DNA of 32,426 bases from Thermoflexibacter ruber. GTDB lineage: Bacteria > Bacteroidota > Bacteroidia > Cytophagales > Thermoflexibacteraceae. The position numbers and the translations under genes were made by a program. Positions 1-32,426 of the stretch are shown piece by piece (the stretch's first letter is position 1; each line of letters starts with the position of its first letter). The notes under the pieces were generated by a model. It ran no database searches, was not told where the DNA came from, and worked only from the letters and a program-made list of their open reading frames with translations. Location of the stretch: contig NZ_FONY01000019.1 in assembly GCF_900113045.1 (NCBI RefSeq), positions 1 through 32,426 on the forward strand, written 5' to 3'.

Positions 1-350
1 TGGAGATAAGGGTTATATTACTGCACTAAAAGAAGAATTTGCAGAAAGAAACTTGCACTTAATCACTAAGTTAAGAGCTAATATGAAGAAAAATCAAGTA
101 TTAACAGAACCACAAGCCTATTATTTAAGGCATAGAGGATTGATAGAAACTGCTTTCGATGTACTTAAAAATCAACTAAATATAGAACATTCAAGGCACA
201 GAAGCCCTAAAAATTTTCTTATTAATTTGCTGGCAGGCTTAATTGCTTATACATTTTTGGAAAAAACACCAAACATAAAAGCATATCCACAAAAATTAGA
301 GGACAAACAAATTGTATTTATTCAAGAAAATGTAAAATAATTCACGTTAT
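1..350 (+). mobile_element. IS982-family insertion sequence, right end (partial)
   Basis: The window opens inside an insertion sequence whose transposase reads to 340. The right boundary is not proven. Coding sequence resembling the downstream ABC gene resumes by about 345-351, so the end of the element must lie between 341 and roughly 350, in the sequence ttcacgttat. The left end, the first terminal repeat and any target-site duplication lie outside the window. Confidence 0.75.
2..340 (+). CDS. IS982-family transposase, C-terminal part
   Basis: This is the C-terminal 112 codons of a DDE transposase; the 5' part lies before the window. The frame is open from base 2, and the TTG at 53 is an internal Leu codon, not a start. 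It begins with GDKGYI, the second catalytic Asp motif of the IS982 family. It continues with LITKLRANMK, then LRHRGLIETAFDVLK carrying the catalytic Glu of IETAFDVLK, then the conserved block IEHSRHRSPKNF and a hydrophobic LLAGLIAYTF segment. These motifs in this order are diagnostic of IS982-family (IS1358/ISPg-like) enzymes, which act by cut-and-paste transposition. No frameshift is visible in the part seen, so the copy could be active if its 5' part is intact. Confidence 0.9.
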   Translation, partial: GDKGYITALKEEFAERNLHLITKLRANMKKNQVLTEPQAYYLRHRGLIETAFDVLKNQLNIEHSRHRSPKNFLINLLAGLIAYTFLEKTPNIKAYPQKLEDKQIVFIQENVK

Positions 351-497
351 GATAAGTACTCAGAGTTTGGCGAGTTTGACGAAAATGTTGAAACTGACTC
401 AGCAAAGGTAAAACAGCGCGCTACTCGCGTAAACGATGCGGTTAAGGTATTATCTATTGGGAAGAAAATTAATAAAACACTTACTCAAAAGCAGAAA
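345..497 (+). pseudogene. Stranded N-terminal coding segment of the ABC transporter gene
   Basis: The reading frame of the ABC transporter gene stays open upstream of its GTG, back to a stop at 333-335 inside the insertion sequence. It translates to protein-like sequence (YDKYSEFGEFDEN, then KQRATRVNDAVKVLSIGKKI, then LTQKQKVVVLF) that runs smoothly into the TerB-like helices. The segment contains no ATG, GTG or TTG codon in frame. The natural start was therefore probably upstream of the insertion site and has been separated by the insertion sequence. Similarity to full-length homologues is from memory of the family and needs an alignment. Confidence 0.65.
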
Positions 498-3425
498 GTG
501 GTAGTACTGTTTAAAATTTTGGAAATGGTAGCCTCTGACCAAAGTTTTACAGCACAAAAAATGGAAATCATACGTACCATTGCTGATGTATTCAAAGTTC
601 CCAAATCAGAGTACAAACTCATAGAAAGTTTTGTCGTAGAAGAACATTCTTCTGCTCCTTCCTTAGATTCAGAAGATATACTTATATTTGATGACGAAAT
701 GCCCCCCGCAGAAAGTAAGAGGAAATACATAGACTCTGGTGCTTTGGACGGGGAAATTATTTTTATCCGTGTAAAAAGCGTAGATTTATACTTTACTCGC
801 TATACAGGAAACGATGATATTTTCCTGAATGGTATCTTAGTAAAGAAAAATGCAATTTATCTATACTCCCATGGTAGTATTTTTAAAACCCCCAAAGGCA
901 AGCCTCTTTATTATAGCGACTTAGTTAATCAGTTTACAGAAGGTTTAAATCAGCAAAGAATTTCTTTTAACGTGTATGACTTAGAGTTCAAATTTCCTAA
1001 TGGAACGATAGGTCTGCGCAATGTCAATCTTTCTGAGAATCGAGGCAAACTCATAGGCATCATGGGTGCCAGTGGAGCGGGTAAAACTACCATGCTCAAT
1101 GCTTTAGCGGGTCTGACTGTACCCTCTAAGGGAAAAGTGCTGATTAACGGCTTTAACCTACATGACCCTGACGAAAAGAAAAACTTAGAAGGCATCATTG
1201 GCTATATCGCACAAGATGACCTTTTGATAGAGGAACTCACTGTTTTTCAAAACCTATACTATAACGCTAAACTTTGCTTTAAAAGCCTTACTAATGAGCA
1301 GATTGAGGAAAAAGTCAATAGTGTACTCTCAAGTTTGGGCTTAGATAAGATAAAAGACATCAAAGTAGGCAATGTCCTTAATAAAAAGATTAGTGGGGGA
1401 CAGCGTAAGCGTTTGAATATTGCGCTGGAACTCATTAGAGAACCTGCTATTTTATTTGTTGATGAGCCTACCTCAGGTTTATCTTCACGAGATTCTGAAA
1501 ATGTAATTGACTTACTCAAGGAATTGTCTTTAAAAGGTAAGTTAATTTTTGTAGTGATTCATCAGCCTTCTTTGGATATTTACAAGATGTTTGATGAAAT
1601 GTTCATCTTGGACACAGGAGGTTATCCTATCTACTACGGCAACCCCTTGGAAGGAATTGCTTACTTTAAGCGAGCAGTACGCCAAATAGGCAGCGAACAG
1701 GGTACGCCAGAGCAAATGTTTAACATCATTGAGGCTCAGGTAGTTGATGAGTACGGCGAATATACCAATAAGCGTAAGATTACTCCTACGGAATGGCATC
1801 AGATGTATCAAGAAAATTTTAGAGTGGCAAGAGTAGAAGATATAAGGGAAAAACCTCCTAAAACCTTAGATATTCCTTCCAAATTTGCTCAAACTCTGAT
1901 TTTTTCTACAAGAGATGCACTTTCTAAGCTTAGTGATAGCCAATACATGACTATCAATCTCTTAGAAGCTCCTTTCTTAGCCTTCCTAATGTCTATCATT
2001 ATCAGATACAAAGATGCGCTTGGCATGGGAGAATATGTATTTAGGTATAATGACAATATTCCTGCTTATATTCTAATATGTATTATTATAGCTCTTTTTA
2101 TGGGCTTGACCGTAAGTGCAGAGGAAATTATTAGAGATAGGAAAATCTTGAAGCGGGAGTCTTTCCTAAACCTTAGTAGGTCGAGTTATTTAATATCTAA
2201 GTTGCTCATTTTATTTTCTCTGTCGGCAATACAAACTTATTCTTTCGTTCTTATAGGCAACTATATTTTGGACATAGAGGGAATGAATTTTGAATATTGG
2301 TTAGTTTTATTTTCAGTTTCTTGCTTTGCCAACGTGCTTGGCTTAAATATCTCTGCCGCATTCGATTCTGCTATTACTGTTTATATTCTTATTCCTTTGT
2401 TGTTGATTCCTCAAATGATTTTGAGTGGGGGTATTTTTAGTTTCGAGAAACTAAATAATGCAGTAACCGAAAAAGGCAAAGTACCTTATATTGCAGATAT
2501 ATGGGTTTCGCGTTGGGCTTACGAAGCACTTTGTGTAGAGCAGTTTAAAAACAATAATTATCAAAAAATGCTCTATGACATAGAGAGAGTAAAAAGTGTA
2601 GCCAACTACAAGACTTCTTTCTGGATGGAGCAGATAGAAAAAGCCATTAACAACTCTGCCCTTTATGCTACCCAAAAAGACGATAGCAGCAAAAGATTAT
2701 TAGAGGAGAACCTACTTTTGATTAAAAACGAACTGATGAAGGAAAGTAGGAACAAGTACTATGGAAAAGAGATAGCAAAATTAGACCTCAATAAATTACT
2801 TGTTTCTAATAATTTTGATAGCACTACTGTATCGACACTTAATAATATTTTGGGACGTATCAAAGATTATTACAATAATATGCAACGCACTGCTACTGAG
2901 AGCATGGATTCTTTGATTTTTGCCCTTCAAGAAGGAAGTAAAAAGCAAATAGACCTGAACCAACTGAAGAATGAGCATTACAATGAATACTTAGCAGACT
3001 TTGTAAAAAATGTCAATATCAAAGAGCGTACAGTCATTGCCAATAATCGCATTGTTCAGCAAATAGACCCCATATTTCATATTCCTGATGATATTAGTGG
3101 TTTAGTCGATTATCGCGCTCACTTCTTCGCTCCTATGAAGCATTTTATGGGAAAGTATTATTACACCTATAATTTTAATACAGCGGTCATCTGGACAATG
3201 ACTATCTTCCTATATGTTTGTCTTTATTTTGATTGGCTAAGTAAACTTGTGCATATGGGTAGCAAAGTTAAAATCAACTTAGGTATCTCAGATAAAATCA
3301 AAGAGTTTTTCAAGAAGAGAAAAGAAGCGCGTAAAAGAAAAATAGCAGAGAAAACAAGTGCTACAAGTAATAAAAGAGAAAAAATTAAAGCATCTGAGAA
3401 AGCGGATTTGGAAACTACTGAATAG
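498..3425 (+). CDS. ABCG-type ABC transporter with TerB- and FHA-like N-terminus, 5' truncated by an IS
   Basis: Half-transporter with the ATPase first and the membrane domain second, the order of the ABCG/White family. Residues 1-55 look like the helices of a TerB-like domain and about 75-145 like a small FHA-like beta domain. Walker A (GASGAGKTT) is at 187-198, the signature ISGGQ at 298, Walker B with D322-E323, and the H-loop histidine at 355. Five hydrophobic segments lie between about 485 and 655. A long, probably periplasmic stretch of about 240 residues follows, then a last membrane helix near 900 and a very basic tail. The substrate is unknown. GTG 498 is the first usable start but falls inside the TerB-like helices, so the natural N-terminus is probably lost (see 345-497). 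The transporter may be made as a shortened protein from 498, driven by the IS, or not at all. Confidence 0.8.
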   Translation: MVVLFKILEMVASDQSFTAQKMEIIRTIADVFKVPKSEYKLIESFVVEEHSSAPSLDSEDILIFDDEMPPAESKRKYIDSGALDGEIIFIRVKSVDLYFTRYTGNDDIFLNGILVKKNAIYLYSHGSIFKTPKGKPLYYSDLVNQFTEGLNQQRISFNVYDLEFKFPNGTIGLRNVNLSENRGKLIGIMGASGAGKTTMLNALAGLTVPSKGKVLINGFNLHDPDEKKNLEGIIGYIAQDDLLIEELTVFQNLYYNAKLCFKSLTNEQIEEKVNSVLSSLGLDKIKDIKVGNVLNKKISGGQRKRLNIALELIREPAILFVDEPTSGLSSRDSENVIDLLKELSLKGKLIFVVIHQPSLDIYKMFDEMFILDTGGYPIYYGNPLEGIAYFKRAVRQIGSEQGTPEQMFNIIEAQVVDEYGEYTNKRKITPTEWHQMYQENFRVARVEDIREKPPKTLDIPSKFAQTLIFSTRDALSKLSDSQYMTINLLEAPFLAFLMSIIIRYKDALGMGEYVFRYNDNIPAYILICIIIALFMGLTVSAEEIIRDRKILKRESFLNLSRSSYLISKLLILFSLSAIQTYSFVLIGNYILDIEGMNFEYWLVLFSVSCFANVLGLNISAAFDSAITVYILIPLLLIPQMILSGGIFSFEKLNNAVTEKGKVPYIADIWVSRWAYEALCVEQFKNNNYQKMLYDIERVKSVANYKTSFWMEQIEKAINNSALYATQKDDSSKRLLEENLLLIKNELMKESRNKYYGKEIAKLDLNKLLVSNNFDSTTVSTLNNILGRIKDYYNNMQRTATESMDSLIFALQEGSKKQIDLNQLKNEHYNEYLADFVKNVNIKERTVIANNRIVQQIDPIFHIPDDISGLVDYRAHFFAPMKHFMGKYYYTYNFNTAVIWTMTIFLYVCLYFDWLSKLVHMGSKVKINLGISDKIKEFFKKRKEARKRKIAEKTSATSNKREKIKASEKADLETTE

Positions 3426-3563
3426 GGTTTATAACTTTGGCTTTTTTTTTGATAAATAAATTAAATTAAAGATTATTTCACTCAATAATCGTTGTGTTAT
3501 TTAATCATTTTTTACATATTTGTAATTCAGATAGTCTAACATTTTAAAAGATTATTTTTTTCT

Positions 3564-4457
3564 ATGAAAAAATTATATTTCATGTTTGTTTTAGCGTTAT
3601 TATTAGGTTGTGGAAATAATAATGCTTCTACGGAAGAGGTAAACGACAAGGTAACGACGGAAGAAACCCCACCCACATCACAAGTTTCTGAGGATATTAT
3701 TTCTGAGATTCTTGATGCAATACCTTCTCCTCTTGAAATTTCATTCCTCATCAAAGAGGTAGGCACTAAATACAACTCGGCAAACCTTAATAATCCTGAT
3801 TTTGTAAGTAATTACAATACAAGCTATCAGCAAGCTCTTAACCTTGGTGCTTATGCTACAGATTTGGGGTATGCAAACCTGTACGGCAGAAATCAAGATG
3901 TGTTGAGTTTTTTGAACTGTGTGAAGAAATTAGCAGATAATTTGAGCATAGGACAGTTTTTTGACTATGAAACTATTAAGCAGTTAGCTTCTAATAGCGG
4001 TAACATTGATGCTTTGTTGCAACTTACCCAGCAAAACTTTGAAAAAATAAATTATCATTTGAGAGAAAAGAAGCAAGAATATTTGAGTATCTTGATTTTA
4101 ACAGGTGGCTGGGTAGAAGCAATCTATTTGACAAGTTTAGTACATCAGGATACCAAAAATGTCAAATTGAAGGAAAAAATAGGGGAGCAGAAGATTGTAT
4201 TAGAGCAAATTTTAGTAGTTTTGGAAATCTACAAGACAAAGGCTAATTTTTCCACACTTATCAACGATTTGAAAGAACTGCAAAAAATTTACAGCGGCGT
4301 AGAGATGAAGACTGTGATGGGTAAAACAAAAACAATAGAGCGCAATGGAGAGTTAGTCGTAGAAACTGATACACAAACCATTGTGAATATCTCTGATACT
4401 GATGTAGAAAAAATCACCAGTTTGGTGAAGTCTATCAGGAATAAAATAGTTAAATAA
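3564..4457 (+). CDS. Conserved lipoprotein of unknown function
   Basis: 297 aa. MKKLYFMFVLALLLG followed by Cys16 is a lipoprotein signal with lipobox LLGC, and a low-complexity Asn/Thr/Glu linker follows. The rest is predicted helical and soluble, with segments such as YATDLGYANLYGR (about residues 94-106) and LILTGGWVEAIYL. I recognise the overall type as a recurrent Bacteroidota lipoprotein but no function is established. It lies 138 bp after the ABC transporter and 23 bp before the next small secreted protein, so the last two are probably one transcript. The start is fixed by the signal peptide. A weak promoter-like pair (TTG near 3492, TATTTG at 3517-3522) precedes it but does not match the consensus fully. 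Confidence 0.75.
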   Translation: MKKLYFMFVLALLLGCGNNNASTEEVNDKVTTEETPPTSQVSEDIISEILDAIPSPLEISFLIKEVGTKYNSANLNNPDFVSNYNTSYQQALNLGAYATDLGYANLYGRNQDVLSFLNCVKKLADNLSIGQFFDYETIKQLASNSGNIDALLQLTQQNFEKINYHLREKKQEYLSILILTGGWVEAIYLTSLVHQDTKNVKLKEKIGEQKIVLEQILVVLEIYKTKANFSTLINDLKELQKIYSGVEMKTVMGKTKTIERNGELVVETDTQTIVNISDTDVEKITSLVKSIRNKIVK

Positions 4458-4480
4458 CCAATCATAAATCTAAATTGAGT

Positions 4481-4912
4481 ATGAAAAATATTATCCTCGT
4501 ATCCCTTATTGTCCTATGCCCTTTATTAGGTTCTACGACTGCTTTTGCCCAATGCGACTCAGAACTTTATAGTAATAAAGCCCTCAAAGCACTCCAAGCG
4601 GGTTTTACTTTTGTAAAAAGCTATAAAATTGATGGAAGAAATGGTGTACGCAAAAATATAGAATATACTTGTGTGTTTAGTAAGGATACAAGCTATATGA
4701 TAAGAATGGAAAGTAAAGATGGAGGACCTAATGGAATCGTAGCTACTCTTTTTGACTCTAATCGTCAAGAATTAGCTACAAGCCATGTGAACAATCGTTT
4801 TTTCCCCGGCTGGACTTACAAGTGCAAGGCTACGGGAATTTATTACCTTAACTTTTCATTTAAGGATACTAATAGTTATTGCGGCGCAGCAGTGCTGGGT
4901 TTTAGGAGGTAA
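4481..4912 (+). CDS. Small secreted protein of unknown function
   Basis: 143 aa from the ATG at 4481. A TTG two codons upstream is possible, but MKNIILVSLIVLCPLL is a textbook signal-peptide start. The signal probably ends at AFA before Gln-Cys. The mature protein is about 120 residues and mostly beta-strand in pattern. It carries four cysteines (QCDSE, YTCVF, YKCKA, SYCGA) that could form disulfides outside the cytoplasm. The pattern GIYYLNFSFKDT near the C-terminus resembles the closing strands of beta-sandwich proteins. It lies 23 bp after the lipoprotein gene and shares the terminator at 4932-4980. Function not recognised. Confidence 0.7.
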   Translation: MKNIILVSLIVLCPLLGSTTAFAQCDSELYSNKALKALQAGFTFVKSYKIDGRNGVRKNIEYTCVFSKDTSYMIRMESKDGGPNGIVATLFDSNRQELATSHVNNRFFPGWTYKCKATGIYYLNFSFKDTNSYCGAAVLGFRR

Positions 4913-4931
4913 GTGGTACTTATTGATAAAA

Positions 4932-4980
4932 TAAAAAATAGCATTTATGGAGGGTAAATTCTCATAGATGCTATTTTTTT
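4932..4980. terminator. Bidirectional Rho-independent terminator
   Basis: AAAAAATAGCAT at 4933-4944 pairs with ATGCTATTTTTT at 4968-4979, and the loop side adds a partial inner stem (TATG/CATA). The stem is flanked by A's on one side and T's on the other, so it can end transcription from both strands. It sits exactly between the stops of two converging genes (4912 and 4984). Confidence 0.85.
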
Positions 4981-4983
4981 GGC

Positions 4984-5871
4984 TTAATCTGTTTTACGTC
5001 TGTTGGAGTTGCTACTTGCCTTAGTCGGAGTAGAAGTAGTGTTTGATGTAGGCGTTTGTACTCTTTGTTGTGTATTTACTTGTTCATTTGGATTTATTAG
5101 ATAAGGCGTTTTCCCATCGGTAATGATAATTTTAGCATTAGGCGAGGTAGCGAGGTTTTGCATCACTTCCAAGCTTTTATATTGAATCAGCAAATCATTT
5201 AAACCTTCTGAAATGATGATTTGCGCATCTCTTACTCCTTCTGCCTCTACTCTTTTTCGTTCTGCTTCTCTCCTTTCTTTGTTCAGAACAAACTCCATTC
5301 TCTGCGCTTCCTGCTCTGCTTCCAATTTTTCTTCTATTGCTTTGGCTAACCCACTTGGTAGGCGAATACTTTTAAGTAGTACGTTTTCAATCACAAAGCC
5401 TCTATCTCCCAATATTTCTGTCATTTTGGCGGCAATAGCTTTCTCTATATTTTCTCGCTCTGAGGTGTGCATATCTTTGGCAAAAAACTTAGAGGTAACA
5501 TCGGCAGCTGCCGACCTTAGCACACTGAGGATAATCTGCTCTCCATTAGAAATACGTCCCACAGATGCCAAAATTTTGACTGCCTGCTCTGGTTTGACGT
5601 GGTACAAAATTGCTAACTCTGAGGCTATCGTCAGACCTTCTTTGGAGGGAAGTGCCTCCAGCATAATTTGCATGTTGATAGTCCGAGTGGGTACTTTTAG
5701 CACAGTAGCAAAGAACGGATTAAAAGTGTACAAGCCCGGTGTCAAGACTTTGGGAACGAGTTTGCCGAACCTACGTTTTACGCCTACTTCGTCTTGCTTG
5801 ACCGTGGCACAACTTGTTAGAATAAACAAGCCTGTTATTAATAAGATAGAAAGAACCGAATTATTTTTCAT
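4984..5871 (-). CDS. SPFH/prohibitin-family lipoprotein
   Basis: 295 aa from the ATG at 5871. A longer frame to 5937 exists, but starting at 5871 gives a perfect lipoprotein signal: MKNNSVLSILLITGLFILTS then Cys21 (lipobox LTSC). The SPFH (band 7) domain spans about 25-200, with the typical opening DEVGVKRRFGKL, the GLYTFNPF turn and LRSAAADVTSKF. A Glu/Arg/Ala-rich coiled coil (EEKLEAEQEAQRMEFVLNKE) follows, then a Thr/Ser/Gln-rich tail. SPFH proteins assemble into membrane-bound oligomeric rings and modulate proteases or membrane microdomains. A lipid anchor instead of the usual N-terminal helix would place this one on the periplasmic side. Divergent from the DUF5916 gene. Confidence 0.9.
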   Translation of the reverse strand: MKNNSVLSILLITGLFILTSCATVKQDEVGVKRRFGKLVPKVLTPGLYTFNPFFATVLKVPTRTINMQIMLEALPSKEGLTIASELAILYHVKPEQAVKILASVGRISNGEQIILSVLRSAAADVTSKFFAKDMHTSERENIEKAIAAKMTEILGDRGFVIENVLLKSIRLPSGLAKAIEEKLEAEQEAQRMEFVLNKERREAERKRVEAEGVRDAQIIISEGLNDLLIQYKSLEVMQNLATSPNAKIIITDGKTPYLINPNEQVNTQQRVQTPTSNTTSTPTKASSNSNRRKTD

Positions 5872-5934
5872 AAGTTTATTAGAATATGATAGATGAATAG
5901 TTAGTACTATGTATTTGATAGTTTCAAGGTATAT

Positions 5935-5942
5935 CAAATTTA
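5935..5942 (-). promoter_or_regulatory. Candidate Bacteroidota -7 element for the SPFH gene
   Basis: CAAATTTA on the plus strand reads TAAATTTG on the minus strand, an exact match to the Bacteroidota TAnnTTTG -7 consensus. It lies 64 bp before the ATG at 5871. No good -33 TTTG was seen at the expected spacing, so support is modest. Confidence 0.35.
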
Positions 5943-6088
5943 ACGGAGAGATATGTATTAGGTTTTATAGATGTGAAAGAATTTGGAAATAACCTAACAA
6001 AACATAGACTCATAGAATATAAAAATGCCTTTACCAACTAAGTTCTTATTATTTATTGATTTGTATGGCTATTATGGCTTTAATTTTT

Positions 6089-6096
6089 TATCTTTG
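6089..6096 (+). promoter_or_regulatory. Candidate Bacteroidota -7 element for the DUF5916 gene
   Basis: TATCTTTG matches TAnnTTTG exactly and lies 95 bp before the ATG at 6192. The nearest TTTG (6060-6063) leaves a 25-bp spacer, longer than the usual 19 or so, so the -33 element is uncertain. Confidence 0.4.
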
Positions 6097-6191
6097 TGGG
6101 TTAAATATGCTACAAGCCAATACAACAACCTATTTTCTGTCCTACTTTATCGCAATATTTGTTTTCAAACTCTTTTTCTGTCTAAATTTTG

Positions 6192-8432
6192 ATGAAGCAC
6201 CTTTACAAAATCAGTGTCATACTTAGTAGTGTGTCCTTCTTTTCTTTGTTATTTTTGGGAAATGTATATCTTGCCTTAGGGCAGAATGGTAGCCCTCGCC
6301 AAATCCATATCAAACGTGCCACAGGAAAAATGCACGTAGATGGGCTTGTAGAAGAAAAAGACTGGGAAATGGCAGAAGTCGCTAAAGATTTTAACCAATA
6401 TTTCCCTTTTGATAGCTCACTTTCTATCGCCAAAACAGAAGTCCGTTTCACTTATGATGAGCATTTTATTTACTTTAGTGCGATATGCTATCACAATATA
6501 AAAGGCAAATTCATCACTAATTCTTTACGCAGGGACTACCGAAGCCCTGCTGCAGACGGAGTTAGTTTAGTCCTTGACCCTTTCCAAGACCAAACTAATG
6601 CGTTTTTCTTTGGGACTAATCCCTACGGGGTTCAGCGAGAAGGTCTAATAGCTAATGGAGGTACTTTGCAGACTGACCTCTCGCTTTCTTGGGATAATAA
6701 ATGGTATTCAGAGGCAAAAATTACAGAAAATGGTTGGACAGTAGAAATGGCTATTCCTTTTAAAACTCTTCGCTTCAAGGAAGGTGCAACTACTTGGAGA
6801 GTAAACTTTTATCGCATAGATAGCAAGTACAATGAACGCTCAGTCTGGTCACACGTACCTCGCAATTTTCAACTTTATAGTCTTGCCTATACAGGAGAGT
6901 TAGTTTGGGACGCCCCTTTGAAAAAACCAAGTGCAAATGTTGCCGTAATTCCTTTTGTTACAGGCGGGGTGTCAAAAAATCACTTAGCAGGTACTCCACA
7001 AAATACGGTAAGTGGGGTAGGAGGCGATGCCAAAATTGGTGTTACTCCTTCTTTGAACTTAGATTTGACCATCAATCCTGATTTTTCGCAAGTAGAAGTA
7101 GATAGGCAGGTTACTAATCTTGACCGCTTTGAGATATTTTTCCCTGAGCGAAGGCAATTTTTTTTAGAAAATGCTGATTTGTTTTCAGATTTTGGCAATG
7201 CGAGGATTAGACCTTTTTTTTCTCGTAGAATTGGTATTGCCATAGATAAAAACACAGGGCAAAACTTGCAAAATCCTATTTGGTTTGGGGCAAGACTGAG
7301 TGGGCGATTAGATAAAAACTGGCGAGTAGGGCTAATGAATATGCAAGCGGCGAAAGATGCAGGTATTGGATTACCAAGCTATAATTATACAGTTGCGGCT
7401 ATACAGCGTAAGGTCTTTAGCCGCTCAAATATTGGGGGAATTTTTGTCAATAAAGAAAATTTTGCTATTGCTCATGCCGATTCCACAGGTTTTAGTCAGT
7501 TCAATCGTCTTATGGGGCTGGACTATAACCTTGCTTCTGCGAATAATACTTGGACAGGTAAGTTTTTTTATCACCAAACCCTAACTTCCAAAGAACAAGC
7601 TAACAATGAGCAGTTTGCACATGGAGCAAGCCTCGTGTATAGCAAGCCGCACATCAGAGTAGAATGGAATCACCAAATGGTTGGGAAAAGTTTTGATGCT
7701 CAGGTAGGCTACGTCCCAAGGAGAGATTTTAAGCAAATCAATCCTATTTTTGTCTATTTCTTTTTTCCTAAATCAAAATTAATCAATCGCATTAATATTT
7801 ATTCAGAGTTTAGTTCTATATGGAATGGAGAAAATTTGAATACAGATAGAGGACTTTGGCTTGGTCTGGCTTTCCGCTTGCAAAATACCGCAGAACTTGC
7901 GTTTTGGTGGGCGAGCAACTATACTTACCTTTTCTTCCCTTTTGACCCTACTAATACAGGGGGGAAAAAGTTGGCTCAAGGAACAGCTTATACTTATAAT
8001 AGTTTTAATTTTGACTATACCTCTGACCAGCGCAAAAACTTTTTTCTCACTTCTACAGGATACATGGGAGAATATTTCAATGGTAATAGGTTTAATCTTA
8101 CAGGTACACTTAACTACCGCTTGCAGCCTTATGTTATTTTTTCCTTAGACTATACCTACAACAGGTTGAGATTTCCTGAACCTTATTCCAGCACCGACCT
8201 GTACCTATTAGGTCCCAAATTTGATGTTACTTTCTCCAAAAATCTATTCTTGACTGCTTATTTCCAATACAATAGCCAAATCAATAATATTAATATCAAC
8301 ACACGTTTCCAATGGAGATTCAAACCTGTTTCTGATTTATTTATTGTCTATACGGACAACTATTTTGCTGATGTTTTTAGGGTAAAAAACAGAGGCGTGG
8401 TTTTAAAACTGACCTATTGGCTAAATATATGA
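6192..8432 (+). CDS. DUF5916-domain outer-membrane protein with CBM9-like N-terminus
   Basis: 746 aa. ATG 6192 is chosen over the TTG one codon upstream because it opens a clear signal peptide (basic MKHLYK, then a hydrophobic stretch to ALGQ). Residues about 35-235 form a CBM9-like beta-sandwich: KMHVDGLVEEKDW opening, VRFTYDEHFIYFSAIC, then WTVEMAIPFKTLRF. From about 245 to the end the pattern is alternating aromatic beta-strands, starting with the DUF5916 hallmark LDLTINPDFSQVEVD and FPERRQFFLENADLF, and ending in VVLKLTYWLNI like an outer-membrane barrel. In the family these are outer-membrane proteins of unknown substrate, sometimes linked to carbohydrate or peptide uptake. A 10-bp hairpin follows the stop. 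The gene stands alone between divergent and convergent neighbours. Confidence 0.9.
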   Translation: MKHLYKISVILSSVSFFSLLFLGNVYLALGQNGSPRQIHIKRATGKMHVDGLVEEKDWEMAEVAKDFNQYFPFDSSLSIAKTEVRFTYDEHFIYFSAICYHNIKGKFITNSLRRDYRSPAADGVSLVLDPFQDQTNAFFFGTNPYGVQREGLIANGGTLQTDLSLSWDNKWYSEAKITENGWTVEMAIPFKTLRFKEGATTWRVNFYRIDSKYNERSVWSHVPRNFQLYSLAYTGELVWDAPLKKPSANVAVIPFVTGGVSKNHLAGTPQNTVSGVGGDAKIGVTPSLNLDLTINPDFSQVEVDRQVTNLDRFEIFFPERRQFFLENADLFSDFGNARIRPFFSRRIGIAIDKNTGQNLQNPIWFGARLSGRLDKNWRVGLMNMQAAKDAGIGLPSYNYTVAAIQRKVFSRSNIGGIFVNKENFAIAHADSTGFSQFNRLMGLDYNLASANNTWTGKFFYHQTLTSKEQANNEQFAHGASLVYSKPHIRVEWNHQMVGKSFDAQVGYVPRRDFKQINPIFVYFFFPKSKLINRINIYSEFSSIWNGENLNTDRGLWLGLAFRLQNTAELAFWWASNYTYLFFPFDPTNTGGKKLAQGTAYTYNSFNFDYTSDQRKNFFLTSTGYMGEYFNGNRFNLTGTLNYRLQPYVIFSLDYTYNRLRFPEPYSSTDLYLLGPKFDVTFSKNLFLTAYFQYNSQINNININTRFQWRFKPVSDLFIVYTDNYFADVFRVKNRGVVLKLTYWLNI

Positions 8433-8445
8433 GATGAAGGGAACG

Positions 8446-8470
8446 GTAAAGTAAGTTTTCCTTACTTTAC
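8446..8470. terminator. Hairpin between convergent genes, overlapping one stop codon
   Basis: GTAAAGTAAG (8446-8455) and CTTACTTTAC (8461-8470) form a perfect 10-bp stem with loop ttttc. There is no long T run, so it is a weak intrinsic terminator at best. The right arm contains the stop codon of the minus-strand gene (8467-8469). It lies 13 bp after the DUF5916 stop and serves both directions equally well. Confidence 0.6.
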
Positions 8471-9129
8471 TGCTCCTTAGAATAATCATATTTCTTTTTT
8501 TTGCCACTTTTAGAGAACTTGTACCATTCTCCTACTTTTTCTCCATTTTTAAAATAACCTTCGTAAGTAATTCTGCCTTTGTCATCAAAAAACTGCCACA
8601 GTCCTTCCTCTTTGTTGTCTTTGTATTGCCCTTTTTGAATAAGTACCCCATTTTCATTATAAATCTCCCATTCTCCATGAGGCAACCCTTCTGTGTATGT
8701 ACCTTTTTGTTTCAAAGTACCATTTTCGTTGTAGTGAATCCACACTCCTTCGTACATGCCATTTTTGAAAATACCCTTTTTTTTGACTTCTCCGTTAGGA
8801 TAGTAATGAAAGGTCGAGTCTTCTTGTACGCCATTCTTCCAATTCTCAGCACGTTCCAATACCCCATTGGTATCGTAGTACTTGCAAAGCCCATCTAAGA
8901 GGTCGTTAGTGTATCTCTGAAAAGCACTAATAGTACCGTTAGGGTAGTAGTAATACCAGTAATTTTGCTTCTTTCCATTGATGCGTTCTCCTTCTGCTTT
9001 TAGATTTCCATTGCTATAGTATTCTCTCTCCCGATTATTGTCATTGAGAGGGGCATCGTCATTGCGGTTCTGAGCATATAAGCCGTTGTATATACTCATT
9101 AGTAAACCTATTATTATTATCTTTCTCAT
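8467..9129 (-). CDS. Secreted MORN-variant (YwqK-like) repeat protein
   Basis: 220 aa. The signal peptide MRKIIIIGLLMSIYNGLYA ends before QNRND. The rest is about eight tandem units of 22-25 residues of the MORN_2 type, each with a core like YYPNGxxKxxGxYKNGxxxG (for example YYPNGEVKKKGIFKNGMYEG and IYNENGVLIQKGQYKDNKEEG). Such repeats build an elongated beta-sheet. Database names often say 'YwqK-family antitoxin', but that label comes from one distant example. Here a secreted scaffold protein is more likely, as there is no toxin gene nearby. It converges on the DUF5916 gene and shares the hairpin at 8446-8470, which overlaps its stop codon. Confidence 0.85.
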   Translation of the reverse strand: MRKIIIIGLLMSIYNGLYAQNRNDDAPLNDNNREREYYSNGNLKAEGERINGKKQNYWYYYYPNGTISAFQRYTNDLLDGLCKYYDTNGVLERAENWKNGVQEDSTFHYYPNGEVKKKGIFKNGMYEGVWIHYNENGTLKQKGTYTEGLPHGEWEIYNENGVLIQKGQYKDNKEEGLWQFFDDKGRITYEGYFKNGEKVGEWYKFSKSGKKKKYDYSKEQ

Positions 9130-9378
9130 AGTATTTATTGTTTGAATTAGCCGAGTATTGAGGTCAAAATTTATTGTAAAACTACATTTTTTTTACGATT
9201 AATTTCCTCATAAAATACCTAATGTTACAGGTTATCTATTACCTTTTTTATTACAAGCTTTGTACTAAAAATAGATACAGGACAAAATTTTAACTAATTA
9301 TAAAAAGATTTTTGGTTTCACTATTTTATTCTTTTTCCTAACTTGCCGACAGCTTTTAATCAAAAAATCTATTTGAAA

Positions 9379-11277
9379 ATGAAGAAACTTTTACTTTTTT
9401 TATTCATTACTTGGGCTTTTGTCCATACACTTTCTGCCCAAAGTGTACTCAGTATTCGTCAACAAGACTCTCTTTTTGTAAGAGAAAACTATCAGAAGTA
9501 TGAGTACCAGATTCCGATGCGTGATGGCATTAAACTATTTACTACGGTCTATGTCCCTAAAGATGCTTCCGATAGCAAAAAGTACCCTATCCTGATGCAA
9601 CGCACTTGCTACAGCGTAGAACCGTATGGCATAGACAAATATGAACTGACTCTGGGACCTTCGCGTTATGCGATGAGGGAAAAGTATATCTTTGTCTATC
9701 AAGATGTAAGGGGGCGTTGGATGTCTGAGGGGACTTGGACAAATATGACTCCCCATTTGCCAAACAAGAAGGCTAAAACAGAAGTAGATGAAGCATCTGA
9801 TACTTATGACACGATAGAGTGGTTGCTCAAAAATGTGAAATATAACAATGGAAGAGTAGGACAATGGGGTATTTCTTATCCTGGATTTTACACCATCGCA
9901 AGTGCTTTGGCACAGCACCCAGCCCTCAAGGCTTCCTCGCCTCAAGCCCCTATTGCGGACTTCTTTTTTGATGACTTTCACCACAACGGAGTGTTTACTT
10001 TGGGTTATTTCTTGACCTTTCCCGTCTTTGGCGTGCAACACCCTCAGCCTACCCCACAGGCTTGGTACACCAATGATTTTCCTAAATCACCTACACCTGA
10101 CGGCTTTGAGTTTTACAAACGCTTAGGCTCGTTGAAAAATGGAGATAAATACTATCCTAATAACTTCTTTTGGAAAGAAATAGTAGAACACCCCAACTAC
10201 GACGAATTTTGGCAAAAACGCAATATCCTTCCGCATTTAAAAAATGTGAAACACGCCATGATGACCGTAGGAGGCTGGTTTGATGCAGAAGACCTCTACG
10301 GACCCTTGAACATCTATAAAACTTTGGAGAAAAATAATCCGAACACTTACAATACCGTAGTTATGGGTCCTTTTGGGCATGGGGACTGGGCGAGAGAGCA
10401 GGGAAGGCACTATCACAACCAGATTTACTTCGGAGATAGCATTTCTACTTTTTACCAAAAAGAAATTGAGTTAAAGTTTTTTAATCATTTCCTTAAAGGC
10501 GCAGGCGATGGGAAAACGGGCTTACCAGAGGCTTATCTCTTTGATACAGGGAAAAAGCAATGGCGTACTTTTAGCGAGTACCCAGTAAAAAATTCCAGAA
10601 AAGCCAACTTATATTTCCATGAGAAAGAAAAATTGAGTTTTTCTGCGCCTACTCAGACTACTTCCTTTTCAGAGTTTATCAGCGACCCTAACAAACCTGT
10701 GCCTTCTTCTGAGAATTTGAGAGCCATGCTAAACTTCACGCCAAGAGCTTATATGAGCGAAGACCAACGATTTGCCAGCAAAAGACCAGACGTTTTAGTA
10801 TTTGAAACAGATGTACTCACCGAAGACATTACCTTAGGAGGAGAAATTACCGTGAATTTGAATTTTAGCACTACGGGAACTGATGCTGACTGGATAGTAA
10901 AACTGATAGATGTCTATGCAGATGATACGCCAAGAGATGAAGTGAAGAATATAGACTTAGGAGGCTACCAGCAGATGGTGCGAAGTGAGATTATGCGTAG
11001 TCGTTTCCGCAATAGTTTTGAGAAGCCTGAGCCGCTTGTAGCTAACCAAGTTACCTCGCTCAAATTTCGTTTGCAAGATGTGCTACATACGTTTAAAAAA
11101 GGACATAAAATCATGGTGCAAGTGCAAAGTACATGGTTTCCACTTTTTGACCGCAATCCACAAAAATATGTGGATAATATTTATAGAGCAGAAGAAAGCG
11201 ACTTTATCAAAGCTACACATAGAGTTTATCACTCTGCCTCACAGCCAAGCTATCTGAGTGTGGAGATTTTAGATTAG
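9379..11277 (+). CDS. Secreted CocE/NonD-family serine hydrolase, alpha-amino-acid ester hydrolase type
   Basis: 632 aa from ATG 9379. This start gives the signal peptide MKKLLLFLFITWAFVHTLSA and cleavage before QSVLS; the frame is open 12 codons further up. The alpha/beta-hydrolase domain has the nucleophile Ser166 in GQWGISYPG, an Asp302 in GGWFDAEDLYGP and His334 in GPFGHGDWA. The WFDAED and GHG motifs and the 32-residue Asp-His spacing match alpha-amino-acid ester hydrolases better than cocaine esterase or PepX. The C-terminal third (about 440-632) is the PepX_C jelly-roll domain. Family members hydrolyse or acyl-transfer amino-acid esters, amides or beta-lactam side chains. The natural substrate here is unknown; a periplasmic or secreted site is inferred from the signal peptide. 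Stand-alone gene. Confidence 0.88.
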   Translation: MKKLLLFLFITWAFVHTLSAQSVLSIRQQDSLFVRENYQKYEYQIPMRDGIKLFTTVYVPKDASDSKKYPILMQRTCYSVEPYGIDKYELTLGPSRYAMREKYIFVYQDVRGRWMSEGTWTNMTPHLPNKKAKTEVDEASDTYDTIEWLLKNVKYNNGRVGQWGISYPGFYTIASALAQHPALKASSPQAPIADFFFDDFHHNGVFTLGYFLTFPVFGVQHPQPTPQAWYTNDFPKSPTPDGFEFYKRLGSLKNGDKYYPNNFFWKEIVEHPNYDEFWQKRNILPHLKNVKHAMMTVGGWFDAEDLYGPLNIYKTLEKNNPNTYNTVVMGPFGHGDWAREQGRHYHNQIYFGDSISTFYQKEIELKFFNHFLKGAGDGKTGLPEAYLFDTGKKQWRTFSEYPVKNSRKANLYFHEKEKLSFSAPTQTTSFSEFISDPNKPVPSSENLRAMLNFTPRAYMSEDQRFASKRPDVLVFETDVLTEDITLGGEITVNLNFSTTGTDADWIVKLIDVYADDTPRDEVKNIDLGGYQQMVRSEIMRSRFRNSFEKPEPLVANQVTSLKFRLQDVLHTFKKGHKIMVQVQSTWFPLFDRNPQKYVDNIYRAEESDFIKATHRVYHSASQPSYLSVEILD

Positions 11278-11320
11278 GTCGAAAGTGTGCCTTAGATATA
11301 GTAAAATATTCTTATTGTAG

Positions 11321-11383
11321 GTCTGACTTTCTAAGCCACAGTGGAACTGCCACAGTGGAACTGCCACAGTGGAACAGTCAGAC
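11321..11383. repeat. 14-bp tandem repeat inside an inverted repeat
   Basis: Period-14 unit GCCACAGTGGAACT starts at 11336, 11350 and 11364 (about 2.9 copies, without mismatch until the last bases). Each unit contains the near-palindrome CCACAGTGG. The block is bracketed by GTCTGAC (11321-11327) and GTCAGAC (11377-11383), exact reverse complements, so the whole region can fold. It lies between the hydrolase and ArfB genes. Confidence 0.85.
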
Positions 11384-11448
11384 AACTTCTTCGTTTCATT
11401 GTGGTTTGGAAAAAATTAGGAACTAAGCTCAAAGAACACTTATTTTGC

Positions 11449-11886
11449 ATGAGCGATTTGATAAAAAATAATGTACTGATAAACAGGGACTTCTATGAGG
11501 AGTTGGAGTTTCAGACGGCTCGGAGTAGTGGAGCGGGTGGTCAGCACGTCAATAAGACTGAAACCAAAGTAGAGTTACGCTTCCATATACAAGGCTCTAA
11601 TTTGCTAACAGAGGAGGAGAAAAACCTTATTTTTAACAAAGCAAGTACTTATATCAATGGTGAAGGAGTATTGGTACTATCTTCCCAGAAAACACGTAGC
11701 CAAATAAGTAATAAAGAGGACGTAATAAAAAAATTTTATACACTTTTGACCAAATGTCTGACAATTCCTAAAAAACGCAAACCAAGCCAAGTACCCCCAC
11801 AAGCTAAGGCAGAACGACTGAAAAGCAAAAAGGTCAATGCACAAAAGAAAGCCAATCGCAAATATGATTTTAGAACAGAGGATTAG
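11449..11886 (+). CDS. arfB: Alternative ribosome-rescue factor ArfB (peptidyl-tRNA hydrolase)
   Basis: 145 aa from ATG 11449. The frame is open further up, but through the tandem repeat, and MSDLIKN gives the standard length (about 140). The catalytic GGQ motif is at residues 30-32 in the block ARSSGAGGQHVNKTETKVEL, which is the release-factor domain. A Lys/Arg-rich C-terminal tail (KSKKVNAQKKANRKYDF) follows, which in ArfB threads into the empty mRNA channel. The codon-recognition domains of RF1/RF2 are absent. The enzyme hydrolyses peptidyl-tRNA on ribosomes stalled without a stop codon. It lies 171 bp after the hydrolase and 61 bp before the next gene. Confidence 0.92.
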   Translation: MSDLIKNNVLINRDFYEELEFQTARSSGAGGQHVNKTETKVELRFHIQGSNLLTEEEKNLIFNKASTYINGEGVLVLSSQKTRSQISNKEDVIKKFYTLLTKCLTIPKKRKPSQVPPQAKAERLKSKKVNAQKKANRKYDFRTED

Positions 11887-11947
11887 AAACAAAATTTTGG
11901 AATTGCAGGATAAAATATAGATTTTTGAAGCGAGAAATTAGACTTAG

Positions 11948-12877
11948 ATGTTGATGACAATGCAAACAACTAATACCGTGCTAATGGTGCGACCTGTTCG
12001 CTTTACCTACAATGCACAAACAGCCTTGACCAATACTTTTCAAAACAACGCAAGTGCAGATGCCGAGCAAACACAAAATTTGGCTTTAGCTGAGTTTGAC
12101 GGATTTGTCAAAATTTTGAAAGATAATGGAGTAGAAGTTATCCAAGTTTTTGATACTCCCGAACCGCATAAGCCCGATTCTATTTTTCCCAATAACTGGG
12201 TAAGTTTTCATGCAGATGGAACTGTGGTTCTATATCCTATGCTTACAGAAAATCGCCGTTGGGAACGCAGAAGAAGTATTTTGGAACTCATCAGTACGGG
12301 GTTTCAAATCAACAATGAAATAGACTTATCGCACTACGAGGCAGAAAATAAGTTTTTAGAAGGAACGGGAAGCATGATATTGGACAGGGAAAATAAGATT
12401 TGCTATGCCTGCCTATCGCCACGTACCCATACAGAAGTGCTAAAAGATTTTGCACAAAAATTAGGCTATCGGACAGTAACTTTCACTTCCTTAGATGCCA
12501 ATGGTAAAGAAGTGTATCATACCAACGTAATGATGTGTGTAGCCAAGAAATATGTAGTGATTTGTTTAGAATCTATTAAAGATGAAAAAGAGTGTGAAAA
12601 CGTGATTTTTACTATTCATCAATCAGGAAAAGAAATCGTGCCTATTTCTCTTGCTCAAATGAATCAGTTTGCTGGAAATATGCTTGAACTGCACAACGCA
12701 CAAGGCGAAAGCCTCTTAGTGATGTCAGAGCAAGCCTACAAATCGCTTAACCAAAAGCAGATTGAGCAAATTCAGCAGTATTCTAAGATAGTGTATGCAC
12801 CTCTTTATACCATAGAAACCAATGGGGGAGGAAGTGCGCGTTGTATGTTAGCCGAAGTACATTTGCCAAAGAAATAA
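11948..12877 (+). CDS. ctlX: Citrulline hydrolase CtlX-type, arginine-deiminase-related protein
   Basis: 309 aa, a member of the guanidino-group-modifying (pentein) superfamily. It opens with [12 protein letters not shown], has [22 protein letters not shown] at about 76-97 (substrate-binding Asn/Asp), the catalytic His191 in YHTNVMM and the catalytic Cys299 in [11 protein letters not shown] near the end. These features match the CtlX group, described as hydrolysing citrulline to ornithine, CO2 and ammonia. Dimethylarginine or arginine as substrate cannot be excluded from sequence. Several in-frame starts lie close together (ATG 11948, TTG 11951, ATG 11954); I chose the first. It lies 25 bp before fumC, so both may be co-transcribed. 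Confidence 0.85.
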
Positions 12878-12902
12878 TCTATTTACAAAACTACAATACT
12901 TT

Positions 12903-14297
12903 ATGGAATACAGAATAGAAAAAGATACCATGGGCGAGGTCAAAGTTCCCGCCGACAGATATTGGGGAGCGCAAACCCAACGCTCCTTAGAAAACTTTAC
13001 GATTGGGGGACACAAAATGCCAATAGAGGTTATTCGTGCTTTTGCCATTTTGAAAAAAGCGGCAGCATTAGCAAACCATGAATTAGGAGTACTGCCTGCG
13101 GATAAGAAAGACATAATTGCCCAAGTCTGCGATGAGATTTTGGCAGGAAAGTTAGATGAGGAGTTCCCGCTGGTAGTTTGGCAGACCGGTTCAGGTACGC
13201 AGTCTAACATGAACCTAAACGAGGTCATTGCCTATCGTGCCCATGTCCTGCTGGGAGGCTCGCTATTGGACGAAAAGAAAAAACTTAATCCCAATGATGA
13301 CGTAAACAAGTCGCAGTCCTCTAACGATACCTTCCCAACTGCTATGCACATTGCGGCTTACTCTTTTGTAGTAGAGCAGATGCTCCCCAAGGTAAAAGCA
13401 CTCCGCAATACCTTAGACCAAAAATCAAAAGCCTTCAAAGACGTTATCAAGATAGGTCGTACTCACCTAATGGACGCTACTCCCCTGACCTTAGGTATGG
13501 AGTTCTCAGGCTATGTAGCCCAAATAGACTATGGCATCAAAGCCATAGAAAATGCTCTTGACCATGTATTAGAGTTGGCATTAGGCGGGACGGCAGTAGG
13601 TACAGGACTCAATACACCCAAAGGATATGATGTATTGGTAGCTAAAAAAATTGCAGAACTTACAGGACACCCCTTCCGAACCGCTCCTAACAAATTTGAG
13701 GCATTAGCAAGCCACGATGCTTTGGTAGGGCTTTCTGGTGCTTTCAAGCAGTTGGCAGTCAGCCTGATGAAAATTGCTAATGACATTCGCCTGTTAGCCT
13801 CCGGACCTCGCTCAGGCATAGGAGAAATTTTGATTCCTGAAAATGAGCCGGGTTCTTCTATTATGCCGGGCAAGGTGAACCCTACACAGTGTGAGGCTTT
13901 GACTATGGTCTGCGCCCAAGTAGTAGGCAATGATGCCGCAGTAGCCATTGGAGGCATGAATGGGCATTTTGAATTGAATGTGTTTAAACCTGTCATCATT
14001 TTCAATATTCTTATGTCTGCTCGTTTATTAGGAGATGCTTGCGATAGCTTTGATAAGCACTGTGCAGTAGGGATAGAACCCAACTACCCTTTGCTAAAAA
14101 GACACTTGGAAAATTCTTTGATGCTGGTAACTTCTTTGAATCCACACATTGGCTATTACAAAGCGGCAGAGATTGCTAAGAAAGCCCACAAAGAAGGAAC
14201 ATCGCTTCGAGAAGCCGCTTTGGCACTTGGCTATCTTACCAATGAGCAGTTTGATGAATGGGTAAGACCAGAGGAAATGATAGGAAGTTTGAAGTAA
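12903..14297 (+). CDS. fumC: Class II fumarate hydratase
   Basis: 464 aa, full length for FumC. It interconverts fumarate and malate in the TCA cycle without an iron-sulfur cluster. The start [18 protein letters not shown] is canonical. The substrate motif [12 protein letters not shown], His188 in [14 protein letters not shown] and the catalytic loop [11 protein letters not shown] with Ser318/Ser319 all fall at the same numbers as in the E. coli enzyme. The C-terminal domain is complete. Codon use is more GC-rich than in the glycan locus that follows, which fits a core gene. A possible terminator follows at 14357-14395. Confidence 0.97.
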
Positions 14298-14356
14298 AGT
14301 TTTAATTACTTGACCAAGAATTATTATTATTTCATATTGTTTTAGAGAAAGTTGCA

Positions 14357-14395
14357 AAAAGGCATTTCAGGAGTTAGATTTCTTTTATGCCTTTT
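14357..14395 (+). terminator. Possible terminator after fumC
   Basis: AAAAGGCAT (14357-14365) pairs with ATGCCTTTT (14387-14395), a 9-bp stem with a 21-nt loop, followed by the T-rich ATGCTCTTTT. The loop is large, so activity is uncertain. The position, 60 bp after the fumC stop, is right. Confidence 0.5.
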
Positions 14396-14425
14396 ATGCT
14401 CTTTTGGCAAAAATTTTGATACCGC

Positions 14426-14460
14426 ATAACTGATAACTTATAATTCATAACCCATAACTC
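14426..14460 (+). repeat. Five imperfect heptamer repeats before the glycan locus
   Basis: A 7-bp unit, roughly ATAAYYN, starts at 14426, 14433, 14440, 14447 and 14454 in exact register. The copies differ only in the last three bases. The array ends 6 bp before the GTG start of the ABC ATPase gene and so overlaps its ribosome-binding region. Confidence 0.85.
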
Positions 14461-14466
14461 CCCAAA

Positions 14467-15765
14467 GTGTCAGACGTAGTTCTCAAAGTAGAAAACTTAT
14501 ATAAAAGATACCGACTTGGTACAGTCGACAGGCAAGCCTTCAAAGAGGACGTAGCCAGCTGGTGGGCAAAGCTAAGAGGTAAACCTGACCCTTACGAGCA
14601 GTATATCACCAGCAATGAACTTGCCAATATCAAAGACAGCGAGAGCATGAAACATCTCAAAGCTCGCTATGTATGGGCTTTGCAAGACATCAACTTTGAA
14701 GTAAAGCGAGGAGAAATCGTAGGTATTATTGGGAAAAACGGAGCGGGGAAATCTACCCTGCTCAAAATACTTTCTAAAACCACCACCCCTACCAAAGGAC
14801 AGGTCAAAGTCAAAGGGCGTATCGCCAGTCTCTTAGAGGTAGGTACAGGCTTTCACGGGGAACTGACAGGAAGGGAAAATATCTACCTGAATGGGGCTAT
14901 CTTAGGCATGACTCGCCACGAAATCACGCGACACTTAGACGAAATCATAGACTTTGCAGGTGTAGAAGCATACATAGATACTCCCGTAAAACGTTACAGC
15001 AGTGGAATGTACGTCCGCCTTGCCTTTGCAGTAGGGGCACATTTACTATCTGACATCTTGATAGTAGATGAAGTACTTGCCGTAGGCGATGCAGAGTTCC
15101 AAAAAAAGTGTATTGGCAAGATGAAGGATGTAAGTACGGGAGAGGGCAAGACGGTGCTGTTTGTGAGCCATAATATGGTAAGCGTCAATAGCCTTTGCTC
15201 AACAGGGATTTATTTAAGAAATGGTAAGATAGAATTCATTGGAAATGTAAGGGCGGCTATAAATAAGTATTTGTCTAATGAAAATGCTAATGTAACTATC
15301 CGAGAGTGGAACACTTACTTAGGAGACGATGAGGCAAGATTAATCTCCGCAAAACTTATAGATGAAAATTACAATCATATAACGGTTGTAGATATTTCTC
15401 AAAAATTTGGCATTGAGTATGAATACGAAGTAGTAAAGAACGGCGCAGAAAAAATACCTAACATTCATTTGTATAATTCTAAAGGTGAATGCGTTTTTGT
15501 TTCAGGTGAAAAATCATCTAAGAACTTGACTCATAAAGGAAGATACAAAACTATTCTCTGGATTCCCTCTCACTTACTTAACGACGGCACTTATATCGCA
15601 GGAATAGCTTTATCAACAATGATTCCTTTAAAAGTCCACTTTTTTGATAAAGAGGCTATTGTTTTTAATGTGATAGAAAATGTTAATGGGCGAGATAATT
15701 TATATAATCAAGCTATTCCCGGAGTGATTCGCCCTAAATTAGAGTGGCAAACTCAAATTATATGA
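14467..15765 (+). CDS. Wzt-type polysaccharide-export ABC ATPase with C-terminal glycan-binding domain
   Basis: 432 aa, GTG start giving MSDVVLKVENLYKRYRLG. ATPase domain: Walker A GKNGAGKST within residues 86-97, the signature YSSGM at 177-181 (typical of Wzt/TagH, replacing LSGGQ), Walker B with D201 in IVDEVLAVGD, and the H-loop in FVSHNM. A Bacteroidota-type insert (about 24-75) precedes Walker A. Residues from about 265 form a beta-rich C-terminal domain like that of Wzt, which in E. coli O8/O9a binds the chemically capped, non-reducing end of the glycan. It powers export of an O-antigen or similar glycan across the inner membrane. Its permease partner (Wzm type) is not in the window. 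Its stop overlaps rfbF by 4 bp (ATGA), which suggests translational coupling. Confidence 0.92.
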   Translation: MSDVVLKVENLYKRYRLGTVDRQAFKEDVASWWAKLRGKPDPYEQYITSNELANIKDSESMKHLKARYVWALQDINFEVKRGEIVGIIGKNGAGKSTLLKILSKTTTPTKGQVKVKGRIASLLEVGTGFHGELTGRENIYLNGAILGMTRHEITRHLDEIIDFAGVEAYIDTPVKRYSSGMYVRLAFAVGAHLLSDILIVDEVLAVGDAEFQKKCIGKMKDVSTGEGKTVLFVSHNMVSVNSLCSTGIYLRNGKIEFIGNVRAAINKYLSNENANVTIREWNTYLGDDEARLISAKLIDENYNHITVVDISQKFGIEYEYEVVKNGAEKIPNIHLYNSKGECVFVSGEKSSKNLTHKGRYKTILWIPSHLLNDGTYIAGIALSTMIPLKVHFFDKEAIVFNVIENVNGRDNLYNQAIPGVIRPKLEWQTQII

Positions 15766-16544
15766 AAGTAGTCATTTTTGCAGGCGGACTGGGAACTCGC
15801 CTAATGGAAGAAACCGAAGCTCGCCCCAAACCGATGGTAGAAATTGGGGGAAAGCCTATGCTTTGGCACATCATGAAAATATATAGCCATTTTGGGTTCA
15901 ATGACTTTGTTGTATGCTTGGGATATAAGAGTTATATGATTAAAGAGTATTTCTTTAACTATTTTTTACACAACTCCGACATTACCATAGAACTCAAAAA
16001 CAATAATGTAAAAGTCCATAAAACTGACTCCGAAGCATTTAATATTACCCTTGTAGATACAGGTCTAAATACTAAAACGGCTGGCAGACTCAAACGCATA
16101 GAGAAGTACATTCAAGATGATGATTTTATGCTAACCTACGGCGATGGCGTTTCAGATATTGACATCAATCAATTAGTAGATTTCCATCGAGAGCATAACA
16201 AAATAGCTACTGTAACCGCTATACAACCCGAAGCCCGCTTCGGAGGCATGGAATTAGATGAGAATGGAGAGGTAAAAATTTTCAAAGAAAAGCCCAAAGG
16301 CGATGGCAGATGGATTAACGGCGGTTTTTTTGTATTAAAATCAAAAGTTTTTGCGTATCTCAATCACCCTAACATTGATGAAATCATGTGGGAAGATATG
16401 CCCTTAGAAAAACTTTCGCAAGATAGAGAACTTGTAGCTTACAAATACACAGGTTTTTGGAAATGTATGGACGCTTTGCGAGATAAAATTGAATTAGAAA
16501 ATCTCTGGAATACCAATCAAGCCAAGTGGAAAGTATGGCATTAA
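15762..16544 (+). CDS. rfbF: Glucose-1-phosphate cytidylyltransferase
   Basis: 260 aa from ATG 15762. The start overlaps the preceding TGA as ATGA; a longer frame start at 15744 would lie inside the ABC gene. It makes CDP-glucose from CTP and glucose-1-phosphate. The nucleotide-binding motif FAGGLGTRLMEETEARPKPM (residues 6-25) is the RfbF version of the sugar-nucleotidyltransferase loop. Further marks are MLTYGDGVSDID, RFGGMELDENG, FKEKPKGDGRWINGGFFV and the C-terminal YTGFWKCMDALRDK. All fit RfbF/DdhA rather than the dTTP- or UTP-dependent enzymes. First committed step of CDP-deoxysugar synthesis; the next gene encodes the next step. Confidence 0.95.
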   Translation: MKVVIFAGGLGTRLMEETEARPKPMVEIGGKPMLWHIMKIYSHFGFNDFVVCLGYKSYMIKEYFFNYFLHNSDITIELKNNNVKVHKTDSEAFNITLVDTGLNTKTAGRLKRIEKYIQDDDFMLTYGDGVSDIDINQLVDFHREHNKIATVTAIQPEARFGGMELDENGEVKIFKEKPKGDGRWINGGFFVLKSKVFAYLNHPNIDEIMWEDMPLEKLSQDRELVAYKYTGFWKCMDALRDKIELENLWNTNQAKWKVWH

Positions 16545-17611
16545 AATTTTTTGGAAATATTTATCAAAATAAAAAAGTATTTGTAACGGGACATACAGGC
16601 TTCAAAGGCACTTGGCTCTGCCTATGGCTCAAAGAATTAGGAGCAGACGTGATTGGTTATTCATTGCCTCTAAACGATAAAAACCAACATTTTGAAAGTC
16701 TAAACTTGCCTATAAAAAACTACTTTCAAGACCTGAATAACTACGAAGAATTAAATAAAGCCATACAAGAAAGCCAACCCGATATTGTATTTCATTTAGC
16801 GGCTCAATCTTTGGTGCGAGAGTCTTACCGAAATCCTATCTACACCTTTCAAACCAATCTGATAGGTACGCTCAATCTTTATGAAATTTGTACTAAAATT
16901 TTCTCTATCAAGGCAATTGTTTCTATTACTACTGATAAAGTGTACCAAAACGAAGAATGGTACTGGGGATACCGAGAAATAGACCGATTGGGCGGAAACG
17001 ACCCATACAGTGCCTCCAAAGCCTGTGTAGAAATAATGACAGAATCTTTTAGAAAGTCTTTCTTAAAAGAAAACCAAATTCTTTTAGCTACTGCAAGGGC
17101 AGGAAATGTAATAGGCGGTGGCGATTGGGCAAAAGACAGATTGATACCGGATATTATGCAGGCTTATCAAAATCAAGAAGTTCTAATCATTAGAAATCCC
17201 AAGTCAGTTAGACCTTGGCAACATGTCTTAGAACCTATTGCCGCTTATCTTCTGCTCGGGCAAAGATTATTAGAAAAAAAAGATAACTTTGCCACCGCTT
17301 GGAATTTCGGACCAGATGAGAATGATGCAGTCGCTGTTGAACAAGTTTTAGGGAAAATAAATCAGTTTTTGCCCAAAATTAAAATAAAATACGAAAGTTC
17401 TCATTTGCCAGAAGCTCAAATTTTGAAATTAGATTGCAGCAAAGCAAAAACAGAATTGCGATGGAAGCCTATTTGGAACGTAGATACAGCCATTCAGAAA
17501 ACAGCAGAATGGTACAAAGAATTTGTAGAAAATGGGCATATAATTTCAAAACAACAATTATACGAATACCTCACTGACGCTCAACAACAACAAACTATTT
17601 GGCTACAATAA
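16535..17611 (+). CDS. rfbG: CDP-glucose 4,6-dehydratase
   Basis: 358 aa from ATG 16535, overlapping rfbF by 10 bp. It converts CDP-glucose to CDP-4-dehydro-6-deoxyglucose with bound NAD. Extended SDR fold: GHTGFKG at 19-25 (NAD-binding), FHLAAQSLVRESY, the catalytic Thr-Asp-Lys in TTDKVYQNEEWYWGYRE (Lys instead of the Glu of RmlB, typical of CDP-glucose dehydratases), YSASK for the Tyr/Lys pair, and ARAGNVIGGGDWAKDRLIPD. Length is normal. The stop TAA shares its last A with the ATG of the next gene (TAATG). Confidence 0.95.
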   Translation: MALKFFGNIYQNKKVFVTGHTGFKGTWLCLWLKELGADVIGYSLPLNDKNQHFESLNLPIKNYFQDLNNYEELNKAIQESQPDIVFHLAAQSLVRESYRNPIYTFQTNLIGTLNLYEICTKIFSIKAIVSITTDKVYQNEEWYWGYREIDRLGGNDPYSASKACVEIMTESFRKSFLKENQILLATARAGNVIGGGDWAKDRLIPDIMQAYQNQEVLIIRNPKSVRPWQHVLEPIAAYLLLGQRLLEKKDNFATAWNFGPDENDAVAVEQVLGKINQFLPKIKIKYESSHLPEAQILKLDCSKAKTELRWKPIWNVDTAIQKTAEWYKEFVENGHIISKQQLYEYLTDAQQQQTIWLQ

Positions 17612-18174
17612 TGCTATTTGAATTTGAACATACACTTTTATCAAATCTTTGGCTCATTACGCCTAAACCCTTTCAAGATGAAAGAGGCTTGTTTTTTAGG
17701 TTTTTTTGCAAAAAAGAATTTGAAAAAATAGGTTTTTCAAAGGAATTTGCTCAGCTCAATCACTCTATCAATAAACTAAAAGGAACTATCAGAGGAATGC
17801 ACTATCAAGAACCACCTTTTGCTGAAACGAAGTTAGTACGGTGTATTAAAGGAAAAATTTTAGACGTAGTGGTAGATATTCGCCAAAATTCGCCTACTTT
17901 TTTACAACACTATGCAGTAGAACTCTCAGCAGAAAATAAAAGAATGCTACTTATTCCTGAAGGTTTTGCACATGGCTTTCAAACCTTAGAAGATGATACA
18001 GAAATTTTGTATCATCACACAAATTTTTACACGCCAAGTGCAGAACGAGGTTTAAGATACAATGATTTAATGCTCAATATTTCTTGGATAATGCTACCAA
18101 CGGCTATCTCTGAAAGAGATGCCAATTTTCCTTTACTTTCAAAAGACTTCAAAGGTATTTTTATTGAAAATTAA
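17611..18174 (+). CDS. RmlC-type sugar-nucleotide 3,5-epimerase, probably CDP-sugar specific
   Basis: 187 aa from ATG 17611, the usual RmlC length; the start overlaps the rfbG stop by one base. Cupin fold with the catalytic His64 in TIRGMHYQ, KLVRCIKGKILDVVVDIR, PEGFAHGFQTLEDD and YHHTNFYTPSAERGLRYND, which includes the aromatic residues of the active site. Homologues epimerise C3 and/or C5 of dTDP-4-dehydro-6-deoxyglucose. No dTDP-pathway gene is present here, and it sits right after rfbG, so its substrate is probably CDP-4-dehydro-6-deoxyglucose. Epimerisation at C5 would produce an L-sugar. Whether it acts on C3, C5 or both cannot be read from sequence. Confidence 0.85.
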   Translation: MLFEFEHTLLSNLWLITPKPFQDERGLFFRFFCKKEFEKIGFSKEFAQLNHSINKLKGTIRGMHYQEPPFAETKLVRCIKGKILDVVVDIRQNSPTFLQHYAVELSAENKRMLLIPEGFAHGFQTLEDDTEILYHHTNFYTPSAERGLRYNDLMLNISWIMLPTAISERDANFPLLSKDFKGIFIEN

Positions 18175-18176
18175 AT

Positions 18177-19403
18177 ATGAATTGCAGATTTGATAATTTA
18201 TCACTTACACACGTTTTTGTAGATTTAGGGTTTAGTCCTCCATCTAATTCTTTTCTAAGTGCCTCACAACTCAATGAACCCGAAGTTTATTATCCTTTGA
18301 AGTTATACGTGAGCGAGCGAACTTTTTTGGTACAAATAGATGAATACAAAAAAGCCAATGAAATTTTTAGTCAAGAATATGTTTATTTCTCATCTTATTC
18401 AAGTTTTTGGTTGGCTCATTGCAAGAGCTACACCGAAATGATAATGAAACGATTTGAGCTAAATGCAGCTTCGCAAGTTATAGAGATTGCTTCAAACGAT
18501 GGTTACTTGTTGCAGTATTTCAAAGAAAAAAATATTCCTGTATTGGGCATTGAGCCTACCTTGAGCACTGCCCAAGTTGCTCAACGAAAAGGAATACCTA
18601 CTTGGATTGAGTTTTTCGGGACTGATTTAGCTAAAAAAATAGTAGCCGAGAACAAACAAGCCGATTTATTGATTGGCAATAACGTACTGGCTCACGTACC
18701 CAATCTCAATGATTTTGTAGCAGGCTTAAAAATTGCCCTCAAACCCAAAGGCATTGTTACAATGGAGTTTCCTCATTTGATGCAACTGAATGAAAACAAT
18801 CAATTTGATACCATTTATCATGAGCATTTTTCTTATTTTTCCTTTTTAACAGTAAAACAAATTTTTGAAAAACACGGGCTAACTTTATTTGAGGTAGAGG
18901 AAATTCCTACGCACGGTGGCTCTTTGAGAATTTATGCCAAACACGCTGAAAATAATGACTTGCCTTGTAGCAAAAATGTAGATAACTTACTTGCCAAAGA
19001 AATTGCTAAGGGAATGAATACACTGGCATACTATCAAGGCTTTCAGCAGAAAGTAGATAAGATAAAGTATGATTTTTTGAGTTTCTTATTAGAGCAAAAA
19101 AAGTTGGGTAAAAAAGTTGCTGGATATGGAGCGGCAGCCAAAGGAAATACTTTGCTCAATTATTGTGGAATTAAAAAAGATTTAATTAGCTTTGTAGCAG
19201 ATAAATCGCCATACAAACAGGGTAAATATCTGCCGGGTAGTCATATTCCTGTGGTAAGTGAGGAAGAACTAAAAGCAGAAAAGCCCGATTTTGTGGTCAT
19301 TTTTCCTTGGAATATTCAAAAAGAAATTGAAGAGCAACTAAGCTACATCAGAAGTTGGAACGGAAAGTTTGTAGTAGCTATCCCTGAATTGAAAATATGG
19401 TAA
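18177..19403 (+). CDS. Sugar-nucleotide C-methyltransferase, probably at C3 of the 4-keto sugar
   Basis: 408 aa with the three domains of NDP-4-keto-sugar C-methyltransferases. Residues 1-60 are the Methyltransf_13 domain (FVDLGFSPPSNSFL, YYPLKLYV). About 95-205 is the Rossmann domain with SAM motif VIEIASNDGYLL. From about 285 is Methyltransf_14 (GYGAAAKGNTLLNYCG, ADKSPYKQGKYLPGSHIPV). YHEHFSYFS near 218-226 is the conserved catalytic His/Tyr/Glu block. Relatives methylate C3 of a 4-keto-6-deoxy sugar nucleotide. The usual zinc ligands are largely missing: only Cys3 is left of the first pair (CRFD), and the second pair reads SERTF, so the zinc site is probably lost. Starts 2 bp after the epimerase gene and overlaps the reductase by 7 bp. 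Confidence 0.88.
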   Translation: MNCRFDNLSLTHVFVDLGFSPPSNSFLSASQLNEPEVYYPLKLYVSERTFLVQIDEYKKANEIFSQEYVYFSSYSSFWLAHCKSYTEMIMKRFELNAASQVIEIASNDGYLLQYFKEKNIPVLGIEPTLSTAQVAQRKGIPTWIEFFGTDLAKKIVAENKQADLLIGNNVLAHVPNLNDFVAGLKIALKPKGIVTMEFPHLMQLNENNQFDTIYHEHFSYFSFLTVKQIFEKHGLTLFEVEEIPTHGGSLRIYAKHAENNDLPCSKNVDNLLAKEIAKGMNTLAYYQGFQQKVDKIKYDFLSFLLEQKKLGKKVAGYGAAAKGNTLLNYCGIKKDLISFVADKSPYKQGKYLPGSHIPVVSEEELKAEKPDFVVIFPWNIQKEIEEQLSYIRSWNGKFVVAIPELKIW

Positions 19404-20260
19404 AAGTTTTGGTTACAGGAGCAACAGGTTTTATTGGAAATCATATTGTAGCTGAACTTTTGAGAAGAAATGTAAAGGTTATAGCTACATCAAGAAACAT
19501 AGAAAAAGCAAAAAAATTTGAATGGTTTTCGCAAGTTACTTATGTGCCCTGCACTTTACCCATTGATGAAAGGACAAATTATTATGAATACTTTCATCGT
19601 CCATCTCACATAATACATTTAGCTTGGGAAGGTTTGCCCAATTATTTGGATGTATTTCATTTTGAACGCAATTTGTACCATAATTATTTTTTTTTGAAAA
19701 ACCTAATAATCAACGGCTTAAAGGATGTTTCTGTAATAGGAACTTGTTTAGAGTATGGTTTAGTAAATGGTTGCCTGTCAGAACAAATGCCTACAAATCC
19801 ACATACAGCATATGGATTAGCTAAGGACACTTTGAGAAGATTTTTAGAACTTATGCACAAACAATATGATTTTAATTTTAAGTGGATTAGACTATTCTAT
19901 ACCTACGGGAAAGGACAAAGTGAAAAATCTTTATTAGCTCAATTAGATAAAGCATTAGAAAATGGAGAAAGAACTTTCAATATGTCAGGAGGAGAGCAGA
20001 TAAGAGATTATTTACCTGTTGAAAAGGTAGCTGAATATATCGTAGAGATTTCCTTGCAACAAGCTATGCAAGGCATATTTAATTGTTGTAGTGGTAATCC
20101 AATATCTATCAGAAAACTTGTAGAAAATTACCTCACCTCAAAAGGTAAAAAGATAGCTCTCAATTTAGGTTATTTTTCATATCTTACTTATGAGCCATTT
20201 GCTTTTTGGGGAGATAATACTAAACTAAAATCGGTTATCAAAAATGATGATTATAGATAA
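19397..20260 (+). CDS. SDR-family 4-ketoreductase for the CDP-deoxysugar
   Basis: 287 aa, extended short-chain dehydrogenase/reductase. The nucleotide-binding loop GATGFIG is at 8-14, IIHLAWEGLPNY follows, and the catalytic Tyr and Lys are in AYGLAKD, with an IRLFYTYGKGQ substrate segment after that. RfbG already provides the dehydratase and the RmlC-type enzyme the epimerase. The remaining step in the set is reduction of the 4-keto group after C-methylation, which this enzyme could do. Substrate assignment is inference from gene order. Overlaps the previous gene by 7 bp (ATGGTAA) and the next by 17 bp. Confidence 0.82.
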   Translation: MVKVLVTGATGFIGNHIVAELLRRNVKVIATSRNIEKAKKFEWFSQVTYVPCTLPIDERTNYYEYFHRPSHIIHLAWEGLPNYLDVFHFERNLYHNYFFLKNLIINGLKDVSVIGTCLEYGLVNGCLSEQMPTNPHTAYGLAKDTLRRFLELMHKQYDFNFKWIRLFYTYGKGQSEKSLLAQLDKALENGERTFNMSGGEQIRDYLPVEKVAEYIVEISLQQAMQGIFNCCSGNPISIRKLVENYLTSKGKKIALNLGYFSYLTYEPFAFWGDNTKLKSVIKNDDYR

Positions 20261-21320
20261 CTACTCTAACAATAGTGCTACTTGTATTTATAGACAAAGT
20301 CAGTTACCTATTTTTCAAAATAAAGTTTATAATTCTGTTGCAGAAGCTCAAAATGCTTTATGTGGTGAAATAGAACTTGTGCAAGATAATGTATCTGGTT
20401 TCATTTATAATGCCAAATTTGATAGTAGTTTAATGGTTTATGATGAAAGCTATCAAAACGAACAATCCAACTCACCCTTTTTCAGAAAGCATCTTGAAGA
20501 AGTATTAAAGCTTTTAATACATTTAGGCATTCGAGATAAAAAAGTAGTAGAGATAGGATGTGGCAAAGGATACTTTCTTGAAATGATGCGACAATCAGGA
20601 ATAGATTGTATTGGCTTTGACCCAACTTACGAAGGCGAAAATGAATATGTCTTAAAAGAGTTTTTTTCTGAAAAAACAAATATAAAAGCCGATGTAATTA
20701 TTCTCAGGCATACATTAGAACATATTCCTCGTCCATTTACTTTTTTACATACTATTGCAAAGTCTAATGATTATCAAGGGTATATATTTATAGAAGTGCC
20801 TACATTTGATTGGATAGCTAAAAAAGAAGCATTTTGGGATATATTTTATGAGCATTGCAATTATTTTACAGAAAATACTCTAAAAAAAATGTTTCATAAA
20901 GCTCAAACAGGATATCTTTTTGGAGGTCAGTATATATATCTATGGGCTAAATTAGCTGATTTGAAAAAACAAATAGAGGAAAAATCTGACTTTCAGAAAG
21001 TATCTTTCAATCCAACTGCTAAAATTGAAACAATAAAAGATAGACTTCAAAAACAAAAAGACATAGCTATTTGGGGAGCTGGTGCAAAAGGCAATACATT
21101 TCTAAATTTATTAGACCCCCAAAGAAAGTTGATTAATTTTGTAGTAGATATTAATCCTGCTAAACAGAATAAGTTCATTGCAAAAACAGCACATCCAATT
21201 TTTTCGCCTGATATTCTCAAAAAAGAACCTATCAATAACGTGTGGGTAATGAATAAAAATTATTTAGATGAGATAAAAAGAAGTATTAACAATACAAACA
21301 TAAACTTTCACGTAATTTGA
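20244..21320 (+). CDS. Second C-methyltransferase-family protein (Methyltransf_23/14 type)
   Basis: 358 aa; ATG 20244 or 20247 both possible. It has a SAM motif VVEIGCGKGYFLEMM, RHTLEHIPRP (post-II loop), a YEHCNYFT block matching YHEHFSYFS of the first enzyme, and a C-terminal Methyltransf_14 domain (WGAGAKGNTFLNLL). The N-terminal part resembles family members that start with paired cysteines, reading PIFQNKVY and later VSGFIYNAKFDSSL. Here the expected CxxC before GFI is replaced by DNVSGFI, so zinc ligands are missing again. It could methylate another sugar or a different carbon. Paralogue of the gene at 18177 but clearly divergent. 6 bp before the next gene. Confidence 0.8.
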   Translation: MMIIDNYSNNSATCIYRQSQLPIFQNKVYNSVAEAQNALCGEIELVQDNVSGFIYNAKFDSSLMVYDESYQNEQSNSPFFRKHLEEVLKLLIHLGIRDKKVVEIGCGKGYFLEMMRQSGIDCIGFDPTYEGENEYVLKEFFSEKTNIKADVIILRHTLEHIPRPFTFLHTIAKSNDYQGYIFIEVPTFDWIAKKEAFWDIFYEHCNYFTENTLKKMFHKAQTGYLFGGQYIYLWAKLADLKKQIEEKSDFQKVSFNPTAKIETIKDRLQKQKDIAIWGAGAKGNTFLNLLDPQRKLINFVVDINPAKQNKFIAKTAHPIFSPDILKKEPINNVWVMNKNYLDEIKRSINNTNINFHVI

Positions 21321-21326
21321 AAAAAT

Positions 21327-22064
21327 ATGCAAGAGATAGAAAAGTTTAGACAAGAAAGTTTGCTCCGTATTCAAAGCTATCCAAACAATCAAAAATTGCA
21401 AGATACCGCTAGTAGTTTTTTTCAACAGACTATCAGTGTTAATTATTCATACAACTTCACTTGGCTTGGTCTTCCAATTATTCAATATCCACAAGATATA
21501 GTTGCTTTGCAAGAGATTATTTGGCAAGTAAAGCCTGATTTAATTATTGAAGCGGGTATTGCTCGGGGAGGTTCGCTTGTTTTTATTGCATCTATGCTGG
21601 AACTCATTGGTGGTAACGGACAGGTTTTAGGCATTGATATTGACATACGAGAACATAACCGAATAGCCATAGAAAACCACCCTATGGCAAAACGAATTAC
21701 GATGATACAAGGTTCATCTATCGCCCCGCAAACCATACAACAAGTGTATGATTTTGCTAATGGTAAAGAAAAGGTACTTCTTCTGCTTGACTCCAACCAT
21801 ACGCACGACCATGTACTTGCCGAATTAAAAGCATATACACCTTTGGTAAGTATAGGTAGTTATTGCATTGTGTATGATACAGTAATTGAAGATATGCCTG
21901 CCGATTACGAATGGAAAGACCGCCCTTGGGGCAAAGGCAATAACCCTAAAACTGCTGTGTGGGAATTTTTAAAAGAAAACGATAACTTTGAAATTGATAA
22001 AACATTTCAAGATAAATTATTAATCACGGTTGCCCCTGATGGGTACTTAAAAAGAGTAAAGTAA
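21327..22064 (+). CDS. CmcI/rhamnosyl O-methyltransferase family protein
   Basis: 245 aa. The family hallmarks are complete: WLGLPIIQYPQDI, the SAM-binding EAGIARGGSLVF, GIDIDIREHNRIAI, IQGSSIAP, LLLDSNHTHDHV and YCIVYDTVIEDMP. Databases name the family after cephalosporin hydroxylase CmcI, but members outside beta-lactam clusters are O-methyltransferases. The mycobacterial member Rv2959c methylates O-2 of a rhamnosyl residue. The DxxHxHD-like block LDSNHTHDH is where the metal is expected. In this locus a role in O-methylating the deoxysugar, as nucleotide or after transfer, is likely. 2 bp before the next gene. Confidence 0.88.
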   Translation: MQEIEKFRQESLLRIQSYPNNQKLQDTASSFFQQTISVNYSYNFTWLGLPIIQYPQDIVALQEIIWQVKPDLIIEAGIARGGSLVFIASMLELIGGNGQVLGIDIDIREHNRIAIENHPMAKRITMIQGSSIAPQTIQQVYDFANGKEKVLLLLDSNHTHDHVLAELKAYTPLVSIGSYCIVYDTVIEDMPADYEWKDRPWGKGNNPKTAVWEFLKENDNFEIDKTFQDKLLITVAPDGYLKRVK

Positions 22065-22066
22065 AG

Positions 22067-23008
22067 ATGAATAATTTACCATTAGTTTCAATTGGTGTAC
22101 CAGTCTATAACGAAGAAAAGTATTTGGCAGAAACAATTGAGTCTGCAATCAATCAAACATATCGAAACTTAGAAATTATTATTTCAGATAATTGTTCAAC
22201 TGACAACTCTTTTGAGATTGCCCAAAAGTATGCTAATCAAGATAGTAGAATCAGATTAATAAAACAGCCAAAAAATATAGGAGCATATGAAAATTTTATT
22301 GAACTATACAGGCTCTCGCAAAGTAAATATTTCTTTATGTGGCTTGGTGGTCATGATGTGCTTGCAAGTAACTTTGTTGATAAAGCTATAAAAAAGTTTT
22401 ATACAAATGAAAATGTTGCCTTAGTGTACCCTAAGTCTATATTTTTTTCTGAAAGTAGTCCTAATGAAGGAACAGCAGATTCAGATATACACACTTCAGG
22501 GCTTGACTCTATGAAAAGAATGATAAAAATCTTAGAAAATCTCAATTACTGCACTGCCATTCATGGATTATTTAAGAAAGATGTTTTGGCTAAGTGTATA
22601 GGTAATAAAAACGGTATAGACCATTTGATTCTTTTTTTAGTTGCATTTTATGGGCATTTGTTACCTCACGACAGTGAAAGCATTGGCTTATATAGGCGTA
22701 TTATAAGAAAGAAAGAAATGAAAGAGCAACACTTACAGCGACTAGAACAATATGGTATGTCAAAAAACATTTATTTTTTATGTGCAATGAGTCATATTAA
22801 GGCAATCAGTCATCTCAACATTACTAATAAAGAAAAGCTATTTTTATTAATAAAAGGTAAGCCATTTATAAATAGAAGTTTACATCCATTTGAGTGGCAA
22901 GAATCTTTAAAATATTTTATTTTTCAAGATTTTGATTTTAGAAGCTCATTTTATATTGTTATGCTGCTCTTAATGAAGAAGATAAAAAATTTATTTAGTC
23001 GTTTATGA
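22067..23008 (+). CDS. GT2 glycosyltransferase with GGHD in place of DxD
   Basis: 313 aa, GT-A fold, family 2: VSIGVPVYNEEKYLAETIESAINQ, then IIISDNCSTDNS (nucleotide binding) and NIGAYENF. At the place of the metal-binding DxD the sequence is MWLGGHDVL (about 99-107), so the first Asp is missing. I recall the same GG/GA-HD variant in other GT2 proteins of glycan loci, so it is probably a subfamily trait and not decay. A hydrophobic or amphipathic C-terminus (YIVMLLLMKKIKNLF) may touch the membrane. It probably adds one sugar of the repeat or the terminal structure on undecaprenyl-linked intermediates in the cytoplasm. Last of the tightly packed block; a 182-bp gap follows. Confidence 0.88.
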   Translation: MNNLPLVSIGVPVYNEEKYLAETIESAINQTYRNLEIIISDNCSTDNSFEIAQKYANQDSRIRLIKQPKNIGAYENFIELYRLSQSKYFFMWLGGHDVLASNFVDKAIKKFYTNENVALVYPKSIFFSESSPNEGTADSDIHTSGLDSMKRMIKILENLNYCTAIHGLFKKDVLAKCIGNKNGIDHLILFLVAFYGHLLPHDSESIGLYRRIIRKKEMKEQHLQRLEQYGMSKNIYFLCAMSHIKAISHLNITNKEKLFLLIKGKPFINRSLHPFEWQESLKYFIFQDFDFRSSFYIVMLLLMKKIKNLFSRL

Positions 23009-23023
23009 AGGTATGAAAACTGA

Positions 23024-23137
23024 GATTTAGCAGAAACTATAGACAAAAAAGCCAAACCAAGAGCAAAGGAATATTTTACTTTGCAGCGGCATATCAATCA
23101 ACTCAACGAGCTGATTGACAGAGTAATCAGGAGTTAA
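23024..23137 (+). pseudogene. Residual open frame, possible gene remnant
   Basis: A 37-codon stretch between the stop at 23021 and TAA 23135. Its translation (LAETIDKKAKPRAKEYFTLQ, then RHINQLNELIDRVIRS) looks protein-like and helical, with a natural-looking end, but it has no credible start codon. It fills most of the gap between the GT2 gene and the MNT/HEPN pair. It may be the 3' stub of a gene lost when that pair arrived. Not recognised as a known family. Confidence 0.35.
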
Positions 23138-23190
23138 GGCATGTTTTTAAATGTTTTGATTAGGCATTAACTGATAAAACATCACAAATC

Positions 23191-23574
23191 ATGTGGCTAA
23201 AAGAGCAGAAAGCAAAGTTTAGGAAGATGAGCAAAACCCAGTGCGAAGAACTTATCGGTATGGGCAATGCTCTCAATGCTCATACGTTTTACAAGGCTTG
23301 CGAAAGCTATCTGAGAGCAGTTTTGGTAGAATGTATGCCGCTCGGAACAGAGATATTTTTGTTTGGCTCGCGGGCTAATCATACCGCAGGCAGGATTTCT
23401 GATATTGATATTGGATTCAGGAGTCCTTCGGAAATAAGCCCCGTACTGTTAAGTGAAATAGCAGATATTATAGAAGATTCTTTTGTGCCATTCAGGGTCG
23501 ACTTGGTGGACTTTTCCAAGGTCAGCAAAGATTTTGAGCAAGAAGCCCTTAAAAAAATAGTAAGATGGACATAA
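23191..23574 (+). CDS. MNT-type minimal nucleotidyltransferase, MntA-like
   Basis: 127 aa. The nucleotidyltransferase motif is complete: GS at 59-60 in LFGSRAN, ten residues to D71 and D73 (SDIDIGF), and a third acidic residue in RVDLVDF (D104). Proteins of this size partner with HEPN proteins; in characterised MntA-HepT pairs the MNT protein transfers AMP to a Tyr of the HEPN toxin and silences it. The N-terminal 55 residues before GS are longer than usual, and Met24 is an alternative start. It overlaps the next gene by 10 bp. Poorly related in function to the glycan genes around it, so probably a mobile module. Confidence 0.85.
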   Translation: MWLKEQKAKFRKMSKTQCEELIGMGNALNAHTFYKACESYLRAVLVECMPLGTEIFLFGSRANHTAGRISDIDIGFRSPSEISPVLLSEIADIIEDSFVPFRVDLVDFSKVSKDFEQEALKKIVRWT

Positions 23575-23975
23575 AACTGAAAGCCTTTAAAAAAAGCGTG
23601 CTGAGTCTTTCTCAACTTTTCTCCCTTAATTTGCAAGACTATGAGAGCAACCCGGTAGTTATAGATGGCTTGAAAAACGGAATTGCCCAAAAGTTTGAAT
23701 ATACTACAGAGCTATGCTGGAAAACAATTAAAAAGTTTTTGCAGGAAAAAGAGGGTATAGAAAGTAAAAGCCCTAAACAGAGCATTAAAAATTTTTTTGA
23801 TACTGGCTACTTGACTGAGGCAGATTACCTCCTTCTCATAGAAATTTTGGTTAGTAGAAACGAACTTAGCCATGTATATGACGAAGAAACTTTTGAAAAA
23901 ATTATTGGGAAAATAGCTATTTATCTACCTATCTTCCATCGCGTATTACTTATCTTAGAACAAAATTGGGAATAA
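23565..23975 (+). CDS. HEPN-domain protein, HepT/HI0074-like partner of the MNT
   Basis: 136 aa, all-helical: KFEYTTELCWKTIKKFLQEKEG is the hallmark of the HI0074 'nucleotidyltransferase substrate-binding' family. The RX4HXY motif is complete, with R98, H103 and Y105 in RNELSHVYD. In HepT-type toxins R and H form the RNase site and Y is the residue AMPylated by the antitoxin. The label 'toxin' is by analogy; HI0074-like members are less well tested. It follows the MNT with a 10-bp overlap, so both are translated together. 36 bp separate it from the next glycan gene. Confidence 0.85.
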   Translation: MDIKLKAFKKSVLSLSQLFSLNLQDYESNPVVIDGLKNGIAQKFEYTTELCWKTIKKFLQEKEGIESKSPKQSIKNFFDTGYLTEADYLLLIEILVSRNELSHVYDEETFEKIIGKIAIYLPIFHRVLLILEQNWE

Positions 23976-24011
23976 AAAAGAAATCCTTAATTAAAAAAAT
24001 TAATAGCTTTT

Positions 24012-25610
24012 ATGACTCCCCAAGTAAGTATCATTATTCCTTGTTATAACAGGGCTAATTTGATTGGCGCTACTTTAGAGTCAGTAATTGGGCAAACCTA
24101 TCAAAATTGGGAGTGCATAGTGGTAGATGATTATTCTACCGACCAAAGTAGAGAGACGATACAAGCATACTGTGCCAAAGATACAAGAGTAAAATATTTA
24201 CTTAATCACCGAAAAAAGGGTGCGCAAGGGGCAAGAAATACAGGAATCTTAGAAAGTAAAGGTAAGTACATACAATTTTTTGACTCAGACGATGTAATGC
24301 TTCCTCAATTAATAGAAGCGTTATATGCTCACATATTTCAAAGCAACGCTGATATTGTTACATGTTTTTCCTATGTAGTAGATGAAAATGGGAAAGAAAT
24401 AGGTAAATTTGAGTGGGTAAATAAGGGAAATATCCTTGAAGGGTTATTGAATGGGAATAATTATGTAGATTATAATTGCGCTTTGATAAAAAAAGAACTA
24501 TTATTGAAAATCGGTTTAACAGATGAGTACTGTCCCTCTTTTCAAGAATGGGATACGCATATTAGATTAAGCGAATTTGCCCAATATTCTACTGTTCATC
24601 GATTGCTTATCAAGTATTACAGACGTACAAGTGGAACTATCTCAAGCGATGATAAAAGAACAGTAGAGGGATATTTATATATTTTAAATAAACATAGGAA
24701 TAAGTTTTTGACTAATATAGATGTTTTTCAAAAACAAGGCTTAACAGCTTTATCATTAGCAGAGAAAACGAATGATATAAAATACATTAAAAAAGTAAAA
24801 AGCAAACTCACTAAGTTGATTCCAAGATTTAGAAAACTATTAAATAAAGATCAACCAAGCATGTATCGTAAAGTCATAAATTTAGCCGAACAGTTATATC
24901 ATAAGGTTTTTACCACTATCTCAGTAGCTGAGCCAGCAAAGCCCAAAAGAAAAAGTGGGAATTATATTAGTTGTGAAGAAACTGTAAATGAAGCAAATAA
25001 GCGCGGGCTGAGTGTAGGTGAGTATGTGGAAGAGATTTGGAATCAGCAAGGTCAATCAGAGGAAGTTATCTTAGAATTACACTCCTATGGATTTTTTCAA
25101 ACAGGCAGCACTATGTTAGAGATAGGTGGGGGAACGGGAAGGTATATTGACCATGTATTGAAAAAATATCCTGTTAAAAATATTATTTCATACGAAATCG
25201 CAGAAGACTGGAGTTATTATCTGGAAGAGAAATATGCTCCTATACTTGTTAGGCGAGATTCAGACGGTTTCAATTTAAAATTTGAGAAAGATAGTAGCAT
25301 TGACAATTTGGTAGCGCATGGAGTATTTGTGTATCTGCCTCTGCTACACGCATTTCATTACTTCCGAGAAATAGCCCGAGTAACTAAAAATAAAGGTTTA
25401 GTAGCTTTTGATATTTATACAGCCGAGCAATTTGATATTCCGATGATTGATAATTGGTTGGACAAAGGAGGGCATTATTACCCTGTAATTATTAGCCAAC
25501 AACTCGTAGTTGATTATTTTAGTAAATTGTGCTTTACTTATTTAGGCAGTTTCAATAATAAACATGGTTATTCTTTTTCAACATATTTAGTATTTCAAAA
25601 AAATGATTGA
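24012..25610 (+). CDS. GT2 glycosyltransferase fused to a SAM methyltransferase
   Basis: 532 aa, two domains. Residues 1-235 are a GT-A family 2 glycosyltransferase (VSIIIPCYNRANLIGATLES, VVDDYSTDQS, GAQGARNTGI, DxD in FFDSDDVML, and EWDTHIRL as the probable acceptor/catalytic segment). About 240-340 is a helical, basic linker. About 345-532 is a class I methyltransferase with SAM motif MLEIGGGTGRY at 368-378 and a VFVYLPLLHAFHYFREIARV segment. The domain order suggests sugar addition followed by methylation of the same product, perhaps as a chain cap. Overlaps the cupin gene by 8 bp. Confidence 0.88.
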   Translation: MTPQVSIIIPCYNRANLIGATLESVIGQTYQNWECIVVDDYSTDQSRETIQAYCAKDTRVKYLLNHRKKGAQGARNTGILESKGKYIQFFDSDDVMLPQLIEALYAHIFQSNADIVTCFSYVVDENGKEIGKFEWVNKGNILEGLLNGNNYVDYNCALIKKELLLKIGLTDEYCPSFQEWDTHIRLSEFAQYSTVHRLLIKYYRRTSGTISSDDKRTVEGYLYILNKHRNKFLTNIDVFQKQGLTALSLAEKTNDIKYIKKVKSKLTKLIPRFRKLLNKDQPSMYRKVINLAEQLYHKVFTTISVAEPAKPKRKSGNYISCEETVNEANKRGLSVGEYVEEIWNQQGQSEEVILELHSYGFFQTGSTMLEIGGGTGRYIDHVLKKYPVKNIISYEIAEDWSYYLEEKYAPILVRRDSDGFNLKFEKDSSIDNLVAHGVFVYLPLLHAFHYFREIARVTKNKGLVAFDIYTAEQFDIPMIDNWLDKGGHYYPVIISQQLVVDYFSKLCFTYLGSFNNKHGYSFSTYLVFQKND

Positions 25611-26031
25611 AAGGATTATACATCAAGACGAGCTATTAGCTGTTATTATAAGGGCTAACTACTCTAAAGAAGGGATTGAGTTTTTTACTACCGATGATTC
25701 TTCCCAGCAGTTAGGCTATATGAAGCGTCCCAAAGATTATACTATCCCTCCACATAGACACAATTTAGTGCCTCGTGAAGTACATTTGACCCAAGAAGTA
25801 TTGTTTATAAAAAGTGGCAAAGTAAGGGTAGATTTTTACAGTAATAGCCAGCATTATATAGAAAGTCGCATATTAACTTCAGGAGACGTAATACTTTTAG
25901 CAGACGGTGGACATGGTTTTAAAATGTTAGAGCCAAGTGAGATGATAGAAGTAAAGCAAGGACCGTACTGTGGCGAAACTGATAAAATTAGATTTTCCCC
26001 TGTCAAAGAAGAACATATAAATATAAAATAA
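25603..26031 (+). CDS. Cupin-fold protein of glycan loci, function unknown
   Basis: 142 aa. The cupin fold is indicated by PPHRHNLVPREVHLTQEVLF (metal-site motif 1 with three His and a Glu) and a second motif around DVILLADGGHGFKML. The protein has no similarity that I can see to RmlC. Cupins of this kind recur in Bacteroidota and Leptospira glycan loci, next to methyltransferases and glycosyltransferases, without known function. It might be an isomerase or an auxiliary of the fused enzyme, whose gene it overlaps by 8 bp. 3 bp before the next gene. Confidence 0.75.
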   Translation: MIERIIHQDELLAVIIRANYSKEGIEFFTTDDSSQQLGYMKRPKDYTIPPHRHNLVPREVHLTQEVLFIKSGKVRVDFYSNSQHYIESRILTSGDVILLADGGHGFKMLEPSEMIEVKQGPYCGETDKIRFSPVKEEHINIK

Positions 26032-26034
26032 GTC

Positions 26035-26799
26035 ATGCCAGAAGATAATACTAACTTCAAACTATACAGTGCCTATTACGATTTGCTTTACCAAGATAAA
26101 GATTATTATGCAGAGGCAGATTATAGCTATCAAAAAATAATAAAGTACAATCCTACTGTTCAATCAGTGATAGAATTAGGTTGCGGTACAGGAAATCATG
26201 CTCAATATTTATCTAAGAAAGGGCTAAAAATAACAGGCATAGAAAAAAGCAGTAGCATGGTAGCAGAAGCAAAAAAAAAACAAATTAATAACTTCTTTCC
26301 TATGGAGGGAGATATTAGACATTTAGATTTGCAAGATACTTTTGATGCCGCTATTGCTCTTTTTCACGTGATTAGCTATTTGAATGATAACAATGACTTG
26401 ATTTCCTGCTTTCAAGGAGTGTATAAGCACTTAGCAGACAATGGCATTTTTATTTTCGATGTTTGGTACACCCCTACAGTACTTATTCAAAAGCCCGAAA
26501 TTCGTATCAAAAGGTTAGAAAATGAATATTTGAAAATTACGAGAATTGCAGAGCCAAAGTCGCTTATAAACAAAAGTATAGTTAATGTAAACTATGAGAT
26601 TTTGATAGAAGATAAAAAAAATTCTCGTCTAATTACATTTCAAGAGATGCATTCTATGCGGCATTTTACGATAAATGAATTGTATTTTTTAGCTGAGATA
26701 ACGAGATTTGAAATAGTAGAATATTGCGAGTTCGTTTCTGATAATCCATTAAGTGAACAAACTTGGGGAGCTGTATTTATAATGAAGAAAAAATATTGA
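26035..26799 (+). CDS. Class I SAM-dependent methyltransferase
   Basis: 254 aa. N-terminal YSAYYDLLYQDKDYYAEADY, then SAM motif I VIELGCGTGNHAQYL, GIEKSSSMVAEA (motif II, acidic residue binding ribose) and FDAAIALFHVISYL. These are typical of the Methyltransf_25/ubiE-like group found in glycan loci. A beta-rich C-terminal part (KSIVNVNYEILIEDKKNSR, MRHFTINELYFLAE) completes it. The acceptor is unknown; sugar hydroxyl or amino groups are the natural guess. Composition is very AT-rich. 11 bp before the GT-B gene. Confidence 0.85.
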   Translation: MPEDNTNFKLYSAYYDLLYQDKDYYAEADYSYQKIIKYNPTVQSVIELGCGTGNHAQYLSKKGLKITGIEKSSSMVAEAKKKQINNFFPMEGDIRHLDLQDTFDAAIALFHVISYLNDNNDLISCFQGVYKHLADNGIFIFDVWYTPTVLIQKPEIRIKRLENEYLKITRIAEPKSLINKSIVNVNYEILIEDKKNSRLITFQEMHSMRHFTINELYFLAEITRFEIVEYCEFVSDNPLSEQTWGAVFIMKKKY

Positions 26800-26810
26800 A
26801 TATTCTTAAT

Positions 26811-28076
26811 ATGAAGATAATAATTATACATCCCGAGGGCAACTTTAATAATAATCCCAATCTTTTAGCAATAACCCAAATTCTTATTGAAAATAACTAT
26901 CAAGTTGATATACTTCTCCCTAAAAAAAATATTTACCAGAAATCTATCCATCCGATGAATAGATTGTTTTTCTATGAGGAACACGATAGTTCTATATTAA
27001 GTGAAAATTATAAACTTGTCATTGGAGTTGATTTGGGCATTATAGATGCAGCACTTATCGCTACTATAAAACAAGTGCCATTAGGTTATATTTCATACGA
27101 AATCTTTTTTGAAGATGAAGTAGGCTATTACCCTAAGCAATTAGAAATAATCGCTTGCAGAGCAGTAGATTTTGTTATATGTCAAGATATTATAAGAGCA
27201 GAGCATCTATCTAAGCAAAATGAGATTCCGCTTGATAAATTTATCTTGATACCTGTAGCAGGATTAGACATTGTGCGAAAGGATAAAAATAAATTTCTTC
27301 ATGATAAACTTTCTATACCTCACAACCGTAAAATCGCTTTGCTAATGGGTAGCGTTGCAAAATTTACTATGGCTGAGGAAATAATAGAAAATACACAATA
27401 TTGGGACAAGAGCTGGTGTTTAGTTGTTCATGATAGGTATGGAAAAACTCCGTTAAAAGAAAAATATACATATTTACCTAATGTATATTTTTCAGAAGAA
27501 CCAACTGATTCATTTGAGTCGCTTTCTACACTTATCGCATCAGTAGATGTGGGTATTGCACTTTATCAACAACAAACAGGCGATATTTATCAAGGAAAAA
27601 ATATTAAATATATTGGTTTATCCTCTGGAAAAATAGCCACAATGTTACAAAATGGAAAGCCAGTCATTGTTAATCAAATTGGGAAATATGCTGAGTTAAT
27701 ATTGAAATATAATGCGGGTAGAGTAATTAGTTCCATTAATGAATTACCGCAGAATCTATCTGAAATAGATAATGTTCCAGGTAGTATCGCTGAGAATTGT
27801 TATAATCTATTTACAGAACATCTATCAGCAAGACTTTACGCTAAGGTTTTAACAAATACAATCTCAGAAATAATAAATCGTAACCATTCAGTAAAAAGTT
27901 TAGATATATTAAAAAATCAGATAAATACCTTCTTTCATATTATACATCTAAGAAAAAAACAGATAGAAGCAGAAAGATTAAAAGAAAATGTATATAAATC
28001 ATATAGTTATAGAATAGGTCACCTTATTACCCAGCCTTATAGATTTATATATAAAATACTTGAATATTTGAAATAA
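26811..28076 (+). CDS. GT-B glycosyltransferase (family 4-like)
   Basis: 421 aa from ATG 26811. A frame start at 26763 would overlap the previous gene by 37 bp, and MKIIIIHPEGNFNNNPN is the natural first beta-strand of the GT-B fold. The C-terminal half has the nucleotide-sugar pattern: LLMGSVAKF, VDVGIALYQQ, YIGLSSGKIATMLQNGKPVI and a following EL, the GT4-type E-x7-E region in weak form. The end SYRIGHLITQPYRFIYKILEYL is a common membrane-touching tail of Bacteroidota glycosyltransferases. Sugar and acceptor unknown. Last gene of the AT-rich block; a 101-bp gap follows. Confidence 0.75.
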   Translation: MKIIIIHPEGNFNNNPNLLAITQILIENNYQVDILLPKKNIYQKSIHPMNRLFFYEEHDSSILSENYKLVIGVDLGIIDAALIATIKQVPLGYISYEIFFEDEVGYYPKQLEIIACRAVDFVICQDIIRAEHLSKQNEIPLDKFILIPVAGLDIVRKDKNKFLHDKLSIPHNRKIALLMGSVAKFTMAEEIIENTQYWDKSWCLVVHDRYGKTPLKEKYTYLPNVYFSEEPTDSFESLSTLIASVDVGIALYQQQTGDIYQGKNIKYIGLSSGKIATMLQNGKPVIVNQIGKYAELILKYNAGRVISSINELPQNLSEIDNVPGSIAENCYNLFTEHLSARLYAKVLTNTISEIINRNHSVKSLDILKNQINTFFHIIHLRKKQIEAERLKENVYKSYSYRIGHLITQPYRFIYKILEYLK

Positions 28077-28160
28077 GAAATTTTTATCATATTACTTTAC
28101 TATCTAATGCTTTAAAATCCATCTACTTTTACTTCATAAAATCAACTCAATATAGAACAA

Positions 28161-28165
28161 AGGAG
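28161..28165 (+). promoter_or_regulatory. Shine-Dalgarno-like site before the FkbM gene
   Basis: AGGAG lies 12 nt before ATG 28178. Clear Shine-Dalgarno sequences are rare in this window, so it is noted, though the spacing is somewhat long. Confidence 0.4.
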
Positions 28166-28177
28166 TAAAAATAACCT

Positions 28178-28924
28178 ATGTTAAAAAAAATAATTCAATC
28201 TCTATTTCATCGCTTAGGCTACCAAGTCAATAAGCTATCTTCTATTCCTATGCAATATGTTGCAGTAGAAAATAAGTTTACTATGCCAAAAGCTATAGAA
28301 AGAGTTGCTCAAAGAAATATTGAAATCAATACCGTGATTGACGTAGGCGCATCGGACGGTCGCTGGTCAGAAAGCTGCATCATGCATTATCCGCAAGCTA
28401 ACTATTTGCTCATAGAAGCGCAGCAAGCCCATGAAAAGGGCTTACAGGCTTTTAAAGCTCTCTATGCAAATGCGAACTATGTGATTGCTGCGGCAGGCAA
28501 CAAGATAGGAGAAATTTATTTTGACAACTCAGGGCTTTTTGGAGGGCTTGCTGCGGATGTGCCTTTTGAAGGAAACTGCATTGTTGTTCCTGTAACTACT
28601 ATTGACGAACAGGTAAAAAAGTACCAACTTCAAGCCCCTTACCTCATCAAATTAGATACACATGGCTACGAAGTACCTATCTTAGAAGGAGCAAGAGAAA
28701 CGCTAAAAAAAGCAAACATTGTCATCATAGAAACCTATAATTTTCAAATTGCCAAAGATAGCCTTCGCTTTTGGGAAATGTGCAATTACATGGAAGATTT
28801 AGGCTTTCTACCGATTGACATGGTAGATTTTATGCACAGAAAGAAAGATAATGCTTTTTGGCAAATGGATACTGTTTTTATTAGGAAAGATAGAGCCGAA
28901 TTTCAATCCAATGATTACGAATAA
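28178..28924 (+). CDS. FkbM-family methyltransferase
   Basis: 248 aa. The SAM site is VIDVGASDGRWSESCI, followed by YLLIEAQQAHEKGLQAF and the FkbM hallmark PYLIKLDTHGYEVPILEGARETL, with VIIETYNFQ after it. FkbM proteins O-methylate sugars or polyketides, and in glycan loci they usually act on a sugar hydroxyl. The gene follows the GT-B gene after 101 bp, so it may be read from the same transcript or from a weak promoter in the gap. A probable new transcript starts after it (28929-28936). Confidence 0.9.
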   Translation: MLKKIIQSLFHRLGYQVNKLSSIPMQYVAVENKFTMPKAIERVAQRNIEINTVIDVGASDGRWSESCIMHYPQANYLLIEAQQAHEKGLQAFKALYANANYVIAAAGNKIGEIYFDNSGLFGGLAADVPFEGNCIVVPVTTIDEQVKKYQLQAPYLIKLDTHGYEVPILEGARETLKKANIVIIETYNFQIAKDSLRFWEMCNYMEDLGFLPIDMVDFMHRKKDNAFWQMDTVFIRKDRAEFQSNDYE

Positions 28925-28928
28925 TTAC

Positions 28929-28936
28929 TATCTTTG
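28929..28936 (+). promoter_or_regulatory. Candidate Bacteroidota -7 element for kdsB
   Basis: TATCTTTG followed by CCGC matches TAnnTTTG exactly, and its sequence surroundings are typical of the phylum. It lies 41 bp before the ATG of kdsB and just after the FkbM stop. No clear -33 TTTG was found, partly because that position lies in coding sequence. Confidence 0.5.
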
Positions 28937-28977
28937 CCGCCTAATATTAAGTAATAAAGTCTATTATTTTTGATTGC

Positions 28978-29730
28978 ATGAAAATTCTTGGAGTAATCCC
29001 TGCTCGTTATGCTTCTACACGATTCCCTGCCAAAATGTTGGCAGACATCAAAGGCAAACCAATGATTCAACACGTTTATGAAAGAGCAAGCCGAGCAAAC
29101 TGTTTAGCAAAGTTAGTAGTAGCAACTGATAATCAACTTATTATAGATGCAGTGAAAAACTTTGGTGGAGAGGCTGTCCTAACCAGAGAAGAACACCCCA
29201 GCGGTACTGACCGATGCTATGAAGCCTTGCAGATAACCGAAGCGACTACTCAAAAAAAATTTGACTACGTAATTAATATTCAAGGAGATGAACCTTTTAT
29301 TATTCCACAGCAAATAGAACTCTTAGCAAGCAGACTGGACGGCACAACTGAAATTGCTACATTGATAATCAAGACCTTAGATAGTGAGGCACTCTTTAAT
29401 ACAGGCGAAGTAAAGGTTGTGCTGGATAAAGACCAAAACGGCATTTACTTTAGCCGCCAAGTGATTCCTTTTTTGAGAAATGTCCCTCAGGAGGAGTGGC
29501 TTAGTCATCATACTTTCTATAGGCATGTAGGCATGTATGCATATAGAGCAGATATATTGGCACAGATTACTCAACTTGCTCCCTCTATTTTGGAAAAAGC
29601 AGAAAGTTTGGAGCAGCTACGCTGGATAGAAAACGGATTCAAAATAAAAACTGCTATTACTGAACATGATAGCTATTGTGTGGATACTCCCGAAGATTTA
29701 GAAAGATTACTTAAAACAGTGAAATCTTAA
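28978..29730 (+). CDS. kdsB: 3-deoxy-manno-octulosonate cytidylyltransferase (CMP-Kdo synthetase)
   Basis: 250 aa, standard length. It activates Kdo with CTP to CMP-Kdo for the lipopolysaccharide inner core. The N-terminal IPARYASTRFPAKML, LVVATDNQLI, LTREEHPSGTDRCYEAL, VINIQGDEPFI and YFSRQVIPFLRN motifs cover the nucleotide and Mg sites in the usual order. The C-terminal EKAESLEQLRWIENG is also typical. It has its own candidate promoter and sits beside the glycan locus, which supports lipopolysaccharide as the carrier. Confidence 0.96.
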   Translation: MKILGVIPARYASTRFPAKMLADIKGKPMIQHVYERASRANCLAKLVVATDNQLIIDAVKNFGGEAVLTREEHPSGTDRCYEALQITEATTQKKFDYVINIQGDEPFIIPQQIELLASRLDGTTEIATLIIKTLDSEALFNTGEVKVVLDKDQNGIYFSRQVIPFLRNVPQEEWLSHHTFYRHVGMYAYRADILAQITQLAPSILEKAESLEQLRWIENGFKIKTAITEHDSYCVDTPEDLERLLKTVKS

Positions 29731-29800
29731 AAAATGCTGTTTCATGGGTTATTACCTGCAATACTGCCTTACATATTTGACGTTGCCATATTTTGATTGC

Positions 29801-29808
29801 TATATTTG
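29801..29808 (+). promoter_or_regulatory. Candidate Bacteroidota promoter for adk
   Basis: TATATTTG matches the TAnnTTTG -7 consensus; TTTG at 29776-29779 is a possible -33 with a 21-bp spacer. It lies 111 bp before the adk ATG. Nothing else was recognised in the 189-bp gap. Confidence 0.35.
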
Positions 29809-29919
29809 TTTTTTATGCTAAAAATGATAATTTGCAGATTTTAAGCAAAAAGTTGTTAAAGTAATGCTAAAATAGCTTATCATTGCAAACTATTATTCAT
29901 CAAATTACTAATTTTAGAA

Positions 29920-30492
29920 ATGCGAAACATAGTATTATTCGGACCTCCGGGCGCAGGCAAAGGCACACAAAGCCAAAAGTTGATAGAAAAGTATGGATTT
30001 GTTCATCTCTCTACAGGCGACTTGCTTAGGGCTGAGATTGCAGCAGGTACAAAGTTAGGCTTGGAAGCCAAAGAATTGATGGACAAGGGCATCTTAGTTC
30101 CAGATGAGGTCGTAATTGGAATGATTGATAACAAAATCAAAGCAAATCCTGATGCCAAGGGCTTTATATTTGATGGTTTTCCTCGCACCGTAGCCCAGGC
30201 TGATGCTTTAGATAAAATGATGAGCGAAAATAATATGAAAATCAACGGCATGATTGCCTTAGTAGTTGATGAGGAGGAACTTACTAAACGTTTATTGCTT
30301 CGTGGGCAAACCTCCGGCAGGGCTGATGACCAAAACGAAGCACTCATCAGACAGCGTGTCCAAGAATACAATAATAAAACTGCTCCTGTGGCAGATTATT
30401 ATGAAAAGCAAGGGAAATACCATGCTGTCAATGGTATTGGGGAGATAGAAGAAATTTTTGACCAACTCTCTAATATCATAGACCAATTTTAA
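29920..30492 (+). CDS. adk: Adenylate kinase, short form
   Basis: 190 aa. It interconverts ATP + AMP and 2 ADP. P-loop GPPGAGKGTQ at residues 8-17, AMP-binding STGDLLR, VIGMIDNKI, DGFPRTVAQA, and RLLLRGQTSGRADD, where the long zinc-type LID is replaced by a short loop. This is the short form typical of Bacteroidota. All catalytic Arg positions I can recognise are present. The stop is followed by a small palindrome (ACCTTTAAAAGGT, 30492-30504) and the next gene after 53 bp, so both could be co-transcribed. Confidence 0.96.
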   Translation: MRNIVLFGPPGAGKGTQSQKLIEKYGFVHLSTGDLLRAEIAAGTKLGLEAKELMDKGILVPDEVVIGMIDNKIKANPDAKGFIFDGFPRTVAQADALDKMMSENNMKINGMIALVVDEEELTKRLLLRGQTSGRADDQNEALIRQRVQEYNNKTAPVADYYEKQGKYHAVNGIGEIEEIFDQLSNIIDQF

Positions 30493-30545
30493 ACCTTTAA
30501 AAGGTAGAACACAAGATAAAGATTGGGTAATTTTAATAAATACTC

Positions 30546-31076
30546 ATGCGTACCAATAAAGTCTTTTTTTTAGTATTTATTCTAATACTGCTCTCGGGCT
30601 GTGCGGCAGCTCCTTCACTTTCTTTCCAAGGGACGAACTTAGACCCGCGCATCCAGACCATGAGCATTGAGAACTTTCAGGCTGATGCGGCAAACGGTCC
30701 CGCCAATATGGCAATCAACTTTACAGAAAAGTTGAGAGAATATTTTCAGAGAAATACTCGATTAGCCTTAGTTCCCAGCAATGGTCATCTGCATTTTGCT
30801 GGCACGATAGTCAGGTATGAAGTTTCGCCTGTAGCCCCTACAGGTGAGCAGCAAGGCAATTTTGCCTTGGTAGCTGCACGTCAGCGTCTAACTATTGGCA
30901 TTAAGGTACAGTACACCAATAGCTTTGACGAGAGTCAGGACTTTGACCAAGAATTTTCATTTTTTGCTGATTTTGACAGCAATCAAACTCTCATACAAGT
31001 CGAGCAGAACCTCATTCGTACCATTTTTGACCAAATTATTTTGGATATTTTTAATAAATCTGTGGCAAATTGGTAA
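30546..31076 (+). CDS. lptE: LptE-family lipopolysaccharide-assembly lipoprotein
   Basis: 176 aa. Lipoprotein signal MRTNKVFFLVFILILLSG then Cys19 (lipobox LSGC). The mature part has the LptE pattern: a short Pro/Ser segment, QTMSIENFQADAANGPANMAINFTEKLREYFQRNT-type helix (about 37-72), HLHFAGTIVRYEVSPVAP, RLTIGIKVQYTNSF and a closing helix. LptE plugs the LptD barrel and helps place lipopolysaccharide in the outer leaflet. In Bacteroidota lptE is often followed by a repeat protein and secG, and the next gene fits the first of these. The assignment rests on pattern and lipobox, not on strict motifs. Confidence 0.82.
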   Translation: MRTNKVFFLVFILILLSGCAAAPSLSFQGTNLDPRIQTMSIENFQADAANGPANMAINFTEKLREYFQRNTRLALVPSNGHLHFAGTIVRYEVSPVAPTGEQQGNFALVAARQRLTIGIKVQYTNSFDESQDFDQEFSFFADFDSNQTLIQVEQNLIRTIFDQIILDIFNKSVANW

Positions 31077-31219
31077 GAGAAGTAAAAAAAATTTTGATAT
31101 TTCTCGATAATTTTCTTACTTAGTAGGTTATAAGCAAATGGAGCATTTTATTTCATTTTGCTTTCTTTGGCTTAAAATAAGGCAATGACGTAAAAATAGT
31201 TTTATTAATCTTACTACCC

Positions 31220-32426
31220 TTGAATAAAGAAACACTCACCGAACTAATAAAGAATCCCTCTCTGCTTACCCCTCAGTACGAGTCAGAGTTGAAGCAGATG
31301 ACAAAGGTTTATCCTTACTTCCAAGCCATTTATGTGCTTTATGCAAAGGCACATCTGACTAATGACACTATTGAGAAGGCAGCAGTTCGCTCCTTAGACC
31401 GTAATCTGCTCAGAAATATACTAATCAAAAACTATAACCCTAATCAAGGCGATGCTTTGGTGCATTTGCTCAAAAACGTAGAGCAAGTAAATGCTTTTGA
31501 GAAACTTAAAGCTGACAAAATCACCACAGAAAAACCTCAAGAGGAAGAATGGTCTATCAAGGAAAATACAAAAAAAGGGGAAGTAACAGATAAAGTAATA
31601 CAAATAGATGAAAGTGATGAATCTGTAGCAAGCATTATTTATAACAGCCAAGATGACCTTCATTTGGAGAAATTGAAAACAGATGCTTGGGAAGAGAAGT
31701 TTATCAGTCCAATAGATGATGATATTGTATTGGATTTCCAAAAAGAAGTAGCTTCATTTGACTCTGAATTAAGTATTGACGATGAGCCGACCTACAACCC
31801 TTTTGCTAATGACCTCTTTGATAAAGAAATAGAAATAGACGAAGATGTAAGGACGCAAACGGAATTTTTAGTATATAATGATGAATTGGTAAAACCGATT
31901 ACTGATGATTCCGAAGAGCAGCCTGTGGTTTATCCTGAAAAGTTTGAGTATGAAATAGAAAAACAGGAAAATGACTACTCGCTTGAAGTTCAGCAGATAG
32001 TCAATACTTTACCTAATTTTATTACTTCTACGGATAACTTTTTTGAGGAAGCCACCATTGAAATAAATAAATTTGACATAAATAAAGAGTTAGAAAAAGA
32101 AGTTACTGAAATAGAAAGTCTTAGTAATCCTATTGAGGAAAACTTTTTTGCTGACTTTTCTTCTGAAAAAGAAAATCAACTTTTGGACACTTACTACTTG
32201 CGTAAGGAAGAAGAAACAATTGCATCAAGGACAGAAGAAATATCAGAATATATCGACGAGGATAAAATAACTTTGGAGATAGACGCTTATTATTTGCGTA
32301 AAGAGGAGGAGGCGATAGAGTTTGCTAACTTATTGCCAGCCAGCGAAGTAAGTGAGGAAATAGCGGAAGTAGCTGCTGTTTCCATAGATTTGTTAGATGC
32401 TTATTATTTGCGCAAAGAGGAGGAGG
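31220..32426 (+). CDS. Long acidic repeat protein, 5' part only (runs off the window)
   Basis: At least 402 codons, open to the last base with no stop. TTG 31220 is the likely start: an in-frame stop lies at 31178 and no ATG or GTG lies between. It gives NKETLTELIKNPSLLTPQY. Residues 1-100 are helical with the motif YPYFQAIYVLYAKAH and RSLDRNLLRNILI, which I recognise from a family of Bacteroidota proteins of unknown function near lptE. After that comes a very acidic, probably disordered region. Near the end of the window the motif (L/I)D(T/A)YYLRKEEE is repeated three times. Probably cytoplasmic, as no signal peptide is seen. Function unknown. Confidence 0.75.
   Translation, partial: MNKETLTELIKNPSLLTPQYESELKQMTKVYPYFQAIYVLYAKAHLTNDTIEKAAVRSLDRNLLRNILIKNYNPNQGDALVHLLKNVEQVNAFEKLKADKITTEKPQEEEWSIKENTKKGEVTDKVIQIDESDESVASIIYNSQDDLHLEKLKTDAWEEKFISPIDDDIVLDFQKEVASFDSELSIDDEPTYNPFANDLFDKEIEIDEDVRTQTEFLVYNDELVKPITDDSEEQPVVYPEKFEYEIEKQENDYSLEVQQIVNTLPNFITSTDNFFEEATIEINKFDINKELEKEVTEIESLSNPIEENFFADFSSEKENQLLDTYYLRKEEETIASRTEEISEYIDEDKITLEIDAYYLRKEEEAIEFANLLPASEVSEEIAEVAAVSIDLLDAYYLRKEEE
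32183..32425 (+). repeat. Three coding repeats of the YYLRKEEE motif
   Basis: 11-codon units start at 32183, 32279 and 32393 (spacing 32 and 38 codons), each reading D(T/A)YYLRKEEE. The DNA of the last two copies is almost identical, while the intervening acidic sequence varies. More copies may follow beyond the window. Confidence 0.85.

What the first reader, a model, noticed from the sequence alone, without database searches (positions are those of the whole stretch)
24012..25610. Glycosyltransferase-methyltransferase fusion that could cap the chain
A GT2 domain with intact DxD is fused to a complete SAM-methyltransferase. Chain-terminating methylation is known to be read by the Wzt C-terminal domain (E. 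coli O8/O9a), and the locus has a Wzt with such a domain at 14467. The fusion is a candidate for the terminator that sets chain length and licenses export.
Basis: inference. Interest (0 to 1): 0.55.

Follow-up and report, generated by a model that had tools for sequence, protein, structure and literature searches.

The report
Fused sugar-adding and methyl-adding enzyme
A bacterium carries one gene that joins a sugar-adding enzyme to a methyl-adding enzyme inside a set of genes for a surface sugar coat; it probably adds and decorates one building block, and whether it also caps the chain for export is open.

Summary
Window 24012-25610 is one open frame of 532 aa: a GT2 glycosyltransferase with an intact DSD motif, then a complete class I SAM methyltransferase (MT). 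Wzt at 14467 has a Wzt_C domain, just over Pfam's cut-off. The fusion is rare: absent from 58 relatives, and none of 168 GT2 homologues is fused.

The MT half has unfused relatives: a 242-aa protein (43% identical) in one other genome of the class, beside the same cupin-like gene and 11 kb below a Wzm-Wzt pair, and proteins in two Streptomyces plasmids. The four nearest relatives of the GT half stand alone, near that cupin-like gene. The fusion therefore looks like part of a sugar-tailoring cassette.

Capping is possible but not favoured. In 54 loci the gene directly after a long wzt is often a modification enzyme (Methyltransf_25 in 14, against 2 one gene further on; Sulfotransfer_3 in 8). 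Known terminators WbdD and WsaE lie in that slot. Here it holds rfbF; the fusion is the 11th gene, has no room for a long coiled-coil ruler, and competes with five other MT-domain genes.

Verdict: a real variant of known GT-MT fusions, with a terminator role unproven (about 0.2).

The parts
24012..25610 (+). GT2-methyltransferase fusion, 532 aa
24027..24497 (+). GT2 domain (residues 6-162; DSD at 91-93)
   Evidence: PF00535 1.5e-39; conserved in 28 aligned sequences; GT-A fold
24957..25607 (+). class I SAM methyltransferase half (residues 316-532); core 25116-25409
   Evidence: PF08241 residues 369-466; homologues in G677 and two Streptomyces plasmids
25603..26031 (+). cupin-like protein of the cassette; no Pfam family, weak WbuC-cupin match below cut-off
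   Evidence: 53-70% identical in L013-L016
26035..26799 (+). methyltransferase like nucleotide-sugar N,N-dimethyltransferases
   Evidence: PF13649; best PDB match 3bxo, 7.8e-16
26763..28076 (+). protein without a Pfam family, weakly like a GT4-type ORF in L014
14467..15765 (+). Wzt with C-terminal domain (Wzt_C at 15322-15678)
15744..16544 (+). rfbF (glucose-1-phosphate cytidylyltransferase), occupies the slot after wzt
   Evidence: TIGR02623 391.5 bits
16526..17611 (+). rfbG (CDP-glucose 4,6-dehydratase)
   Evidence: TIGR02622 470.6 bits
18177..19403 (+). sugar C-methyltransferase (PF08421, PF08484)
20244..21320 (+). second methyltransferase with PF13489 and PF08484
21327..22064 (+). CmcI / rhamnosyl O-methyltransferase family protein: rival cap candidate
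   Evidence: PF04989 4.9e-95
22067..23008 (+). second GT2 glycosyltransferase
   Evidence: PF00535 1.7e-28
28178..28924 (+). FkbM-family methyltransferase: rival cap candidate
   Evidence: PF05050 6.6e-15; 64% homologue in L156

Best explanation
The protein is a two-step tailoring enzyme of a surface glycan, probably LPS-linked. The GT2 half transfers one sugar from a nucleotide donor at the inner membrane face; the MT half, held next to it, methylates that residue or its neighbour, most likely on a hydroxyl. It works with the adjacent cupin-like protein and the N-methyltransferase-like protein as a cassette that makes and attaches an unusual methylated sugar. The gene arose by joining a cassette GT2 gene to an MT that elsewhere is a separate gene beside the same cassette. 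The glycan is exported by Wzm-Wzt. Shown: domains, motifs, neighbourhood, unfused relatives. Inferred: substrates, O- rather than N-methylation, position of the residue in the chain, joint action of the halves.
For: The four best-scoring relatives of the GT half (L013, L014, L016, L015) are the only four of 80 loci with the cupin-like gene. The cupin-like gene has a DegT aminotransferase within two genes in 13 of 15 loci in which the script kept its ORF, and the N-methyltransferase relative in 9 of 15. The MT half's only strong relative among 394 other genomes of the class (G677, 6.2e-70) is a separate gene two genes from the same cupin-like gene, which is 62% identical. The neighbour at 26035 resembles nucleotide-sugar N,N-dimethyltransferases. 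SAM and DSD motifs are intact. 0 of 168 GT2 homologues exceeds 430 aa.
Against: The cassette's DegT gene is absent from the window (one search finds DegT-family genes only elsewhere), so the cassette is incomplete here. The GT2 beside the MT in G677 is only 27% identical to the GT half over 134 aa, so only the MT and cupin-like parts recur. The Streptomyces relatives of the MT lie beside FemAB- and MurJ-type genes, not in a known glycan locus. No substrate is known.
Confidence: 0.55

Rival explanations
1. The fusion is the chain terminator: it adds or methylates the last residue, stops growth, and the Wzt C-terminal domain reads that methyl for export.
For: Wzt_C domain present. In 5 of 7 loci whose Wzt C-terminal domain resembles this one, the gene after wzt is a methyltransferase, which suggests that this domain type reads methyl caps. 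The slot gene is missing here, so another MT may have taken over. The relative in G677 is about 11 kb below Wzm-Wzt. WsaE is a fused precedent (PMC2943079, passages).
Against: rfbF is in the slot; the fusion is the 11th gene, 8.2 kb on. No room for a long coiled coil. Five other MT-domain genes. The GT half's relative in L014 has a separate protein with hexapeptide, kinase-like and MT domains directly after wzt. The Wzt of G677 gave no Wzt_C match. The window's Wzt C-terminal domain alone matched no solved structure at E 1 or better, so methyl binding cannot be read from it.
Confidence: 0.2
2. The cap is a CDP-derived deoxysugar made by the genes directly after wzt, or a methyl from the CmcI- or FkbM-type gene; the fusion acts elsewhere in the chain.
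For: wzt followed by rfbF recurs in two other genomes of the family (L159, where the C-terminal domain is 37% identical, and L160). Sugar caps such as Kdo are known (PMC9445017, PMC11231755, passages). TylF- or CmcI-type MTs occur directly after wzt in L133, L158 and L086.
Against: No glycosyltransferase in the window can be assigned to the CDP sugar. L159 and L160 have no recognised glycosyltransferase genes after rfbF in the stretches fetched.
Confidence: 0.15
3. The two halves share only co-expression and act on different substrates, for example the MT on a nucleotide sugar.
For: Many sugar MTs act on nucleotide sugars (general knowledge). In G677 the two activities are separate genes.
Against: Fusion usually marks linked steps; the linker is short (about 45-65 residues).
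Confidence: 0.1

Closest known systems
WsaE of Geobacillus stearothermophilus (PMC2943079, passages)
   Same: MT and GT activities in one protein in a locus with Wzm-Wzt
   Different: WsaE: MT first, two GT domains, gene directly after wzt, methyl cap shown in vitro. Here: GT first, one GT domain, 11th gene after wzt, no activity known
K. pneumoniae O7 ORF6 (PMC11231755, abstract and passages)
   Same: MT and GT2 modules in one protein of an ABC-exported O antigen
   Different: ORF6 has MT, kinase, coiled coil and two GT2 modules; here no kinase and no long coiled coil
WbdD of E. coli O8/O9a (PMC3482155, passages)
   Same: class I MT acting in an ABC-dependent O-antigen pathway with cap-reading Wzt
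   Different: WbdD has no GT domain, has a coiled coil (residues 460-708 in O9a), and its gene follows wzt (PMC5529442, passages)
GT2-MT ORF in L167 (G827, 565 aa)
   Same: GT2 first, MT second
   Different: my reading of the sequence; MT half only weakly related (2.4e-7 over part); probably an independent fusion

Membership tests
GT2 glycosyltransferases | PF00535 fold with DXD | tested here: met
class I SAM methyltransferases | Methyltransf_11 domain with glycine-rich SAM motif | tested here: met
WbdD/WsaE-type chain terminators | gene directly downstream of wzt | tested here: not met
   rfbF at 15744 follows wzt; fusion is the 11th gene
WbdD/WsaE-type chain terminators | long coiled-coil ruler (in the E. 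coli and Klebsiella terminators) | tested here: not met
   GT to about residue 250-270, MT from 316, so about 45-65 linker residues with prolines; longest helix predicted there 282-305, low confidence. No dedicated coiled-coil predictor was run
WbdD/WsaE-type chain terminators | methylation of the non-reducing terminal residue that stops growth | not testable with these tools
   needs glycan analysis
cap-dependent Wzm-Wzt export | Wzt with C-terminal carbohydrate-binding domain | tested here: met
   PF14524 31.9 bits, cut-off 30.4
cap-dependent Wzm-Wzt export | domain binds a methyl cap | tested here: inconclusive
   residues 265-432 alone match no PDB chain at E 1 or better; full Wzt aligns to A. 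aeolicus Wzt mainly in the ATPase part

The most novel reading that the evidence does not exclude
A single-protein capper without a ruler: the GT half adds the last, unusual sugar and the MT half seals it, so that sugar addition, methyl cap and export licence are coupled in one polypeptide.
Probability: 0.2. Interest if true: 0.6.

Novelty: new variant of a known kind. Interest (0 to 1): 0.4.

Why it matters
GT-MT fusions in ABC-exported glycans are few, and this one has the reverse domain order and an MT subfamily of unknown substrate. The wider gain is the test applied to it: in 54 loci the gene after a long wzt is enriched for methyltransferases and sulfotransferases, and single cases are formyl-, pyruvyl- or hexapeptide-type transferases. 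If that slot marks the cap enzyme, cap chemistry could be predicted from genomes, including sulfate caps, and tested directly.

Tried and rejected
MT-half structure: two AlphaFold jobs gave no usable model, because the only relatives at hand were too few or came from sources that the tool does not accept. Foldseek was run on the full model only and speaks for the GT half. A 3-sequence MT profile against the PDB gave only arsenic methyltransferases at about 0.004. Viral contigs and phage records gave no relative of the MT half. The MT half was not found in the 91 other loci held. PDB search with the cupin-like protein returned immunoglobulin Fc chains, best 6e-8, which I take as chance.

The rejected idea that the GT half's cassette is tied to ABC export: flippase or polymerase genes over Pfam's cut-off lie near the cupin-like gene in L016, L116, L118 and L123, and Wzt in L013, L014 and L124.

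Limits of the slot count: the 54 Wzt were chosen by an ATPase match and length of 380 aa or more; Pfam Wzt_C was not run on them. The loci came mostly through a GT2 search, which inflates GT2 counts further downstream. Relatedness is not corrected, and several loci share a genus. Pfam lists show only the first 25 families, so families with one member may be hidden. Two Fisher tests used assumed second rows (4 of 54, 3 of 54) and are not used. The sulfotransferase difference against position +3 is not significant alone (8 of 54 against 2 of 51, p 0.09). Individual Pfam scans of the 'other' slot genes covered 30 of 31; L039 was scanned only in the pooled.

Full report
What is there. Window 24012-25610 (+) encodes 532 residues without a stop. 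Residues 6-162 match PF00535 (1.5e-39) and residues 369-466 match all of PF08241 (28.6 bits, cut-off 21.2). D91 and D93 are invariant in 28 aligned sequences. The model has block pLDDT of 84-98 up to residue 270, apart from 69 at 201-210; its MT half is not modelled. Foldseek places the GT half with GT-A enzymes. The MT motif and a later YE pair are invariant in four homologues.

Locus. After Wzt (14467-15765; Wzt_C 31.9 bits, cut-off 30.4) come rfbF, rfbG, an RmlC-type epimerase, two proteins with C-methyltransferase domains, an epimerase, a CmcI-type MT, a GT2, a nucleotidyltransferase pair, the fusion, a cupin-like protein, an N-methyltransferase-like protein, a protein without a Pfam family, an FkbM MT and a CMP-Kdo synthetase-type gene. 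The fusion is the 11th gene after wzt, and five other genes have MT domains. A Wzm-like permease lies near the end of another contig. In ten wzt stretches fetched from the same family no Wzm match appeared either.

Rarity. At E 1e-40 the full protein was found in none of 58 relatives. The MT half was found in none of 290 other genomes of the order at 1e-8, and in 394 others of the phylum only twice and weakly, about 1e-5. A three-sequence profile found one strong and one weak match in 394 others of the class. These samples overlap. Of 168 GT2 homologues (200 aa or more, 1e-15) in 80 loci, none exceeds 430 aa.

Relatives of the MT half. Two of 72,556 plasmid records, both Streptomyces, encode it alone at 33-35% identity over 96%; in pFRL4 it lies beside FemA/FemB- and MurJ-annotated genes. 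In genome G677 it is a 242-aa gene, 43% identical, followed by a deacetylase-like gene (my reading), a GT2 and the cupin-like gene at 62%. That GT2 is only 27% identical to the GT half. Wzm and a 431-aa Wzt lie upstream, about 11 kb from the MT; this Wzt gave no Wzt_C match at 1e-3, while another contig gave one below cut-off.

Relatives of the GT half. The four best (L013, L014, L016, L015) are separate genes of 292-317 aa and are the only four of 80 loci with the cupin-like gene. In 15 cassette loci in which the cupin ORF was kept, a DegT gene lies within two genes in 13 and the N-methyltransferase relative is present in 9. That relative matches nucleotide-sugar N,N-dimethyltransferases, best 3bxo, 7.8e-16. 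The window has cupin-like and N-methyltransferase-like genes but no DegT. Cassette loci also occur with flippase or polymerase genes over cut-off in L016, L116, L118 and L123, so the cassette is not bound to ABC export.

Test of the terminator idea. Caps are read by the Wzt C-terminal domain, which may bind a methylated sugar or a special sugar (PMC9445017, PMC11231755, passages). In known systems wbdD and wsaE follow wzt directly (PMC5529442, PMC2943079, passages). I therefore compared the genes at positions +1, +2 and +3 after a wzt of 380 aa or more in 54 loci, one of them titled UBP6 and the rest Bacteroidota by title or phylum search. Members matching Methyltransf_25: 14 of 54, 2 of 54, 2 of 51 (Fisher p 0.002 for both comparisons, relatedness not corrected). 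Sulfotransfer_3: 8 of 54 at +1, not in the list at +2 (so at most 1), 2 of 51 at +3. FkbM and Methyltransf_24: 4 each at +1, not listed at +2 or +3. GT2 PF00535: not listed at +1 (at most 2), 25 of 54 at +2, 18 of 51 at +3, the last two partly by the way loci were found. In the same family, of 8 assessable wzt loci outside the window's genome, +1 is an MT in 3 (L153, L156, L158), DegT in 2 (L154, L157), rfbF in 2 (L159, L160) and without a Pfam family in 1 (L161). In seven loci whose Wzt C-terminal domain resembles the window's, +1 is an MT in 5. No slot gene has the fused MT as its best seed match.

Reading. The window's Wzt type is often served by a methyl-adding enzyme in the slot, yet here the slot holds rfbF. 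The fusion may have taken that role, but so may the CmcI- or FkbM-type gene, or the cap may be a CDP-derived sugar. It also lacks space for a long coiled coil, which PMC11231755 (abstract) calls characteristic of terminators; WsaE's methylation was independent of length in vitro (PMC2943079, passage), so a ruler may not be universal. The best-supported account is a sugar-tailoring enzyme of a cassette; the terminator role stays at about 0.2.

Literature. Searches in the held open-access library listed no paper on this fusion or on a slot count in Bacteroidota; most subscription papers are not held. The names DesVI and TylM1 for the N-methyltransferases are recalled; the PDB listing says N,N-dimethyltransferase or N-methyltransferase.

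Noticed in passing
54 loci listed, e.g. L083:8230-9033, L053:6058-7002: The gene directly after a long wzt is enriched for methyltransferases and sulfotransferases, with single formyl-, pyruvyl- and hexapeptide-type cases: a possible genomic marker of cap chemistry, including sulfate caps.
   Followed up: partly
L014:8158-9993: A 611-aa protein directly after wzt joins hexapeptide, kinase-like (30.0 bits, below cut-off 31.7) and methyltransferase domains, recalling methyl-phosphate terminators.
   Followed up: no
15744-20260: CDP-glucose genes with a C-methyltransferase and epimerases suggest a C-methyl-branched deoxysugar.
   Followed up: no
23191-23975: A nucleotidyltransferase gene overlapping an NTase_sub_bind gene, like an MNT-HEPN toxin-antitoxin pair (my reading), sits inside the glycan locus just before the fusion.
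   Followed up: no
14467-15765 and L153-L162: wzt genes of the family keep the ATPase half (58-86% identical) but differ in the C-terminal domain (25-37% or no match), and no Wzm match was seen in the stretches fetched.
   Followed up: partly
L167:1415-3112: A 565-aa GT2-MT ORF in another genome, with a different MT half: fusions of this order may arise repeatedly.
   Followed up: no
31220-32425: ORF with repeated YYLRKEEE-type motifs; the contig beyond the window contains a masked stretch.
   Followed up: no
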